Assembly: GCF_016464425.1 (NCBI RefSeq)
Contig: NZ_JADDKQ010000006.1
Coordinates: 1-64,000, forward strand
Direction of reading: 5' to 3'
Length of the DNA stretch: 64,000 nucleotides
DNA from: Actinotalea solisilvae
Lineage (GTDB): Bacteria > Actinomycetota > Actinomycetes > Actinomycetales > Cellulomonadaceae
Below are positions 1 to 64,000 of this stretch, piece after piece. A program made the position numbers and the translations under genes. Under the pieces are notes generated by a model. It saw only the letters and a program-made list of their open reading frames with translations, was not told where the DNA came from and searched no databases. How positions within the stretch are numbered: the stretch's first letter is position 1; each line of letters begins with the position of its first letter.

Positions 1-120
1 GTGTGGGGCCCCGCCGCCCCGGGGCTCTGGGGGGGGGGTGGGGGGTCCCGGGACCCGCGGGCGGGGGGGGCCCCGCCGCCCCCCGAGGCCCCGGGGCAGG
101 GGGCGCGGCGCAGCCCGGGG
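1..120. other. Extremely G-rich stretch, no gene
   Basis: This edge segment is made of long G runs (up to ten in a row) interrupted by GGGGCCCC-like palindromes. It shows no convincing coding sequence; the open frames through it look like products of the base bias. On the + strand the runs could fold into G-quadruplexes. It lies just downstream of the manganese catalase stop, so it could also act in termination. The neighbouring sequence is outside the window. Confidence 0.5.
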
Positions 121-1086
121 TCAGGGCGTCGTCGTCGGCGGGACCGGGCCGTAGAGCGGCTGCACCTCGGCCATCTCGAGGTCCGCGGTCGCCTGGATGA
201 GGGCGAGCAGCTCGGTGTCGAGCCCGGGCGAGAACTCCTCGAACCGCTCCTCGGCGATGGTGATGGGGACGCCCGCGGGCGCCTGCTCGCTCGCGTCGAG
301 CGTCGTCCCGTCCTTCGACGGCGACATCCCCTGGAAGATCTTCCCCGCCTCGGACTGCGCGGTGAGGTCGAACGAGTACTGCTTGCTCTGCAGCCCGAGG
401 TCGGTGAGCTTCTTCACCTCGGGGAAGCGCTCGGCGTTGGTCTTCGGGATCGGCAGCACCTTGCCCCAGTCGACGCCGAGCGTCTCGAGCGCCCGCGCGT
501 AGGCGTTCTCGTGCGCCTGGTCGCGCACGATGAGGTAGCTGATCGTCGAGCGCGCGGTCTTGTTGTCCGTCATCTCGTAGATCCGGCACTTCTGCAGCCG
601 GCCGGTCGACTCGAGCATGAGGTTGTAGAGCAGGTCGAGCACGAGGTTGCCCGAGTTGTAGACGTAGCTGCCCATCCACGGGTTGCCCGCCGCGTCGACG
701 GGCAGCGCGCCCTGCGAGGCGACGAGGTAGTGGTGGATGTTGCTCGTGTCGAGCGCGATGCTCAGCGGCGTGTCCCCACCCGCGCCGGGCTTGTCGAGCG
801 GGTCGGTCTTCTTGCCCTGGTAGCGCGGCGACCCGTCGAGCAGCCGCGCGATCGTCGTGCCGATGAGCTCGACGTGGCTGATCTCCTCGGTGCCGATGCC
901 CTGGAGCAGGTCCTTGTACGGCTTCCCCGCCGGGCCGCGGAAGTTCATGCTCTGGAACAGGTACTGCATCATCGTGCGCATCTCGCCGAACTGGCCGCCG
1001 AGCCCTTCCTGCAGCGCGTTGGCGGCGGCCGGGTCCGGCTCGTCGGGGACGATCTCGTGGATGAGCCTCTGGACGTGCAGGTACAT
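121..1086 (-). CDS. Manganese catalase
   Basis: Predicted non-haem dimanganese catalase of 321 residues that would convert hydrogen peroxide to water and oxygen. The N-terminus MYLHVQRLIHEIV is the family's usual start, so I chose this ATG over an upstream in-frame one that adds 31 unrelated residues. Metal-ligand segments are visible: the IGTEEISHVELIG stretch (Glu and His, near residue 65), a LESTGR glutamate near residue 150, and DQAHENAYARAL near residue 180. Length and order match manganese catalases. It follows arginine deiminase on the same strand after 124 bases, so it may be its own unit. I am confident of the family, not of its regulation. Confidence 0.93.
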   Translation of the reverse strand: MYLHVQRLIHEIVPDEPDPAAANALQEGLGGQFGEMRTMMQYLFQSMNFRGPAGKPYKDLLQGIGTEEISHVELIGTTIARLLDGSPRYQGKKTDPLDKPGAGGDTPLSIALDTSNIHHYLVASQGALPVDAAGNPWMGSYVYNSGNLVLDLLYNLMLESTGRLQKCRIYEMTDNKTARSTISYLIVRDQAHENAYARALETLGVDWGKVLPIPKTNAERFPEVKKLTDLGLQSKQYSFDLTAQSEAGKIFQGMSPSKDGTTLDASEQAPAGVPITIAEERFEEFSPGLDTELLALIQATADLEMAEVQPLYGPVPPTTTP

Positions 1087-1210
1087 GCCGACCCCCCCGG
1101 TTGGGTGGTGGCACCGCGACCGGGGCCGCACCGCCACCGTCTGATCCCTCACGGTGCGCCCGCCCCCGCCATCCGGCACCTCGGGGGGACGCCGCCGTCT
1201 CGCGGGCTGG

Positions 1211-2488
1211 TCAGTAGGCGACCGGGTCGCGGAGGATCGGGCTGGTCATGCAGTGCGCGCCGCCGCGGCCGCGGCCCAGCTCGGCCCCGACGATCGGGAT
1301 GACCTCGACGCCCGCGGCACGCAGGCGCGCGTTGGTCGTCGTGTTCCGGTCGTAGGTGAAGACGACACCGGGCTCGAGCGCGAAGGCGTTGTTGCCCGAG
1401 TCCCACTGCTGACGCTCGGACTCGTACGTGTCCCCGCCGGTCTCGACGACGTTCAGCGACGACAGCCCGAGCGACCGCGCGACGACGTCGGTGAACGCCG
1501 CCTGCCCCTCGTCGGTGACGTGCACGCCCGTCGGGCCCTCGTCGGGCCGCAGCGTGAAGGAGTGGATCTGGTCGACGATCTTCGGGTGCACGGACACGAT
1601 GTCGCGGTCCGCGAACGTGAATACCGTGTCTAGGTGCATCGCCGCGCGCAGCCTCGGCATCCCCGCGACGACCAACCGCTGCGCCGCGCCGCCGTCGAAC
1701 AGGGCCTTGGCGACCTGGCTGATCGCCTGGCGCGACGTGCGCTCGCTCATGCCCATGAGGACGGTCCCGTTGCCCACGGGCATGATGTCGCCGCCCTCGA
1801 ACGTCGACCGGCCCTGGTCGGTCTCCGGGTCGCCCCACCAGACGTTCGCGCCCACGAAGTCCGGGTGGAACTCGTAGACCATCTTCATGAGCAGGGTCTC
1901 GTCGTGCCGGGCCGCCCAGTACAGCGGGTTGAGGGTCACGCCGCCGTAGAGCCACGACGTCGTGTCGCGCGTGTAGAGCGTGTTGGGCAGCGGGGGCATG
2001 AGGTACTCGCGCGCCGAGGGCTGGTACTCGGCCAGCGCGCGGTAGCCGCCGCCGACGCCGCCCGGCAGGTCGTCCGTCGCGAGCCCGCCGATGAGGTGCT
2101 CGGCGAGCGTGCGCGGATCCAGCCCTTCGAGGAACTGGCGCGTCGGCTCGACCAGGCCGAGCCCGACGACGTCGGCCACGATCTTGCGGTCCAGCACCCA
2201 GTCGCGGGCGCCGGGCACGGCGAGCGTCTGGGCGAGCAGGTCGTGCAGCTCGACGACGTCGACACCCGCCCCGCGCATCATCGTGACGAACTCGGCGTGG
2301 TCCCGCCGCGCGTTGTCGACCCACATGACGTCGTCGAACAGCAGGTCGTCCGCGGTCGACGGCGTGAGGCGGCGGTGCGCGAGGCCGGGCTCGCACACGA
2401 GCACCTTGCGCAGTCGGCCGACCTCCGAGTGGACGCCGTAGGTCTGGGCGACGGGCTGGGTGGTGGTCTGCGTGGGCTGGCTGGTCAT
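1211..2488 (-). CDS. arcA: Arginine deiminase
   Basis: Predicted cytosolic arginine deiminase (425 residues) hydrolysing L-arginine to citrulline and ammonia, the first step of the arginine deiminase pathway. Visible landmarks are the N-terminal [13 protein letters not shown], the FEGGDIM motif, the HLDTVFTF segment, and the C-terminal [10 protein letters not shown] that carries the nucleophilic cysteine. The ATG has a GGAGACC ribosome site just upstream. The gene lies downstream of an APC-family exchanger on the same strand, which would import arginine and export ornithine. No arcB (ornithine carbamoyltransferase) or arcC (carbamate kinase) is in the window, so the pathway is incomplete locally. 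Confidence 0.95.
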
Positions 2489-2609
2489 GGCTGGTCTCCT
2501 TGAGGACGGATCGAGTGTGGTCCCGCGGCGGTCCCGCGGGGTAGGGCTCCGGCCGCGCGGCCGGCGGTGGACCGGGTAGGTCGGGGGCAGGGGCAGGGGC
2601 AGGGGTGGG

Positions 2610-4098
2610 TCAGAGGGCGATCACCCCGGTGGCGAGCGCGACGACGGCGGCCAGCGCCCCGACGACGGTCGCGGCGAACAGCACTCGCTCCCGGCCGACG
2701 AGGACCGGGCGGCCCTGCTCGCGTCGGGGCGAAGAGCGCGGTGGCCGGCGCGTAGAGGAGGAAGGACAGGAGCAGGAAGCCGAGGCCCGCGGCCCAGACG
2801 AGGAAGGCCGTGTAGAGCGTCGCGAGCACGCCGACGACGAGCTGCCGCGTCCGGGCCGCCGAGCGCCCGTCGTAGGTCTCGCCCGTGACGGCGAGCCGCA
2901 GCGCGTAGCCCGCGGCGAGCAGGAACGGCACGAGGCTGAGGACGGCGGTGAGGTCGAGCGCGAAGTTGAAGGCGTCCCGCGAGAAGAGCGTGACGACGAG
3001 CAGCAGCTGGACGGCGACGCTCGACATGAGGAGCGCGGAGCCGGGCGCGTCGGCGGCGTTGGTGCGGGCGAGGAAGCGCGGCAGGTCGCCGTCCTTGGCC
3101 GCGACCATGAGCACCTCGGCCGCCATGAGCGACCACGCGAGGTAGGCGCCGAGCACCGAGACCACGAGGCCGACGCTCACGAGCACCCCGCCCCACGGCC
3201 CGACGGCGGCCTCGAGCACGCCCGCCATCGAGGGCTGGCGCAGGCCGGCGATCTCCTCGAGCGGGAGGATGCCGTAGCTGACGATCGTCACGGACGCGAA
3301 GATCGCGAGGACGCTGAGGAAGCCGAGGATGGTCGCGCGGCCGACGTCGGACCGCTTGCGGGCGTGGCGCGAGTAGACGCTCGCGCCCTCGACCCCGAGG
3401 AAGACGAAGACGGTGATGAGCATCGTGCCGCGCACCTGCTCGAACAGGGTCCCGGCGTCGGCGGTGCCGTGCAGGTTGCCCGCGAAGACGGCCGGGTCGA
3501 AGACCGTCAGGGCGAGCACGACGAACACGAGGATCGGGACGAGCTTGGCGATCGTCACGACGCGGTTGATGCCCGCGGCCTCCTTGACGCCGCGCCGCAC
3601 CAGCAGGAAGAACGCCCAGACGCCGATCGACGAGAGCACGAACGCGAGCGGCGTGTTCCCCTCGCCGAGCGCGGGGACGAGCGCCCCGGCCGTGGACATG
3701 ATGAGGATCCAGTAGGTGACGTTGCCCGCGCACGCGCTGGCCCAGTAGCCGATCGCCGAGAAGAAGCCGGCGAACTGGCCGAAGCCCGCCTTCGCGTAGG
3801 CGTAGACGCCGGCGTCGAGGTCGGGGCGGCGCATCGCGAGGTTCTGGAAGACGAACGCCAGCAGCAGCATCCCGGTGCCCGCGACGAGCCACGCGACCAG
3901 CGCGCCGAGCACGCCCGTCGAGCCGGCGAAGCGGGCGGGCAGCGAGAAGACGCCCGCGCCGACCATCGAGCCGACGACCATCGCCGCGAGCGTCGCGACG
4001 CCGATCGTCACGGTGGTGCTGGGTCCGCTGGACGCGGGCGCGCCGCCTCCCGCGGGGGCGGGCGCGACGGCGGTCGCGGCCGTGGTCTGCGTGCTCAC
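2610..4098 (-). CDS. APC-family amino acid exchanger (ArcD-like), C-terminal frameshift
   Basis: Predicted multi-spanning amino acid exchanger of the APC superfamily, probably arginine/ornithine given the arcA gene downstream. It starts at GTG after a GGAGAG ribosome site; [14 protein letters not shown] near residue 40 is the typical first-helix motif. A close paralogue at 8436-10052 aligns along the whole length. Near base 2722 the reading frame breaks: before it the frame matches the paralogue to the last helix, after it the match (EQGR, then a tail ending in ATGVIAL) continues in another frame and stops at 2610. The sequence CGCGAG fits loss of one CG pair. Read uninterrupted, the frame instead ends in a low-complexity tail at 2485, overlapping the arcA start. 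Either a sequencing error or a recent mutation. Confidence 0.85.
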
Positions 4099-4205
4099 GG
4101 GTTCTCTCCTCGGTGCGGCGGTGGCCGCTGTCGGTGTCCGGCCGGGTGGGGCCGCTGTCGATGACTCGAGGGTGCTCCGGGCGCGGGGAGCGCGTGCGAC
4201 GCCGT

Positions 4206-4219
4206 GGGTGGTTCCACTC
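4206..4219. promoter_or_regulatory. Inverted repeat, candidate operator (copy 1)
   Basis: GGGTGGTTCCACTC is a near-perfect dyad lying between the exchanger (start 4098) and the response regulator gene (start 4312). A perfect version, GAGTGGTTCCACTC, occurs at 8387-8400. The site lies roughly 35 bases before a TTGACG that could be the -35 of the regulator gene. The neighbouring NarL-type regulator is the obvious candidate to bind it; that is inference. Confidence 0.45.
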
Positions 4220-4311
4220 AAGGCCTGCCCGACGTCGGTTCCCGCGCCCGGGGCGTTGACGCGCCGGGGTACCGCGCAGGACCGTCGGGGTGACGGGGGA
4301 AGGCGGGGGAG

Positions 4312-5028
4312 ATGGCCGACGCTCTGGCGCCCGAGGCGGCACCCGGCACGGCGCCCGACGACGCCCGCGCGCCGCGCGGGATCGCGGTGCGCGTCGCGGT
4401 CGTCGAGGACGAGTCGCTCATGCGCTGGATGGTCCGCAAGATCGTCGAGGCGCGGCCGGACATGGTGCTCGTGCACGAGGCCGCGGGCTTCGCGGCCGGT
4501 CGCGACGCCGTGCAGCCGGGCACGGCCGACGTCGTCGTCATGGACATCGACCTGGGTGACGGCAACGGCGTCGCGCTCGCGACCCTGCTCCAGCAGCGCG
4601 ACCCGCGCCTCGGCGTCCTGCTCTTCTCCTCGCACGACGTGCTCGACCTCGTGCTTGCGGTCCGCGACACCATGCGCCGGCCGTGGAGCTACCTGTCGAA
4701 GAAGTCGTCGCTCGAGCCGGTGACGCTCGCGCGCGCGATCCACGCGACGGCGCGGGGCGAGGTCGTGCTCGACCCGGAGCTCGTCAACAAGGCCGAGGCG
4801 CGTCAGGGGTCGGCGCTCGCGGCGCTGACCAAGGGTCAGATGAAGGTGCTGCGCCTCGCCGCCGAGGGCTACTCGAACGCGTACATCGCCGAGACGCTCG
4901 CGCTCTCGCCGCGCTCGGTCGAGAACCACCTGCACGCGATCTACAAGGCGCTCGACATCCCCACCGAGAACGCGAACCCGCGCGTCATGGCGGTGCTCGC
5001 GTTCGTGCAGCAGTCCAGCCGGTACTGA
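4312..5028 (+). CDS. NarL/FixJ-type response regulator
   Basis: Predicted DNA-binding response regulator of 238 residues. The receiver domain spans about residues 25-150 with the acidic pair in VVEDES and the likely phosphorylated aspartate D78 in VVVMDID. A LuxR-type helix-turn-helix follows at about 172-225 (LTKGQMKVLRLAAEGYSNAYIAETL). It starts at ATG behind a GGGGGAG-like ribosome site. Its histidine kinase follows after three bases, so the two form an operon. The operon is divergent from the exchanger-arcA genes, suggesting control of arginine use; the signal is unknown. Confidence 0.9.
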   Translation: MADALAPEAAPGTAPDDARAPRGIAVRVAVVEDESLMRWMVRKIVEARPDMVLVHEAAGFAAGRDAVQPGTADVVVMDIDLGDGNGVALATLLQQRDPRLGVLLFSSHDVLDLVLAVRDTMRRPWSYLSKKSSLEPVTLARAIHATARGEVVLDPELVNKAEARQGSALAALTKGQMKVLRLAAEGYSNAYIAETLALSPRSVENHLHAIYKALDIPTENANPRVMAVLAFVQQSSRY

Positions 5029-5031
5029 GCG

Positions 5032-6261
5032 GTGGCCGACGTCGCGCCCGCGGGCCCGGCCGCCACGGGTCCCGAGCTCGCGCCGGTCGGGCGCATGCCA
5101 CGCCAGGAGGACGAGCGCGAGGCCGCCCGGCGGGCGCTCGTCCTCGGGCTGGTCAACGTGCTCGCGGCCTCGCTCGCCGCGGCGGGGCAGTGGGCGTCGT
5201 GGCGCACGGAGAACGAGCTCGACCTGCCGGTGACCTCGCCGGACTGGTGGCGCGTGCTCGCCGTGTTCGGCGCGAACCTCGTGCCCTCGGCCCTGGCGGT
5301 GGTCGCGTGCCTGCGGTGGGCGCAGGTGTGGCGTTACGGCTGGCGACGCCGGCTCACGGTCCTCGGGGTCGCGGCGCCGACGTCGGCCGTGGTGCGGCTC
5401 CTGCTCCTCGCGACGCTGCGCTACTCGCCTGCGGACGTGTGGTTCGTCGTCGTCGAGGTGCTGTTCGGGGTGCTCGCGGTGACGCTCGCGGTCTCGCTCG
5501 CGCTCTACGACCACGACGTCGGTGCGGAGCTCCGGGCCGCGGAGGGGCGGCGGCGCGCGGAGGAGGAGCGCGCGGTGGCGGCGGCGCGCGAGGCCGAGGA
5601 GGCGGAGCTCGCCGTCCGGCGCGACGTGTCCCGGCGGCTCCACGGCAGCCTCCAGCAGCGGCTCGTGCTCCTCACGCACCGGATCGAACGGCTGTCCGAC
5701 GGCGGCGCGGACGGGTCCGGCGACACCGCGGCCGAGCTGCGCGCGCTCGCCGACGAGCTCGACGACGTGCGCGAGCGCGACGTGCGCGAGCTCAGCCACG
5801 CGCTCGTGCCGGTGGGTGTGGAGATCGGGCTGCGGGAGGCGCTGCTGCTCGCGCTGGGTCGGTTGCCGGCCACGGTGTCGACGTCGCTCACGCTCGACCC
5901 GGTGATCCTCGAGCACCTCGACGCGCCGGGCCGCCCGCGCATGGCGATGGCGGACCGGCTGCTCGTGCTCGACGTCGTCGAGGAGGGCGTCACGAACGCG
6001 GTCCGGCACGGCCACGCACACGCGATCGCGGTGCACCTGGGCATCGAGCTTCCGACGCTCACGCTCGCCGTCACGCTCGACGACGACGGGGACGGGCTCG
6101 CGGGCGAGGTGGCGCGCGAGAGCGGCCTCGCGCGCCTGCGCGACCGGCTCGAGCAGCGCGGCGGCGCGCTCGACCTGATTCCGGGCTCCGACGGCGGCTG
6201 CCGGCTGGTCGCGCGCCTGCCGATGCCGGCGTGGCAGGAGGGACGTAGAGACAAGGCGTGA
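5032..6261 (+). CDS. Sensor histidine kinase (HisKA_3 type)
   Basis: Predicted membrane histidine kinase of 409 residues paired with the preceding response regulator. It begins at GTG three bases after that gene's stop. Residues about 35-160 contain four hydrophobic segments without a large extracellular loop, then a coiled coil (EGRRRAEEERAVAAAREAEE) leads to the dimerisation helix RRLHGSLQQR with the likely phosphorylated H204. The ATPase domain has a VVEEGVTNAVRHG N-box and a DDDGDG G1-like box. The lack of an obvious sensor domain suggests it senses within the membrane. C-terminus REGRRDKA. Confidence 0.9.
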   Translation: MADVAPAGPAATGPELAPVGRMPRQEDEREAARRALVLGLVNVLAASLAAAGQWASWRTENELDLPVTSPDWWRVLAVFGANLVPSALAVVACLRWAQVWRYGWRRRLTVLGVAAPTSAVVRLLLLATLRYSPADVWFVVVEVLFGVLAVTLAVSLALYDHDVGAELRAAEGRRRAEEERAVAAAREAEEAELAVRRDVSRRLHGSLQQRLVLLTHRIERLSDGGADGSGDTAAELRALADELDDVRERDVRELSHALVPVGVEIGLREALLLALGRLPATVSTSLTLDPVILEHLDAPGRPRMAMADRLLVLDVVEEGVTNAVRHGHAHAIAVHLGIELPTLTLAVTLDDDGDGLAGEVARESGLARLRDRLEQRGGALDLIPGSDGGCRLVARLPMPAWQEGRRDKA

Positions 6262-6470
6262 ATTCGTTCGGGTACGTGGCGAGCCGGATGAGTGGCTCTG
6301 AATGTGGCGCTCCGTGCGGGCTGGACGTCCCTTGTGATAGGCGCAAGGCCGATGCTAAGCGGTCACACCTCACGGTAACCCATAGCACTGAATCAGCCAC
6401 ATGACTGTGACCCGGCGCCTAGCGTGCGTTCTGCGCAGCAACGACGCGGCGCTTCAGTCACAAGGGGGAA

Positions 6471-7475
6471 ATGGTGCGAACACGTCGCTCTTCGGCCTCG
6501 GGAGTGCTCATTGCGCTCTCCGTCACGATGAGCCTTGTCCCTACCGGGTCGGCATCGGCGGCAGAGGGCCACGCCGCCGCGGTCGATGAGACGGTTGCAG
6601 CGGTGGCGCCGGACGTCGACGTGCTGGAACCGGTACGCGGGGTCGACGGACGCCTTGCTGCAGCCGAGAGCGTCACCAGCGTTCCCGCGCTGGGTGATGG
6701 TGACCTGCTCGTGGCCAACGGCGCGCTCGACCAGGCTGCAGCCCAGAAGGCACTCGACGTGCCGGACGTCGTCCTGTCCCTGCCCGATGAGGCTCAGGTG
6801 GCCGACTCGGCCGCCGTGGTCACGGAGAGCGGCACCGTCGTGTACGCCGGCGAAGCGTCCGTGGACGTCGCGGTTCAAGCCACTCAGTCCGGCGTGCGAG
6901 TGCAGACCGTGATCGCCGACTCCACAGCTCCCACGCAGTACACCTACGCCTTCGAAGGAAGCACCCCGGTGCTCAACGCCGACGGGTCCGTCGATCTGGT
7001 CGTCGCCGTGGACGACAACCTCACCGCTACCGTCGGGCACCTCGACGTGCCGTGGGCGTTCGACGCCGCTGGAGCTCCGGTGGCGACGTTCTATCGCGTC
7101 GAGGGCTCATCGGTCGTCCAGGTGGTCGACCTCTCCTCCGTCGGCAGCTACCCGGTCGTTGCAGACCCGAACATCTCCTCCAGCTGTGTCTGGTACGGAA
7201 TGTGCTTCATCAAGTTCAACCGCAGCTACACCAACAACATCGCCGCGGGCACGGGCATCGCAGGGATCGTGGCCGGTCTGACTGCCGTGTCCGGGGGCAT
7301 TCTCGCCCCTCTTGCTGCGGTCGTCGGTGCAAAGCTGGGGATCGACGCGATCTTCGCGGGATGGGTGCTCAACAGGGGCAATTGCATGGGGTACCAGTTC
7401 CCGGTGACGAACTGGCTGCAGCCACTCACCTGGGGTGCGTACGAGGTCAAGAGGGGGCAATACAATTGCGCGTGA
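6471..7475 (+). CDS. Secreted protein with glycine-rich hydrophobic C-terminal segment, unknown function
   Basis: A 334-residue exported protein I do not recognise. It has a signal peptide (basic MVRTRRSS, hydrophobic core, likely cleavage after GSASAA near residue 31). Residues 31-235 are acidic and valine-rich, ending in SYPVVADPN. A cysteine pair (SSSCVWYGMCF) introduces a long glycine/alanine-rich hydrophobic segment (about 255-300) and a C-terminal portion with two more cysteines. Codon use has more A/T-ending codons than its neighbours. The start ATG follows AAGGGGGA. A small membrane-protein gene overlaps its stop. The hydrophobic C-terminus plus membrane partner recalls pore-forming toxin/immunity pairs, but that is speculation. 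Confidence 0.75.
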   Translation: MVRTRRSSASGVLIALSVTMSLVPTGSASAAEGHAAAVDETVAAVAPDVDVLEPVRGVDGRLAAAESVTSVPALGDGDLLVANGALDQAAAQKALDVPDVVLSLPDEAQVADSAAVVTESGTVVYAGEASVDVAVQATQSGVRVQTVIADSTAPTQYTYAFEGSTPVLNADGSVDLVVAVDDNLTATVGHLDVPWAFDAAGAPVATFYRVEGSSVVQVVDLSSVGSYPVVADPNISSSCVWYGMCFIKFNRSYTNNIAAGTGIAGIVAGLTAVSGGILAPLAAVVGAKLGIDAIFAGWVLNRGNCMGYQFPVTNWLQPLTWGAYEVKRGQYNCA

Positions 7476-7732
7476 TTCCGATCGTCGTCTTCGTCATCGC
7501 CATGGGTATCGCGGCCTGGCGGTTCTCTCGGTCGCAAGGTGCCGCGCCCCAGCAGTGGGTGCGCGATCAGGGACTCGCCGTGGGAGCGATCCTCGTCTCC
7601 GGCGTAGTGGGCGTCGCCCTGCAGCCCGGGCCGGTGCGCTTCGTGTGGCTCGCCCTCGCGCTCGCGGCAGCGGTGCGCCTGGCGATCCTGCCGCGCCAGC
7701 ATCGGGCACGCGTCGCGGCAGCCCGACCGTGA
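7466..7732 (+). CDS. Small membrane protein, possible partner of the upstream secreted protein
   Basis: An 88-residue protein with three likely membrane segments: IPIVVFVIAMGIAAW, GLAVGAILVSGVVGVAL and FVWLALALAAAVRLAIL, ending in a basic arginine-rich tail. It overlaps the end of the secreted-protein gene, so the two are surely cotranscribed and probably coupled. The TTG start sits eight bases after a GAGGGGG ribosome site; the alternative is the GTG two codons later, which overlaps the upstream stop as GTGA. I do not recognise the family. An immunity role is a guess from context only. Confidence 0.6.
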   Translation: MRVIPIVVFVIAMGIAAWRFSRSQGAAPQQWVRDQGLAVGAILVSGVVGVALQPGPVRFVWLALALAAAVRLAILPRQHRARVAAARP

Positions 7733-7771
7733 TCCGGCGTCACGACCTCGCTGCGACGGTGGCGTGACGCA

Positions 7772-7806
7772 CGCGGAGCCCGGCCTCTCCGGGGCCGGGC
7801 TCCGCG
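7772..7806. terminator. Bidirectional hairpin terminator
   Basis: A perfect 14-bp stem (CGCGGAGCCCGGCC) with a seven-base loop sits between two convergent genes, the small membrane protein gene and the META-domain gene. It has no U tract, as is usual in actinomycetes. Confidence 0.75.
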
Positions 7807-7837
7807 GTGCGCGTGGCGTGCTTCGGGCGCGTCGAGG

Positions 7838-8299
7838 TCAGGCCTCCGTCTCGACGAGGACGAGGCCGTTGTCGGCGTCGCCGATCGTCAGCGTGGCGCC
7901 GTCGAGCGTGAGGGCGGGGCCGCTCGCGAGCAGGTCGCCGAGCCACGCGTCCTGCGCCATGCGGTCGGGGGAGCAGGCCATCATCGTGCTCGCGAGCTGC
8001 GGCGCCTCGAGCACGCCGTCGGTCCACGTCGCGCCGCCGAAGAGCGTGTTGCAGCCGGCGCGGGCGCTGACGTGGCCCTCGTCGAACGCGAGGCGCACCT
8101 CGGTGCCGGCGACGAGGTCGTGGCCGGGCGTGTCGGTCGAGACGAACGTGCGGCCGACGAGGTCCGGCGTCCGGCTCGAGCCGTCGGCGGTCGAGGCGAT
8201 GCCCACGACGACGAGTATGACGACCGTCGCCAGGGCGGCGATCGCGAGGACGAGCGGGCCGCGTCGGGTCGAGCGGCGGGCGGCAGCGGTGGTGCTCAT
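7838..8299 (-). CDS. META-domain (HslJ-like) membrane-anchored protein
   Basis: A 153-residue protein with one N-terminal membrane helix (LVLAIAALATVVILVVVGIAS) and an exported META/HslJ-like domain. The domain shows the family's pattern GCNTLFGGATWTDGVLEAPQLASTMMAC, with two cysteines that could form a disulphide. HslJ-type domains occur in stress-linked envelope proteins of mostly unknown biochemistry. The ATG follows a GGGAGAA ribosome site. About 90 bases upstream lies the dyad GAGTGGTTCCACTC that is also found upstream of the first exchanger, which suggests shared regulation. Confidence 0.8.
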   Translation of the reverse strand: MSTTAAARRSTRRGPLVLAIAALATVVILVVVGIASTADGSSRTPDLVGRTFVSTDTPGHDLVAGTEVRLAFDEGHVSARAGCNTLFGGATWTDGVLEAPQLASTMMACSPDRMAQDAWLGDLLASGPALTLDGATLTIGDADNGLVLVETEA

Positions 8300-8386
8300 G
8301 GGGTTCTCCCTGTCACTGGTGGTGGGGCCCGGTCGGGCGCCTGGTGATAGTTCTAGGGAGCGCGGCGCGGCGGCGTGCGCGGCCCT

Positions 8387-8400
8387 GAGTGGTTCCACTC
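8387..8400. promoter_or_regulatory. Inverted repeat, candidate operator (copy 2)
   Basis: GAGTGGTTCCACTC is a perfect dyad with a TT centre. Read toward the META-domain gene, it is followed about 31 bases later by TAGAAC, a plausible -10, so it sits in an activator position. It matches the copy at 4206-4219 in 13 of 14 positions. Confidence 0.45.
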
Positions 8401-8435
8401 GGGCCGACGTCGGCCGCGTGCTCGAGGAGGCGGGT

Positions 8436-10052
8436 TCAGAAGGCGATCGCGCCCGTCGCGAGCAGCGCGACGCCCACCACCGCGCCGACGACGGCGACCG
8501 CGAACACCACGCGCTCGCGCGCCGAGAAGACGCGCCGCCCCTGCTCGCGCCGGGCCATCGCGAACAGCACGGTCGCGGGCGCGTAGACGAGGAACGAGAC
8601 GAGCAGGAACGCCCACCCCGCGGCCCAGAGCAGGAAGGCCGCGTAGAGCGTCGCGAGGCCGGCGACGACCAGCTCGCGCGTCCGGGCCGAGGGTTGGCCG
8701 GTGTAGGTCTCGCCGGTGGCGGCGAGCTGGAGCGCGTACCCCGCGACCAGCAGGAACGGCACGAGGACGAGCGCGCTCGTGAGGTTGAGCGCGAACGAGA
8801 ACGCGTCCTCGGAGAGCAGCGTGACGACGAGCAGCACCTGCGTCGTGATGGTCGACAGGAGCAGCGCGTTGCCGGGCGCGTCGGCCTTGTTGGTGCGCGC
8901 GAGGAAGCGCGGCAGGTCGCCGTCCTCGGCCGCGACGAGCAGCACCTCGGCCGCCATGAGCGTCCACGCGAGGTACGCGCCGAGCACGGAGATGACGAGG
9001 CCGACGCTCACGAGCCCCACGCCCCACGGCCCGACGGCGGCCTCGAGCACGCCCGCCATCGACGGCTGGCGCAGCTCGGCGAGCTCGGCCGCGGGCAGCA
9101 CCCCGAAGGACACGATGGTCACGGACGCGAAGATCGCGAGCACCGCCAGGAAGCCGAGCACGGTCGCGCGGCCGACGTCCGTGCCGCGCCGCGCGTGGCG
9201 CGAGTAGACGTTGGCGCCCTCGACGCCGATGAACACGAACACCGTGGTGAGGACGGTGCCGCGCACCTGCTCGAGGAGGGAGCCGGCGTCGGGCCCGCCC
9301 TGAAGGTTGTCCGCGAACACGGCGGGGTCGAAGACGGTGAGCGCGAGGACGATGAAGACGACGATCGGGATGACCTTGGCGACCGTGACGATCCGGTTGA
9401 GCGTCGCCGCCGCGCGCACGCCGCGGCGCACGAGCAGGAAGAACGTCCAGACCCCGACGCTCGCGAGGACGAGGGCCAGGGGCGTGTCCCCGGCGCCGAG
9501 CGCGGGCAGCAGCGCGCCCGCGGTCGACATGATGAGCACCCAGTAGGTGACGTTCCCTGCGCAGGCGCTCGCCCAGTAGCCGATGGCCGAGAAGAAGCCG
9601 ACGTACTGGCCGAAGCCGGCCCTGGCGTAGGCGTAGACGCCGGCGTCGAGCTCGGGCTTGCGCACGGCGAGGCTCTGGAACACGAGAGCGAGCAGCAGCA
9701 TCCCGGTGCCCGCGATCGCCCAGGCGACGAGCGACCCGACGACGCCGGTCTCACCCGCGAAGGTCGCCGGGAGCGAGAAGACGCCCGCGCCGACCATCGA
9801 GCCGACGACCATCGCGGTGAGAGTCCCGACGCCGAGCGTGACGCCGCGGTGCGGGGCGGTGGCGGGTGGCAGCGTGGTCCCGGTCCCGGTCCCGGTCCCG
9901 GTCCCGGTCCCGGTCCCGGTCCCGGTCCCGGTGCCGGTGCCGGTGCCGGTGCCGGTCCCGGTCCCGGTGCCGGTGCCGGTGCCGGTCCCGGTCCCGGTCC
10001 CGGTCCCGGTGCCGGTGCCGGTGCCGGTGCCGGTGGTGTCGGGCGTGCTCAC
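8436..10052 (-). CDS. APC-family amino acid exchanger with N-terminal Thr-Gly repeat
   Basis: An intact paralogue of the exchanger at 2610-4098, about 538 residues. The membrane part begins near residue 65 ([18 protein letters not shown]) and continues through about twelve hydrophobic helices to the end TGAIAF. The GTG start gives VSTPDTTG, parallel to VSTQTT in the other copy. Between start and membrane domain lie 26 Thr-Gly dipeptides absent from the paralogue. By similarity it is a basic amino acid exchanger (arginine/ornithine or similar); substrate is not proven. It is followed on the same strand by the META-domain gene. A ribosome site GAGGA lies upstream. Confidence 0.85.
   Translation of the reverse strand: MSTPDTTGTGTGTGTGTGTGTGTGTGTGTGTGTGTGTGTGTGTGTGTGTGTGTGTGTGTTLPPATAPHRGVTLGVGTLTAMVVGSMVGAGVFSLPATFAGETGVVGSLVAWAIAGTGMLLLALVFQSLAVRKPELDAGVYAYARAGFGQYVGFFSAIGYWASACAGNVTYWVLIMSTAGALLPALGAGDTPLALVLASVGVWTFFLLVRRGVRAAATLNRIVTVAKVIPIVVFIVLALTVFDPAVFADNLQGGPDAGSLLEQVRGTVLTTVFVFIGVEGANVYSRHARRGTDVGRATVLGFLAVLAIFASVTIVSFGVLPAAELAELRQPSMAGVLEAAVGPWGVGLVSVGLVISVLGAYLAWTLMAAEVLLVAAEDGDLPRFLARTNKADAPGNALLLSTITTQVLLVVTLLSEDAFSFALNLTSALVLVPFLLVAGYALQLAATGETYTGQPSARTRELVVAGLATLYAAFLLWAAGWAFLLVSFLVYAPATVLFAMARREQGRRVFSARERVVFAVAVVGAVVGVALLATGAIAF
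9876..10031 (-). repeat. 26 tandem hexamers coding (Thr-Gly)26
   Basis: On the + strand the unit is GGTCCC or GGTGCC repeated 26 times without interruption; on the coding strand these are ACC-GGG/GGC-type Thr-Gly codon pairs. The two variants occur in blocks of 9, 4, 2, 3, 4 and 4 units, a pattern typical of slippage or unequal crossing-over. Because the unit is two codons, copy-number change would keep the frame. Copy number in the assembly may be unreliable. Confidence 0.95.
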
Positions 10053-10198
10053 GGAGGTCCTCGGGGTGGTGCGGCGGTGGTCGGGAGCATCCTGATCCCC
10101 GGGCGGCGTCGGCGTCACGTCAGCCGGTACGCTCGTGGGGCTCGCCGACCGCGGTCGCGTGGGCGTGTGGAGGGCTCGGCCGAGGTGGCCGGGCTCCC

Positions 10199-10271
10199 GC
10201 GCCTGTAGCTCAGGGGATAGAGCACCGCTCTCCTAAAGCGGGTGTCGGCAGTTCGAATCTGCCCAGGCGCA
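10199..10271 (+). tRNA. tRNA-Arg (anticodon CCT)
   Basis: A 73-base cloverleaf: acceptor GCGCCTG pairs with CAGGCGC, D arm with TAGCTCAGGGGATAGAGCA, anticodon stem CCGCT/AGCGG with loop CTCCTAA (anticodon CCT), and T arm GGCAG-TTCGAAT-CTGCC. The discriminator is A and no CCA is encoded. Its 3' part is duplicated at 20517-20561, marking it as the integration site of the mobile element that follows directly. Confidence 0.97.
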
Positions 10272-10274
10272 CAG
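10230..10274 (+). repeat. attL, tRNA-embedded attachment repeat
   Basis: The segment from the anticodon loop to just past the 3' end of the tRNA gene matches 20517-20561 at 43 of 45 positions. This copy completes a fully paired tRNA. It marks the left junction of the element. Confidence 0.88.
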
Positions 10275-10348
10275 AGGTGTTTGCGCAGGTCAGAGGCGGT
10301 ATCGCTGCCTCGGTCGCGGCGGGGGCCGTGTCCGATTTGCCGGGCATT

Positions 10349-10368
10349 GGTCAGCGTGTGGTCAGCGA
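10349..10368 (+). repeat. Subterminal 20-bp direct repeat, left copy
   Basis: GGTCAGCGTGTGGTCAGCGA contains two GGTCAGCG units separated by TGT. An identical 20-mer in the same orientation lies at 20416-20435, about the same distance inside the other attachment site. It could be an integrase arm-binding or excisionase site; that role is inferred. Confidence 0.6.
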
Positions 10369-10448
10369 CTTGTCTCGGTACGTGGACGGCTGGTCGAGGA
10401 CGTGGACGGACGTCGCCGGACACGGTCGTCGTCGAGTCTTACCGCCGC

Positions 10449-11246
10449 CTATCTGCGTCGCTTGGCGACGCGGGCGAGGTCGATCTCTGGCGGTGCCAGG
10501 TCAGGCATCGCGTAGACTTCATCAAGACCAAGCGCGCGCAGTTCGCGCTCCACATCGGACAGTGCCGCCCGGAGCCGTCGGTTGATGTGAATGACGAATC
10601 TCTTGCAGAGGCCGACGAGGTCTAGGAGGCGGTCTTCGCTAACGGGCAGGATCTCAGCGTGCATTTGTCCCAGTCGTGAGATATTACGACGCTCGAAGGC
10701 TGAGTCGGCCAGGTACGCGACCACGACGGCGTGCTCGAAGTTGTTGACCGCGTGGGCGACAAACTTGTTCCGCATGTCAAGTAGGAACCGGTGCGAAGCG
10801 CGCTCGTCGTCTTTGAGCCAGTCGTCAGTCAGGCGTTCCGATGCCCGTACCGAGCTGCCGAAAGCCCGCCCATACATCACCAGCGCCGACATCCACTGTG
10901 CGTCGTCAGGGAACCGCCCGCCCTCGGGGCGCGAAGAGGCCCGATCCAGATATGTCTCCGCGAAGAGGCGCGCAAGCTCGAGATCCCGGCGGAGACTGGC
11001 CAAGTCCCGAACCCTGCTACACGACTTTGTATCCACGACGACGACCCGGTATCCCGGCGGGGGGGCGAAGCGAGCTTCGGAGCTGGCCGCCCAGGTTTGG
11101 GTGCGTTGCCAGCCCAGACTGCTGCTACCAACCGTCTTTGCCACGTCGAAGGACACACCGGAGGGCGAAGGCGGCTCCAGGCCGTCCGGCGCGCCTGCGG
11201 CCGTGAGAGTTGGTGGCGTGTCGCCGCCCGCATCGTCCTCTGTCAT
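10449..11246 (-). CDS. Unknown protein with HEPN-like RN-x4-H motif
   Basis: A 265-residue soluble protein I cannot assign to a family. The first 65 residues are low-complexity and proline/serine-rich. The rest is largely helical, with RNKFVAH at residues 159-165, an R-x5-H pattern typical of HEPN-superfamily RNases, inside a long alpha-helical context (RFLLDMRNKFVAHAVNNFEHAV). It ends in a basic KRRR. It lies just inside the left end of the mobile element, transcribed toward attL and divergent from the next two genes. A defence or toxin role is plausible from motif plus location only. Confidence 0.6.
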   Translation of the reverse strand: MTEDDAGGDTPPTLTAAGAPDGLEPPSPSGVSFDVAKTVGSSSLGWQRTQTWAASSEARFAPPPGYRVVVVDTKSCSRVRDLASLRRDLELARLFAETYLDRASSRPEGGRFPDDAQWMSALVMYGRAFGSSVRASERLTDDWLKDDERASHRFLLDMRNKFVAHAVNNFEHAVVVAYLADSAFERRNISRLGQMHAEILPVSEDRLLDLVGLCKRFVIHINRRLRAALSDVERELRALGLDEVYAMPDLAPPEIDLARVAKRRR

Positions 11247-11402
11247 CTCGGCTCCCCAGTAGTCGCGCCCAAGTCGGGGCTGCTCATGTGCGATGCATCA
11301 GCACGGCGCACATCGCCGTATTCGCTCCGCGCGCTGAGCGGTGTGTGGTCGTAGCTGCGTCCGCTGCTAGCGCACCTCGATCTTGGGCGCCATACTGCTC
11401 GG

Positions 11403-11780
11403 GTGTCCAGGCGTCGCACTGCAGTGTCGGACCTGATCGAGCTCGCTGCTATCGAGGGTGACGGGGCGCAGGAGCACCTAGCGACGGTGTACGAGTGGCG
11501 CCATGGGCAGAGAGTTGCGCAGGGCAAAGCGTTGGCTGCGGCTGGCCTCTCCGTTGTCTTGGCCATCATTCTGCCGATTGTCCAGCCGGACTCGTCTAGG
11601 CCGGTCGAGGGCCTCGCGATTGCGATTGCGCTCGGGTCCGCGGGAGTCCTTCTCGTTGCTGGCGCGATCGTGTTCTATTCAGCAGCGTCGCTTCACCGCG
11701 AGTACATCATGGCACAAGCGCTCCTGGAAGAGCTCAAGACCGTCCGCGGGTTCCTGAAGTTGTACCGAACGAGGCGCTGA
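11403..11780 (+). CDS. Two-helix membrane protein, unknown
   Basis: A 125-residue protein with an N-terminal soluble part and two membrane helices (about residues 44-61, LAAAGLSVVLAIILPIV, and 70-92, LAIAIALGSAGVLLVAGAIVF), followed by a charged helix ending TRR. It starts at GTG six bases after CATACT with no ribosome site, so it is probably leaderless. The next gene begins three bases after its stop and also encodes a membrane-anchored protein, so they form an operon. No family recognised. Confidence 0.6.
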   Translation: MSRRRTAVSDLIELAAIEGDGAQEHLATVYEWRHGQRVAQGKALAAAGLSVVLAIILPIVQPDSSRPVEGLAIAIALGSAGVLLVAGAIVFYSAASLHREYIMAQALLEELKTVRGFLKLYRTRR

Positions 11781-11783
11781 AAA

Positions 11784-12476
11784 GTGGGAATCGAGCCGCT
11801 GATTGCGGCGGTCGCCTCCGCGCTTGCGGGCAGTACGATCGCGGTCTCCATCTTCTCTCTGGTTCAAGACTGGGTTCGGCGCTTGCTTCAGATGCGCGCG
11901 CTGTCGCGTGTTCGAACCGCTGACGTTCTGGCTGCGAGTGAGATCGACCGTCTCGGTCAGCTTCTCTTTGTAGATCTCGGGGCAACGAGTCTCGCGGACT
12001 ACACGAAGAACAAGGGCGTCCGTGATTCCGTCCAGGCGGCCTTCGACGAAGTCGCGCGATTCCTAGGTGAGCGCTCTGATGAGTCAGTCGGCCCGGTGGG
12101 GCCGCCCTCGTCTGAAAGCGGTGGAGGTGCCGGCCCACGCGGCGACGCGATGCCAGGCCGGGACCTCGCCTGGGCACTTGGCGACAGGGGCGACTCCTGG
12201 GAGGCCCTAGCTCGGGCGCGCCGCGCTCTTGAGATGCGCCTCAGAGCACTACTCACGCCCGAAGATCGCGACAGGGGCGCGCGCCTCGGTGCCGGGGCGC
12301 TCTTGCGGCTGCTCAACCGGCGCGGGGCGATCGACGAAGGGATAGCGGACCAACTTCGCTACGCCGTGAGTGTGATGAACCGGGGCATCCACGGTGACGA
12401 TGTCTCGCAAGAGGAGACCCTCGAGGCGCTCTGGATCGTCGACCGGTTCCTCTCGACGAGCCGGGCGATGCCCTGA
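11784..12476 (+). CDS. Membrane-anchored protein with HEPN/DUF4145-like C-terminus
   Basis: A 230-residue protein. An N-terminal hydrophobic helix (LIAAVASALAGSTIAVSIFSLV) anchors it; a linker rich in Gly, Ser and Pro follows at about 100-130. The C-terminal 90 residues are helical and resemble the end of DUF4145/HEPN-type domains: RALEMRLRALL, LLNRRGAIDE, then VMNRGIHGDDVSQEETLEAL. In active HEPN proteins an arginine usually precedes the NR; here it is M198, so RNase activity may be lost. GTG start, three bases after the upstream gene. Function unknown. Confidence 0.6.
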   Translation: MGIEPLIAAVASALAGSTIAVSIFSLVQDWVRRLLQMRALSRVRTADVLAASEIDRLGQLLFVDLGATSLADYTKNKGVRDSVQAAFDEVARFLGERSDESVGPVGPPSSESGGGAGPRGDAMPGRDLAWALGDRGDSWEALARARRALEMRLRALLTPEDRDRGARLGAGALLRLLNRRGAIDEGIADQLRYAVSVMNRGIHGDDVSQEETLEALWIVDRFLSTSRAMP

Positions 12477-12513
12477 CCCGGTGAACCGCAGGTCAAGGAG
12501 ACCTCCCTGGCCG

Positions 12514-13680
12514 TCAGGCCTCGGACGGCGGCCAAGCTGCGGGCGGCTCTTCTACACTCGACGAGTGGCGCGGCTCGATCGCTCGCGGCGCCTGCATCAG
12601 CGGTATCACGGGCAGCCGTTCCATCGCCTGCCAGGTCGCCTCGTTGAATAGGTGCCCGTAGAGGTCCATCGTCATCGTCGCGGTGGAGTGCCCGAGGATG
12701 ACCTGCACGGCCTTGACGTCCGCGCCGGCGGCGATCAGCAGCGAGGCGGCGGTGTGCCGCAGGTCGTGGATCGTCGTCCCCTCGACACCCGCCCGCCGCG
12801 TCGCGTCCATCCACCCCGACCGCGCCCGGAAGTTGGTGTTCGTCCACACGCCGCCGGTCGGGCTCGGGAACAGGTACCCGCCCGGCGCCGTCCCCGCGAC
12901 CCGCGTCCGCACGTACTCATCCAGCGCCGCCGGCACCGGCACTGTCCGGGTCTGATGCGTCTTCGTTGGCCCGAACACCGCCCCGCTCGTCCGCTTCGAC
13001 TGCGTCGCGGCCCGGTGCACCCGGACGCCGAGCCCGTGCGGGGTCTGCACGACGTCGTCGACCCGCAGCGCGGCCATCTCCGAGAACCGGCACCCGGTGG
13101 TCCCGAGGAACAGCACGACCGGCTGGCACAGCGGCGGCACCGCCATGACCAGCCGGCCGAGCTGCTCAGGCCGCAGCCAGTGCGGCTCGCGCTTGGTCCC
13201 CCCGCGCGGCAGCGCCACCATCCGTGCGACGTTCACGCTCAGCCGCCGGTCGCGGATCGCGTAGTCGACGACCAGTCGCATCATCGACAGCGCCCGGCGC
13301 CGGGTCGCCGTCGCCAGCCCACGCGCCGTCAGGGCGGACATCACCCGCTCGACGTCGGCGGCCGAGATCCCGGAGATCGGGTATGCCCCGATCTCCGGGA
13401 TCACGTACTTGTCCAGCAGGAACCGCGTGGTCTCCTGGCTGCGCACCGCCAGGTGACCACGCGAGGCCTGCCACTCCTCGGCCAGCGCCGCGAACGTCAT
13501 CCGCCCGCGCGCCGGGTCGATCCACGAGCCGGCGTCGAGCTTCGCGAGCTGGTCAGCCTCCCAGCGCTTCGCATCGACCCGGCGCCCGAACGACCGCTGC
13601 GCGATGACCCGGCCCTCGAAGAACACCTTCGCGCGCCAGGTCACCTTGCCCGTCGGATGCTGCCGTCTGGTGACGGACAT
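12514..13680 (-). CDS. int: Tyrosine recombinase (integrase)
   Basis: Integrase of 388 residues that would catalyse insertion of the element at the tRNA-Arg site. The N-terminal arm-binding region is followed by a SAM-like core-binding domain (about 62-150) and the catalytic domain (170-360). The active-site set is complete: R198 in TTGCRFSEM, H305 and R308 in HDLRHT, H331 in LGHS, and nucleophile Y341 in LYGH. The ATG overlaps the stop of the excisionase reading frame (ATGA), showing coupled translation. Intact, so the element may still integrate. Confidence 0.95.
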   Translation of the reverse strand: MSVTRRQHPTGKVTWRAKVFFEGRVIAQRSFGRRVDAKRWEADQLAKLDAGSWIDPARGRMTFAALAEEWQASRGHLAVRSQETTRFLLDKYVIPEIGAYPISGISAADVERVMSALTARGLATATRRRALSMMRLVVDYAIRDRRLSVNVARMVALPRGGTKREPHWLRPEQLGRLVMAVPPLCQPVVLFLGTTGCRFSEMAALRVDDVVQTPHGLGVRVHRAATQSKRTSGAVFGPTKTHQTRTVPVPAALDEYVRTRVAGTAPGGYLFPSPTGGVWTNTNFRARSGWMDATRRAGVEGTTIHDLRHTAASLLIAAGADVKAVQVILGHSTATMTMDLYGHLFNEATWQAMERLPVIPLMQAPRAIEPRHSSSVEEPPAAWPPSEA

Positions 13681-13891
13681 CAGCGCCGCTTCACCGGCAT
13701 CGTCGGCTCGCGCTCGACCCACGCCGCCGGGAGGAGGATCACCGTGCCGAGGCGCCGGTACGGGATCTGCTCGTGCTCGACCAGGTGGGCAGCGTCCGGG
13801 GCGGCACCCCGAGCACCCGCGCCGCGTCCTTCACGCGGTAGTACTGCCGGGCCGGAGTGGCGGGGACGGCGTGCTGTGCGGTGGTGGTCAT
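13680..13891 (-). pseudogene. xis: Excisionase (AlpA/HTH_17 type), frameshifted
   Basis: A small winged-helix excisionase gene directly upstream of int. From ATG behind GGAGAAGG it reads MTTTAQHAVPATPARQYYRVKDAARVLGV-type sequence, the helix-turn-helix start, then runs out of frame. The expected second half (LVEHEQIPYRRLGTVILLP, then AAWVERE) is present in another frame and stops exactly at the integrase ATG as ATGA. One missing base near 13786-13796 explains it; the gene span is 212 bases, one short of 71 codons. It is either a sequencing error or a mutation that would hinder excision. Confidence 0.8.
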
Positions 13892-13927
13892 GACCTTCTC
13901 CTTCTGTTGGGTTGGGTGTGGCGGTGG

Positions 13928-16819
13928 TCAGCGACCGAGCACCGGTCCATCGGCGGACGACGGCGGCGGCGCGGTCAAGCGGTGCGGCGCGGGCTGTGGA
14001 GGCTGCGGGTTCCACGGTTGCTGTGGACGCACGGGCGGCACGAGGGGCGCGGTCCGACCGGGGTGGTAGCTGTCCCAGGTCTCGGTTGCGCTGGGCTCGG
14101 CGTGGCTGGTCGCGAGGATCTGCTCGAGCACCTCGCGGCCCGACGACGGCGCGTGGCCGGGCAGGCAGTCCGGGTCGCCGTGGTCGATGACGACGTAGGC
14201 GCGGTTGGTGTGGCGGCCGCGGCTCATCGCGACGTAGAGGTCTTCGCGGCCCATGCCGGGGGTCGCGATGGTGTGGGTCTCGTCGACGGTCATGCCTTGG
14301 GTGCGGGCGATGGTGGTGGCGTAGCCGAGCTCGACGTGGTCGGCGACGTAGTCGGCGGGGAGGCGGACGGTGGGCGCGTCGGCGTGGTTGGCGGGTCGGA
14401 CGCGGAGGGACCCGTCGGGCAGGACGGCGGTGACGTCCCACAGGGCGCCGTTACGGACGAACCCGTCGGCGGTGGCCAGGCGTCGGTGGTTGCGGCGGGT
14501 GACGATCCGGTCCCCGACGCCGGCGGTCAGCCCGTCGTGCAGGCTCACCCCGGCGGGGAGGGCGTCGCCGCTGGTGATGCGGTCGGCGCGGATGCGGGCG
14601 TTGAGCTCGCGGACGGTCCGGTTGTCGACCGCCTGCAGGACCGCGACTCGGCCCTGCTCGCTCGCGGTGGTGACGGCCTCGATGGCGGCGTCGAGCATCG
14701 CGTCGTGCCCGCCGGAGGCGATCGCGCCGTGCGCCTCGTAGGCGTCGAGCGCAGCCGGGTGGGCGCGGCGCAGCTCGAGGCTGGCGCGCGCCTCCCACGG
14801 ATTCGCGAACCGCCAGAGGCTGGTGAGCTCGGCGGTCGGCCCCCGCCGGGCGAGCATGCCGAATGCGCCGCCGGCATCGACCGAGCCACGCTGCAGGTGG
14901 TCCCCGACCAGCAGCACCTTCGCCCTCGCGGCGCGTGCCTGCTCGACGATCGCGGCGAGGGTGCGGGTGTCGGCGAGGGAGGCCTCGTCGACGATGACGA
15001 GCTGCCTGGGGCAGAACCGCCACTGGTCCTGCTCGGCGCGCAGCCGCCAGTGCTCCTCGTTGGCCGCCCGCTGCCCCTGGTAGTCACGCGTCGCCATCCG
15101 GGCAACGGCGTCGGCGTAGCGCAGGGCCCGGGTGGTAGCGCCGTCGCCGGTGGACTCGTGCAGCCACTTCGCCGTCGTCTCACACGGCACCCCGAGCGAC
15201 TCCGCCAGCGCCCGCGCAGCGGTGGCCGACGGCGCGAGCCCCACGACGGACCCGATGCCGTGCCGCCAGAACGAGGTGATCGCCGCGAGCGTGGTGGTCT
15301 TGCCCGACCCCGCCGGCCCGACGAGCACGTCGAGGAGCCGGGCGGAGGTGATGACGGCTTCGGCGGCCGCGCGCTGGTCGGGGGCGAGGGCGCCGAGGTG
15401 GTGCTCGGTGCGTAGCGGGATGGCGCCGAGCATCTCCGCCGGCCGGTGCGGTGCGCCGGTCGTCTCGGCGGCGTCGATCAGTACCTTCTCCGCCCCGAGC
15501 AGCTCGGTCGAGGTGAACGGCGACTCCCCGACGCGCCGCGTCGTCGGGTCGCGGCTGTCGTCCAGGTGCACGCACGCCGCCGCGGCCTCGGTGGTGATCT
15601 CGTTGAGCAGCTCGCGCCGCTCGGCGGCCGAGGCCATCCGCAGCAGCTTCGAGGCGCGGACGGCGGCGGCGCCGAGGTTCCACGTCGTCCACACCGACCG
15701 CCGTGTCGAGACGTCATCGAGGACCTGCGCGACCATCGCCGCCCGCACCTCTGGGCCGACGTCGTGCGCATGCAGCGGCCGCCCGTAGGCGCCAGTCAGA
15801 GCGCGGGCTGCGAGGTCGCGGGGCTCGAGCCCGGTGAGCGCGCCGGCGCGGTTCGCCCAGTCCGCCAGCAGGTCCGCCAGCGGTCGGACCGTCTTCGGCG
15901 GCCGCGTGGCGCGGGTCAGGTGCTGCCGCGCCCGCGTCGTCTCCACCCGCGTCGGCGCCCGGCCATGGCTCTCCTCGAACTCGGCGAGCCACTCCTGCTC
16001 GGCGCAGTGGATCGCCTCCGCCCTGGTCGAGAAGTGCGCGAGCAGGTCATCGCCGACCCCGTCGACCTCGAACGCCAGGTTCCGCCGGGGTCCGCGGTCG
16101 CGCGTCGACCACTCCACCGGCAGCCGCCGCGCGAGCTCGTCCGCAAGGAGGGCGTCATAGAGTTCGGACACGGTGACGACGGCGGCGTGCACGGTCCGCC
16201 CGTCCAGGCTCCGCCAGGCGCCGTCGGGGCCTTGGACCTTGTTGGCGATGACGACGTGGGTGTGCAGGTTCGGGTCAGCGGCCCGGGTGTCCCAGTGGTC
16301 GAACGCCGCGGCGAGCATCCCGCGGGTGCGGACCTGATGACGCCCGGCGTCGCCGGTGCGCGTGCGGATGACGCGCTGCTCGACGAACTCCAGCGATGAC
16401 GCCAGCGCCGCCCGGTGCGCGTCATAGACGATGACGCGCGTCGCGTCATCGGCCAGCGCCCAGAGGACGGATACGGACTTGGGCGCGGTGAACGTCAGGT
16501 CGAACCCGACGACCGCATGACGCTTGCCGTCATCGAACCGGCTATGCGGCCGGCCGAGCGCGTCCTCCGTCAGCGGGTCGGCGCCGTCGCGGAACACCGC
16601 CGTCATCGCCGCCTCGGTCACCACGTCACCCGGGCGCAGGCGCCGCCTGTCGTCGCCGAGCCCCGCGAGCCCCTCGCCGCACCAACGACCGGCCGGGTCC
16701 CCGGTTTGCTCGTAGTAGGCGGTCAGCGACGCACCTGCGTCCAGGCCGGCGTCACCCGCGGCGACGTGCCGGGTTAGGTACGCGTACCCGTCGCCGGCAG
16801 TCAGCTTGTGCATCGACAT
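13928..16819 (-). CDS. Relaxase-helicase, TrwC/TraA (MobF) type
   Basis: A 963-residue conjugative relaxase that would nick oriT and unwind DNA for transfer. The N-terminal TrwC domain starts right at LTAGDGYAYLTRHV, with candidate catalytic tyrosines (Y12, Y14, Y35, Y36) and the metal-binding histidines in FDHWDTRAADPNLHTHVVIAN... (H175, H186, H188). A superfamily-I helicase follows, Walker A GPAGSGKT at 501-508 and IVDEASLAD as the Walker B. The C-terminus is proline-rich. I chose the ATG ten bases after a GGAAGGGGGG ribosome site; GTG codons just upstream are alternatives. No VirD4/TraG gene accompanies it. Confidence 0.92.
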   Translation of the reverse strand: MSMHKLTAGDGYAYLTRHVAAGDAGLDAGASLTAYYEQTGDPAGRWCGEGLAGLGDDRRRLRPGDVVTEAAMTAVFRDGADPLTEDALGRPHSRFDDGKRHAVVGFDLTFTAPKSVSVLWALADDATRVIVYDAHRAALASSLEFVEQRVIRTRTGDAGRHQVRTRGMLAAAFDHWDTRAADPNLHTHVVIANKVQGPDGAWRSLDGRTVHAAVVTVSELYDALLADELARRLPVEWSTRDRGPRRNLAFEVDGVGDDLLAHFSTRAEAIHCAEQEWLAEFEESHGRAPTRVETTRARQHLTRATRPPKTVRPLADLLADWANRAGALTGLEPRDLAARALTGAYGRPLHAHDVGPEVRAAMVAQVLDDVSTRRSVWTTWNLGAAAVRASKLLRMASAAERRELLNEITTEAAAACVHLDDSRDPTTRRVGESPFTSTELLGAEKVLIDAAETTGAPHRPAEMLGAIPLRTEHHLGALAPDQRAAAEAVITSARLLDVLVGPAGSGKTTTLAAITSFWRHGIGSVVGLAPSATAARALAESLGVPCETTAKWLHESTGDGATTRALRYADAVARMATRDYQGQRAANEEHWRLRAEQDQWRFCPRQLVIVDEASLADTRTLAAIVEQARAARAKVLLVGDHLQRGSVDAGGAFGMLARRGPTAELTSLWRFANPWEARASLELRRAHPAALDAYEAHGAIASGGHDAMLDAAIEAVTTASEQGRVAVLQAVDNRTVRELNARIRADRITSGDALPAGVSLHDGLTAGVGDRIVTRRNHRRLATADGFVRNGALWDVTAVLPDGSLRVRPANHADAPTVRLPADYVADHVELGYATTIARTQGMTVDETHTIATPGMGREDLYVAMSRGRHTNRAYVVIDHGDPDCLPGHAPSSGREVLEQILATSHAEPSATETWDSYHPGRTAPLVPPVRPQQPWNPQPPQPAPHRLTAPPPSSADGPVLGR

Positions 16820-17177
16820 CACGTCCGGCACCCCCCTTCCGACGTCGACCCCTACCTGCAGGTGTGCGGCCCGAGGCGAGAAGATGCGTGACCGCCCGCC
16901 GCCCTGGCGCGTCACGCGGGGCGAGGTAGGGGAGTCGGGTCGTGCGCACGACGCCAGACTCCTCACGCCCGATAGACAGAGCGATGACGAACTGGCGTCG
17001 CAGGCGATGACGCGAACAAGTGCAATGACGGCGCACCAGGCGCCGGCCATCCGCGTCCGCGTCATCGATGACGACAGCGCGACGCGGCACCAGCCTGAGC
17101 CGAGCGGCATTCCCTGGGCTCCCGCGAGACGTCGCAGGACCAACCCGTCGACCCGAAGTCGGATGGAGGAGCTCACG
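16820..17177. other. Gene-free region upstream of relaxase, candidate oriT
   Basis: This 358-base stretch separates the divergent relaxase and HIT genes and holds no convincing gene. It contains the inverted repeat GCGTGAC/GTCACGC (16886-16892 and 16911-16917), two GCGATGACG copies (16981 and 17004), further ATGACG copies, and the 12-bp palindrome GTCATCGATGAC (17061-17072). Position beside a relaxase and repeat content fit an origin of transfer. No nick site can be named. Confidence 0.4.
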
Positions 17178-17648
17178 GTGTCTGGCACCATCCGGCTCAT
17201 GGGGAAGCCACGGGCGGCGGTCGAGCACGAGTGCATCTTCTGCGCGATCGTTGCCGGCCGAGCGGAGGTCAGCCTCGTCTACGACGACGCGACAGTCATG
17301 GTTTGGATGGCCCTGCACCCCGTGGTCCCCGGGCATCTTCTCGTCGTGCCACGCCAGCACGTCGTCGGCCTCGAGGACATCGACGCGGCCACGAGTGCCC
17401 ACGTCTGGTCGGTCGGTCACGAGATGGCGCGAGCCTTACGCCGCTCCGCCATGCGATGCGAGGGGATCAACGTCTTCCTGTGTGACGGCGAGGCCGCGTT
17501 CCAGACGGTCTTCCACTTCCACCTGCACGTCATCCCGCGCTACGACGGCGACGGGTGGACGATCCTTCCCGACGAGGTGGAACGTGAGCGGCCGCTCCTT
17601 GACGCCGAGGCTCAGGTGATCCGGGACGCCATCGCATCGGCCGACTGA
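17178..17648 (+). CDS. HIT-family hydrolase
   Basis: A 156-residue histidine-triad protein, likely a nucleotide-phosphoramidate or dinucleotide hydrolase. The zinc-binding cysteines (HECIFCAIVAG) and the active-site triad HFHLHVIPR are both present. I chose the GTG six bases after a strong GGAGGAG site; ATG codons 15 bases upstream and 21 bases downstream are alternatives. It is cargo of the mobile element, followed after about 40 bases by an acetyltransferase on the same strand. Specific substrate unknown. Confidence 0.88.
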   Translation: MSGTIRLMGKPRAAVEHECIFCAIVAGRAEVSLVYDDATVMVWMALHPVVPGHLLVVPRQHVVGLEDIDAATSAHVWSVGHEMARALRRSAMRCEGINVFLCDGEAAFQTVFHFHLHVIPRYDGDGWTILPDEVERERPLLDAEAQVIRDAIASAD

Positions 17649-17691
17649 CGCGCCGCGTGGCAGCGGCCGTGCTGTGTAGAGGGGAGTGGTA

Positions 17692-18219
17692 GTGGAGCTT
17701 CGCGCGCTCAGGATCGACGACGAAGCCGAGGCAAGGGCGGCGCACGCCGAGCTGGCGACCGAGGGCTTCGCCTTCTTGCCGTTCTACGACCCGAACGAGC
17801 CATGGGCCGCGTACCTCGAGCGGGTCGAGCGCCTTCGCTACGGTGCCGGCCTTCCGCCCGGGTACGTGCCGTGGACCGACCTCTACGCCGCGGTTGACGG
17901 CGTTGTGGTCGGGCGCGTTTCCGTGCGGCACCGGCTCACCGAAGCGTTGCTCCAGGTTGGCGGCCACATCGGCTACGGAGTCCGGCCCGCGTACCGGCGG
18001 CGCGGGTACGCGACCGAGCTGCTCCGCGCCGGGCTCGGCGTCGCTCACGGTCTGGGCATCGACCAGGCGCTCGTGACCTGCGACGACGAGAACGTCGGCT
18101 CAGCTGCGGTGATCGAGCGGTGCGGCGGCGTGCTCGAAGACGTCCGATCGGTACCCGGGGGCTCACCGAAGCGGCGCTACTGGGTTCCGACGAGAGAAGC
18201 GCTGAGTCCCGCCCGCTGA
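17692..18219 (+). CDS. GNAT-family N-acetyltransferase
   Basis: A 175-residue acetyl-CoA-dependent transferase. The GNAT core is visible as IGYGVRPAYRRRGYATELLRAGL (acetyl-CoA pyrophosphate loop RRRGYA) and the later ALVTCDDENVGSAAVIERCGG. The GTG start follows AGGGGAG by five bases; another GTG lies two codons upstream. It probably shares a transcript with the HIT gene. Members of this shape modify small molecules or proteins; the substrate cannot be told from sequence. Confidence 0.87.
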   Translation: MELRALRIDDEAEARAAHAELATEGFAFLPFYDPNEPWAAYLERVERLRYGAGLPPGYVPWTDLYAAVDGVVVGRVSVRHRLTEALLQVGGHIGYGVRPAYRRRGYATELLRAGLGVAHGLGIDQALVTCDDENVGSAAVIERCGGVLEDVRSVPGGSPKRRYWVPTREALSPAR

Positions 18220-18463
18220 CCCCGGCCCGCGACTGCCGGTGACGGCCGCTGTCGAGCCGATGACGGGCCGCGACTCTTCTTGCATGGATGCGTGTCCACC
18301 CAGCCTGCGGATGTGGGGCGGGGGCTGTGTCCTTCGTTTGGGACGACGGGACTTGCAGCGGCGCCTCGCCCGCCGAGAGCTGCGACGTAGGATCCTGGAT
18401 GCGGCAGGTTGGCCGCCGCTCCGCGAGGGGCGCTGGAATGCGCGACATGCTGACGGGAGGGCT

Positions 18464-19282
18464 GTGACCTCACGGGCGGACGCGACCTCGACGCCTTGGA
18501 GGCGTACCCGGTGGGCGGCAGCGATCAGCATCCTCGCCGTATGTGGAGTTGGCCTTCTTCTAGGACGGCTCGAGGTGTGCAAGGACGTCTTGGTCCAGGA
18601 CGAGGTGCGTAGCATCTGCGCCCCGCCGGTGATCACCGACGCGAGCGTGCTGACGTTCGCGCTGCTAGTGGTTCTCTTGGTCAGCCCTGAGATGGGTGAA
18701 GTGGGAGTCTTCGGGATCTCGCTCAAGCGGCGCGTCGAGTCCGCGGAGCGCGAAGCCGAACGGTCCGCCAAGAAAGCGGAGCAACTTGAAGTCCAGCTCG
18801 CCTTGCACAGTGTTCGCCTCGACAGCGTTGCGCAGAGCGTCGCCTCGGCCGCTGCCCAGGCAACCGTCGGCCCCATCCTCATCGGCGATGCGGCCATCAG
18901 ACAGTCGTTGTCTGAGTTTGGCGAAAAGGCTCGTGCTTTCGAGAGCGGTGAGAGTCGTCCGGGAACAGACGGCGCAGAAGTGGCCGAGAGGCCCGACTAT
19001 GAACGCATCGGTAGGCTCATAGACAACTGGGAGCGCATCGCCGCCGCCCTTGATTTGCCTCCTCGCCGGGTTCTCCGCGACGGCACGTCATTTTCGGGCG
19101 TCCCACAGCTGTCGGCCGAGGAAGCGTCGCGCTTCCGCGCGATATTCGATGAAGAGCTGCAGGTAATCCGCGCTGCGCGCAATACGGTTGCGCACGCTCG
19201 CCCGCTAGAGGCGGAGGAGTTGGCGCTTGCGGTGGACCTGTCCGACCGACTTTTTGAACTGCTGGCTCGCGCGGGAGGTTAG
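18464..19282 (+). CDS. Membrane-anchored protein with HEPN-like RN-x3-H motif
   Basis: A 272-residue protein of unknown family. Two membrane helices lie near the N-terminus (about 18-34 and 60-75, VLTFALLVVLLVSP), followed by a basic segment and a long coiled coil (VESAEREAERSAKKAEQLEV). The C-terminal domain (about 178-272) is helical and contains RNTVAHA at 239-245, an R-x4-H pattern as in HEPN RNases. GTG start behind GGGAGGG. The layout, membrane helices plus coiled coil plus HEPN-like end, parallels the protein at 11784-12476. Possible membrane-tethered RNase effector; unproven. Confidence 0.65.
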   Translation: MTSRADATSTPWRRTRWAAAISILAVCGVGLLLGRLEVCKDVLVQDEVRSICAPPVITDASVLTFALLVVLLVSPEMGEVGVFGISLKRRVESAEREAERSAKKAEQLEVQLALHSVRLDSVAQSVASAAAQATVGPILIGDAAIRQSLSEFGEKARAFESGESRPGTDGAEVAERPDYERIGRLIDNWERIAAALDLPPRRVLRDGTSFSGVPQLSAEEASRFRAIFDEELQVIRAARNTVAHARPLEAEELALAVDLSDRLFELLARAGG

Positions 19283-19306
19283 GGAGCCCAGGGATCCGGT
19301 CTCGCT

Positions 19307-20014
19307 CTACCACTTGCGGTACGGCTCGAGGTGGGGTGTGTAGGGCTCCGCTGGTGGCGTCGCTGACCACCCGTGAGCGCGCAGGACGAGGGCAGCCTCG
19401 TCCTGAAGATCCCGAACGGCTGTCCTGAACTGTCTCATTCGCCAACGCTCCCGGCCCTCGCGTAGGACAGACTCCCATCCTGGTGCGGCGTCAACCCCGC
19501 AGTCGCGGATCAACATCTCGAGGACGTCCTCGAGGCACGGGCGAAATCTCTCGCCGCCGACAGGGAGGTGGACTTTGGATAGGTCGTGGGGGCTCTGAAC
19601 GCGTGTTGCGTCTGCCGTGTTGGCAATCGACAGGAGGTGGGTGAAGGCGCCACGTTCGGCGTGGAACTGCCAATGGCTTATCGGGTCCGCTCGCATATCG
19701 CTCCTGTACTCGAGGCGCAGGAGAGGCGTCCGGTCCAGCGTCGAGAAGAGACCGACGTCTGTTCTGGTCGTCTTCAGATGAAGGCCCGAATGATCCATGG
19801 TTTGGTAGAGCGCTACGGCCAAGTCGGCAAGGTGCTCGCCCTGGACGGTGAGCGGAATGCGGCGGCTGGCTGCGGTCTTGCCGGCCGGTCGCACAGCGTA
19901 TCGCTCGCCAAACTTGACGGAAACGACGTCGACGTTCTTGCCGAAGGTGCGCCGGAGCAGGTCCGCGACTTCGCCCGCGAACTCCCTTGAGCGGTCCGCC
20001 AAATCAGAAGTCAT
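19307..20014 (-). CDS. Unknown protein, second gene of an overlapping pair
   Basis: A 235-residue soluble protein without a recognised domain. It contains a conserved-looking core SHWQFHAERGAFTHLL and HLPVGGERFRPCLEDVLEML, then a C-terminal helical region with tryptophans and arginines. The start ATG lies inside the last codons of the upstream small gene (11-base overlap) and has no ribosome site, implying coupled translation. Location near the right end of the mobile element, and the small-plus-large arrangement, are like toxin-antitoxin or defence pairs, but no catalytic motif is visible. Confidence 0.6.
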   Translation of the reverse strand: MTSDLADRSREFAGEVADLLRRTFGKNVDVVSVKFGERYAVRPAGKTAASRRIPLTVQGEHLADLAVALYQTMDHSGLHLKTTRTDVGLFSTLDRTPLLRLEYRSDMRADPISHWQFHAERGAFTHLLSIANTADATRVQSPHDLSKVHLPVGGERFRPCLEDVLEMLIRDCGVDAAPGWESVLREGRERWRMRQFRTAVRDLQDEAALVLRAHGWSATPPAEPYTPHLEPYRKW

Positions 20015-20201
20015 CGGGCGAGTCGTTCAGCAGAAAGCTGATCTCCTCCAACTCGGCAACTGCCTCCCACTCCTCGCCGGACAGGGCGCCCGTGCGAGTG
20101 CGTGCGCGCAGCGCGTCGAGCGTCGTCCCGAGTGAGTCGAGGACCTGCTCCCGTCGCGCAAGCAGCTCATCCCTCGTGACCTCGATGGTCCTTGGCGGCA
20201 T
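20004..20201 (-). CDS. Small acidic helical protein, first gene of an overlapping pair
   Basis: A 65-residue protein (MPPRTIEVTRDELLARREQV...), predicted mostly helical, with heptad-like leucines and an acidic end NDSPDDF. AGAGG lies eight bases before the ATG. It overlaps the following 235-residue gene by 11 bases. Size and position suggest an antitoxin or accessory subunit; no DNA-binding motif is seen. Confidence 0.55.
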   Translation of the reverse strand: MPPRTIEVTRDELLARREQVLDSLGTTLDALRARTRTGALSGEEWEAVAELEEISFLLNDSPDDF

Positions 20202-20415
20202 GTGATCACCTCTCGCTCCGGCCTCCATCTTGCCGCCCGGTACCGACACGCGCGAGGAGGTCCGTAACCTCCGAGTGTCCAGCGTGCTCGGCGAGATATC
20301 GAGGGCGTGTTGGCGAGGGAGCGGCACCGCTCGTGAGACGATACGGCGGCCGCTCTGGCCCTCCGTCGATGTGGCGGCCGCCTTGCCGCAGCGCGGCGGA
20401 CTGGCCGGCTGCCGT

Positions 20416-20435
20416 GGTCAGCGTGTGGTCAGCGA
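20416..20435 (+). repeat. Subterminal 20-bp direct repeat, right copy
   Basis: Identical to and in the same orientation as 10349-10368. It lies about 80 bases inside attR, whereas the left copy lies about 75 bases inside attL. Confidence 0.6.
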
Positions 20436-20516
20436 GCGGCTTGGAACCGGGTCACCGGACGAACTACCCGCATGCGATTCCGCAGGTCAGCCCGTTATCG
20501 ACAGACCAAGATCAAA

Positions 20517-20561
20517 CTCCTAAAGCGGGTGTCGGCAGTTCCAATCTGCCGAGGCGCACAG
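20517..20561 (+). repeat. attR, degenerate copy of the tRNA-Arg 3' end
   Basis: Matches 10230-10274 at 43 of 45 positions. The two changes are G to C in the T loop (TTCGAAT becomes TTCCAAT) and C to G where the T stem meets the acceptor. It lacks the 5' half and could not form a tRNA. Confidence 0.88.
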
Positions 20562-20711
20562 CAAGCGGGTCGACGCGGCGTCGCCGGGTCACGAAGGTCC
20601 GAGGCGGGCCAGCATCGATGCCCGTGCGCTGAGGGTGACGGTGCAGCTGTGAGGCGCGTCCGTGCAGTGGGCGGTGAGTCCGCGGACCAACCTGAGCGGG
20701 CCCGGCCGCCG

Positions 20712-21551
20712 TCAGCCTCGCTTTAGCTGCGCGGCGGAGTCCGTGAGGAAGGACTCGAGGGACTGGGCCGGACGACCCGTGACGTGCTCGACGGTGTCGG
20801 TCACCGGTGCGAAGTCGCCGGCGTGCACGCGTTCGAACGTCCACATCGTGAGGTCACGCTCGAAACCGCTGAGGCCCTCGAGGGTCTCAGCGATCGTGGT
20901 CTCCCGGAGGGTCACGCGGCGGCCGACGGCGGCCGAGAGCTGGTCGGCGACCTTCGGCAGCGTGAGTGACTCCGGTCCGGTGAGCTCGTAGACCTGCCCC
21001 TCGTGACCGTCGTCGAGCAGGGCACGCTCGGCCACCGCGGCGATGTCCCGTGCATCGATCCACGCGACGCTCGCCCCGCCGCTGGAGAAGGCCAGTTCTC
21101 CCTCCTCGACGACCGGGCCGAGGTAGAAGCGCTCGTCCGTGAGCACCTGCATGAACCAGCTCGGCCGCAGGATGGTCCACGGCCGACCGCTGCTGCGCAC
21201 CACCTGCTCGGTGCGCGCGGCCCAGCTGTGAGGGCCCAGGGAGTCCGCGTTCCGCTCGGACAGCAGCACGACGCGCGTCTCAGCAGCCAGCCCGGTGAGC
21301 AGCGCGTCGATCAGCTCGGGTGCGTCCGCGCGATCCGGCCGCACGACGTACACCGCGTCTACGCCGCCCGTCGCCGTCGCCCAGGTGGACTCGTTGTCCC
21401 ACGATAAGGCGGTGGGCTGCACGCCCTCGAGGGTCACCGTCCTCGGGTCGCTGCTGCCGCCGAGCACGTCGACCCCCGGCCGGGCCATGAGCGCCTGCGC
21501 CAGGGGAACGCCGGTCTTGCCGCGCACGCCGGTCACCAGCACACGAGTCAC
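20712..21551 (-). CDS. NmrA-like NAD(P)-binding protein
   Basis: A 279-residue atypical short-chain dehydrogenase-fold protein of the NmrA / NAD(P)H-azoreductase-like group. The nucleotide-binding motif VLVTGVRGKTGVPLAQAL (GxxGxxG) opens the protein; later YELTGPESLTLPKVADQLSAAVGR is typical of the group. GTG start behind GGAGGAG. Such proteins act as redox sensors or reductases with unknown substrates. It is the first chromosomal gene to the right of the element. Confidence 0.87.
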   Translation of the reverse strand: MTRVLVTGVRGKTGVPLAQALMARPGVDVLGGSSDPRTVTLEGVQPTALSWDNESTWATATGGVDAVYVVRPDRADAPELIDALLTGLAAETRVVLLSERNADSLGPHSWAARTEQVVRSSGRPWTILRPSWFMQVLTDERFYLGPVVEEGELAFSSGGASVAWIDARDIAAVAERALLDDGHEGQVYELTGPESLTLPKVADQLSAAVGRRVTLRETTIAETLEGLSGFERDLTMWTFERVHAGDFAPVTDTVEHVTGRPAQSLESFLTDSAAQLKRG

Positions 21552-21659
21552 GAGAGCTCCTCCACACCAGTTGATCGCCCGGTCCGGGACCATCGTGGAC
21601 GACAGGTAGGACAGTGGCAGGTCGGCGCCTGGTGGGGGGACCTCCGCCGCCCGGAGCCG

Positions 21660-22349
21660 TCAGGCCGTGGCGCCGACCGCGAGCGCGAGCGCCGGTCGCG
21701 CACCGAGCGCGCCCTGGTCCGCGACGTCCGTGCCGACCTCGTCGAGGTGGACGCCGTCCGCGCTCAGCCGCACCCGGGAGACCGACGCGTTCGGCAGGGG
21801 CACGAGGACGCCGTCGCCCACGGCGGCGAGCCAGACGCCGAGCGCGAGCCCGTGTCCGACGACGAGTACCTCGCCGCCCTCCGGGTGCGCGGCGGTGATC
21901 CGCGCCATGGCCTCGTGGAGCCGGTCGAGGAAGCACCGTGCGCTCTCCCCGCCGGGCAGCCCGGGGTGGGAGCCGTCGAGGATGCTGCCGACGAGTTCGG
22001 GCCAGGCGACGACCTGGTCGAGCACCGACTCGTGCTTCCGCTCGTAGTCGCCGAAGTGGTACTCCCGCAGGCCGGGGTCGGTGCGCAGGCGCACGCCCTC
22101 GTGGTGGCGCAGGATCTCGGCCGCCGTCGCCACGGCCCGCCCGGACGGCGAGGAGTACGCCGCGACGAAGGGCCGCTGCGCGAGGTGCCGGGCCGTCGTG
22201 CGGACGCCGTCACGGCCGCCGCGCGTCAGCGGCGAGTCGCACCAGCCCTGCAGCAGGCGGCGCTGGTTGAGGTAGGTGCGCCCGTGGCGCACGAGCGTGA
22301 GGGTGAGGGTCCCGGTCGTCGTCGGTGCGACCGTCGTGTCTTTGGTCAT
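21660..22349 (-). CDS. Histidine phosphatase family protein
   Basis: A 229-residue member of the phosphoglycerate-mutase-like phosphatases. The catalytic RHG motif is LVRHGRTYLNQRRLLQG, and the second histidine sits in VLVVGHGLALGVW. It is likely a soluble phosphomonoesterase; substrate unknown. A second, unrelated member is at 45885-46649. It is monocistronic or starts a short unit. Confidence 0.9.
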   Translation of the reverse strand: MTKDTTVAPTTTGTLTLTLVRHGRTYLNQRRLLQGWCDSPLTRGGRDGVRTTARHLAQRPFVAAYSSPSGRAVATAAEILRHHEGVRLRTDPGLREYHFGDYERKHESVLDQVVAWPELVGSILDGSHPGLPGGESARCFLDRLHEAMARITAAHPEGGEVLVVGHGLALGVWLAAVGDGVLVPLPNASVSRVRLSADGVHLDEVGTDVADQGALGARPALALAVGATA

Positions 22350-22433
22350 GCGCGTGACGCTAGGCGGGGCGGCCGTCCGGCCGACGACGGCGGCGTGACC
22401 TGGGGGTGAAGGTCGGGCGGGGTGTTGCCGTCC

Positions 22434-23408
22434 TCAGCGACGGCGAGCGGTGAGCGTGAAGGTCGCCGGGAGCCGCTCGGGGCGCTCGCGCAGGCGGTAC
22501 TCGTTGATGTCCTCGTCGAGGACCATGAAACCGGGGAGCGCGTCCCACGGGACGCTGTCGTGCTCGGTCAGCGACGTCAGTTCGAGGCCGGCGTCGAGCA
22601 CCGCGGTGACGATCTCGCCGATCCCGTGGTTCCACTCCATCGACCGGGGCTGCGCAACCTTCCCCTCGCCGGCGTAGGTGTCCTCGTCGTTCCAGACGAG
22701 CGGCTCGGCCTGCTCGTAGTACGGGAGCTCGAGCGCGACCGTCGTCCCTCCAGGACCGGTCATCCACGGCTGCTGCTCGCGGTCCGGGTGCTCGGCGCCG
22801 ACCGTCATCGCCATCGCCGCGTTGAGCACCGGGTGACCGTCGCGGATGAAAAGGCGCCCGCCCGGGCGCAGCAGGGCGGCGACCGTCCGGGCCCAGCGCC
22901 CGATGCTCGGCAGCCAGCAGAGGGCGCCGATGCCGGTGTAGACGACGTCGAACCGCCGGCCGCCGAGGGCCTCGGGGGCGGCGTAGACGTCGGACTGCAC
23001 GTACTCGATGTCGGCGCCGGCACGCTGCGCCAGGCTCCGGGCCTCGTCGAGGGACACGCCCGAGAGGTCGACGCCCGTGACGCGGGCTCCGAGCCGAGCG
23101 AGGCTCAGTGTGTCCGTGCCGATGTGGCACTGGAGGTGGACGACGTCCAGGTCCGCGATGTCACCCAGGCGCGGTCGATCGAACTCGACCACGTCCGAGA
23201 GCGCGTCCGGGTCCGCCAGGAGGCGGTCGATCCCGTAGCCCTGCGCATGCACCGTCGCGCGGCTGTCCCAGTTGGTGCGGTTGAGGTCGAGGTACTCGTC
23301 GGCGGGCACGGTGCGGACGCTAGCAGCGTGGTTGTCACCGGCGGACGACGCCGAGACACCCTCGGGCGTCTGGTCGCCGCGTGGGCCGGCATCGCGCTCG
23401 ACGGTCAT
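22434..23408 (-). CDS. Class I SAM-dependent methyltransferase
   Basis: A 324-residue methyltransferase. The SAM-binding core begins near residue 93 with VVHLQCHIGTDTLSLARLGARVTGVDLS, followed by DVVYTGIGALCWLP and the RPGGRLFIRDGHP strand. The first 30 residues are probably disordered. Its ATG overlaps the stop of the HxlR regulator gene upstream as ATGA, so regulator and enzyme are cotranscribed. Substrate unknown. Confidence 0.88.
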   Translation of the reverse strand: MTVERDAGPRGDQTPEGVSASSAGDNHAASVRTVPADEYLDLNRTNWDSRATVHAQGYGIDRLLADPDALSDVVEFDRPRLGDIADLDVVHLQCHIGTDTLSLARLGARVTGVDLSGVSLDEARSLAQRAGADIEYVQSDVYAAPEALGGRRFDVVYTGIGALCWLPSIGRWARTVAALLRPGGRLFIRDGHPVLNAAMAMTVGAEHPDREQQPWMTGPGGTTVALELPYYEQAEPLVWNDEDTYAGEGKVAQPRSMEWNHGIGEIVTAVLDAGLELTSLTEHDSVPWDALPGFMVLDEDINEYRLRERPERLPATFTLTARRR

Positions 23409-23800
23409 CCCGCGAGTTCGTCGAAGCGCTCGCGCGCGGCGGCGACGTCGGGCAGGTGCGTCGTCGTCCACGCGAGCAGGGCGTCGACCGGCTCGCGGAG
23501 CGTCTTGCCCAGCGGGGTGATGCGGTACTCGACCGCGACCGGCCGCGAGCTCGTCACGACGCGCTCGACGATGCCGTTGCGCTCGAGGCGGCGCAGGGTC
23601 GCGGTGAGGGACTTCTGCGTGACGGCCGGGATGGCGCGGCGCAGGCCGTTGAAGCGGAGCGGGCCGTCGCACAGGTGCTCGAGCACCTGCACCGACCAGG
23701 TGTCGAGCACCTGGCCGAGCAGCTCGCGCTGCAGCGCGCCGATTTCGAGGCGGTCGACGTCGTCGTCGTGCGGGCGGGGGGTGGTCGCGGTCTCCGTCAC
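23405..23800 (-). CDS. HxlR-family transcriptional regulator
   Basis: A 131-residue winged-helix regulator. The HxlR pattern is clear: LDTWSVQVLEHLCDGPLRFNGLRRAIPAVTQKSLTATLRRLERNGIVER, then a beta wing VAVEYRITPLGKTL. It precedes and overlaps the methyltransferase gene and is divergent from the RidA gene. HxlR proteins commonly control the divergent neighbour in response to reactive small molecules, so RidA and the methyltransferase are the likely targets. Confidence 0.92.
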   Translation of the reverse strand: MTETATTPRPHDDDVDRLEIGALQRELLGQVLDTWSVQVLEHLCDGPLRFNGLRRAIPAVTQKSLTATLRRLERNGIVERVVTSSRPVAVEYRITPLGKTLREPVDALLAWTTTHLPDVAAARERFDELAG

Positions 23801-23835
23801 GACACCTAGTCTCGTTGAAGTGCCCTGCGGTGACC

Positions 23836-23854
23836 AGGTAGCAAGGGGATACCT
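23836..23854. promoter_or_regulatory. Candidate HxlR operator
   Basis: AGGTA and TACCT form a dyad with a nine-base spacer in the short region between the divergent HxlR and RidA genes. Position and symmetry fit a regulator site; not proven. Confidence 0.35.
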
Positions 23855-23878
23855 ACCTCACCGACGAAGGAGCATCCC

Positions 23879-24283
23879 GTGACCGTCCAGCTGCTCAGCC
23901 CCGCAGGCCTTGCCGAGAACACGCCGTACCACCACGTCGCGATCGCCACGGGCACCCGGCAGGTGCACGTCGCGGGCCAGGTCGCCGGCGGCCCCGGGGT
24001 CGACCGTGCGCCTGACCTCGCCGGGCAGGTCGCCCAGGCGCTGCGGAGCACCGCGCTCGGCCTCGCGGGCGCGGGCGCGACGTTCGACGACGTCGTCCGG
24101 CTCACCTTCTACGTCACGCGCTGGACGCCCGAGCAGATCGGCGAGTTCATGGCCGGCGTCGAGAGCGTCGCGGGGGAGCTCGGCCTGCCGTCGCCGATGC
24201 CGCCGTCGTCGCTCATCGGCGTCGAGGTGCTGTACGAGCCCGACGTGCGGGTCGAGGTCGAGGCCGCCGCGGTCCTCGACTGA
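23879..24283 (+). CDS. RidA-family protein
   Basis: A 134-residue member of the RidA/YjgF/UK114 family, small trimeric enamine/imine deaminases. The family pattern shows as QVHVAGQVAG, a stretch DDVVRLTFYVT and the end PPSSLIGVEVLYEPDVRVEVEAAAVL, where an arginine in the usual substrate-binding position is less obvious, so it may be a divergent subgroup. GTG start after GGAGCATCCC. Divergent from the HxlR gene, which probably regulates it. Confidence 0.85.
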   Translation: MTVQLLSPAGLAENTPYHHVAIATGTRQVHVAGQVAGGPGVDRAPDLAGQVAQALRSTALGLAGAGATFDDVVRLTFYVTRWTPEQIGEFMAGVESVAGELGLPSPMPPSSLIGVEVLYEPDVRVEVEAAAVLD

Positions 24284-24428
24284 GCGAACGGGTGATCCGG
24301 CCGCCGCCGGCTCACGAGCGAGGCACTCGGGCCGATGGTTCCGGCGGACGACGGGTATGCGCCCGCGTGGCCGCGACCTGCGGCACGGGGAGACGTCGCC
24401 CGCCGGCCGCCGACAGAGGACAGATCAC

Positions 24429-24809
24429 ATGAGCACCGCCGAGATCACGGGCGAGAAGTTCCGCATCTGGCTCCGGGCCGACGGCATCGCCGAGATCACG
24501 TGGGCGCCGCACGTCCCGTCGGGCATCGAGGACGCGCGCGCGGTCATCGAGGCGATGCGCGAGCTCACCGGCGGCACTGCCGCCCCGCTCCTCGTCCACA
24601 CGACCGACGCCGGCCCGCAGGACCGCGCCGCGCGCATGGAGTTCATCCGCCGCCAGGACGTCGTCGCCGCCGTCGCCCTCGTCGTCGGCAACCCGCTCAG
24701 CCGGATGATGGCGACCTTCTTCATCAACGTCAGCAAGCCCGACGTGCCGATCCGTCTCTTCGAGGACGTGGACGCCGCCGCCGACTGGCTGCGGGGGCAC
24801 CTGGTGTGA
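24429..24809 (+). CDS. DUF7793-like STAS-fold protein
   Basis: A 126-residue protein with the look of the STAS/SpoIIAA-type fold found in DUF7793 proteins: WLRADGIAEITWAPHVPSGIEDARAVIEAM, LLVHTTDAG, then a helix-rich C-terminus ending in FEDVDAAADWLRGHL. The diguanylate cyclase gene overlaps its stop by GTGA. The pair probably works together, with this protein as an adaptor or regulator of the cyclase. Family assignment is by pattern only. Confidence 0.75.
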   Translation: MSTAEITGEKFRIWLRADGIAEITWAPHVPSGIEDARAVIEAMRELTGGTAAPLLVHTTDAGPQDRAARMEFIRRQDVVAAVALVVGNPLSRMMATFFINVSKPDVPIRLFEDVDAAADWLRGHLV

Positions 24810-25600
24810 CCAGCGCCGCGGCGCCCCCGGACGGGGCGGCCCACGAGGACCTGGAGCGCCGGCTCTACGAGATCGTCGGCGTGATCCAGGAGCTCGCCGC
24901 CCTGCGCTTCGACGCGCGCGCCCCCGTCGGGACGGCCGGGGACATCGTCGACGCCGTCGCGGCGGGCGTGAACGCGCTGGGCGAGGAGCTCGCCGCGTCC
25001 TACGACGAGATCGAGCGACGCGTCGCCGAGCGCACGGCCGAGCTCGCCGTCGCGACCCGCGAGCTCCGCCACCGCGCGCTCCACGACGACCTCACCGGCC
25101 TCGCCAACCGCGCGGCCCTCTGGGACCGGCTCGCCGCGCGCCTCGGCGACGGCGACCGGGGCAGGGCCGGCTTCGCCGTCCTCTTCCTCGACCTCGACGA
25201 CTTCAAGAGCGTCAACGACACCCTCGGGCACGCGGCGGGGGACCAGCTGCTGGTCGACGTCGCCCACCGCATCGCGGGTCAGCTCCGCGTGGGCGACCTC
25301 GCCGCACGCGTGGGAGGGGACGAGTTCGTCGTCCTCCTGGACGACGTCGCCTCGCCCGACGCCGCGCTCGCCGTCGCCTGCCGCATCAGCACCGCGCTGC
25401 GCGCCCCGCACGAGTACGACGGCCGCACCTACGGCTCCACCAGCAGCATCGGCGTCGCGCTCGGGCCTGACGGCGACGCGGACTCCGACGCGATCCTCGC
25501 CGCCGCCGACGCCGCGATGTACGAGGCGAAGCGGCGCGGCGGCGGCGCGTGCGTGCTGCACGGCAGCGACCGCCACGACGAGGCGACGCTCACGCGCTGA
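24806..25600 (+). CDS. GGDEF-domain diguanylate cyclase
   Basis: A 264-residue protein expected to make cyclic di-GMP from GTP. Residues 1-95 form a helical coiled-coil region (YDEIERRVAERTAELAVATREL). The cyclase domain follows: HDDLTGLANR, then LDLDDFKSVNDTLGHAAGD, and an intact RVGGDEF active site. An RxxD inhibitory site (RVGD) lies exactly five residues before GGDEF. No membrane segment or sensor domain is present. The GTG start overlaps the upstream stop. Confidence 0.92.
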   Translation: MTSAAAPPDGAAHEDLERRLYEIVGVIQELAALRFDARAPVGTAGDIVDAVAAGVNALGEELAASYDEIERRVAERTAELAVATRELRHRALHDDLTGLANRAALWDRLAARLGDGDRGRAGFAVLFLDLDDFKSVNDTLGHAAGDQLLVDVAHRIAGQLRVGDLAARVGGDEFVVLLDDVASPDAALAVACRISTALRAPHEYDGRTYGSTSSIGVALGPDGDADSDAILAAADAAMYEAKRRGGGACVLHGSDRHDEATLTR

Positions 25601-25734
25601 TCGCCGACGCCCCGGCGAGCCCGCGTGGAACGTTCGATGAAGCGTGCGTGAACCACCGTCCGGGGGCCGAACCGGCAGGGGACGATCGCGCCCGGGAGAC
25701 ACCTCCCGGCACGGACGAACCCCCAAGGAGCACC

Positions 25735-26724
25735 ATGAACCGCAGTGCCACGCGCCGTCGGGCAGCGGCCGCGATCACCCTCGCCGCGCTGACCTCCGGC
25801 GGCCTGCTGGCCGGCCCCGCCGCCGCGTCGACCCCCGGGACGGCGACCCTGACCGTGAGGATCTTCGAGGACCGCTACCCCGACGGCACCTTCGACGACA
25901 CGTCCCTCGACGGCTGGGGCGAGACCGACCGCCTGCGCGCGACCGGCTACGTCTACCTGCAGGACTCGGCCGGCGCCTGGTACGCGACCGGTCCCGAGGA
26001 CAGCGGCGAGTACGTCTTCGACGGCATCGCCCTCGGCGAGGCGAAGGTCCACGTCGGCGACCCGAACGTCTCGGAGAGCGTGGCCTTCTTCGTGTCCGAC
26101 GACGACGGTGCGACCCTCATGCCGCACGCGGAGGTCGGCTTCACGGGCGGCACGTTCCTGTTCCCCGGGAGCGACGAGCGCATCCCCTGGTCCGGGCCCA
26201 CGGCGCTCGGCGGTCTGGGCACGGTCACGGTGGACGGCGCGCAGTCCGAGGCGCTCCTCGGGATGACCGCCGTGGGCGCCTCGGTGCAGGTGCTCTCCGC
26301 GACCGACGGGACGCCGGTCGCCGACCAGGCGACCGTCACGTTCCTCGCCAACGGCGAGCGGATCGCGTCGACCCTCGTGGCCGACGGTGTCACGTCCTAC
26401 CCCGGCACCCGCCGGCTGGTGCCCGTCTCCCTCGGCATCGAGGTGACGCCCGTCCGCGGGCTGGCCGTCGCGGAGGTCACCGCGCGCTCCTCGATCAGCG
26501 GTCAGCCGCTCGCGGTGTCGTACGAGAACGGCGCGTACCTCGCCGACGCCACGGGGCTCGCGACGTACTTCGACCGCGCCGAGTTCTCGGTGCGACTCAT
26601 CGACGCCGCGACGGGCGCCGAGCAGTGCAAGAAGGGCGGCTGGGCCGCGCACACGCAGCCCGCGTTCCGGAACCAGGGGCAGTGCGTGAGCTTCTTCGCG
26701 ACCGCACGGGGCGGCCGCGGCTAG
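25735..26724 (+). CDS. Secreted protein, unknown function, Cys-rich C-terminal tail
   Basis: A 329-residue exported protein. Signal peptide MNRSATRRRAAAAITLAALTSG-like with likely cleavage after AAAS near 33. The mature part reads like beta-sandwich repeats: TLTVRIFEDRYPDGTFD, VTVDGAQSEALLGMTAVGASVQVLS and similar strands. The end, CKKGGWAAH...FRNQGQCVSFFAT, is a short two-cysteine tail common on actinobacterial secreted proteins. ATG behind AAGGAG. No enzyme motif seen. Transcribed alone. Confidence 0.8.
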   Translation: MNRSATRRRAAAAITLAALTSGGLLAGPAAASTPGTATLTVRIFEDRYPDGTFDDTSLDGWGETDRLRATGYVYLQDSAGAWYATGPEDSGEYVFDGIALGEAKVHVGDPNVSESVAFFVSDDDGATLMPHAEVGFTGGTFLFPGSDERIPWSGPTALGGLGTVTVDGAQSEALLGMTAVGASVQVLSATDGTPVADQATVTFLANGERIASTLVADGVTSYPGTRRLVPVSLGIEVTPVRGLAVAEVTARSSISGQPLAVSYENGAYLADATGLATYFDRAEFSVRLIDAATGAEQCKKGGWAAHTQPAFRNQGQCVSFFATARGGRG

Positions 26725-26773
26725 CCCTCCGGCACGCAGGCTCGTCGGCACGCCGGTCCCCGCGGCGGCCCGG

Positions 26774-28789
26774 TCACCGGGTCGTCGCGGGGACCTCGCT
26801 CGCCGTGCCCCGCTCGGTCGCCAGCGCCGCCATGCCCGCGCGCAGCACCTCGAGGATGCGGTCCGTGTCGTACACGGCGCCCGCCCACGTGCCGCCGCTG
26901 GCCGCCTGGAGCGCGGCCCACAGGCGCGTGTCGTCGGGGAGCTGCGGGTGCGCGGCGAGGTCCGGGTGCGGGGGACGCGAGGCCAGGACCGCCGCGCCCT
27001 CGGCCACCGACAGCGGCCCGGCGGCGGTCCCGACGAGGTCGACCGTGCCCTCGAGCGCCGCGACGTCGATCCGGATCTCCACCAGGTCGCCGTCGCGCAG
27101 CCGGCCGATCGGCCCGCCGGCCAGCGCCTCCGGACCCACGTGGCCGATGCACGCGCCCGTCGACACCCCGGAGAACCGCGCGTCGGTGATCAGCGAGATC
27201 TCCTTGCCGTAGCTGAGGTACTTCAGCGCGGACGTGACCTGGTACGTCTCCTCCATGCCGGTCCCCAGCGGCCCGCCGCCCATGAGGACCATGACGTCGC
27301 CCGGGTGCACCTCGCGCACCTTGATCGCGGCGATCGCGGCGGCCTCGGAGGTGAAGACGCGGGCCGGGCCGACGCGGTGGAAGACGCCGTCGACGAGGCG
27401 CGAGGGGTCGATCGCGGTCGACTTGATGACCGAGCCCTCGGGGGCGATGGTGCCCACCGGGAAGGTCGCCGTCGGCGTCAGCCCGCGGCGCCGCGCGGCC
27501 TCGGGCGCCATGATCACGTCGTCGGCGTCGACGCCCTGCTGCTCGCGCAGCACCTCCTTCATCCGCGCGCGCCGCTCGGACGTCTCCCACCACTCGAGCA
27601 CCTCGCCGAGCGGCTCGCCGGTCGCCGTGAGCGCGTCGAGGTGGAGCACGCCGAGGGCGCGCAGGTGGAGCATCACCTCGGGCGTCCCGCCGGCGAGGAA
27701 CATGCGCACCGTCGGGTGCTGGACGGGCCCGTTCGGCAGCACGCTGACGATGCGCGGGACGGCCTGGTTGACCCGCACCCAGTCGCCGACGGTGGGCACC
27801 CGCAGCCCCGCGGCGTGGGCGATCGCGGGCACGTGCAGCAGCAGGTTCGTCGAGCCGCCGACGGCGGCGTGGACCGCCATCGCGTTCGCGATCGCCTCGT
27901 CCGTCAGCACGTCCGTCGTCGTGATCCCGAGCTCGCGCTGGCGCAGCACGGCGCTGGCCGACTGCCGCGCGATCTCCTCCCACACGGGCTCGCCCGACGG
28001 CGCGAGCGCCGAGTGGGGCAGGGCGAGGCCGAGCGCCTCGGCGACCACCTGGCTCGTGCCCGCGGTGCCGAGGAAGTGGCAGCCGCCACCGGGCGACGCG
28101 CACGCGCGGCACCCGAGCTCGGAGGCGTCCGCGAGCGAGAGCTCGTCGTTGGCGAACCGGGCACCGAGCGTCTGGACCTGCGCGAGGTCCTCCCCGCGCG
28201 CGGGCGGCAGCGTCACGCCGCCCGGGACCAGCACCGTGGGGTGGTCGCGCTGCGACGCGAGCGCCATCATCGTCGCGGGCAGGCCCTTGTCGCAGGTCGC
28301 GACGCCGATCACGGCCGAGCGCGTCGGCAGCGACCGCATGAGCCGCCGCATGACGACGGCGGCGTCGTTGCGGTAGGGCAGCGAGTCGAACATCGCGGGC
28401 GTGCCCTGCGAGCGGCCGTCGCACGGGTCGCTCACGTACGTCGCGAACGGCATCCCGCCCGCGGCGGCGACGGTCTCCGCCGCGGCCGCCACCTGGCCGC
28501 TGAGCTCGAAGTGACCCGAGTGCAGGCCGAGGGCGACGGGGCGGCCGTCGTCGGACCGCAGCCCGCCCGCCGTCGAGACGATCATGACCTGTGGGCCCAG
28601 CATGTTCGCCCGCGGCCAGCCCATGCCCGCGTTCTGCGTCATCCCGAAGACGGTGCCGCTGGGCTCCTTGCGCAGCAGCTCCGGGGTGAGCGGCAGCCGG
28701 CCCTCGGGGCCGGGCGCCTGGGTGCGCACGGCGTAGATGCCGTCGTGCGGCTCGAGGAGGTCGTGCCAGGTCACGGCGGCGTCGCTCAC
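26774..28789 (-). CDS. Pentonate (D-xylonate-type) dehydratase, YjhG/YagF family
   Basis: A 671-residue dehydratase of the IlvD/Edd superfamily, subgroup YjhG/YagF, expected to convert D-xylonate to 2-keto-3-deoxy-pentonate using an iron-sulphur cluster. Visible: [18 protein letters not shown] (cluster cysteine), an upstream [10 protein letters not shown] cysteine, a further cysteine in [12 protein letters not shown], and [12 protein letters not shown]. The GTG start overlaps the stop of the aldolase gene (GTGA). It is the third gene of an operon with GH120 beta-xylosidase and aldolase, which supports pentonate as substrate. Confidence 0.88.
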
Positions 28790-29700
28790 GGCATGGCCTC
28801 CACCCGCTCCATGAGCGCGACGAGCGCGTCCACCTGCTCGGGGGTCGCGGGGTGGTGCGGGGGAGTGCAGTGGCGCCCGAGAGCGACGCCGCGCCGGACC
28901 ATGCCCTCCTTGAGGAGCGGGAAGAACGGCGTCCCGAGCGTGTACAGCCCCATGAGGACGTCGATCCGGCGCTGCTGCGCGGCGATGGCGGCGGCGTCGC
29001 CGTCGGCGACCGCACGCGCGTACGCGGCGCAGATCTCGGGGTAGAGGTTCGCGAGCCCGCCGATCGCGCCCGCCCCGCCCGAGGTGACGACGTGGTGCAG
29101 GTTCTCGTCGAAGCCCGCGAGCACCCGGAACTCCGGGAACTCGGGGAGCAGCGCGGTGAGCAGGCCGCGCGTGTGGCCGACGTCGAGCACGGTGTCCTTG
29201 TAGCCGACGACGTTCGGGTGCCGGCGCAGGAGGCGGCGCGTCACCTCGGCGCTCAGGTCGTGGCCCGTGCGGGCCGGGAAGTTGTACAGGTAGACGTCGC
29301 CGTCGACCTGGCCCGCGACGGCCGAGAAGTAGGCCTCGAGGCTCGCGTCGTCGAGCGCGAAGTAGAACGGGCTGATGACGATGACGGCGTCCGCGCCGGC
29401 GTCGAGCGCGTACCGGCTGAGCTCGACGGTGTCGTCCACGCGCAGGCACGACGTGCCGACGACCAGGTCGCCGCGCGGGCCGACGTGCTCGACGGCGAGG
29501 TCGATGAGCTCGCGCTTGTCCTCGGGCCGCATCGCGAAGAACTCGCCGGTGCTGCCCATGAGGACGATCCCGTCGACGCCGCCGCCGAGGACGTGGTCCC
29601 AGACCGCGACGTTGCCGTCGCGGTCGAGGCCCCCGTCGGCGTCGAAGGCCGTGACGGCCGGTGCCCAGTAGGTCGCGTCCGCGTGACCCACGGTGCTCAC
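28786..29700 (-). CDS. DapA-family keto-acid aldolase (2-keto-3-deoxy-pentonate type)
   Basis: A 304-residue class I aldolase of the dihydrodipicolinate synthase family, probably splitting 2-keto-3-deoxy-pentonate into pyruvate and glycolaldehyde (YjhH-type). Motifs: [14 protein letters not shown], the tyrosine in [10 protein letters not shown] and the Schiff-base lysine in [10 protein letters not shown]. The GTG overlaps the GH120 stop, and its own stop overlaps the dehydratase start, so the three genes are tightly coupled. Reaction inferred from family plus context. Confidence 0.88.
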
Positions 29701-31676
29701 CAGACCCGGACGCGCGACGCGCCGCCGGCCAGCGCGGCGAGCGGTCCGGGCGGGTAGGGGGTGCCGGGCTGCTTGCGCGTCCCGACGAGGTCGAGGTCCG
29801 CGACGAGCGGGGAGCCGTGGCGGTCCTCGAACGCGGCGGAGGCGATCCGCACGTGGCCGAGGTCCGCGCCCGTGACCACGGGGGAGAGCGGCGCCACGAG
29901 CGCGTCGGGGAGGTCGAGCTCGAGGTGGACCTCGGCGCCGTCGTCGACCACGCGGACAGACACCGGGCCCGCGGCCGTGACCGCGTCCGCCTCGTGCGCC
30001 GCGGGTCGGGCGCCGCCCGCGTAGGCGTTCGACCGCACGTACGCGGGCTGCCGCTCGAGGTGGAAGCGGGAGTGGTCGCCCGCGCCCCCGGGCGACCCCA
30101 CGCGCTCGCGGTACTCCTCCCACGACGCCGGGAAGCCGTCGTAGGCGTGGGTGCCGAACGACTCGGGCGGGAACTCCTCGAGCACCAGGGGCGCCTCCGG
30201 GCCGTACACACCACGCGGCGCGCCGACGAAGAGGTTGCCGACGTACCGGTCGTCGCCTGCGTAGACGAACGCGTACCCGGCGACCTGCGTCGAGTGGGGC
30301 ACGTGGTACGGCGTCGCGCGGTCGAGCACCGCCTGCATCCGCACGGCGCCCAGCACGAGGTTGTGGACGAACGCGTTGCCCTGGCTGAACAGCTCGATCG
30401 CGATGGGGGAGGCCAGCACGTTGTGGTCGACCGTCGCTGGGCCGTGGCTGACCTCGATGAACAGGTCCCGGATGTTCCGGTACAGCACGTTGCGGCTGAT
30501 CCGGGTGCCCTGGACCTGCCAGTCGAGCCAGATGCCGAGCGTCGTGTCGTGGATGCGGTTGCGCGTGATCTCGACGTCGACCGGGGCGTGCAGCTTGATG
30601 CCGCCGATCTCGTAGCCGTAGAACTCGTGCTTGGTCCCGATGTGGTGGATGTGGTTGTCCTCGATGGTCGAGAACACGGCTCCCAGGTGACCGACGACGC
30701 CGTTCTGGCCGCAGTCGCGGATCTCGTTGCGGCGCACGACGTGCGAGCCGACGTGCTCGCGGTCCCAGCCCTGGTGGGACGCGGTGAAGACGGCCTCGAT
30801 CTGGTACTGGTACCCCGGCTTGTCGCCGCGCTCGTGCGCGAAGTTGTCCCCGCTGGCCGCGTTCTTGCCCAGGGAGACGCCCGAGCACTTGGCGTCGCGG
30901 ACGAGGTTGTCCTCGATGACCCAGCCCTTGGCCCAGTTCGGGCCGATGAGGCCGGGCTGGTCCGCCGTGGGCGGGGTCCACGGCGTCGCGGCCTGCGCGA
31001 GCTCGAAGCCGCGCACCGTGATGAAGTCGAGGTGGCTGCGCTCGGGGTAGAAGACGGCCGGCCGCACGTTGATCTCGACGAGCGCGGTGTTCGGGTCGGC
31101 GCCCTGGAAGTTGGCCCAGATCGTCGTGACGTCGTCCGAGACCTCGGCGTACCAGACCAGCACCGTGCGGTCCGGGTCCACGAGCTCGGTCGGCAGGCCC
31201 GTCCAGTCGTAGCGCGTGCGGGTGCGGCGCTCCGGCGCGCGGACGGCGGCGACGTCGTGGACCTCGTGGAGGGAGCGCCCGTCGAGGTAGACCTCGCCCC
31301 GGTGGGCGGGCGTGCCGCCGGGCCCGGGGTGGAGCCAGTCCCCGGCGACGGGCTCGTCGAACGGGTTCAGGTCCCCGAAGAGCGCGTTCGGGACGTCGAC
31401 CCGCCACACCGTGCCCTCCTCGCGGGCCCAGCCCGTGACGACCTCCGAGCCCTTGATCGCGACGTGCTCGCCGGGCGCGGCCTCGAACGTGATGCGGCGG
31501 TCGTCGCCCGTCCCGCCGCGCACGGGCCTGACCCACTCGCGGTAGGTCCCCTCGTGCACCCGGACGGTGTCGCCGGGCATCGCTGCGCGCGCGGCGCGGT
31601 TGATGGTGCGGAACGGTGCCTCGGCGGTGCCGTCGGCTCGGTCCGAGCCGGACACGGCGACGTGGACGGTGGTCAT
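29697..31676 (-). CDS. GH120 beta-xylosidase
   Basis: A 659-residue right-handed beta-helix glycosidase that closely follows the GH120 beta-xylosidase pattern, for example [25 protein letters not shown] and [20 protein letters not shown]. The catalytic pair, 23 residues apart in characterised GH120 enzymes, is D385 (GIWLDW) and E408 (LFIEVSHG). There is no signal peptide, so it would act on imported xylo-oligosaccharides in the cytoplasm. It starts the operon, behind two LacI-type operators and divergent from lacI. Its length fits the family. Confidence 0.92.
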
Positions 31677-31743
31677 GAGGGCCCTTCGGTCGGTGGCGCC
31701 CGGGCCGGCCGGGGTGGCGGCGGCGGCGACGTCGTCGTCGTCG

Positions 31744-31758
31744 CGGAAAGAGTTTCGG
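31744..31758. promoter_or_regulatory. LacI-type operator O2
   Basis: CGGAAAGAGTTTCGG is a dyad with one mismatch, 68 bases before the GH120 start. It shares the CGGAAA-N3-TTTCNG form of the site at 31831-31845. Likely controls the xylosidase operon. Confidence 0.7.
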
Positions 31759-31830
31759 GCGGTGCTGGTCTCCACGCGACGATAGACGTCGTCCTGGACG
31801 GAGGGAAGCGGTGCCCCAGAGCCCACAGGG

Positions 31831-31845
31831 CGGAAACAGTTTCCG
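31831..31845. promoter_or_regulatory. LacI-type operator O1 with lacI promoter
   Basis: CGGAAACAGTTTCCG is a perfect dyad. It ends one base before TACGCT (31847-31852), the likely -10 of the lacI gene, whose ATG follows six bases later. The operator thus overlaps the promoter, which implies autorepression. Binding by the LacI protein is inferred from position and motif form. Confidence 0.75.
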
Positions 31846-31858
31846 CTACGCTCGCCCC

Positions 31859-32905
31859 ATGGCCTCCCCCGCGCCCGCGCGCGCCACGCTCGAGCAGGTG
31901 GCCGCGGCCGCCGGGGTCGCGACGTCCACGGCGTCCAAGGTGCTCAACGGGAGGCCGCACGTCTCGCCCGAGACGCGGCGCCGCGTCGAGGCGGCGATCG
32001 AGCGGCTGGGGTACGCCCCGTCGACCGGGCCGCGCGGCGGCGTGCCGGTCCGCAGCGTCACGGTCGTCTTCCGCACCCTGGGCGACCCCTACGCGGCGCG
32101 CGTGCTCGAGGGCGTCCTCGCCGCGGCGCGGGACCACGGCGTCGAGGTGCTGGTCGACGTGCTCGACCTGCCCGGCACCCGTGGCGCCGAGGGGGCCACG
32201 CCGCTGTCGCCCGCTTGGGTCCGCCGCCAGGCCGCGCAGCGCGTGGGGCTGGTCCTCGTGACGACCGAGCCGACCGCCGAGCAGCAGGCCCTCCTGCGCG
32301 CGCACGGCGTCGCGACCGTGCACGTCGACCCGGCCAACCCGCTCGACGACTCCACCGTCTCCGTCGGTTCGGCCAACTTCTCCGGCGGCGTGCAGGCGAC
32401 GCGGCACCTGCTCGAGCTCGGGCACCGCCGGATCGCGTTCGCCGGCGGCGCCCCGACGTTCCCGCCCTCGGCCGAACGTCTCCAGGGCTACCTGAGCACC
32501 CTGCGCGCCGGCGGCGTGGACGTCGACGAGGCGCTCGTGCGCTCGCAGGCGCACACGTTCCAGGCCGGCGTCGCCATGGCGGACCGCCTCCTCGACCTGC
32601 CCCGGCCGCCGACGGCGGTGTTCGCCGCGTCGGACTCCATCGCGCTCGGCGTGCTCGCGTCCGCGCAGCGGCACGGCCTGCGCGTGCCGCAGGACCTGTC
32701 CGTCGTCGGGTTCGACGACAGCCCCGCCGCGGTCTCCTCGGTGCCGCCGCTGACGACGGTGCGGCAGCCGGTCGCCGAGATGGGGCGCGTCGCGCTCCGC
32801 ACGCTGCTGCAGCTGGCACGCGGCGAGGCCGTCGACTCCCACCACGTGGAGCTCGCGACGACGCTCGTGGTGCGCGACTCCACGGCGGCGCCCGCGGAGG
32901 GGTGA
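31859..32905 (+). CDS. LacI-family transcriptional regulator of xylan genes
   Basis: A 348-residue repressor. The N-terminal helix-turn-helix and hinge read ATLEQVAAAAGVATSTASKVLNG (about 9-31), and a periplasmic-binding-like sugar domain follows, ending AEMGRVALRTLLQLARGE. It lies between the GH120 operon (divergent) and the GH10 gene (downstream), with matching operators around both. Probable effector is xylose or a xylo-oligosaccharide (inference). No ribosome site; the ATG lies six bases after TACGCT, so it appears leaderless. Confidence 0.92.
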   Translation: MASPAPARATLEQVAAAAGVATSTASKVLNGRPHVSPETRRRVEAAIERLGYAPSTGPRGGVPVRSVTVVFRTLGDPYAARVLEGVLAAARDHGVEVLVDVLDLPGTRGAEGATPLSPAWVRRQAAQRVGLVLVTTEPTAEQQALLRAHGVATVHVDPANPLDDSTVSVGSANFSGGVQATRHLLELGHRRIAFAGGAPTFPPSAERLQGYLSTLRAGGVDVDEALVRSQAHTFQAGVAMADRLLDLPRPPTAVFAASDSIALGVLASAQRHGLRVPQDLSVVGFDDSPAAVSSVPPLTTVRQPVAEMGRVALRTLLQLARGEAVDSHHVELATTLVVRDSTAAPAEG

Positions 32906-32923
32906 CCGCCCGGGGCCGAGAAC

Positions 32924-32962
32924 GGTATCGACAGTTTCGCCACCTCTTGCGAAACCGATACC
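32924..32962. promoter_or_regulatory. Inverted-repeat operator upstream of the xylanase gene
   Basis: GGTATCG-ACA-GTTTCGC and GCGAAAC-CGATACC face each other across the spacer CACCTCTT. The half-sites AGTTTC and GAAACC resemble those of the two operators upstream of GH120 and lacI. The site lies about 80 bases before the xylanase ATG. Confidence 0.65.
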
Positions 32963-33040
32963 TCCCTGGTTACGGTCCTTCCGCCGGATTTGTTCGGTGG
33001 TTGATCAAAACCGCCGGGCCCCCGATCGGAAGGAACAACG

Positions 33041-34198
33041 ATGTCCCGTCCAACGACCACGAAGCGCGCGGCCGCCGTCACGGCGTCAGCCGTGACCGCC
33101 CTCGCGCTGCTCGCCCCGGCCGCGCAGGCCGCCCGCCCGGAGCCGACGCTGCGCTCGCAGACGCCGGTCGACCTCAAGATCGGCAGTGCCGTGTGGGGTC
33201 AGCGCGACCTGCTCGGCTTCGACCAGAAGAACCTCACGGAGTTCCAGAGCATCCTCGCGTCGGAGTTCGACTCGCTGACGCCCGAGAACGACATGAAGTG
33301 GCAGGAGATCCACCCCGAGGAGGGCGTCTACGACTTCTCGGGCGCGGACGCCGTCGTCGAGTTCGCCCAGGCCAACGGCCAGGAGGTGCGCGGCCACACC
33401 CTGCTGTGGCACAGCCAGAACGCCGACTGGGTCGTCGAGGCGAGCGCTACCTGGACCTGCGAGGAGGCGCGCGACGTCCTCGAGGAGCACATCACCACCG
33501 TCGTCGGCCGCTACGCCGGCGAGATCTACGAGTGGGACGTGGCCAACGAGATCTTCCAGGACGAGTGGGACAACGGCGGCGTGCGTCTGCGCACCGAGGC
33601 CAACCCGTTCCTCAAGGCGTGCGCCGAGGACCCGGTCGCCCTCATCGGCGACGCGTTCCGGTGGGCCCACGCGGCGGACCCGGAGGCGGTGCTCTTCCTC
33701 AACGACTACAACGCCGAGGGGATCAACACCAAGACCGACGCCTACTACGCGCTCGCGCAGGAGCTCCTGGCCGACGGCGTGCCGCTGCACGGCTTCGGCG
33801 CGCAGGGCCACCTGAGCCTGCAGTACGGCTTCGACACGTCGATCCAGGCGAACTTCGAGCGCTTCGCGGCCCTCGGCCTCAAGGTCGCCGTGACCGAGGC
33901 GGACGTCCGCATGCCGCTGGGCGAGGACGGCGAGCCGACCGAGGAGCAGATCGCGCTCCAGGCCGAGCGGTTCGACGCGATGCTCGAGGCCTGCCTCAAC
34001 GTCGCCGCCTGCACCAGCTTCACGGTGTGGGGCTTCGACGACGCCCGCTCCTGGGTCCCGGGGGTCTTCCCCGAGGGCTACGCGACGATCATGACGGAGG
34101 ACTTCGAGAAGAAGCCGTCGTACGACGCGCTGCTCGAGAGCCTGACCGACGCCACGCCGGGCAAGTCCCCGCGGACGCCGCCGGGCCTCAACCGCTGA
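33041..34198 (+). CDS. Secreted GH10 endo-1,4-beta-xylanase
   Basis: A 385-residue exported xylanase. Signal peptide with basic start and likely cleavage after AAQA at residue 30. A single GH10 barrel fills the rest: FDSLTPENDMKWQ, GHTLLWHSQ, the acid/base E170 in EWDVANE and the nucleophile E286 in VTEADVRM. There is no carbohydrate-binding module. ATG after GGAAGGAAC. It follows lacI and has its own operator. It would cut xylan outside the cell to oligosaccharides for the GH120 enzyme. Confidence 0.95.
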   Translation: MSRPTTTKRAAAVTASAVTALALLAPAAQAARPEPTLRSQTPVDLKIGSAVWGQRDLLGFDQKNLTEFQSILASEFDSLTPENDMKWQEIHPEEGVYDFSGADAVVEFAQANGQEVRGHTLLWHSQNADWVVEASATWTCEEARDVLEEHITTVVGRYAGEIYEWDVANEIFQDEWDNGGVRLRTEANPFLKACAEDPVALIGDAFRWAHAADPEAVLFLNDYNAEGINTKTDAYYALAQELLADGVPLHGFGAQGHLSLQYGFDTSIQANFERFAALGLKVAVTEADVRMPLGEDGEPTEEQIALQAERFDAMLEACLNVAACTSFTVWGFDDARSWVPGVFPEGYATIMTEDFEKKPSYDALLESLTDATPGKSPRTPPGLNR

Positions 34199-34216
34199 CC
34201 CGACCCGCCTGACCGA

Positions 34217-34252
34217 CGGTGGCGCGTGACCCGCTCGGGTCGCGCGCCACCG
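34217..34252. terminator. Hairpin terminator after xylanase
   Basis: A long stem (GGTGGCGCG with CGCGCCACC, extended by GACCCG/CGGGTC) just after the xylanase stop. No U tract. Confidence 0.65.
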
Positions 34253-34298
34253 GCGTATCAGGGTGATCTGGGGGGCTCGGCTCGGGAGGATATCCCGC

Positions 34299-35171
34299 AT
34301 GTCGATGCCCGTCCGCCTGCTCGAGGTCCCCTACGACTCCGGCCACCACGCCGTGCGCCACGGCGCCGGCCCTGCCGCCCTCGTCGCCGCGGGTGCGGTT
34401 CGCCGCCTCGGCGCGGCGGGCGCGGTCGTCGACCACGGGCGACTCGAGCTCGACCTCCCGCACGGCTTCAGCATCGAGGCGGCCACGGGCACGGAGGTCA
34501 TGCGGCGCGTCGCCGGCGACGTCGCCGCCCACCCCGGCCACCTGCCCGTGGTGCTGGCGGGCAACTGCGGCGTGACCCTCGGCGTCGTCGCGGGCCTGCG
34601 GGTGCGCGAGCCCGGGCGGCGCGTCGCGGTCCTCTGGTTCGACGCGCACGGCGACCTCCAGAGCCCCGCCACCTCCGCGAGCGGGTTCTTCGACGGGATG
34701 GGCTTCGCCATGATGGGCGGCCGGTGCTGGCAGGCCCTCGCGCGGACCGTGCCCGGCTTCGCGCCCCTGCCCGACGAGCGCGCGGTCCTCGTCGGCGGGC
34801 ACGACCTCGACGAGGCCGAGCGTGAGCTCCTCGACGCGGCAGGGCCGACCTGGCTGGGCGTCGCCGACATCCGCGCCGGCCGGACGGGCGAGGTGCTCGA
34901 CCGCGTCGCGGCCCACGCCGACGCGGTGCACATCCACGTCGACCTCGACGTGCACGACCCGTCCGTCGCGCCGGCGAACTCCTACGCGGCGCCGGGCGGC
35001 CTGCTCCCCGGCGAGGTGCGCGACACCGTCACGGCGGCGGTGGAGCGGCTGCCGCTCGCCTCGGCGACGGTCGCGTCGTGGGACCCGCGGCACGACGTCG
35101 AGCACCGCATGCGCGACACGGGGCTCGCGCTGCTCGGGCACCTCGGCGCGCTCGCCGCGGCGCAGGCCTGA
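34299..35171 (+). CDS. Arginase/agmatinase-family protein
   Basis: A 290-residue ureohydrolase-fold protein. Metal-binding motifs are present: WFDAHGDLQ and HIHVDLDVHDPSVAP; the usual first histidine motif GGDHS is replaced by AGNCGVTLG, so one manganese ligand may be missing and activity may differ from true arginase. The ATG follows GGGAGGA. It is transcribed alone, with convergent hydrolase gene downstream. Substrate uncertain. Confidence 0.87.
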   Translation: MSMPVRLLEVPYDSGHHAVRHGAGPAALVAAGAVRRLGAAGAVVDHGRLELDLPHGFSIEAATGTEVMRRVAGDVAAHPGHLPVVLAGNCGVTLGVVAGLRVREPGRRVAVLWFDAHGDLQSPATSASGFFDGMGFAMMGGRCWQALARTVPGFAPLPDERAVLVGGHDLDEAERELLDAAGPTWLGVADIRAGRTGEVLDRVAAHADAVHIHVDLDVHDPSVAPANSYAAPGGLLPGEVRDTVTAAVERLPLASATVASWDPRHDVEHRMRDTGLALLGHLGALAAAQA

Positions 35172-35192
35172 GGCCGCGCCGCCCGGACGCGC

Positions 35193-35954
35193 TCAGGCGG
35201 CGAGGAACGCGACGACGGCGCGGCGGAAGGCGGCGTCGTGCAGCGCGGAGCCGTGGTCGCCGTCGACCAGGGTCAGCGTCGCGTCCGGCAGGGCGGCGGT
35301 GAGGACCTCGGGCCGGGGCGCCAGCGGGTCGTCCCGCCCGGCGAGGACGAGCGTCGGTGCGGTGATCCGCCCGAACGGGATCGGCGCGCGGTGCACCGCG
35401 GACGCCTGGGCCGCGAGCGCGCGCCGGTCCGCGCCGGTGGAGTCGGCGAAGCCGCGGAAGGCCGCGGCGACCGGGTGCGCGATGCCGGCCGGGTCGTCGG
35501 CCAGCAGCGCCTCCCGGAGCGCGTCGGGGTCGAGCACGCGGGTGTCCACGCCGCCGCCCTCGACGGCACCGGCGCCGATCCCGCCGACGACGAGGCGGCG
35601 CACCCGCGGCTCGCGCGCGGCGGTGAGCAGCGAGACGACGCCGCCCATGGAGTACCCGACGAGGTCGACCGCGGGCACGCCGAGCGCGTCGACCAGCCCG
35701 ACGACGTCCTGCGCCATGCGTGGCTCGCCGTAGCGGGCGGCGTCGTGCGGCTTCTCGGACGCGCCGTGGCCGCGCGCGTCGAGCGCGACGACGCGCCGGC
35801 CCGCGGCGGTGAGCGCGCCGACCACGCCCGTGCCCACCCAGTCGAGCTCGGCGCTCGCGCCGAAGCCGTGGTGCAGGAGGACGGGGACGCCGTCGTCGTC
35901 CCCCCACGTCCGGTAGGCGATCTGCAGGCCGTCGTCGGACCGGAAGCTCTCCAC
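35193..35954 (-). CDS. Alpha/beta hydrolase
   Basis: A 253-residue cytosolic alpha/beta-hydrolase. Oxyanion-hole HHGFGAS, nucleophile serine in GYSMGGV, acidic residue in LAGRDDPLAP and the catalytic histidine in DGDHGSAL are all in order. GTG start (VESFRSDDG) without a strong ribosome site. Probably an esterase or peroxidase-like hydrolase; substrate unknown. Confidence 0.88.
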   Translation of the reverse strand: MESFRSDDGLQIAYRTWGDDDGVPVLLHHGFGASAELDWVGTGVVGALTAAGRRVVALDARGHGASEKPHDAARYGEPRMAQDVVGLVDALGVPAVDLVGYSMGGVVSLLTAAREPRVRRLVVGGIGAGAVEGGGVDTRVLDPDALREALLADDPAGIAHPVAAAFRGFADSTGADRRALAAQASAVHRAPIPFGRITAPTLVLAGRDDPLAPRPEVLTAALPDATLTLVDGDHGSALHDAAFRRAVVAFLAA

Positions 35955-36289
35955 GGTCCGTGACCGTAGCGGGACCGGGATCGACCGACGCGACGCCGCG
36001 CTGTCGCTCCACGGGGCGCTCGCGGCGGTAGGCTCCAGGTGCTCCCGCGAACGAGCAGCGCCACGGCGGTGCTGCACGCCGACCAGGGAGGCGCCCGGCG
36101 GCGGTCCGTCCCGGGCGTGAACGAGGCCTGCGGGCGACGCCGGCGGTGACACCGCACAGCGAGCCGCCCGCCGCCCAGAGCTACGACGCCCGCACCCGGG
36201 CGGTGGCTGCCGAGGACTCCTCGGCCCGCCCCGGGTGCGCGCGCACATCGGCGCCGCACGCGCGGCGCGCATGTGCTGAAGGAGGAGAT
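35955..36289. other. Intergenic region between divergent genes, nothing recognised
   Basis: This 335-base gap separates the alpha/beta hydrolase and helicase genes, which diverge. It should hold two promoters, but I see no clear operator or RNA. The helicase ribosome site GAAGGAGGAG lies at its right end. Confidence 0.5.
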
Positions 36290-38437
36290 GTGGCACGAGG
36301 CGGGCAGCGCCAGTCCGGTCGCACGCGTACGGCGACCGCGGGCGGCGGTCAGCGTCGTCGTGCCCCGCGCCCGGACCAGGAGGGGATCATCCCGATCCTG
36401 GCCGACATCGCCCGCGAGGTCGACAACGCCGTCCGGCGGCCGCCGACGCGGCCCGTGCTGCGCGTCAAGTTCCAGGTCGTCGCCCTGCTCGTGCGCGAGG
36501 AGCGGGCGCGCGTCAAGAAGGACGCCACGCTCACGGAGTCCCGCCGCACGCAGGAGATGAAGCGGCTCGACGGCGTCGCGACGATGCTCGCCAAGATCGC
36601 CGCCCGGGACACGTCGCTGCTCGCGCTGCTCGCCGAGGACGCGCGCGTGTCCGACGCCGCGCGCGCCTTCAAGGCCTCCCTCATGCGCGACGCCGGCCTC
36701 GAGGTGCCGGACGAGCCCGAGCCGCCCGCCCCCGTGGCGCCCCAGCCCGGCGCCGAGAAGCGCGTCGTGCCCCGCTCGGTCCTCTCGCGGCAGCTCGCGA
36801 ACCCGTTCCTCGCCCCGGACTTCGAGGCCGCCGCCGAGCGCACCGCGCGGGCCCGCCGCCTGGCCGGCTGGGAGCTGCTCGAGCCGCTGTTCCGGTCCTT
36901 CGAGTACGCCGGCCCGGGCGCGCCCGCGTGCATGGACCTGCCCGACGGGCGCCTCGTCCAGGGCCCGCCCGGACGCGAGCTCATGCCGCACCAGGCGGCG
37001 GTCGTCGCGGCCGCCGTGCGCGGCCACCGCACCTTCCTGCTCGCCGACGAGCCCGGCCTCGGCAAGACCGCGCAGGCGCTCCTCGCCGCGCAGGCCGTCG
37101 ACGCCTTCCCGCTGCTCGTCGTCGTTCCCAACGTCGTCAAGACGAACTGGGCGCACGAGGTGGGCATGTGGACGCCGCAGCGCAACGCGACCGTCGTGCA
37201 CGGTGACGGCGAGCAGGTCGACGCGTTCGCCGACGTCGTCATCGTCAACTACGAGCTGCTCGACCGGCACGTCGGCTGGCTCGGCGACCTCGGGTTCCGG
37301 GGGATGGTCGTCGACGAGGCGCACTTCATCAAGAACAAGGGCTCCCAGCGCTCGCAGCACGTGCTCGCGATCTCCGACCGGATCCGCGAGCGCACCCCGC
37401 GGCCGCTCATGATGGCGCTCACGGGCACCCCGCTGATCAACGACATCGAGGACTTCCGGGCGATCTGGCAGTACCTCGGCTGGATCGACGACAAGCAGCC
37501 GCTCGGCCGCCTCATGACGGCGCTCGAGGAGACCGGCCTCAGCCCGGCCGACCCGGGCTTCTACCAGGCGGCGCGCGCGAGCGTCATCGACATGGGCATC
37601 GTCCGCCGTCGCAAGGTCGACGTCGTCGACGACATCCCCGCGCGCCGCGTCGCCGACCTCCCGGTCGAGCTGGACGGCGCCGTCGGGCGCTCGATCCGCG
37701 CCGCGGAGGCCGCGCTCGCCCAGCGGATGGTCGAGCGGTACCGGACGGTCATGGCCTCGCGCCCGGCGCACGACGTCCCGGACGGGATCGACCTCGACCT
37801 CGCCCGGCGCATCGCGGCGGCCGAGCTCAAGGACTCCTCGTCGAAGGCGGGTGGGGAGAACGTCTTCACGATGGTGCGGCGGATCGGCCAGGCCAAGGCC
37901 GGCCTCGCCGCCGACTACGCGGCGCAGCTCGCGCGGAACGTCGGCAAGGTCGTGTTCTTCGCCAAGCACGTCGACGTCATGGATCAGGCCGAGCAGACGT
38001 TCGCCGACCGCGGCATCCAGTACGCGTCGATCCGCGGCGACCAGACGCCCAAGGCGCGCGAGAAGGCGATCACCGCGTTCACGACGGACCCGGACGTGCA
38101 GATCGCCGTCTGCTCGCTGATGGCGGCCGGCGTCGGGCTCAACCTGCAGGTGGCGTCGAACCTCGTGCTCGCGGAGCTCTCGTGGACCGACGCCGAGCAG
38201 ACCCAGGCGATCGACCGCATCCACCGGATCGGCCAGTCCGAGCCCGTCACGGCCTGGCGCATCATCGCGGCGCAGACCATCGACGCGAAGATCGCCGAGC
38301 TCATCGACAGCAAGTCCGGGCTGGCGGCCCGGGCGCTCGACGGCGCGGCGGAGGACGACGGCTCGTCCTCGACGGACGTGCAGCTCGAGGCGCTGGTGAG
38401 CCTGCTCCGGGACGCCCTCGCGCCCGACGCCGCATGA
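36290..38437 (+). CDS. SNF2-like DEAD/DEAH-box helicase
   Basis: A 715-residue superfamily-2 ATPase. N-terminal 240 residues are helical and charged. The motor has DEPGLGKT (Walker A) near 265, VVDEAHFIKN (DEAH), ALTGTPL (motif III) and the C-terminal lobe ending in QAIDRIHRIGQ (motif VI), as in SNF2-type translocases. GTG start just after a strong GAAGGAGGAG. The next gene overlaps its stop (ATGA). Likely a DNA remodeller or repair ATPase; exact role unknown. Confidence 0.88.
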   Translation: MARGGQRQSGRTRTATAGGGQRRRAPRPDQEGIIPILADIAREVDNAVRRPPTRPVLRVKFQVVALLVREERARVKKDATLTESRRTQEMKRLDGVATMLAKIAARDTSLLALLAEDARVSDAARAFKASLMRDAGLEVPDEPEPPAPVAPQPGAEKRVVPRSVLSRQLANPFLAPDFEAAAERTARARRLAGWELLEPLFRSFEYAGPGAPACMDLPDGRLVQGPPGRELMPHQAAVVAAAVRGHRTFLLADEPGLGKTAQALLAAQAVDAFPLLVVVPNVVKTNWAHEVGMWTPQRNATVVHGDGEQVDAFADVVIVNYELLDRHVGWLGDLGFRGMVVDEAHFIKNKGSQRSQHVLAISDRIRERTPRPLMMALTGTPLINDIEDFRAIWQYLGWIDDKQPLGRLMTALEETGLSPADPGFYQAARASVIDMGIVRRRKVDVVDDIPARRVADLPVELDGAVGRSIRAAEAALAQRMVERYRTVMASRPAHDVPDGIDLDLARRIAAAELKDSSSKAGGENVFTMVRRIGQAKAGLAADYAAQLARNVGKVVFFAKHVDVMDQAEQTFADRGIQYASIRGDQTPKAREKAITAFTTDPDVQIAVCSLMAAGVGLNLQVASNLVLAELSWTDAEQTQAIDRIHRIGQSEPVTAWRIIAAQTIDAKIAELIDSKSGLAARALDGAAEDDGSSSTDVQLEALVSLLRDALAPDAA

Positions 38438-39390
38438 GGGCCGTCGTCCACGAGCGGTACGGGGGCCCGGAGGTCCTGCGCGTCGTGGACGTCCCGACGC
38501 CGCGGCCCGCGGCGGGCCAGGTCCTCGTCCGGGTCGAGGCGACGTCGGTCAACCTCAGCGACTGGGAGGGGCTCACGGGTTCGCCCGCCTACGCGCGACT
38601 GGCCGGGCTGCGCGCGCCGCGGCGGCCGACGCTCGGCTCGGACATCGCCGGCACGGTCGAGGCCGTGGGCGCCGGGGTCACCCGGTTCGCCCCGGGCGAC
38701 GAGGTCTACGGCGACAACCTCGAGCTCATGGGCGGCTTCGCCGAGTACGCGGTCGCGCCCGAGAAGGCGCTCGCGGCCAAGCCGGCCGGGCTGACGTCCG
38801 CCGAGGCGTCCACGATCCCGCAGGCGGGCGCGATCGCACTGCAGGGGACCGCGCTCGCCGCCGACGGGCGGCGCGTCCTCGTGAACGGCGCCGGTGGCGG
38901 CACCGGGACCTTCGCCATCCAGCTCGCCAAGCGCGTCGGCGCCCACGTCACGGGCGTGGACAACGAGCACAAGCTCGCCTTCATGCGCTCGCTCGGGGCC
39001 GACGACGTCGTCGACTACCGCCGCGAGGACTTCACGCGCGGCCGCGAGCCGTACGACCTCATCCTCGACCTCGTCGCCCACCGGTCCGTGTTCGCCTACC
39101 GGCGGGCCCTCGCGCCCGGCGGCACGTACCGGTGCGTCGGCGGGTCGGTGCGCTCGATGCTCCGGGTGCTCACCGTCGGCTCGCTCGCGGGACGGCTCAC
39201 GGGCCGTTCGCTCGGCGTGCTCATGGTCCGCCAGGGGCCGGCGTCCTTCGGGACGCTGGCCGACCTGTGCGTCGCGGGCGATGTCGAGATCCGCATCGAC
39301 CGCGTCGTCGGGCTCGACGAGGTGCCCGAGGCGCTCGCGCGGGTCGGCGAGGGTCGGGCGCTCGGGAAGGTCGTCGTCGCGCCGAGGTGA
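38434..39390 (+). CDS. Zinc-independent quinone-reductase-type oxidoreductase
   Basis: A 318-residue medium-chain dehydrogenase/reductase. The N-terminal MRAVVHERYGGPEVLRVVDVP is typical of quinone oxidoreductases; the catalytic zinc-ligand cysteine of alcohol dehydrogenases is absent. NAD(P) is bound by VLVNGAGGGTGTFAIQLAK. The ATG overlaps the helicase stop (ATGA), so they are cotranscribed, though a functional link is not obvious. Confidence 0.9.
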   Translation: MRAVVHERYGGPEVLRVVDVPTPRPAAGQVLVRVEATSVNLSDWEGLTGSPAYARLAGLRAPRRPTLGSDIAGTVEAVGAGVTRFAPGDEVYGDNLELMGGFAEYAVAPEKALAAKPAGLTSAEASTIPQAGAIALQGTALAADGRRVLVNGAGGGTGTFAIQLAKRVGAHVTGVDNEHKLAFMRSLGADDVVDYRREDFTRGREPYDLILDLVAHRSVFAYRRALAPGGTYRCVGGSVRSMLRVLTVGSLAGRLTGRSLGVLMVRQGPASFGTLADLCVAGDVEIRIDRVVGLDEVPEALARVGEGRALGKVVVAPR

Positions 39391-39417
39391 CCTGGGGTGT
39401 CACGGCGGGTGCGCTCG

Positions 39418-39448
39418 ACACGGGCGCGTCGGCCGAGCGCGCCCGTGT
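39418..39448. terminator. Hairpin terminator
   Basis: A perfect 11-bp stem ACACGGGCGCG/CGCGCCCGTGT with a nine-base loop, after the oxidoreductase stop. It abuts the TAGCGT -10 of the next gene, which supports that gene's later start. Confidence 0.7.
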
Positions 39449-39461
39449 AGCGTCACGGGCC

Positions 39462-40004
39462 GTGAGGACGGGCAGCGGTGACGACGTCGACCTGGTGGCC
39501 GAGCTGCGCGACGAGGTGGCGCGGCACCTGCCCGACGACGTCGCGGTGCGGCCCGCTCCCGACGGGTTCGCCGTCGGGTACCCCGAGCCCCTCGTCATGC
39601 GGCGCGCCGGCACCCGGAGCGCCACCTGCCTGTGGGCGGACGTCGCCTGCGACGCGGCGACGATGACCTACATGATCACCGACGTGGTCACGGCGGGGGA
39701 CATCAGCGTCGTGGGCGGCCTCGGCGTGAGCACCTCCCTGTTCCGCGGCCGGGTCGTCGGCGACCGCAGCGTGCGGGAGTACGGGCCGCTGCCCGACGGG
39801 ACCCGCGGCCCGCTGCGCGAGCAGGTGCACAGCCCGCGCGTGCTGCACGCGCTGGTCCGCGAGGCGGCGACCGCACTGGGGTGGCAGGAGCGGCAGCCGA
39901 CGTCGGCCGTGGTCGGGAAGGTCGTGGGGATCGGGACGGCGGCGCTCGTCGTCGTGGCGGGGCTGGTGGTCGGAGTGCTCGCGCTCGCGGGTCGCCTCGG
40001 CTGA
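39462..40004 (+). CDS. Hypothetical protein with C-terminal membrane helix
   Basis: A 180-residue protein of unknown family with a soluble N-terminal domain (VRTGSGDDVDLVAELRDEVARHL...) and one C-terminal membrane helix (IGTAALVVVAGLVVGVLALAG), so it looks tail-anchored. The GTG lies eight bases after TAGCGT, with no ribosome site, and is probably leaderless. An earlier in-frame GTG at 39387 overlapping the upstream stop would put the terminator hairpin inside the gene, so I prefer this start. Confidence 0.7.
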   Translation: MRTGSGDDVDLVAELRDEVARHLPDDVAVRPAPDGFAVGYPEPLVMRRAGTRSATCLWADVACDAATMTYMITDVVTAGDISVVGGLGVSTSLFRGRVVGDRSVREYGPLPDGTRGPLREQVHSPRVLHALVREAATALGWQERQPTSAVVGKVVGIGTAALVVVAGLVVGVLALAGRLG

Positions 40005-40109
40005 CGCCGGCTCCCCCGGATCGCCCTCGGGTATCGCTCGCGTCGCCGTCGGGCGCGCGAGAGGCTGGGTGCCGGCGCCGTCGCGCCGCCACACCCCGAA
40101 GGAGACGTC

Positions 40110-41084
40110 ATGGAGTACCGCCCGCTGGGACGCACCGGCCTGCAGGTGTCGGAGATCGGGTACGGCGCCTGGGGGATCGGCGGGTCGATGTGGATCGGCG
40201 CGGACGAGGACGAGTCGCTCGCGGCGCTGCACCGCGCCATCGAGCTGGGCGTGAACGTCATCGACACGGCACGCGGATACGGCGAGAGCGAGCGGATCGT
40301 CGGCGGCGTCATCCGCGAGCACCCGGACGTGCACGTCGCGACCAAGGTCCCGCCGAAGAACGGCGTCTGGCCGGCGCCGTCCGGCATCCACGCCGACGAG
40401 GCGTTCCCTGGCGAGCACATCCGCGCGAGCCTCGAGACGAGCCTCGCCGCGTCCGGCCTGGAGGCCTTCGACGTCCTGCAGCTCCACGTCTGGAGCGACG
40501 AGTGGGTCGGCCAGGGCGACTGGCTGGAGACCGTCGCGGACCTGCGCCAGGAGGGGAAGATCCGCTTCTTCGGCGTCTCGATCAACGACTACCAGCCGGA
40601 GAACGTGCTCGCCCTGGTCCGCAGCGGCGCCGTGGACACCGTCCAGGTCATCTACAACGCCTTCCACCAGCGGCCCGAGGAGCAGCTGCTCCCCGCGTGC
40701 GCGGAGCACGGCGTCGGCGTCATCGTGCGCGTCGCGCTCGACGAGGGCGGGCTCACCGGGCGCGTCACCGCGGACTCCACGTTCCCCGACGGCGACTTCC
40801 GGAACCGCTACTTCGGCGGGGACCGGCGCGCGCAGGTCGAGCAGCACGTCACGGCGCTCGTCGACGAGCTCGGCATCACGACGGACGAGCTGGCCGACGT
40901 CGCGCTGCGCTACGTGCTCGACGAGCCCGCGGTCTCGACCGTCATCGCCGGTATGCGCACCGTGCGCAACGTCGAGCGCAACGCGGCCACGAGCGACGGC
41001 CGGCGGCTCACGGACGCGCAGCGCGAGGTCGTCCGGCGTCACCGGTGGGAGCGGAACTTCTACCAGGCGCCCGACGCCGGCTGA
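40110..41084 (+). CDS. Aldo/keto reductase
   Basis: A 324-residue NADPH-dependent reductase. Barrel start MEYRPLGRTGLQVSEIGYGAWGIGG, catalytic Asp and Tyr in NVIDTARGYGESE, catalytic Lys in VATKVPPK and the HVWSDE histidine position are present. ATG after AAGGAGACGTC. Its 3' end overlaps, on the other strand, the extended frame of the frameshifted SDR gene. Substrate unknown. Confidence 0.92.
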   Translation: MEYRPLGRTGLQVSEIGYGAWGIGGSMWIGADEDESLAALHRAIELGVNVIDTARGYGESERIVGGVIREHPDVHVATKVPPKNGVWPAPSGIHADEAFPGEHIRASLETSLAASGLEAFDVLQLHVWSDEWVGQGDWLETVADLRQEGKIRFFGVSINDYQPENVLALVRSGAVDTVQVIYNAFHQRPEEQLLPACAEHGVGVIVRVALDEGGLTGRVTADSTFPDGDFRNRYFGGDRRAQVEQHVTALVDELGITTDELADVALRYVLDEPAVSTVIAGMRTVRNVERNAATSDGRRLTDAQREVVRRHRWERNFYQAPDAG

Positions 41085-41945
41085 CGTCGGCGTCGTCCGC
41101 CGGGACGGCGCGCGGCAGCCCGAGGCTGCGCGTCCACACGCGGTCCATCGCACGGTCCGACAGCAGGGCCCGCATGAGCAGGATCACGCGTGCGTCGCGC
41201 CCCACGGGCGTGCGCGGCCGCACGCGCGCCCGGGTCAGCTCGCGCTCGACGGCGCGTGCGACGCCGTCGGGCGGCGCGGCGCGGCTGCGCAGGTTGGCGA
41301 TGAGCTGGCGCTCGCCCGCGAGGTGCGGGGCGTAGAGCGACCTCAGCTCGGGGGTGAGGCCCGATTCGACGTCGTCGATGAGCTCGTCCATGACGGTCCA
41401 CGGGTCGGTCGCGACGACGCCCGGCTCGATGAGCCCGACCTGGACGCCGAACGGGCCGAGCTCGACGCGCAGGCAGTCGGCGACCGCCTCGACCGCGTAC
41501 TTCGACGCGTTGTAGATGCCGGTGAACGGAAGGACACGCGCCCGTTGACCGACGAGATGAAGAGGATGCGGCCCTGCGCCCGGCGCAGGCGCGGCAGCAC
41601 GCGGCTCGTCACGGCCAGCGGCCCGACGAGGTTGGCCTCGAACTGGCCGCGGACGTCCTCGGGCGTCAGGGCCTCCACCGGCTTCCCGACGCCGATGCCC
41701 ACGTTGTTGACCAGCGCGTCCAGCCGCTCGGGCAGCACGGCGTCGAGCGCGGCGACGTGCTCGGGGACCGTGACGTCGAGCTCGACGGGCGTGATCGCGT
41801 CGGACTCCTCGGCGAGGGCCTTCGCGGCGACGTCGGTGCGCACGCCCGCGTAGACGTGCCAGCCGCCGCGCGCAAGACGCAGCGCGATCGCGCGGCCGAT
41901 GCCGCGGCTGGCGCCGGTGACGAGGACGGATCGGGTGGCGCTCAT
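41008..41945 (-). pseudogene. Short-chain dehydrogenase/reductase, frameshifted
   Basis: An SDR with the cofactor loop VTGASRGIGRAIAL and NNVGIGVG; it breaks after ISSVNGRVSF near 41531. In another frame the sequence continues as expected, PFTGIYNASKYAVEAV with the catalytic YxxxK, then VELGPFGVQVGLIEPG. Adding one C in a TTCC run restores it. The resumed frame runs to 41008, overlapping the convergent aldo/keto reductase by 77 bases. ATG start after GAGGAG. Sequencing error or a true inactivating mutation. Confidence 0.8.
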
Positions 41946-42043
41946 CGGAGGCTCCTCGGGGACGGTGGGGCCTTCGACGATGGCCTCGCCGTGCCCGCCC
42001 GGCGCGAGTAGCGCGCTACCCGGATCCGCCCGACCGCAGGGGG

Positions 42044-42610
42044 TCAGGGCGCCCCGGCGGGCCGGTACCGCGTCATGACCGCGCCCGATCCGAACTCGCG
42101 GCGCTCCACGAGCTCGAGGCGCACCTGCTCGCGCAGGCCCGCGAGCAGCGTCGGCCCGCGCCCGGCGACGACGGGGTGCACGACGAACGTGTACTCGTCG
42201 ATGAGGCCGAGGTCCGCGAGCGCCGACGGCAGCGTCACGCCGCCCACGGAGAGGCCCTCGCCCGGCTCCTGCTTGAGCCGCCGCACCGCGTCCCCGAGGT
42301 CGCCGCGCACCAGCTCGGCGTTCCAGTCGACGGCGTCCAGCGTGCTTGAGACGACGTGCTTGGGCATCCGGTCGATCACCTCGGCGAACGGGACGTCCCA
42401 CGGACTCATCCAGTCCGGCCACCCGCCGGTGGGCGGGCGGCGCCAGGCCTGCTCCATCATCTCGTAGGTCACCCGGCCGTAGACCAGCGCGTCGGAGCGC
42501 TCCAGCTCGGCCGTCCAGAACCGCATCGACTCCTCGTCGGGCGGCAGGCCGGCCTCGTGGTGGCAGCAGCCGTCGAGCGTGACGTTGATCGCGTACCGCA
42601 GTGGCCTCAC
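42044..42610 (-). CDS. Dihydrofolate-reductase-fold protein (RibD C-terminal family)
   Basis: A 188-residue protein of the RibD C-terminal/DHFR-like family common in actinomycetes: RYAINVTLDGC, LVYGRVTYEMM, GLSVGGVTLPSALADLGLIDEY and VHPVVAGRGPTLL. Probable NADPH-dependent reductase of unknown substrate. GTG start after GGGAGAG. It is divergent from the large LuxR regulator gene. Confidence 0.9.
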   Translation of the reverse strand: MRPLRYAINVTLDGCCHHEAGLPPDEESMRFWTAELERSDALVYGRVTYEMMEQAWRRPPTGGWPDWMSPWDVPFAEVIDRMPKHVVSSTLDAVDWNAELVRGDLGDAVRRLKQEPGEGLSVGGVTLPSALADLGLIDEYTFVVHPVVAGRGPTLLAGLREQVRLELVERREFGSGAVMTRYRPAGAP

Positions 42611-42750
42611 TCGTCGCTCTCCCTCGTGTGCGCGGGGCGTCGTCGCCCGAGCCTGCAGACCGGGCCCGACGCCGGTCCTCATCGGTCCCCGGTGACGCGG
42701 GCGTCCTCGCAGGGTGCCGCATACGCAGCCGCGTCACTAGCATCCGAGGC

Positions 42751-45324
42751 ATGGCGCGGCCGTGGCCGCTGACCGGTCGGGACGCCGAGCTCGGCGAGAT
42801 CGCCGCGGCGGTCCGGCCGGGGCGGGCCGGGATCCTGCTGGTGGGGCCCGCGGGCGTGGGGAAGACCCGCCTCGTCCGGGACGCCGCGGCGCGCGCCGGG
42901 GCCGACGTCGTCTGGGCGCTCGGCAGCCGCGCCGCGCGCGCCTACCCGCTCGGTGCGTTCGCCGGGCTCGTCGACGTGCCGCCGGGCGACGCCGCCGCGG
43001 CGGTCGGCCGGGTGCTCGACGACCTCGCGCGACGCGGGCGCGTCGTGCTCGGGGTCGACGACGCCCACTGGCTCGACGAGCTCTCCGCGCTCGTGCTCCA
43101 CCGCGTCGTCGTGCGTCACATCGCGCCGGTGCTGGTCACCGTGCGCGACGGCGAGCCCGCGCCCGACGCGGTGACCGCGCTGTGGAAGGACGAGCTGCTG
43201 CCGCGCCGCGACCTCGCGCCGCTGGACGCGACCACGACGGCGTCCCTCCTCACGCGCGCGCTCGCGGGTCCGGTGGAGACGGCGGCCGCGCACCGGCTCG
43301 CGGCGCTGAGCGGCGGCAGCCCGCTCTACCTGCGGCACCTCGTCGCGGGCGAGGTCCGCGCCGGGCGGCTGACGCCCACGTCGGGCGTGTGGTGCTGGAC
43401 CGGGGAGCCGCACGTGACGCGCGAGCTCGCCGCGCTGCTCGAGCACGAGATCGGCGCGCTCGACGCGACCGTGCGCGACGTCGTCGACCTCGTCGCGCTC
43501 GGCGAGCCGCTCGCGCTCGCGACGCTCACCGCGCTCGCGGGCGGGGGAGCGGTGGAGGACGCCGAGGCGCGCGGCCTCGTGCGCGCGGAGGCCGGGCCGG
43601 GGGGCGACGTCGTGCGGCTGGTCCACCCGCTCTACGGCGAGGTGCGGCGCGACGCGATGGGCGTCGCGCGGGCCCGCCGGCTGCGCGGGCGGCTCGCCGA
43701 GCGGCTCGACCCGGACGCCGAGCCGCTGCGCCGCGCGGTCCTCGCGGTGGACTCCGACCTGCCGCTCGACCGCGGGCTGCTGCTGCGCGCGGCGCAGCTC
43801 GCGCTCGGCTTCCACGACCTGCCGCTCGCGGAGCGCCTCGCGCGCGCCGCCGCGGCCGACGGCGAGTGGCACGCGCGCCTCCTGCACGCCTCCACGCTCT
43901 CGTGGCTCACGCGCGGCGAGGAGGCCGAGGAGGTGCTCGCGGACCTCGCCGTGCACGCGCCCGACGACGGCCTGCGCGCCTGGGTCCACGCCCACCGCGC
44001 CGGCAACCTGCTGTGGACGCTGCGCCGTCCCGACCGCGCGCGGGCCGTCCTGCGCGAGGCCGCGTCCCTCCCCGACGCCGGACCGGCCGCGCTCACCGTC
44101 GAGGCGATGACCGCGGCGTGCGACGCCGCCGAGGGCCACGCGAGCGCCGCGTTCGCCCGGGCGCTCGCGCTGCACGAGCGCGACCTGCCCGACGACCTCA
44201 CCCGCCTCGTCGTCACCGCCGCCGTCGCGGCCTGCGCGGCCGTGCAGGGCCGCGTCGACCTGCTCGACGACGTCGTCGCGCGCCAGGGCGCGGGCGCGGC
44301 AGGTCGGGCGATCCCCGTGTTCGGGCTGACCGACTGGCTCGTGCTCGGCTACCGGCTGCACGGCGACGTCGCGCGGGCGCGGGCGGTGGGCCGTGCGCTG
44401 CAGGACTCGTCGGCGCAGCTGCCCGGACCGGCGCGGCTCATGGGGCTCGTGCTCGCGGGGCACGCGGCGCTCGCGGGCGGGGACGTGCGCGCCGCCGTCG
44501 TGCCGCTGCGGGAGGCGTGGGCCGGGCTGGGGCCGTCGCGCCACGAGTTCCGGTTCCGCGCGCGCACGCTGCTCGCGACGGCGCACGCGCTCGCGGGCCG
44601 CGCCGACGACGCCCGCCCGCTCGCTGCCGACGTCGCGACCGACGTCCACCCCGCCTACGCGCTCCTCGCGCCCGACGACCTGCTCGCGCGGGCCTGGGCG
44701 GCGGCGGCCGACGGCGCCCTCACCGAGGCGTGCGGGCACGCCATCGCCGCGGCCGAGCGGGCCCGCGCCCAGGCCTCGCCCGCGTTCGAGGTGCTCGCGT
44801 GGCAGACGACGACGCAGCTCGGCGGGGCGCCGGACGCCGTCGCGCGGCTCGAGGAGCTCGCCGCGGAGGTCGGCGGCCCGCGCGCGACGGCGGCGCTGGC
44901 GCACGCCCGCGCCTGGGCGGCCCAGGACGCCGACGCGCTGGTCGCCGTCGGGCGCGACTGGGAGGCGGTGGGCGACGTCGTCGCGGCCGTGGACGCGTCC
45001 GCGCAGGCCGCGGACGCGCACCGGCGGGCCGGGCGGCTGGGCTCGGCGCTCACGGCCACGACGCGCGCCCACGAGCTCGCGCGCCGCTGCGGGATCCGCA
45101 CGCCCGCGCTGCTCGCGGCGATCCACCCGCTGCCGCTCACGGCACGCGAGCGTGAGATCGTCACGCTCGCGGCGCGCGGTCTGAGCAACCGCGAGATCGC
45201 CGCGCGGCTCACGGTGTCCGTGCGGACGGCCGAGGGTCACCTGTACCGCGCGGGCCAGAAGCTCGGCGTCTCCGACCGCGGCCGGCTCGCGGGGGTGCTC
45301 GCCGACCCGCCCGAACCCGAGTAG
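42751..45324 (+). CDS. Large ATP-binding LuxR-family regulator (LAL)
   Basis: An 857-residue regulator. An AAA-type ATPase opens the protein: Walker A GPAGVGKTRL near residue 31 and Walker B VVLGVDDAHWLD near 97. The middle is alpha-helical, TPR-like. A LuxR helix-turn-helix ends it (LTAREREIVTLAARGLSNREIAARLTVS). No ribosome site; the ATG follows TAGCAT by seven bases, so it is likely leaderless. It precedes a cupin gene on the same strand, which it may activate. Confidence 0.93.
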   Translation: MARPWPLTGRDAELGEIAAAVRPGRAGILLVGPAGVGKTRLVRDAAARAGADVVWALGSRAARAYPLGAFAGLVDVPPGDAAAAVGRVLDDLARRGRVVLGVDDAHWLDELSALVLHRVVVRHIAPVLVTVRDGEPAPDAVTALWKDELLPRRDLAPLDATTTASLLTRALAGPVETAAAHRLAALSGGSPLYLRHLVAGEVRAGRLTPTSGVWCWTGEPHVTRELAALLEHEIGALDATVRDVVDLVALGEPLALATLTALAGGGAVEDAEARGLVRAEAGPGGDVVRLVHPLYGEVRRDAMGVARARRLRGRLAERLDPDAEPLRRAVLAVDSDLPLDRGLLLRAAQLALGFHDLPLAERLARAAAADGEWHARLLHASTLSWLTRGEEAEEVLADLAVHAPDDGLRAWVHAHRAGNLLWTLRRPDRARAVLREAASLPDAGPAALTVEAMTAACDAAEGHASAAFARALALHERDLPDDLTRLVVTAAVAACAAVQGRVDLLDDVVARQGAGAAGRAIPVFGLTDWLVLGYRLHGDVARARAVGRALQDSSAQLPGPARLMGLVLAGHAALAGGDVRAAVVPLREAWAGLGPSRHEFRFRARTLLATAHALAGRADDARPLAADVATDVHPAYALLAPDDLLARAWAAAADGALTEACGHAIAAAERARAQASPAFEVLAWQTTTQLGGAPDAVARLEELAAEVGGPRATAALAHARAWAAQDADALVAVGRDWEAVGDVVAAVDASAQAADAHRRAGRLGSALTATTRAHELARRCGIRTPALLAAIHPLPLTAREREIVTLAARGLSNREIAARLTVSVRTAEGHLYRAGQKLGVSDRGRLAGVLADPPEPE

Positions 45325-45392
45325 CCCGCTACCCGGACCGGTGCGCGGGGGCCGGCGCAGGCTCGGGTGACCCACCACCCGAGGAGGCCCCC

Positions 45393-45839
45393 ATGACCGC
45401 CACCTACGTCGCCCCCGGCGAGGGCACGAACCACCCCATGATCGACGGCGACCACGTCGCCAAGGCGACCGTCGAGTCCGCGGAGCCGGGCTTCGAGGTC
45501 TTCGTCGTCCGCGCCCCGGCGAGGCCGCCGGCGCCCCAGCACATGTCGCCCTGGAGCGGTGTGCTCTACGTGCTGCGCGGCACCGTGAGCGTGCAGGCGG
45601 ACGGCTTCACGGGCGACGTCGGGCCGGGCGGCGTGGTCGTCGTGCCCGCCGGGACGCCGGTGACGTTCCACGTCACCGAGGGCACGGCGGAGTTCCTCGC
45701 CGTGACGTCCGGCACGAGCGCCGGGCGGTTCTTCGCCGAGATGTCCGCGAGCGTCTCGGCCGAGCGGCTCGACGCCGAGGCCTTCGGCACCATGGCGACC
45801 GTGGCCGCGAAGCACGGCGTCGCGCTCGCGGGGGTGTGA
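45393..45839 (+). CDS. Cupin-domain protein
   Basis: A 148-residue single-cupin protein: PQHMSPWSGVLYVLRGTVSV and GPGGVVVVPAGTPVTFHV are the two cupin motifs, though metal-binding residues are incomplete (one histidine). C-terminal part helical (FFAEMSASVSAERL). ATG after GAGGAGGCCC. It lies 68 bases after the large LuxR regulator gene and is its best candidate target. Function unknown. Confidence 0.87.
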   Translation: MTATYVAPGEGTNHPMIDGDHVAKATVESAEPGFEVFVVRAPARPPAPQHMSPWSGVLYVLRGTVSVQADGFTGDVGPGGVVVVPAGTPVTFHVTEGTAEFLAVTSGTSAGRFFAEMSASVSAERLDAEAFGTMATVAAKHGVALAGV

Positions 45840-45884
45840 CGGCTCGCGACGCGCGTGGCCGTCCCCGGTGCCTAGGCTCCGGGG

Positions 45885-46649
45885 ATGGCCACCGTCATCC
45901 TCGTCCGGCACGGGCGCACCGCCGCGAACACCGCCGGCATCCTCGCGGGCCGCGCCCCGGGCGTCGGGCTCGACGACGTCGGGCGGGGTCAGGCCGAGCG
46001 CGCGGCCCAGAGGCTCGCCGTCGTGCCCCTGGTCGGCGTCGTCACGAGCCCGCTCGAGCGGTGCCGCCGCACGGCCGAGGCGGTCGTCGACCGGCAGCGG
46101 GCCGCGGCCCCTCTGGCGGTCGACGACGGGCTCACCGAGTGCGACTACGGCGCCTGGCAGGGCCGCGCGCTGCGCGAGCTCGCGACCGAGCCGCTGTGGA
46201 CCGTGGTCCAGCAGCAGCCCTCGGCGGTGACCTTCCCCGACGGCGAGTCGATGCGCGCCATGCAGGCGCGCGCGGTCGCGGCCGTCCGCGGGCACGACGC
46301 CGCCGTCGAGGCCGAGCACGGCGCGGGCGCGGTCTGGGCCGCGGTGTCGCACGGCGACGTCATCAAGGCGGTGCTCGCCGACGCGCTCGGCATGCACCTC
46401 GACGTGTTCCAGCGGATCGCCGTCGGCCCGGCGTCGCTCTCCGTCGTGCGCTACGGCGCGAGCCGGCCCGAGGTCGTCGGGATGAACCTCGACGACGGCG
46501 ACCTCTCGTGGCTCGCGTCGGCCGCGCCCGTGGGCGACGCGGCTGTCGGCGGTGGTGCGGGGCACGCGGCCGACGGCGAGCGGGTGGGCGCTGCGGGAAC
46601 GGACACCGCGGACGGCCGACCGGGCGACGTCGCGCAGCCCCGCTCGTAG
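45885..46649 (+). CDS. Histidine phosphatase, MSMEG_4193 family
   Basis: A 254-residue phosphomutase-like protein with RHGRTAANTAGILAGRAPGVGLDDVG at the start and AAVSHGDVIKAVLADAL for the second catalytic histidine. It is the first of three genes (with DUF3090 and SCO1664-family genes) that stay together widely in actinobacteria. The low-complexity C-terminal tail (about 215-254) is probably disordered. ATG lies six bases after TAGGCT, likely leaderless. Confidence 0.92.
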   Translation: MATVILVRHGRTAANTAGILAGRAPGVGLDDVGRGQAERAAQRLAVVPLVGVVTSPLERCRRTAEAVVDRQRAAAPLAVDDGLTECDYGAWQGRALRELATEPLWTVVQQQPSAVTFPDGESMRAMQARAVAAVRGHDAAVEAEHGAGAVWAAVSHGDVIKAVLADALGMHLDVFQRIAVGPASLSVVRYGASRPEVVGMNLDDGDLSWLASAAPVGDAAVGGGAGHAADGERVGAAGTDTADGRPGDVAQPRS

Positions 46650-46658
46650 ACTGCGACC

Positions 46659-47246
46659 GTGCCCACCCTCGTCCACGAGTTCGACTGGCCGGACCGCGTC
46701 GTCATCGGGACGGTGGGCCGGCCGGGGGAGCGGACGTTCTACCTCCAGGCGCGCACGGGCGCGCGGCGCGTGGCGATCGCGCTCGAGAAGGAGCAGTCCG
46801 CCGTCCTCGCCGACACGATCGACGAGCTGCTGAGCCGTCTCGCCGCCGACGCCACCCACCGCGTCAGCGTGCCGACCGAGACGCCCGCCGAGCTCGTCGA
46901 CGACGACCCCCTCGACCAGCCCGTCGAGGAGGAGTTCCGTGCCGGCGAGCTGCGGCTCGGCTGGGACCCCCGGACCGCGCAGGTCGTCATCGAGGCGTAC
47001 CCGATCGAGGTGCTCGAGGTCGACGCCGCGGACGACGACGACCTCGCCGACCTCGCGGCCGACGCCGAGGCCGCCGAGCCGAGCGAGATGTTCGTCGTCC
47101 GGATGCCCGTGGGGACCGCGCGCGCGTTCGCCGAGCGCACGCGCAGGGTCGTCGGCGCGGGGCGGCCCGCGTGCCCACGCTGCGGCCGGCCCATGGACCC
47201 GGACGGCCACGTGTGCGACCCGACCGACCTGCCCGGCGCCGTGTGA
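46659..47246 (+). CDS. DUF3090 family protein
   Basis: A 195-residue conserved actinobacterial protein of unknown function. It begins MPTLVHEFDWPDRVVIGTVGRPGERTF and ends with a zinc-ribbon-like CPRCGRPMDPDGHVC. The GTG start lies six bases after TAGACT, possibly a second leaderless promoter, only nine bases after the phosphatase stop. The next gene overlaps by GTGA. Confidence 0.92.
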   Translation: MPTLVHEFDWPDRVVIGTVGRPGERTFYLQARTGARRVAIALEKEQSAVLADTIDELLSRLAADATHRVSVPTETPAELVDDDPLDQPVEEEFRAGELRLGWDPRTAQVVIEAYPIEVLEVDAADDDDLADLAADAEAAEPSEMFVVRMPVGTARAFAERTRRVVGAGRPACPRCGRPMDPDGHVCDPTDLPGAV

Positions 47247-48046
47247 CGGAGCCCGACGCCGACCTCGACGGCGGCGAGCGGGGCGAGGCCGACCTCGACG
47301 GCGGCGAGCTCGAGCTGGTCGGGCGGCTCACCACCGCGTCGAACGCGACGTTCCTCGGCGCGATCGGCGGCGTCGCGGTCGTCTACAAGCCGGTCGCGGG
47401 GGAGCGGCCGCTGTGGGACTTCCCCGACGGCACGCTCGCGAACCGCGAGGTCGCCGCGCACGCGGTGTCCGAGGCGCTCGGCTGGGGCATCGTGCCGCGC
47501 ACGTGGCTGCGGGACGGGCCGCTGGGACCGGGCATGGTCCAGCTCTGGCAGGAGCCGGACCGCGAGCAGGACCCGGTCGACGTCGTGCCCGCCGGTGCCG
47601 TCCCGGGCGACGGCTGGCGCGCCGTGCTCGAGGCCAGCGACGAGCGCGGCCGGCCGGTCGTGCTCGTCCACGAGGACTCGGCGACGCTGCGGCGCATGGC
47701 CGTGCTCGACGTCGTCGTCAACAACGCGGACCGCAAGGGCGGCCACGTGCTGCCCATGCCGGACGGGCACCGGTACGGCGTCGACCACGGCGTCACGTTC
47801 CACACCGAGCCCAAGCTGCGCACGGTGCTGTGGGGGTGGCTCGGCGACCCGCTCGCGGACGACGAGGTCGCGGCCGTCCGCCGGGTGCTCGCAGGTCTCG
47901 GGGCGGGCCTGGGCTCGACCCTCGCCGAGCTGCTCGCGGCCGACGAGGTGGACGCGCTCGCGGGTCGGTGCGAACGGTTGCTCGCCGAGGGGTGCTTCCC
48001 CGGACCGGAGGGCGACATGCCTGCGGTCCCCTGGCCGCTGTTCTGA
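47243..48046 (+). CDS. SCO1664-family kinase-like protein
   Basis: A 267-residue conserved actinobacterial protein. Motifs recall a PI3/4-kinase or HipA-like fold: the ATP-site lysine in VVYKPVAG, a catalytic-loop-like VLDVVVNNADRKGGHVL, and a metal-binding-like YGVDHGVTFH. The N-terminus has a short duplication (ADLDGGE twice). GTG overlaps the DUF3090 stop. Kinase activity is a prediction from motifs; substrate unknown. A hairpin terminator follows. Confidence 0.9.
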   Translation: MTEPDADLDGGERGEADLDGGELELVGRLTTASNATFLGAIGGVAVVYKPVAGERPLWDFPDGTLANREVAAHAVSEALGWGIVPRTWLRDGPLGPGMVQLWQEPDREQDPVDVVPAGAVPGDGWRAVLEASDERGRPVVLVHEDSATLRRMAVLDVVVNNADRKGGHVLPMPDGHRYGVDHGVTFHTEPKLRTVLWGWLGDPLADDEVAAVRRVLAGLGAGLGSTLAELLAADEVDALAGRCERLLAEGCFPGPEGDMPAVPWPLF

Positions 48047-48080
48047 CGGTCGGCCCCCGCGGCCACGCGGTCGGTGGCGC

Positions 48081-48119
48081 GTGAAGGGTTGGTCGCGCCG
48101 GCCGCGACCAACCCTTCAC
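48081..48119. terminator. Hairpin terminator (repeat copy 1)
   Basis: A perfect 17-bp stem, GTGAAGGGTTGGTCGCG, with loop CCGGC, between convergent genes. The same GTGAAGGGTTGGTCGCG arm appears in the hairpin at 50746-50788. Confidence 0.85.
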
Positions 48120-48139
48120 ACGCGCGGGGAGCGCGGCAC

Positions 48140-49849
48140 CTAGCGGGTGCCCGGCCGCCGGCGGCGGACCGCGACGAGCGACGCGCCCGCGAGGACCAGC
48201 AGCAGCGCGACCCCCCGCGAGGCCGAGGGCCTCGGTGCCCGTGCGCGGCAGCGGGCCGGACGACGGGCTCGCGGCTGCGGCCGGTGCCGTGGGCGCCGCG
48301 GGTGCCGCCGGCGCAGCCGGGTCCGCCGCGACGCGGAATGTCAGCGGCGCACCGCTGACCTGCCCCGTCGCCGTGCTCGCCTCGAACCGCACCATCGTGC
48401 CGTCCTGCACGGCCGTCGGGGTCCACGTGAAGGCGAACGTGGTGCCGGCCGGGCCGACCGACTCGGATGCCGTCGCGTTGCCGAGCGCCGCACCCCAGGT
48501 GCGGCCGCCGTCGAGCGAGACGCGCCACACGCCGTCCGGGTCGGTGCCGGCGACGGTGTACGCGAGCGTCAGGGCCACGCCCGCGCGCACGGTGACCGTG
48601 CCGTCCGGCCCGGCGACGACGCCGGTCGGGCCCGCGACGATCACGGGCGCCTCGGCGACGGTGAGGGCTGCAGCGGCGCTGACGGCCGTCGTCGGGCCCG
48701 CGACCAGCGACGACGTCGCCACGGCACGCACCAGCAGGCCGTCGTCCGAGAGCGTCGGCGTGAGCACGAGCTGCGGGCCGGTGGCACCCGCCACGGGGGC
48801 CCACGTCGCGCCGCCGTCGGGCCGGGTCTGCCACCGGACGGTCGGCGACGGCGTGCCGCTCGCGACCGCGGTGAAGGTCGCCGTCGTGCCGGCGTCGGCC
48901 GTCGCGTCGGCTGGCTGCGTCGTGAACACGGGCGACTCGACCACGGTGAGCACGGCGGCGGCCGAGACGGCGTCGGGCCCGACGCCGTTGGTCGCGCGTG
49001 CCCGGACCGTGAGGCCGTCTTCGGCCAGGCCGACGGCGGCGAGCGTGAGGGTCGTCCCGCTCGCCCCGGCGATCGTGGTCCACGTGCCGGCGTCGAGCGC
49101 CTCCCAGGTGATCGTCGCGGCGGGGCGCGCGTCCACGGCCACGGTGAACGTCGCGTCCTGGCCGGACGACACGGTGAGCGGGTCCGGGTCGTCGGTGATC
49201 GCGGCGCCCCACTGCACGGTGAGGACCGCGGCCGCGCTCGTGGCCGCGCCGGCCACGCTCGTCACGACGGCGCGGTACTGCTGCCCGTCGAGGGCGCGCG
49301 CCGCGGTCACCGTGAGCGTCGTCGTCGTGGTACCCGGGACGGCCGTCCACGCGGAGGTACCCGCGGGTGCCGTCTCCCAGGTCACGGCGGGGGCGGGGGT
49401 GCCCGACGTCGTCACGGTGAAGGTCGCGACGTCGCCGTCGACCGCGGTCACGGCCGCGGGGTCGGACACCGTCGGGGCGGCGTGCACGGTGAGCAGCGCG
49501 CTCGCCGACGTCACGGGGCCACCGGCGCCCGAGACGACCGCGCGCACGCGCACGCCGTCGTCCGTCACGGGGACGGCCGTGCGCACGTACGTGGTGCCGG
49601 TCGCGCCCGGGACGTCGGTCCAGACGGCGCCGACGGCGGTCGCCAGCTCCTGCCACTGGACCGTCGGCGCGGGCGAGCCGGCGACGGCGACCGAGAAGGT
49701 CGCGTCCTGGCCGGCCATCACGAGCACGTCGCCGGGCGCGGTCGTGACCACGGGGCCCCAGGTCACGGTCAGCGTGCCGGGCGTGCCGGTCGTGCTCCCC
49801 GCGGCGTTCGTCGCGACCACGCGGTACCGCTGCCCGTCGAGCGCGCGCG
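48140..49849 (-). pseudogene. Ig-like repeat surface protein with LPxTG anchor, 5'-truncated and frameshifted
   Basis: The C-terminal part of a cell-wall protein with at least five Ig-like domains (repeating units such as VTAARALDGQQYRAVVTSVAG and PAPTVQWQ). It ends in the sortase signal LPRTG, then breaks in a run of six Gs; with five Gs the frame continues AGVALLLVLAGASLVAVRRRR and stops at 48140, a normal membrane anchor. The 5' end stops abruptly at 49850 inside an Ig repeat, with no start or signal peptide. So it is doubly damaged. Confidence 0.82.
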
Positions 49850-50134
49850 TACCCCGGTCAGGCGGGCGGCGAAGCCGCGCACACGCTGACGGTCGCGGAG
49901 ATGCCGCAGCACACCCACGCGGTGACGGCGGCGCCCACGGCCGAGCTGGCCGACGCCGCGGGCGCGCGGTGGGGGACGACGTCGCGCGACCACTACGCGC
50001 CCGCGTCGCAGGTGGTCATGGCGACCGACCTCGTGGCGAACGTCGGCGGTTCGCAGCCGCACGAGAACATGCCGCCCTACCTGGCGCTGAACTACGTCAT
50101 CGCCCTGCAGGGCATCTTCCCGAGCAGGGACTGA
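49850..50134 (+). pseudogene. Tail-collar-domain protein, 5'-truncated
   Basis: The last 94 residues of a phage tail-collar / microcystin-dependent-type protein: GQAGGEAAHTLTVAEMPQHTH, then YLALNYVIALQGIFPSRD. The N-terminal GEIRxFAG...NGQ part, present in the next gene, is missing; the sequence begins at the same point where the opposite-strand Ig gene is cut. The intact tail-collar gene follows after nine bases. Confidence 0.82.
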
Positions 50135-50143
50135 GGAGAACCG

Positions 50144-50689
50144 GTGGCTGACCCCTTCCTCGGCGAGATCCGGATGTTCGCCGGCAACTTCGCGCCCCGC
50201 AGCTGGGCGTTCTGCCACGGGCAGCTCATGCCGATCTCCCAGAACACGGCGCTGTTCTCGCTGATCGGCACGTACTACGGAGGCGACGGGAAGAGCACCT
50301 TCGCGCTCCCGGACCTGCGGGACGCGACCCCGGTCCACTGGGAGACGACCGGTGGGGCGGGTCACGAGGTCCCGCCGTCCCCCGGCGCGAGCGGCGGCAC
50401 GAGCACCGTGACGCTGCTGGCCGGCGAGATGCCGGCCCACACCCACGCCGTGCGCACCGTGCCGTCGGGCACGCGCGGCACCACGGGCAACCCGTCGGGC
50501 AGCGCGTGGGCGAGGTCGCAGCAGGGCCGCCTCACCGAGCAGCTCTACTCGACCGGCGCCGGCACGGTCGCGATGTCGCCGGCTGCCGTGTCCGCCGCGG
50601 GTGGTGGTCAGCCGCACAACAACCGGTCGCCGTACCTGACCGTCAGCTTCATCATCGCGCTGCAGGGCATCTACCCGCCGCGACCCTGA
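50144..50689 (+). CDS. Phage tail-collar-domain protein (microcystin-dependent protein type)
   Basis: An intact 181-residue member: MADPFLGEIRMFAGNFAPRSWAFCHGQLMPISQNTALFSLIGTYYGGDGK is the collar domain, and NNRSPYLTVSFIIALQGIYPPR the conserved end. GTG start after GAGGAGAACC. Such genes occur in tandem in bacterial chromosomes and may be secreted surface or contractile-system accessories; no tail machinery is nearby. The truncated copy just upstream was presumably its tandem partner. Confidence 0.9.
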   Translation: MADPFLGEIRMFAGNFAPRSWAFCHGQLMPISQNTALFSLIGTYYGGDGKSTFALPDLRDATPVHWETTGGAGHEVPPSPGASGGTSTVTLLAGEMPAHTHAVRTVPSGTRGTTGNPSGSAWARSQQGRLTEQLYSTGAGTVAMSPAAVSAAGGGQPHNNRSPYLTVSFIIALQGIYPPRP

Positions 50690-50745
50690 CGGCGACGGCG
50701 ACCGCAGCGACCCGCGGCCCTCGTGGTGCCTCCAGCCCTCTCGAT

Positions 50746-50788
50746 GTGTGAAGGGTTGGTCGCGTCCCGCGTGACCAACCCTTCACAC
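50746..50788. terminator. Hairpin terminator (repeat copy 2)
   Basis: A 16-bp perfect stem, GTGTGAAGGGTTGGTC, with an 11-base loop, after the tail-collar gene. Its arm shares GTGAAGGGTTGGTCGCG with the hairpin at 48081-48119. Confidence 0.85.
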
Positions 50789-50869
50789 CCCGGGCCCGAC
50801 GGCGACCGTGGAGCCGTCGTCCCGCTCAGCGGTACCGGCGCTCCACGCTGACCTCCGGACCGCGAGGCC

Positions 50870-51901
50870 TCAGCCCTGCGGCGTGAGCGTGCGCTCGCGC
50901 TGCTTCACGCCCGCCGGGCCGTACGGGTAGTCGTCGACGCGCGGCGTGCTCGCCTCGGTGAGCCGCTCGACCTCCTCGGCCGTGAGCTCGAGGTCCGCCG
51001 CGCCGAGGTTGTCGGTGAGCTGCTCGACCGTGCGCGCGCCGAGGATCACCGACGTCACCGCGGGCTGCTGCGCGAGCCACGCGAGCGCGACCTGCGACAT
51101 CGTCACGCCGCGCCCCTCGGCGACCGACCGGACGGCGTCGACCACCTGCCAGGTCCGCTCGTCGGCGTTGCGCGCGGCCCACGCCTCCATGCCGCGCTGC
51201 GGGTTCTCACCCAGGCGCGTCGCGCCCGTCGGGTCGACGTCGCGCCGGTACTTGCCGGTCAGCCAGCCGCCCGCGAGCGGGGACCAGGGGAGCAGGCCGA
51301 CGCCGGCGTCGAGCGCGGCGGGGACGACCTCGTGCTCGATGTCGCGCACCAGCAGGTTGTACTGCGGCTGCAGGGTCACGGGCGCCGCCCACCCGTGGGC
51401 ACGGGCCACGTGGACGGCCTTGGTGAGGTGCCAGCCGAGGTAGTTGGAGAAGCCGTAGTAGCCGATCTTGCCGGCGCTCACCGCGTCGTCGAGGAAGCGC
51501 AGGGTCTCCTCGATCGGCGTGTGGGCGTCCCACGCGTGCATCTGGTACAGGTCGACGTGCTCGACGCCGAGCCGGCGCAGCGACGCGTCGAGGGCGTCGC
51601 GCAGGTGCCGCCGGGACAGGCCGGCGTCGTTCGGCCCGTCGCCCATGGGGAACCGCCCCTTGGTCGCGACGACGAGCTGCGCGGCCTCGGTCGGGTGCGC
51701 GGCGAGCCAGCGGCCGACGATCTCCTCCGACACCCCGCGGCTGTAGACGTCGGCGCTGTCGACGAACGTCCCGCCGGCCTCGACGAACGCGGTGAGGATC
51801 GCGCCCGACGTCGCCTCGTCGGCCTCGGCGCCGAACGTCATGGTCCCGAGGCAGTGCGTGGAGACGACGGCGCCACTGCGCCCGAGCGTGCGGTACTGCA
51901 T
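50870..51901 (-). CDS. Aldo/keto reductase
   Basis: A 343-residue NADPH-dependent reductase: MQYRTLGRSGAVVSTHCLGTMTFG, catalytic Asp/Tyr in FVDSADVYSRG, Lys in VVATKGRFPMG and His in YQMHAWD. The ATG follows a CCGCAGGAGGACCC ribosome site. It is unrelated in detail to the one at 40110-41084. Substrate unknown. Monocistronic, divergent from the MmcQ gene. Confidence 0.92.
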   Translation of the reverse strand: MQYRTLGRSGAVVSTHCLGTMTFGAEADEATSGAILTAFVEAGGTFVDSADVYSRGVSEEIVGRWLAAHPTEAAQLVVATKGRFPMGDGPNDAGLSRRHLRDALDASLRRLGVEHVDLYQMHAWDAHTPIEETLRFLDDAVSAGKIGYYGFSNYLGWHLTKAVHVARAHGWAAPVTLQPQYNLLVRDIEHEVVPAALDAGVGLLPWSPLAGGWLTGKYRRDVDPTGATRLGENPQRGMEAWAARNADERTWQVVDAVRSVAEGRGVTMSQVALAWLAQQPAVTSVILGARTVEQLTDNLGAADLELTAEEVERLTEASTPRVDDYPYGPAGVKQRERTLTPQG

Positions 51902-52006
51902 GGGTCCTCCTGCGGATCGTCGGCGTGTCGGCCCATCTTCCGTCGGGCGACCCGTTCACGGCACGCTGAGGCGGTGCGGCGGCGCCGCCCGGGTCGAGGA
52001 GGGTCG

Positions 52007-52387
52007 ATGGCGGTCACGATCGACGACGCGCGTGCGATCGCGCGGACGCTCCCGCGCTCGACCGAGGCGGTCGTGCGCGACCAGGTCAAGCTCCGCGTCG
52101 GACGCCTCGTCTACGCCGCGTTCTCGCGCGACGAGACCGTCATGGGGTTCGCCTTCCCGCGCGAGGAGCGCGCCGCGCTCGTCGAGGCCGAGCCGGAGAA
52201 GTTCCTCCTGCCGCGCGAGTCGGACCTGCGCTACCGGTGGGTCGACGTCCGGCTGGCCGCGATCGACGTCGACGAGCTGCGCGAGCTCCTCGTCGACGCG
52301 TGGCGGATGTGCGTGCCGAAGGGCGTCGCGGCCGCGTACCTCGACGGCGACGGGCCCGACGTCGTCCCGAAGGACGTGCGGCGGTGA
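52007..52387 (+). CDS. MmcQ/YjbR family protein
   Basis: A 126-residue protein with the YjbR/MmcQ pattern: VTIDDARAIARTLPRSTEAVVR, VYAAFSRDETVMGFAFPREER and LRELLVDAWRMCVPKGVAAAY. This small fold is thought to bind DNA or nucleotides; function poorly known. ATG after GAGGAGGG. Converges on the DUF5808 gene with 12 bases between them. Confidence 0.87.
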   Translation: MAVTIDDARAIARTLPRSTEAVVRDQVKLRVGRLVYAAFSRDETVMGFAFPREERAALVEAEPEKFLLPRESDLRYRWVDVRLAAIDVDELRELLVDAWRMCVPKGVAAAYLDGDGPDVVPKDVRR

Positions 52388-52399
52388 GCCCGCGCCGCC

Positions 52400-52843
52400 T
52401 CAGTGCTCGGTCGGGAGCCTGTCGCGGACGAGCTTGACGGCCCGCCCCGCGTTGAGCGTCCACCCGACGCCGAACGACCGGGCGTTGACCAGCTTGCCCT
52501 CGGGGTTCCAGTTCGCCGCGCGGAGCCGCGCGAGCGTGGGCCGGCGGAAGTCGTAGGGCACGACGCGCGCCACGGACCCGTGCCACGTGCGCTGCTCGGG
52601 GGGCAGGCGCAGCTCGCGGACGACGGCGACGACGGCCAGCGCGATCATGACGAGCCGGACGAGGCCCTGGACCGGGTGCTTCCCGCGGTGCTCGTCCTTC
52701 TCGGCCGCCTCGTCCTCGTCGACGTCCGGGTCGCGGTGCGCGCCGTCGGCCGGACGCGGCTTCCGGCGGCGGAGGACCGACGCCGCGAGGACCGGGACGG
52801 CGACGACGGCTCCTGCGATCGAGTACTGCATCCGACGGTTCAT
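52400..52843 (-). CDS. DUF5808-like protein
   Basis: A 147-residue protein with one N-terminal membrane helix (IAGAVVAVPVLAASV), a charged loop, a second hydrophobic helix (LVRLVMIALAVVAVV) and a C-terminal WNPEGKLVNARSFGVGWTLNAGRAV segment typical of DUF5808. The start could also be GTG three codons earlier, closer to GAAGG. Function unknown. Confidence 0.8.
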   Translation of the reverse strand: MNRRMQYSIAGAVVAVPVLAASVLRRRKPRPADGAHRDPDVDEDEAAEKDEHRGKHPVQGLVRLVMIALAVVAVVRELRLPPEQRTWHGSVARVVPYDFRRPTLARLRAANWNPEGKLVNARSFGVGWTLNAGRAVKLVRDRLPTEH

Positions 52844-53041
52844 CGCGAGCACCTGCCTTCAGGACGGGACCGAGATCTCCTGTCGATTCTGCGCCTGCGG
52901 GCCTCCGACGGGAGGGCCGTTCGGCACCGAGTTGCGCGCGTCGGTCGACCGGCCCGGGCGCGGCGCCGCGCCTGCCGGTCGGCGCCGACCGGCTGGACCT
53001 TCGTCCCTGGCGGCCGTGCGCGCCGGTGTCAGTCTGGCGAC

Positions 53042-53503
53042 ATGGGCATCGAGACGGTGCAGGCGCCGCCCGGGCGGGCGGCACGGGTCACGGGCCTCGC
53101 GCTCCAGTCGCTGACGGCCGTGGGCGCCGTCGCCGGGGTGAAGGGGTTCCTCGACGGGACGTTCGACCCCCTCGTCGACCAGCTCCATGACGCCTGGCCT
53201 CTCGTCGACGGACGGGTGCTGCCGGCGCTCGCGCTCGCTGCCACCGTCGGTGTGCCGCAGGTGGGCGCGCTCGTGCTCGGCCTGCGCCGCCATCCTCGGG
53301 CGCCCGACGCGGCGCTCGCCGTCGGCGCCGTGCTCACCGGGTGGGTGACCTTCCAGCTGCCGCTGATCGGCTGGACGTCGCCGGTGCAGTGGGCCTTCGC
53401 GGCGATCGGTCTCGCGGAGGTCGCGGCCGGCCTCGCGTGGCGTCGCGCCGACCGGCGGCGCCGTGCACGGGGCGGTGCCCGGCACGCTGTGCCGGCGGCG
53501 TGA
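53042..53503 (+). CDS. Small multi-pass membrane protein
   Basis: A 153-residue protein with about four hydrophobic segments (VTGLALQSLTAVGAVAG, VLPALALAATVGVPQVGALVLGL, ALAVGAVLTGWVTFQLPLIGW, WAFAAIGLAEVAAGLAW) and a basic tail. It lies six bases after CAGTCT without a ribosome site, so it may be leaderless. The acetyltransferase gene overlaps its stop (GTGA), so the two are cotranscribed. No family recognised. Confidence 0.78.
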   Translation: MGIETVQAPPGRAARVTGLALQSLTAVGAVAGVKGFLDGTFDPLVDQLHDAWPLVDGRVLPALALAATVGVPQVGALVLGLRRHPRAPDAALAVGAVLTGWVTFQLPLIGWTSPVQWAFAAIGLAEVAAGLAWRRADRRRRARGGARHAVPAA

Positions 53504-54054
53504 TCGCCGACCGGCCGCTGGGTACCGACCGGCTCTCGCTGCGACGGTTCCTGGCCTCCGACGGGCCGGCGCTCCACGGCATCCTGTCCCGTCCGGCGGC
53601 GGTCGAGTTCGAGCCGTACGACGTCGTCACGCACGCGCAGGCCGACGACCTCGCGCGGGAGCGCGCGTCCGACCCGCGGTTCCGGGCGGTGGAGACGCGG
53701 GGCGGGACGCTGGTCGGCACCCTCTACCTGGCCCCGTCCGGACCGGATTGGTGGCGGACGTGGGAGCTCGGGTACGTGTTCCACCCCGACCACTGGGGCC
53801 GCGGCTACGCGACCGAGGCGTGCCGCGCCCTGCTCACGGCTGTGTTCGCCGACGGCGCCCACCGCGTCGTCGCGCGCTGCGACCCCGCCAACGTGCGCTC
53901 GTGGGCGCTGCTCGAGCGCCTCGGCCTGCGGCGCGAGGCGCACCACGTGCGCGCGGTCGCGTTCGTGGCCGACTCGGACGGCGGGCCGGTCTGGCACGAC
54001 GCCTACACGTACGCGGCGCTCGCCGAGGAGTGGGCCCTGTCGGGCACACGGTGA
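53500..54054 (+). CDS. GNAT-family N-acetyltransferase
   Basis: A 184-residue acetyltransferase of the RimJ/RimL type: LGTDRLSLRRFLASDGPALHGILS, then HPDHWGRGYATEACRALLTAVF (acetyl-CoA loop) and ARCDPANVRSWALLERLGLRREA. GTG overlaps the upstream stop. Likely acetylates a protein N-terminus or amine; substrate unknown. Confidence 0.9.
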   Translation: MIADRPLGTDRLSLRRFLASDGPALHGILSRPAAVEFEPYDVVTHAQADDLARERASDPRFRAVETRGGTLVGTLYLAPSGPDWWRTWELGYVFHPDHWGRGYATEACRALLTAVFADGAHRVVARCDPANVRSWALLERLGLRREAHHVRAVAFVADSDGGPVWHDAYTYAALAEEWALSGTR

Positions 54055-54086
54055 CCGCCCCGTGGACGGCGAGCGCGCCGCGCCCG

Positions 54087-54653
54087 TCAGGGTGCCGCGC
54101 CCGCGTCCGTCCCGCCGTCGCGCGCAGGCATGAGGACCGTCGAGAACAGGCGACGCGTGCGGGCGCCGTCGGGCTTCTGCGCCAGCCGCGGGAGGACGAC
54201 GGCGCGCAGGTCGTCCACGAACGCGGCGAGCTCGTCGTCGGTGAGGTAGACCGCGTGGCTCCGGTAGCCGACGCCGTCCCGCGCGAGGTCGACGTCGGCG
54301 GCGTCGAGGTAGCGGTCGAAGCTGCCGAGGAGCCCGGCGACGAACGTGAGGAACGCCCGGCGGTGGTCGTCGGCGCTCATGGCCGCGGCGCCTGCGGCAT
54401 CGATGTACGCGGCGCCCGCGCGCAGCCGGTAGGTGCGTTCGACCGCGCCCCGGACGCGCCGCTCGTCGGCGACCTCGAGCACGCCTCCGTCGACCATGGC
54501 CGCGACCTGCCGGTACAGGGTGGCGCTGGCGACGTCGTCGAGCTCCGCGCGCAGCTCGCCGGTGGTGAGCTGCCGGTCGCCCAGGAAGGCCTGGACGATG
54601 CGCAGGCGCACGGGGTGCAGCACGACGTCGGCGGGTGTCAGCGGTGCGCTCAT
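54087..54653 (-). CDS. Winged-helix transcriptional regulator (ArsR/HTH_20-like)
   Basis: A 188-residue regulator. The winged helix is at the N-terminus: LHPVRLRIVQAFLGDRQLTTGELRAELDDVASATLYRQVAAMVDGGVLEV. A helical C-terminal domain of about 110 residues follows. The ATG lies six bases after TATGGT (minus strand), so it appears leaderless. It is divergent from a PH-like protein and hydrolase pair and shares an inverted-repeat operator with them. Confidence 0.88.
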   Translation of the reverse strand: MSAPLTPADVVLHPVRLRIVQAFLGDRQLTTGELRAELDDVASATLYRQVAAMVDGGVLEVADERRVRGAVERTYRLRAGAAYIDAAGAAAMSADDHRRAFLTFVAGLLGSFDRYLDAADVDLARDGVGYRSHAVYLTDDELAAFVDDLRAVVLPRLAQKPDGARTRRLFSTVLMPARDGGTDAGAAP

Positions 54654-54672
54654 AGACCCACCATACTCACGA

Positions 54673-54701
54673 TTGACAACGTTCTCGCGTTTGAGAATAA
54701 T
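54673..54701 (+). promoter_or_regulatory. Strong consensus promoter with operator
   Basis: TTGACA (54673-54678), a 17-base spacer and AATAAT (54696-54701) drive the gene starting at 54708. The dyad TTCTC-N6-GAGAA (54682-54697) lies inside the promoter and in front of the divergent regulator gene, an ideal repressor site for that regulator. Confidence 0.75.
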
Positions 54702-54707
54702 GGCGAC

Positions 54708-55055
54708 ATGACGACGATCAGCCGTATCGACCAGACCGTGTCCGTCCGCTTCACGCGCCGCGAGAAGATCGCCGGGCTGCTGCGCGACCAGGAGCTACCG
54801 ACCGCCGCCGTCGTGCGTGCTGAGGTGGTGCCCGACGGACTCGCCGCCCTGCACGGCGTGCGCGCCCCCGGGCTCGGCCTCCCCGGGCTGCGCAGCATCG
54901 GCACGTGGCGCTCGCGCAGCGGCACGACCCTTGCCTCGGTGCGCGCGGGTCGGCCCGCTCTGCGCGTCGTCCTCACGGGCGAGCGCTGGGCCGAGATGCT
55001 GCTCGACGTCGATGCGCCCGAGCAGGCCGCCGCCGCCCTCGCGGCCGCGGTGTGA
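54708..55055 (+). CDS. Small conserved protein, PH-domain-like
   Basis: A 115-residue protein of the kind annotated as bacterial PH-like: IDQTVSVRFTRREKIAGLLRDQEL, then ALHGVRAPGLGLPGLRSIGTWRSRSGTTLASVRAGRPALRVVL. It starts six bases after the AATAAT -10 and is probably leaderless. The hydrolase gene follows after 32 bases. The pair is likely controlled by the divergent winged-helix regulator. Function unknown. Confidence 0.7.
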   Translation: MTTISRIDQTVSVRFTRREKIAGLLRDQELPTAAVVRAEVVPDGLAALHGVRAPGLGLPGLRSIGTWRSRSGTTLASVRAGRPALRVVLTGERWAEMLLDVDAPEQAAAALAAAV

Positions 55056-55087
55056 CCCCTGCGACGAGCCTCACGAGGGAGCGACCC

Positions 55088-56014
55088 ATGACCACGACCG
55101 ACCTGACCCTCCCCGCCGGCGACCGCGCTCTGGCGGCCACGCTGACCACGCCCGACGGTCCGGGACCGTTCCCCGCCGTCCTGCTGCTGCCGGGCTCGGG
55201 CCCTGTGGACCGCAACTCCGACCACCGCCGCATGCCGCTCGGCATCACCGGGGCGTTGGCGCGCGCGCTCGCGGACGCCGGGCTCGTCACCCTCGTCTAC
55301 GACAAGCGCGGGGTCGGCGCGACGGCCGGCAGCTGGCTCGAGGCCGGGCTGGACGACAGCACGGACGACGCCCGCGCCGCGCTCGCGGCCCTCCGTGCCC
55401 GGCCGGAGGTGGATGCGTCGCGCGTCGTCGTCCTCGGGCACTCGGAGGGTGCCATCCACGCGGCCCGGCTCGCCGCGGACGACGACAACCTGGCGGGCGC
55501 CGCGCTGCTGAGCGCCTCCGCGACGCCGGGGGAGGAGCTGCTCCGCTGGCAGACGCACAACGTCGCGGCGTCGATGCCCCCGTGGGTGCGCAGGCTCATG
55601 GGCCTGCTGCGCATCGACCTGGAGAAGAAGACCGAGCAGAACCGCGCCCGGATCAACGCCACGACGACGGACGTGGCGCGCATCGGCGGCCAGCGGGTCA
55701 ACGCGAGGTGGCACCGGGAGTTCATGGCGTACGACCCGCGCACCGACCTCGCACGGGTCGCCGTTCCCGTGCTCGCGGTGACGGGCAGCAAGGACCTGCA
55801 GGTCAAGCCGTCGGACCTTGCGCGCGTCGCAGACGACGTCCGCGGCCCCGTCGAGGTGCACGAGGTGGCCGACGTCACGCACATCCTGCGGCGGCAGCCC
55901 GGGCCGGCGTCGCTCGCGGCGTACAAGAAGGAGGTCCGGCAGCCGCTCGACGAGCGCGTCGTGCGGCTCGTCGTCGACTGGGCCGCCCGGACGGTCCGGG
56001 TGACTGCGGTCTGA
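55088..56014 (+). CDS. Alpha/beta hydrolase (prolyl-oligopeptidase-like family)
   Basis: A 308-residue serine hydrolase. LLLPGSGPVDRNSDHRRMPLG gives the oxyanion region, VVVLGHSEGAIHAARLA the nucleophile serine, and DVTHILRR the catalytic histidine; LAVTGSKDLQVKP carries the acidic residue. ATG after GAGGGAG. The signal-free N-terminus implies a cytosolic enzyme. Probably an esterase; substrate unknown. A terminator hairpin follows. Confidence 0.9.
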   Translation: MTTTDLTLPAGDRALAATLTTPDGPGPFPAVLLLPGSGPVDRNSDHRRMPLGITGALARALADAGLVTLVYDKRGVGATAGSWLEAGLDDSTDDARAALAALRARPEVDASRVVVLGHSEGAIHAARLAADDDNLAGAALLSASATPGEELLRWQTHNVAASMPPWVRRLMGLLRIDLEKKTEQNRARINATTTDVARIGGQRVNARWHREFMAYDPRTDLARVAVPVLAVTGSKDLQVKPSDLARVADDVRGPVEVHEVADVTHILRRQPGPASLAAYKKEVRQPLDERVVRLVVDWAARTVRVTAV

Positions 56015-56027
56015 GGTCACAGCGGAA

Positions 56028-56059
56028 GCCGGGCACCCGGATGGTCCCGGGTGCCCGGC
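56028..56059. terminator. Hairpin terminator
   Basis: A perfect 13-bp stem, GCCGGGCACCCGG, with loop ATGGTC, between the convergent hydrolase and methyltransferase genes. Confidence 0.85.
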
Positions 56060-56064
56060 GCCCG

Positions 56065-57186
56065 TCAGCGGCGAGCGACGAAGTACGCGTTGAACGGGTC
56101 CGCGTCGACCTGCTTCTCCTCGACCTCCGAGAAGCCGGCGTCGGCGAGCATCGCGCCCGCGAGCTCGACGCCCCAGGCCGTCCCCAGCCCGACGCCGTCG
56201 AGCCCGAGCGACACGCTCATGCAGTGGTACGTCGAGATCGCGTAGAGGTAGCTCGCCCACGGCAGGTCGAGGTTCCGCTCGAGCAGGCTCGACGCCTTGA
56301 TGTCGACCATGAGGAACGTGCCGCCCGGGGCGAGCGCGCGCCGGACGTTCGCGAGCACGGCCGCCGGCTGCGCCTGGTCGTGGATCGCGTCGAACGCCGT
56401 GACGAGGTCGAACCGCGCGTCGTCCGTGAGCCGGGCGACGTCGACCACCTCGAAGCGCGCATTCGTCAGCCCCAGCTCGGCCGCCTCGCGGCGCGCGGCC
56501 GTGATCGCGACCTCGCTGAAGTCGTAGCCGGTGAAGCGGCTGGCCGGGAACGCGCGGGCCATGAGGTTGACCGCGTGACCGTGGCCGCAGCCGACGTCGG
56601 CGACGTCGATGCCCCGCGCGAGCGCGTCCGTGAGGTCCGGGACGAGCGGGAGGATGCCGTCGACCAGCGCCGCGTCGTGCACGGCCGCGCTCGTCTCCGC
56701 CATGTTCCGGTGGAAGTGCGGGTAGTCGGCGTACGAGAGGCCGCCGCCCTCGCGGAACCGCGTGATCGTCGGCTGCTCGACCTCTCCCATCATCGCGACG
56801 TGCTGCATGAGGATCGCCATGTTGTTCGGCCCGGCCGCCGAGGTGAGGACGGCCGCGTGCTCGCGGGGAAGCACGTAGGTCGCCGTCGCCGGCTCGTAGC
56901 GGACGACCCGCGCGGTCGTCATGCCGCCGAGCCACTCGCGCACGTAGCGCTCGTCGAGGTCAGCCGCGGCGGCGATCTGCTCGCTCGTCGCCGCGGGCAG
57001 GGCCGCCATGGTCTCGAAGAGGCCGGTCTGGTGGCCGGTGCTCGTCAGGATGGCGACCGCCGCGTCGTTGAGGACGCCGAGCATCCGCCCCGCGAATGCC
57101 TGGGCGGCCGCCGCGTCGAGCTCCTGGCCGGTCGCCTCGTCGAGGTGAACCGCCTCGGCCGTGTCCCGCGTCGTGAGTGTCGTCAT
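56065..57186 (-). CDS. SAM-dependent methyltransferase with winged helix (Rv2258c type)
   Basis: A 373-residue methyltransferase. The N-terminal third is a winged-helix dimerisation module (TSEQIAAAADLDERYVREWLGGMTTARVV); the SAM domain has IDVADVGCGHGHAVNLMARAFPASRFTGYDFS. Its general shape matches the Rv2258c-like family found in actinobacteria. The upstream PQ-loop gene's frame runs into it. A LuxR regulator on the same strand lies further upstream. Substrate unknown. Confidence 0.9.
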   Translation of the reverse strand: MTTLTTRDTAEAVHLDEATGQELDAAAAQAFAGRMLGVLNDAAVAILTSTGHQTGLFETMAALPAATSEQIAAAADLDERYVREWLGGMTTARVVRYEPATATYVLPREHAAVLTSAAGPNNMAILMQHVAMMGEVEQPTITRFREGGGLSYADYPHFHRNMAETSAAVHDAALVDGILPLVPDLTDALARGIDVADVGCGHGHAVNLMARAFPASRFTGYDFSEVAITAARREAAELGLTNARFEVVDVARLTDDARFDLVTAFDAIHDQAQPAAVLANVRRALAPGGTFLMVDIKASSLLERNLDLPWASYLYAISTYHCMSVSLGLDGVGLGTAWGVELAGAMLADAGFSEVEEKQVDADPFNAYFVARR

Positions 57187-57583
57187 GGTGTGTCTCCGCT
57201 TCTGCCGGGCCCCTGTGGCCGGCTCGTCCCGACGCTAGGAACCCGGCCGTGGCTGCCTCATCGGGCGAGTCGTGCATCTCGTCCGGCGCCGCATGGGGCG
57301 GACGCCGCACGTCCGCGTCGCGCGGGCGGTGCCGCAGGAAGAGCGCGAGCATCAGCCCCGTCGTGACGACGTAGAAGGAGTGCAGCGCCCAGATCGGGCC
57401 CATCGGCAGGCTGTAGACGTACACCGCGTGCACGACGTTGCCGACGTTGCTCAGGACGAGGCTCGGCAGGCTGTAGGACGTGAGGTCCTTCGTGCGCACG
57501 GCCTTGACGACCATGGGCAGGGCGCTGCCCGCGAAGACGACCGTCGAGACGCTGCCTGCGGCGAGCGCGGGGTCGAACGACAT
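56960..57583 (-). CDS. PQ-loop/SemiSWEET-like small membrane protein with odd extension
   Basis: The first 90 residues read as a three-helix SemiSWEET-type protein: GSVSTVVFAGSALPMVVKAVRTKDLTSYSLPSLVLSNVGNVVHAVYVYSLPMGPIWALH. The family normally ends there. Here the frame continues for about 120 low-complexity residues into the methyltransferase gene, overlapping it by 227 bases. The true end may be earlier, hidden by a frameshift, or the tail may be real but meaningless. Confidence 0.7.
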   Translation of the reverse strand: MSFDPALAAGSVSTVVFAGSALPMVVKAVRTKDLTSYSLPSLVLSNVGNVVHAVYVYSLPMGPIWALHSFYVVTTGLMLALFLRHRPRDADVRRPPHAAPDEMHDSPDEAATAGFLASGRAGHRGPAEAETHHDDTHDAGHGRGGSPRRGDRPGARRGGRPGIRGADARRPQRRGGRHPDEHRPPDRPLRDHGGPARGDERADRRRG

Positions 57584-57747
57584 GACCGCACGCTCCTTCC
57601 GGTCCTCGGCGTCGGGGTCGTGCCGACGTTAGGAGCGCGCGCGCACGCCCCGCATCGGGCGTTCGGTGCAGCCGGGCGGGGCGGGCGTGCGTCAGGTGGT
57701 GCAGACGACGTCGCGCACGACGGCGGTTCGCGCGTGGGACCGGCGCG

Positions 57748-59373
57748 TCAGGTCCGGCGGGGGAGGCCGTTCTCGTGCGCCCAGGCCGCCGCGGCGGTGC
57801 GCGACGTCACGCCGATCTTGGTGAAGATGTTCGCGAGGTGGCGGCTGACCGTCTTCTCGCTGATGACCAGCGTCTGGGCGACGGCGCGGTTGCTCATGCC
57901 GGTCGCGACGCACGAGAGCACCTCGCCCTCACGTTCGGTGAGTCCGGCGGGGAGCGCGGCGCCGTCGCCCTCGAGGCGGCGCACGTCGGGCGCGGCGCCG
58001 AGCTCGCGGTAGATGGCGAGGGCGGTGGCCAGGTCGCCGGCGGCAACCTCGGCGCGACCGGCGCCGGCGTGCGCGCGGGCGAGCAGCTCGTAGACCTGGG
58101 CGGTCTCGTAGCGGCAGCGCTGCGAGCGGTACTCGCGTGCCGAGGCCTCGAGCGAGGCGATCGCGTCGTCGCACCGGCCCTGCGCGACCTGCACCGCGCC
58201 GCGTGCGTGGGCGGCCCAGGCGCGCAGGCCGGGGGTGTCGAACTCGGCGGCGATCTCCTCGAGGCGGCGGCACCAGCGGTCCGCCTCCTCCACGAGGTTC
58301 AGCCCGAGTGCGACCTGGACGCCCGACGTCAGCAGGCGCGCGCCCGCGAGGCGGTCGCGTCCGGCAAGGGCGCCCGACAGGCCCGACCAGGCGGCGTCGC
58401 CGTCGCCCGTCGCGTGCCGCAGCAGCGACTCGCCGGGCTGGGGCTCGGTGCCCAGCGCGCGGGCGCGGGCGTAGGCGGCGAGGGCGCCGTCGCGGTCGCC
58501 GCGCATCCGGCGGATCTCGCCGAGCTGGTAGAACGCCTCGCCCGCGACCCAGTTGTTGCGGCCCTCGAGCTCGGCGCCGCTGCGCTCGATGCCCTCCTCC
58601 GCCTCGGCCCAGCCGCCCTCGGTGCACAGCAGCTGGAGGCGGTGGACGCGGCAGATGCCCGAGAACACGACCTCGCCGCGGAACTGCTCGCACCACTGCT
58701 CGGTCGCGCGGGTCCACGCGCGCATGCGTTCGAGGTCGCCGAGCTCGTGGCACGCGTGGATGACGGTGCAGTACACCTCGCCCGCCCACTCGGGCGCGAG
58801 GCTGCCGGCGAGGACGGGCAGCATCGCCTCGTCGAGCTGCGCGAAGCCCGACGTCGTGCGGCCCCGGCGCAGGTCGCCCAGACCCGCGAGGACGAGGGAC
58901 AGCGACGTGAGCGCCGGGTCGCGCAGGCGCCGCGCGAGGCCGGCGAGCGCTGCGGCCTCGCGGTCCAGCACGGGCATGTCCCACCGGGCGAGCCCGAGGG
59001 CGCCGTCGATGTACGCGAGGTACCCGTGCGCGGCGCCCTCGGGGAGGCCGTCGAGCAGGCGGCGGGCCCGGTTGAGCCAGCCCGACGTCACGACGACGTC
59101 GCCTCGCGTGAACCACAGGAGCGCGAGGTCGAGCGCGCGCATGGCGGCCTGCTCGGCGTCGCCCGCGTCCTCGAGCAGCCGGTACGCGAGCTCGGTGACC
59201 TCGAGCGACTCCTGCACGCGCCCGACCCACCACGCCGCGCCGCCGAGCGCCGCGAGGTCGGCGGCGCCGAGCTCGCCGCCCGCACGCGCCTGCGACAGCG
59301 ACTCGTAGGCCGTCTGCCAGTCGCCCCGCGAGTACGCGTCACGCGCCGAGGTGAGCACGTCGGTCTGATCCAT
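57748..59373 (-). CDS. LuxR-family regulator with TPR-like domain
   Basis: A 541-residue regulator with helical TPR-like repeats for the first 450 residues (MDQTDVLTSARDAYSRGDWQTAYESLSQARAGG) and a C-terminal LuxR helix-turn-helix (LTEREGEVLSCVATGMSNRAVAQTLVISEKTVSRHLANIFTKIG). No ATPase motif. It is near the methyltransferase and PQ-loop genes on the same strand, which it likely controls. Confidence 0.92.
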   Translation of the reverse strand: MDQTDVLTSARDAYSRGDWQTAYESLSQARAGGELGAADLAALGGAAWWVGRVQESLEVTELAYRLLEDAGDAEQAAMRALDLALLWFTRGDVVVTSGWLNRARRLLDGLPEGAAHGYLAYIDGALGLARWDMPVLDREAAALAGLARRLRDPALTSLSLVLAGLGDLRRGRTTSGFAQLDEAMLPVLAGSLAPEWAGEVYCTVIHACHELGDLERMRAWTRATEQWCEQFRGEVVFSGICRVHRLQLLCTEGGWAEAEEGIERSGAELEGRNNWVAGEAFYQLGEIRRMRGDRDGALAAYARARALGTEPQPGESLLRHATGDGDAAWSGLSGALAGRDRLAGARLLTSGVQVALGLNLVEEADRWCRRLEEIAAEFDTPGLRAWAAHARGAVQVAQGRCDDAIASLEASAREYRSQRCRYETAQVYELLARAHAGAGRAEVAAGDLATALAIYRELGAAPDVRRLEGDGAALPAGLTEREGEVLSCVATGMSNRAVAQTLVISEKTVSRHLANIFTKIGVTSRTAAAAWAHENGLPRRT

Positions 59374-59439
59374 GGTGAGCAGTCACGCTAGCCCTAGGGG
59401 CGTCTGACGGGGAGGGTCCTCGCCGTGCCCCGGGCCCGG

Positions 59440-59829
59440 TCAGGCGATGGGGAAGGCGTCGGCCAGTGCGCGGTGCACGGCGGCGACCTCCTGCGCGGTG
59501 AGGTCACCGGGCGCGAGCAGTCGCTCGCCGAGCTTCTTCGGCCAGAGCACAGCGACACCGTCGATGACGATGGACCCGCCGAACAGCGGCCAGTCCGCGT
59601 CGACGAAGTACAAGGAGCCGTGCACGGGCACGTCGGTGAACCCGGCGTCGTCGAGCGCCGTGCGGACAAGGTGCGGCTGCTTGTGCGCGCCCTCCGCGAG
59701 CTTGGTGCAGTCGCGAGAGCCGACGACGAGCCGCTCGACGCGTGGTCGGATCAGGCCGCCCTCGCCGCGGAGCGAGGGCCGCCCCGCGTAGCGCTTCGCA
59801 TCGATGACGACGTTCCCGTCGCGTACCAC
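59440..59829 (-). pseudogene. NERD-domain protein fragment
   Basis: A 129-residue piece resembling the middle and end of NERD (nuclease-related) proteins: NVVIDAKRYAGRPSLRGEGG, with the conserved IDAKRYAG, then KQPHLVRTALDDAGF and VLWPKKLGERL. The usual N-terminal part of the domain with its glycine and glutamate residues is absent, and no good start is seen, so it is probably a 5'-truncated remnant. If translated from GTG it would lack part of the active site. Confidence 0.65.
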
Positions 59830-59887
59830 TCACCGGGAACCCTTGTCGCCAGCACTGCGGCCGGCCAGCCGGCCGGCGGGCCCAGGC

Positions 59888-60334
59888 CTACCCACCGTTG
59901 AGCAGGTCCTCGTAGGCGGCGGCCGCGTCGGCCATCTCGGCCTCCGTGACGAACGAGTCCTCGGCGAGCAGGTACGGCCGATCGACGTTGACGCCGTCGG
60001 AGCACAGGACGTCGTTGTGCCAGTCGTAGTCCATCGTCGGGTCGTAGAAGCACGACCACACCGCTGGAGGCGGGGTCTCCAGCGGCACCTCGGCCACGGG
60101 CTGGGCCGGGTCGGCGCCGAACAGGCGGGGCGTTGGTGTGCTCGCGTCGCCCCCCGAGGAGTAGTACACGCAGTCGCGCTCGTCTTCGACGCTGAGGCCG
60201 CGTTCGTCGCAGGGGATCGTGTCGCGTCCCGCGGGGGCCGGAGCCGGCGGAGGCTGGTCACCGGCTCCCTGTGGCGCACACCCCGTGAGCGCGACGACGA
60301 GCAGCCCTGAAGCTACGACCGCCGAGCGCACCAT
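59888..60334 (-). CDS. Putative lipoprotein
   Basis: A 148-residue exported lipoprotein: MVRSAVVASGLLVVALTGC carries the lipobox LTGC, with the lipidated cysteine at 19. The mature part is rich in Pro, Asp and aromatic residues with further cysteines (IPCDERG, RDCVYYS, WSCFYD, LCSDG). ATG lies six bases after TACGGT, no ribosome site. No family recognised. Confidence 0.82.
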   Translation of the reverse strand: MVRSAVVASGLLVVALTGCAPQGAGDQPPPAPAPAGRDTIPCDERGLSVEDERDCVYYSSGGDASTPTPRLFGADPAQPVAEVPLETPPPAVWSCFYDPTMDYDWHNDVLCSDGVNVDRPYLLAEDSFVTEAEMADAAAAYEDLLNGG

Positions 60335-60403
60335 GAGGCGACCGTAGCGATCGGCCCTCCGTGCCCGCGCCCAGCGACGGAGTGAACATCGTCAGGCGTC
60401 GTC

Positions 60404-60613
60404 GTGGCCGCCGTCCTCGTCCCGGACACGTCCTCCATATCGACCGCCCGCGAGCGGGAGAAGCTGGAGAGGGAGTGCGACACCTTCGCGAACGCTCTCG
60501 CGGGCGGGGGCGCGCCGACTGCACGAGCGCCGCGTCGCTTCGTCGAGTACCGCACCGAGGTGGACGCCGACGAGTTGCGTGCGAGCCGCGCACTCGCGAC
60601 GGCGAGGGCCTGA
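60404..60613 (+). CDS. Possible small protein, weak evidence
   Basis: A 69-residue reading frame from GTG, MAAVLVPDTSSISTAREREKL..., partly helical and charged, ending ASRALATARA. Its protein-like composition is the only support; there is no clear ribosome site. The remaining bases of the 333-base gap between the lipoprotein and aldolase genes (60335-60667) show nothing else. Confidence 0.3.
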   Translation: MAAVLVPDTSSISTAREREKLERECDTFANALAGGGAPTARAPRRFVEYRTEVDADELRASRALATARA

Positions 60614-60667
60614 CGCGGCCCGTCCCGCTCTGACGGCATCGACTGGCACGCGCTGCCGTGCGAGGCC

Positions 60668-61456
60668 TCAACCGCCCGCGCCTGGTGACAGCGTGCTCAC
60701 CAGGCCTTCCGAGCCCTGGGCGAGGAGCGTGACGTCGGCGCCCACGAGGACGAAGGACGCGCCGGCGGCGACGTACTCGCGCGCGGCGGCGGGGTCGAAC
60801 GCGTTGACGCCCACCGGCTTCCCTGCCGCGCGGACGGCCTCGAAGGTCCGCAGGACCGCCGCGACGACGTCGGGGTGGCGCTGCTCGCCGAGCCGGCCGA
60901 GCGACGCGGCGAGGTCGGACGGGCCGACGAACACGCCGTCGACCCCGTCGGCCGCGGCGATCTCGGCGGCGGCCTCGACGCCCGCGGCCGTCTCCACCTG
61001 GACGAGCAGGGCCACGTGCTCGTCGGCGTCCGACAGGTACCCCTCGACCCGGTTCCAACGCGCCGAGCGCGAGAGCGCCGAGCCGACGCCGCGCCGCCCG
61101 CGCGGCGGGTAGCGGACGGCCTCGACCGCGGCGCGCGCCTCGTCGGCCGACGCGACCATCGGGACCAGCACCGTCTGTGCGCCCAGGTCGAGCACCTGCT
61201 TGATCGTCACCGGATCGTTTGCCGGGACGCGCACCACGGGCGTCACCGGGTACGCCGCGACTGCCTGGAGCTGCGCGAGCACGGACGCGAGCCCGTTCGG
61301 TGCGTGCTCCATGTCGATCAGCAGCCAGTCCAGCCCCGACCCGGCGCAGATCTCCGCGACCACCGGGCTGCCCGAGCACACCCACATCCCGGCGAGCGGG
61401 CGCCCCTCGGCCGCGGCGAGCGCGTGGCGGAGGGTCGGGCTCAGACGAAGCGGCAT
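60668..61456 (-). CDS. hpaI: HpcH/HpaI aldolase
   Basis: A 262-residue class II aldolase splitting 4-hydroxy-2-keto-heptane-1,7-dioate to pyruvate and succinate semialdehyde. Motifs: LIDMEHAPNG, VRVPANDPVTIKQVLDLGAQTVLVPMV, and VQVETAAGVEAAAEIAAADGVDGVFVGPSDLAASLG with the metal-binding glutamate. ATG start; it overlaps the hydratase end by 16 bases. Last gene of the cluster visible here. Confidence 0.92.
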   Translation of the reverse strand: MPLRLSPTLRHALAAAEGRPLAGMWVCSGSPVVAEICAGSGLDWLLIDMEHAPNGLASVLAQLQAVAAYPVTPVVRVPANDPVTIKQVLDLGAQTVLVPMVASADEARAAVEAVRYPPRGRRGVGSALSRSARWNRVEGYLSDADEHVALLVQVETAAGVEAAAEIAAADGVDGVFVGPSDLAASLGRLGEQRHPDVVAAVLRTFEAVRAAGKPVGVNAFDPAAAREYVAAGASFVLVGADVTLLAQGSEGLVSTLSPGAGG

Positions 61457-62232
61457 GACACCGTCCCCAGGTCGCGGAAGTCGGCGCGGACGACGTCGCC
61501 CGCGTGCACCCACACCGGGCGCGTGAAGGAGCCGGCCAGGACGAGCTCGCCCGCCTCGAGCCGCTCGCCGTGCTGCGCGAGCTTGGTCGCGAGCCACGCG
61601 ACGCCGAGCGCCGGGTGCCCGAGCACCGCAGCCGCGACGCCGGACTCCTCGATCTCCTCGCCCCGGTACAGCACCGCCGCGACCCACGGCAGGTCGACGT
61701 CGTCGGGCGCGACGCGCGTGTCCCCGACGACCATGCCGCCCATCGCGGCGTTGTCGCTGATGGTGTCGACGATCGTGCGGCCCTCGAGCGCGATGCGCGA
61801 GGACAGGATCTCGAGCGCGGGCACCACGTACTCCGTCGCGCGCACGACGTCGTCCACGGTCGCGCCCGCCTCGACGGGCGCGGCCAGGCGGAACGCGAGC
61901 TCGACCTCGACGCGCACGTTCGAGAACCGTGCGTGCTCCACGTCCGCGCCGCTCGGCATCACCATGTCCTCGAAGATCGCGCCGTAGTCGGGCTCGTCGA
62001 TGCCCGTGGCCGCCTGCATGACCTTCGACGTCAGCCCGATCTTGCGGCCCACCGGCCGGCGCCCGGCCGCGACCGCCCGGCGCCGCCACTCGGCCTGGAC
62101 CGCGTAGGCGTCGTCGACGGTCATGCCCGGGTGCCGCGCGGTGAGCAGCGGGACCGTCGTCCGGGCGCGCTCGGCGGCCGCGAGCTCGTCGGCGATCGCC
62201 GCGACCTCGTCGGGCGCGAGGGTGCCGCTCAC
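61441..62232 (-). CDS. hpaH: 2-oxo-hepta-3-ene-1,7-dioate hydratase
   Basis: A 263-residue hydratase of the fumarylacetoacetate hydrolase-like / 4-oxalocrotonate decarboxylase-like family (VGRKIGLTSKVMQAATGIDEPDYGAIFEDMVM, VEVELAFRLAAPVEAG). It would add water to the ring-cleavage product after isomerisation. GTG start overlaps the dioxygenase stop (GTGA); its own stop lies inside hpaI. Assignment from family plus context. Confidence 0.9.
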   Translation of the reverse strand: MSGTLAPDEVAAIADELAAAERARTTVPLLTARHPGMTVDDAYAVQAEWRRRAVAAGRRPVGRKIGLTSKVMQAATGIDEPDYGAIFEDMVMPSGADVEHARFSNVRVEVELAFRLAAPVEAGATVDDVVRATEYVVPALEILSSRIALEGRTIVDTISDNAAMGGMVVGDTRVAPDDVDLPWVAAVLYRGEEIEESGVAAAVLGHPALGVAWLATKLAQHGERLEAGELVLAGSFTRPVWVHAGDVVRADFRDLGTVSCRFV

Positions 62233-63338
62233 AGCTGGTGGCCGAGCTTGTACTCGCCCTGCTTCCACGACGGGAGCGCGTCGGGGGCGTCGTCGGGCCG
62301 GGTGTAGGAGAACCCGTCGGCGCCGATGGTCACGCCCATCTCGCTGCGGTCGGTGCGCGCGACGACGGGCTGCGGGTTCCCGTCGAGGTCGAGCACGAGC
62401 GACGCCTCGGTGTACCAGGACGGCACGACGGGGTTGCCCCACCAGTCGCGACGCTGGTTGTCGTGGACGTCCCAGGTGACCACGGGGTTGTCGGGGTCGC
62501 CGGTCCAGTAGTCCTGCGTGTAGATCTCGACGCGGTGCCCGTCGGGGTCGCGCAGGTAGAGGTAGAACGCGTTGGAGATGCCGTGCCGGCCCGGGCCGCG
62601 CTCGATCCGGTCCGAGAGCCGCAGCGCGCCGAGCCGGTCGCAGATCGCGACGATCTGGTGCTTCTCGTGCGTCGCGAACGCGGCGTGGTGGAACCGCGGC
62701 CCGTCGCCGCCCGTCATCGCGGCGTCGTGCACCGTGGGCTTGCGGCGCATCCACGCGGCGTACTGGGTGCCCTCGGCGTCCTGGATGTCCTCCGTGACGC
62801 GGAACCCCAGGTCCTCCATGAACGCGACCGCGCGCGGCACGTCGGGCGTGACCTGGTTGAAGTGGTCGAGCCGCACGAGCGCGCCGGGCGGGTGCAGGTC
62901 GTAGCGCCACGCGAGGCGCTCGACGTGCTCGACGTCGTGGAAGAGCTCGATCGGAAAGCCGAGCGGGTCCTCCACGCGCACCGAGTCACCGACGCCGCGT
63001 GCGAACCCCTCGGCGCGACGCTCGACGCGGCACCCGAGCTCGGCGTAGAACGCGACCGCGCGGTCGAGGTCCTCGGGCGAGCGCACGCGGTAGGACAGCG
63101 CGGCGAGCGCGGCCACCGGGCCCTGGCGCAGCACGAGGTTGTGGTGGATGAACTCCTCGAGCGTGCGCAGGTGGATGGTCTCGGCGTCCTCCTCGGTCAC
63201 CACGAGCCCGAGCACGTCGACGTAGAACGCCCGCGACGCCGCGAGGTCCGTCACGACCAGCTCGAAGGACGCGCACCGGACGACGTCGGGCGGCGGCGAC
63301 GACGGCGTCGGGACGCGCCCCGGCACGACGGCGCTCAC
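62229..63338 (-). CDS. hpaD: Homoprotocatechuate 2,3-dioxygenase
   Basis: A 369-residue extradiol dioxygenase that opens the ring of 3,4-dihydroxyphenylacetate. Two type-I extradiol domains; metal ligands lie in RLDHFNQV (His), FHHAAFATHE (His) and HRVEIYTQDY (Glu). Length and motif order match characterised 2,3-dioxygenases such as that of Brevibacterium. GTG start overlaps the aldehyde dehydrogenase stop (GTGA). Confidence 0.94.
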   Translation of the reverse strand: MSAVVPGRVPTPSSPPPDVVRCASFELVVTDLAASRAFYVDVLGLVVTEEDAETIHLRTLEEFIHHNLVLRQGPVAALAALSYRVRSPEDLDRAVAFYAELGCRVERRAEGFARGVGDSVRVEDPLGFPIELFHDVEHVERLAWRYDLHPPGALVRLDHFNQVTPDVPRAVAFMEDLGFRVTEDIQDAEGTQYAAWMRRKPTVHDAAMTGGDGPRFHHAAFATHEKHQIVAICDRLGALRLSDRIERGPGRHGISNAFYLYLRDPDGHRVEIYTQDYWTGDPDNPVVTWDVHDNQRRDWWGNPVVPSWYTEASLVLDLDGNPQPVVARTDRSEMGVTIGADGFSYTRPDDAPDALPSWKQGEYKLGHQL

Positions 63339-64000
63339 CGCGCGCCCTTCCCGAACGTGGGCTGGTGGCCGGGCGCGAGCGTCACGTGGACGGCCTGCTG
63401 GTGCGTGTAGAAGTCGATCGAGCGGTACCCGCCCTCTTGGCCGAGGCCCGACGCCTTGACGCCCCCGAACGGCGTGCGCAGGTCGCGGACGTTGTTGCTG
63501 TTGAGCCACACCATGCCCGCCTCGACGGCCTGGGAGAACGTGTGCGCGCGCCGCAGGTCGTTGGTCCACACGTAGGCCGCGAGCCCGTACCGCACGCCGT
63601 TGGCCAGGGCGAGCGCCTCCTCGTCGGTGTCGAACGGCGTGATGGCCACGACCGGCCCGAAGATCTCCTCCTGGAAGATCCGCGCGTCCGGGGGCACGTC
63701 GACGAACACGGTGGGCGAGACGTAGCTGCCGGTCGGCAGGCCGTCGGGCCGCCCGCCGCCGGCGACGAGCCGCGCCTCCGACCGGCCGATCTCGATGTAG
63801 CGCATGACCTTGGCGTAGTGCTCCGGGTGCACGAGCGCGCCGACCTCGGTCGCCCTCTCGTGCGGCGGCCCGACGACGACGCGTGCGGCCTGGGCGGCGA
63901 AGCGCTCGACGAACTCGTCGTAGACCGAGCGCTCGACGAGGATGCGGCTGCCCGCGGTGCAGCGCTCGCCGTTGAGCGAGAACACCCCGAAGATCGTCGC
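63335..64000 (-). CDS. hpaE: 5-carboxymethyl-2-hydroxymuconate semialdehyde dehydrogenase (partial)
   Basis: The C-terminal part (about 221 residues) of an aldehyde dehydrogenase; the gene continues past the window edge. The catalytic cysteine is in SLNGERCTAGSR, followed by IFQEEIFGPVVAI and the end FGGVKASGLGQEGGYRSIDFYTHQQAVHV. Context (hpaD, hpaH, hpaI downstream) indicates oxidation of the ring-cleavage semialdehyde. Confidence 0.88.
   Translation of the reverse strand, partial: ATIFGVFSLNGERCTAGSRILVERSVYDEFVERFAAQAARVVVGPPHERATEVGALVHPEHYAKVMRYIEIGRSEARLVAGGGRPDGLPTGSYVSPTVFVDVPPDARIFQEEIFGPVVAITPFDTDEEALALANGVRYGLAAYVWTNDLRRAHTFSQAVEAGMVWLNSNNVRDLRTPFGGVKASGLGQEGGYRSIDFYTHQQAVHVTLAPGHQPTFGKGAR

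What the first reader, a model, noticed from the sequence alone, without database searches (positions are those of the whole stretch)
19307..20201. Overlapping small-plus-large gene pair at the element's right end
The 65-residue gene overlaps the 235-residue gene by 11 bases, with no ribosome site for the second. Arrangement and location fit a toxin-antitoxin or defence pair, but neither protein has a known motif.
Basis: partly seen in the sequence, partly recalled or inferred. Interest (0 to 1): 0.5.

Follow-up and report, generated by a model that had tools for sequence, protein, structure and literature searches.

The report
Unnamed toxin-antitoxin-like gene pair
A small gene and a larger gene that overlap at the end of a mobile DNA element belong to an unnamed gene pair of actinobacteria that is nearly always found together and is organised like a poison-and-antidote system, although it has not been shown here that the large protein is toxic.

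Summary
A 65-residue gene (20004-20201, -) overlaps a 235-residue gene (19307-20014, -) by 11 bases; the second has no nearby ribosome site. The pair lies just inside the right att repeat of a 10.3-kb integrative element in tRNA-Arg(CCT). Both genes are real: relatives in two other genera share 74-76% (large) and 66-68% (small) of residues, dN/dS 0.13-0.29. Pairing is nearly obligate: 76 of 77 distinct full-length large genes have the small gene directly upstream, the exception lying at a contig end; conversely 21 of 21 strong small-gene matches in 296 genomes adjoin a large gene. The genes overlap in 57 of 76 pairs, and their distances co-vary (r = 0.81). No Pfam, NCBIfam, PADLOC or PHROG family covers either window protein. 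The large model (pLDDT 93; helix, seven strands, helices) has no significant PDB match. The closest described system is TumE-TumA: similar organisation and outline of fold, weak small/TumA resemblance, but no detectable large/TumE sequence relation. Best reading: an undescribed actinobacterial type II toxin-antitoxin-like family, large = toxin, small = antitoxin. Toxicity is untested, so this is inference.

The parts
20004..20201 (-). small gene, 65 aa, pI 4.25, predicted three-helix protein; proposed antitoxin
   Evidence: a relative lies directly upstream of the large gene in 76 of 77 loci, the window's own counted
19307..20014 (-). large gene, 235 aa, alpha+beta protein with seven strands in the model; proposed toxin
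20004..20014 (-). 11-base overlap of the two genes (translational coupling proposed)
   Evidence: 57 of 76 pairs overlap
20204..20213 (-). ribosome-site-like AGAGGTGATC upstream of the small gene
   Evidence: sequence
20517..20561 (.). right att repeat: copy of the tRNA-Arg 3' end
   Evidence: 43 of 45 identical to 10230-10274
10230..10274 (.). left att site in and just after tRNA-Arg(CCT) 10199-10272
12514..13722 (-). tyrosine integrase of the element (context)
   Evidence: PF00589 1.4e-18
13928..16816 (-). TrwC/MobF relaxase of the element (context; the open frame runs on to 17236)
   Evidence: PF08751 4.9e-87

Best explanation
A two-gene type II toxin-antitoxin-like module of an undescribed family, carried as cargo of an integrative mobilisable element. 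The small acidic three-helix protein (antitoxin) is made first from its own ribosome site; ribosomes ending it re-start on the overlapping ATG of the large gene, so the large protein is made only together with its partner. The small protein binds and holds the large one. The free large protein is proposed to stop growth, most likely as an enzyme acting on RNA or the translation apparatus, through the conserved polar residues H114 and the stretch H149-x-P-x-G-G-x-R-x-R-P-x-x-E-D163. Shown here: gene order, overlap, absence of a second ribosome site, near-obligate linkage, co-variation, purifying selection, patchy distribution with several mobile carriers, a confident model. Inferred: translational re-start, complex formation, toxicity, target, catalytic role of the motif.
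For: Linkage: a search with the window's small protein alone over all ORFs of the first 38 loci gives 18 hits at E<=0.008, one of them its own copy and two the same gene, all directly upstream of the large gene; with profiles 76 of 77 distinct full-length large genes (73 clusters at 90%, 40 at 50% identity; the window's own counted) have it, the exception lying at a contig start. Converse: 21 of 21 small matches with E<=1.7e-9 in 296 genomes (the window's own genome counted) adjoin a large match. Coupling: 57 of 76 pairs overlap by 4-35 bases, 13 do not overlap, 6 have no canonical start in the expected place. Co-variation of distances r=0.805, n=52, best of 1000 permutations 0.139. dN/dS below 0.35 for both genes in 12 of 13 pairs compared. 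Small acidic, median pI 4.5 of 58, range 4.05-10.7. Patchy: 11 of 296 (phylum), 25 of 394 (class), 37 of 396 (order) genomes (samples overlap, own genome counted, thresholds differ). Mobile carriers: this element; M. abscessus prophage prophiGD102-2, next to the integrase, with a large match at the same coordinates in prophiGD54-1; five plasmid records, one upstream of cas genes; six viral contigs. A tandem of two different pairs in G258. Eight loci keep an intact small gene beside a broken large one.
Against: No toxicity or binding data. The excess of broken large genes is what length alone would give (p about 0.14), so it does not show which partner is toxic. The small protein has no recognised DNA-binding domain in the libraries searched, and no operator-like inverted repeat shared with four relatives was seen. 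Only 1 of 60 neighbourhoods (3-16 kb) contains a recombinase found by four query proteins, against 1 of 20 control stretches, so most copies are not in obvious intact elements. No known toxin fold was matched at E<=0.001 and the best VIA-align Z was 5.0. A 235-aa toxin is larger than most type II toxins (recalled).
Confidence: 0.62

Rival explanations
1. It is a far-diverged branch of the published TumE-TumA superfamily: large = TumE with a C-terminal extension, small = TumA.
For: TumE is described as two helices packed on a seven-strand antiparallel sheet, predominantly downstream of its partner (PMC10584680, section 8 read); the large model has an N-helix and seven strands. In four of ten TumE loci fetched, the partner gene and tumE overlap by exactly 11 bases. 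Small versus TumA profiles align over a helical stretch, score 18.6 against a maximum of 12.8 in 60 column shuffles.
Against: Large versus TumE profiles: score 11.7, below the shuffle mean 12.2; hhalign probability 0.1%; no TumE hit among 53 members in Pfam. In an ORF-wide ranking the TumE profile puts 0 large proteins in its top 100 and 2 in its top 200, against 1.5 expected. Column shuffles destroy helical periodicity, so the small/TumA score is flattered; the ORF ranking for TumA (32 small proteins in the top 200, 1.4 expected) is confounded by composition and redundancy.
Confidence: 0.25
2. An obligate two-subunit machine that is not toxic: for example a sensor or anti-defence enzyme (large) with a dedicated small adaptor or chaperone.
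For: Linkage, coupling and co-variation fit any obligate complex; the large protein is big for a toxin and has a conserved polar motif.
Against: Patchy distribution, mobile carriers, a tandem of divergent pairs, acidic small partner first: all usual for toxin-antitoxin pairs, though not proof.
Confidence: 0.2
3. A phage- or element-encoded function of the mobile element itself (regulation, exclusion, excision), unrelated to growth control.
For: Pair next to the integrase in the M. abscessus prophage prophiGD102-2 and just inside attR here.
Against: Most chromosomal copies have no detected integrase nearby, so the pair persists without one; in prophiGD04-1, of the same prophage cluster, the same slot holds other cargo.
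Confidence: 0.1
4. Chance ORFs in GC-rich DNA.
For: Long spurious ORFs abound in this window.
Against: dN/dS 0.13-0.29 for window versus relatives, conservation across many genera.
Confidence: 0.01

Closest known systems
TumE-TumA toxin-antitoxin superfamily (PF20126 / DUF6516; Nature 2023, PMC10584680)
   Same: Bicistronic, small partner upstream, short overlap (11 bases in four of ten fetched loci, 4 bases in two), toxin with helices on a seven-strand antiparallel sheet, no confident PDB match according to the paper, small partner with a weakly similar helical stretch.
   Different: Large is 235 aa against 119-136 in the loci fetched; no Pfam match; profile-profile score at shuffle level; conserved motif HxPxGGxRxRPxxED against TumE's FPxHxH; TumE was found in 2 of 100 sampled genomes of the phylum.
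Classical type II toxin-antitoxin modules (RelBE, HigBA and others; recalled)
   Same: Small, mostly acidic partner first, overlap, coupling, mobile and patchy.
   Different: No known toxin or antitoxin domain; large protein bigger than usual toxins; no operator recognised.
att-linked cargo loci of mycobacterial prophages (PMC8092301: section 12 and passages read)
   Same: The M. abscessus MabE1 prophage prophiGD102-2 carries this pair between integrase and lysis genes; prophiGD54-1, same cluster and length, has the large match at the same coordinates.
   Different: The paper's section 12 names att-proximal toxin-antitoxin systems only in prophiGD12-2 and prophiGD04-1; this pair is annotated as hypothetical proteins in the prophiGD102-2 record.

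Membership tests
TumE-TumA | toxin matches PF20126 (TumE) above cut-off | tested here: not met
   0 of 53 large proteins list TumE even at E<=10, though HMMER filters drop most weak hits
TumE-TumA | profile-profile relation of large to TumE | tested here: not met
   hhalign probability 0.1%, score at shuffle level, with only nine TumE sequences
TumE-TumA | fold: helices on a seven-strand antiparallel sheet | tested here: inconclusive
   seven strands and N-helix in the model's secondary structure; no TumE model to superpose
TumE-TumA | small partner homologous to TumA | tested here: inconclusive
   score 18.6 versus shuffle maximum 12.8; pairwise P 0.003, probability 10%
TumE-TumA | toxin downstream of partner in a two-gene operon | tested here: met
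   compare
TumE-TumA | inhibits translation, neutralised by partner | not testable with these tools
   needs expression and labelling
type II toxin-antitoxin (as a kind) | conserved two-gene operon, small gene first, overlapping or abutting | tested here: met
   76 of 77 linked; 57 of 76 overlapping
type II toxin-antitoxin (as a kind) | patchy, horizontally moving | tested here: met
   but most copies have no detected recombinase nearby
type II toxin-antitoxin (as a kind) | one partner toxic alone, other neutralises by binding | not testable with these tools
   no expression or complex data
type II toxin-antitoxin (as a kind) | autoregulation at an operator | tested here: inconclusive
   only an imperfect palindrome over the start codon (20195-20216); no counterpart noted in four relatives
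known anti-phage defence systems (PADLOC 2.0.0) | match to a PADLOC model | tested here: not met
   none for the window proteins; 1 of 53 large members hits Cas2 at E 0.0017, taken as chance

The most novel reading that the evidence does not exclude
A previously undescribed toxin-antitoxin family of actinobacteria whose toxin has a fold without a solved relative and an unknown target, and whose antitoxin (and perhaps toxin) shares a remote ancestor with TumE-TumA, so that the two families form one larger superfamily with the same short overlap.
Probability: 0.3. Interest if true: 0.65.

Novelty: new member of a known kind. Interest (0 to 1): 0.5.

Why it matters
If right, an unannotated family of growth-control or defence modules sits in 4-9% of the actinobacterial genomes sampled, including a prophage type of M. 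abscessus, and the family libraries searched miss it. It gives a short, testable gene pair with a confident model, no solved relative found, and a defined conserved motif.

Tried and rejected
Phage tail tube (PF25595, E 0.0014, 19 bits, cut-off 27): 1 of 53 members, below cut-off, rejected. DUF3618 and DUF6400 for the small protein: below cut-off, 1 of 46 members each, rejected. Cas2 hit of one member: single member, rejected. PHROGs: 12 families, each hit by 1 of 53 members, best E 0.0007, rejected. Fold: Foldseek PDB best E 0.13, BFVD best E 0.025, none at E<=0.001; VIA-align 2 best Z 5.0 (actin capping protein, 110 residues, rmsd 3.9), not distinguishable from background for such models. 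Small model: PDB best E 1.2, an antitoxin chain of HipBST, not significant. PDB sequence searches: large profile (A1, 33 sequences) best E 0.51, small profile best E 0.096, TumE profile best E 1.5. A viral-contig scan for more TumE sequences gave none.

Decay asymmetry: eight loci with a broken large gene and the small one kept (G555, G1010, G744, G777, G868 contig 79, G672, Actinomycetospora soli L034, Corynebacterium MSK297 L031), none firmly the reverse; but length alone predicts this at p 0.14, or 0.18 if the near-identical G777 and G868 copies count once. The G672 break lies at a contig end and may be an assembly error. Three degraded large remnants have no small gene (G838, L032, G966).

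Counts mended on checking: one search joined separate domains of one frame (letting in the internally deleted G744 copy) and chose small starts with the help of their ribosome sites, which favoured the small gene; repeat the counts with single domains and with starts chosen without ribosome sites (57 instead of 58 of 76 overlapping; 44 of 70 instead of 43 of 69 small starts with a site).

tRNA adjacency: of 82 non-redundant loci (broken ones included, window not included) 4, 11 and 15 have a tRNA within 0.5, 1 and 2 kb of the large gene, against 2.7%, 3.9% and 5.9% of positions in 20 control stretches of the same genomes (binomial p 0.0003 for 1 kb). The 0.5-kb figure is hardly raised, the control is small, and this is used only as context. 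The recombinase search of neighbourhoods used four query proteins; among 29 further loci only the two plasmids from which queries came were hit.

Contig-edge fragments L066/L130 and L140 were not used as evidence. In one search the small-gene starts of some loci were doubtful, and seven loci were dropped before the co-variation count (L053, L007, L017, L030, L048, L059, L022).

Full report
What is there. The large one is 19307-20014 on the minus strand (235 aa), the small one 20004-20201 (65 aa), sharing 11 bases. The small gene has an AGAGGTGATC ribosome site; the large has none within reach. The element is a 10.3-kb integrative mobilisable element: it starts at the 3' end of tRNA-Arg(CCT), repeats 43 of 45 bases of it at 20517-20561, and encodes a tyrosine integrase and a TrwC-type relaxase. 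The pair is the last cargo before the right att repeat.

Are the genes real? Relatives in Cellulosimicrobium and Cellulomonas (L013, L014) share 74-76% of the large protein and 66-68% of the small one, with dN/dS 0.13-0.16 and 0.23-0.29 against the window. In 12 of 13 pairs of loci compared, both genes have dN/dS below 0.35; in the last the small gene, with few changes, gives 1.08.

Are they a unit? Searching all ORFs of the first 38 loci with the window's small protein alone, the 18 best hits (E<=0.008) are its own copy and ORFs directly upstream of the large gene, two of them the same gene. After profile building, 76 of 77 distinct full-length large genes (the window's own included) have the small gene immediately upstream; the exception begins 180 bases from a contig start and still shows the small gene's last codons. 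Those 77 form 73 clusters at 90% and 40 at 50% identity. The weakest four small matches have E from 7e-5 to 6e-3. In the opposite direction, a small-protein profile was run on 296 genomes of the class: 33 matched at E<=0.001, and all 21 matches with E<=1.7e-9 adjoin a large gene by their coordinates. Of the 12 weaker matches one (L091) also lies before a partial large gene; the other 11 lie in frames of 69-567 aa, and in the eight of them that came with a locus no large gene was found (three came without a locus). Distances among small and among large proteins correlate at r=0.805 (52 loci, seven dropped), against a best of 0.139 in 1000 permutations.

How are they expressed? In 57 of 76 pairs the large gene starts inside the small one (commonest overlaps 4, 8, 11, 14 and 17 bases), 13 do not overlap, and 6 have no canonical start where expected. 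I read this pattern as coupled translation with the small protein first; coupling itself was not measured.

What are the proteins? No library names them: Pfam, NCBIfam, PADLOC and PHROGs were searched for both window proteins; the large family was searched in all four and the small one in Pfam. Only isolated hits, one or two members each, came up. The large model has pLDDT 92.9 and pTM 0.90: an N-terminal helix, seven strands, then helices. Nothing in PDB or BFVD matches at E<=0.001, and the best VIA-align Z is 5.0. Over 53 sequences H149, P151 and R158 are invariant, and Y103, P111, H114, G153, G154, R156, P159, E162, D163, R188, Q195 and R201 are among the nearly invariant. The window's small protein is acidic (pI 4.25; median of 58 relatives 4.5, range 4.05-10.7; large median 6.8) and modelled as three helices (pLDDT 82, pTM 0.63). 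By eye it has two subtypes that differ at the C-terminus.

Where does it occur? In 11 of 296, 25 of 394 and 37 of 396 genomes of the phylum, class and order (partly the same genomes, the window's own counted in each); all 22 named genome loci are actinobacterial by their titles (that scan finds close relatives only). It also occurs in five actinobacterial plasmid records, one upstream of type I-E cas genes, in the M. abscessus prophage prophiGD102-2 next to the integrase, with a large match at the same place in prophiGD54-1, and in six viral contigs. In prophiGD04-1, of the same prophage cluster, the same slot holds other cargo. Most chromosomal copies have no detected recombinase nearby (1 of 60 stretches of 3-16 kb; control 1 of 20), but a tRNA lies within 1 kb in 11 of 82 loci against 3.9% of control positions.

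Comparison with TumE-TumA. I suspected TumE from memory and tested it. PF20126 occurs in 2 of 100 genomes of the phylum sample. With eight plasmid loci I had ten TumE loci, nine usable TumE and nine partner (TumA) sequences. Four of these loci overlap by exactly 11 bases. The small protein aligns with TumA over its helical core better than 60 of 60 column shuffles (18.6 against at most 12.8), but with low absolute probability (10-14%). The large protein does not align with TumE, and ranking all ORFs by the TumE profile does not bring up large proteins (0 in the top 100, 2 in the top 200). The published description of TumE, two helices on a seven-strand antiparallel sheet with no confident PDB match, toxic in E. 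coli, neutralised by the partner and, in the one case tested, reducing methionine incorporation (PMC10584680, section 8), resembles the large model in outline only. So it works, I propose, like TumE-TumA, but it is not filed as a member.

Literature. A search for five accession or locus names of the large protein found no paper; searches for TumE/TumA, M. abscessus prophage toxin-antitoxin and toxin-antitoxin terms with actinobacteria listed no title or abstract start that I recognised as describing this pair. I read passages and one section each of PMC10584680 and PMC8092301; the rest were seen as listings. A description in papers not held, or in the bodies of papers not opened, is possible.

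Verdict. The linkage claim is established; the toxin-antitoxin reading is the best explanation (0.62) but rests on organisation, not on toxicity.

Noticed in passing
window 10449-11246 (-) and 18239-19282 (+): Two further cargo genes of the same element carry an R-x(4-5)-H stretch (RNKFVAH in the 265-aa protein, RNTVAH near the end of the 347-aa protein), as in HEPN ribonucleases (motif recalled); neither has a Pfam hit at E<=0.01 (the second scanned from an internal start at 18353). The 347-aa gene converges on the large gene with 24 bases between. The 265-aa protein has relatives on two actinobacterial plasmids.
   Followed up: partly
window 11403-12476 (+): A 125-aa protein with hydrophobic stretches followed directly by a 230-aa protein, both without Pfam hits: another unnamed two-gene cargo of the element.
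   Followed up: no
window 17295-18219 (+): A HIT-domain protein and a GNAT acetyltransferase sit between relaxase and the pair as apparent cargo.
   Followed up: no
window 9900-10040 (+): Long run of GGTCCC/GGTGCC hexamer repeats just upstream of the tRNA-Arg gene, inside the reading frame of a neighbouring ORF.
   Followed up: no
L168 (G258) 16-kb stretch: Two different small-large pairs of the family stand in tandem.
   Followed up: partly
L133 (G744): The large gene lacks an internal stretch (about model positions 95-177) that covers the conserved motif, while the small gene stays almost identical to that of G756 of the same genus.
   Followed up: partly
L100, L101: In two genomes of the same phylum the PF20126 TumE gene is preceded by an ORF of 91 aa with a TumA-like helical stretch, overlapping by 4 bases; it has no Pfam hit above cut-off.
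   Followed up: partly
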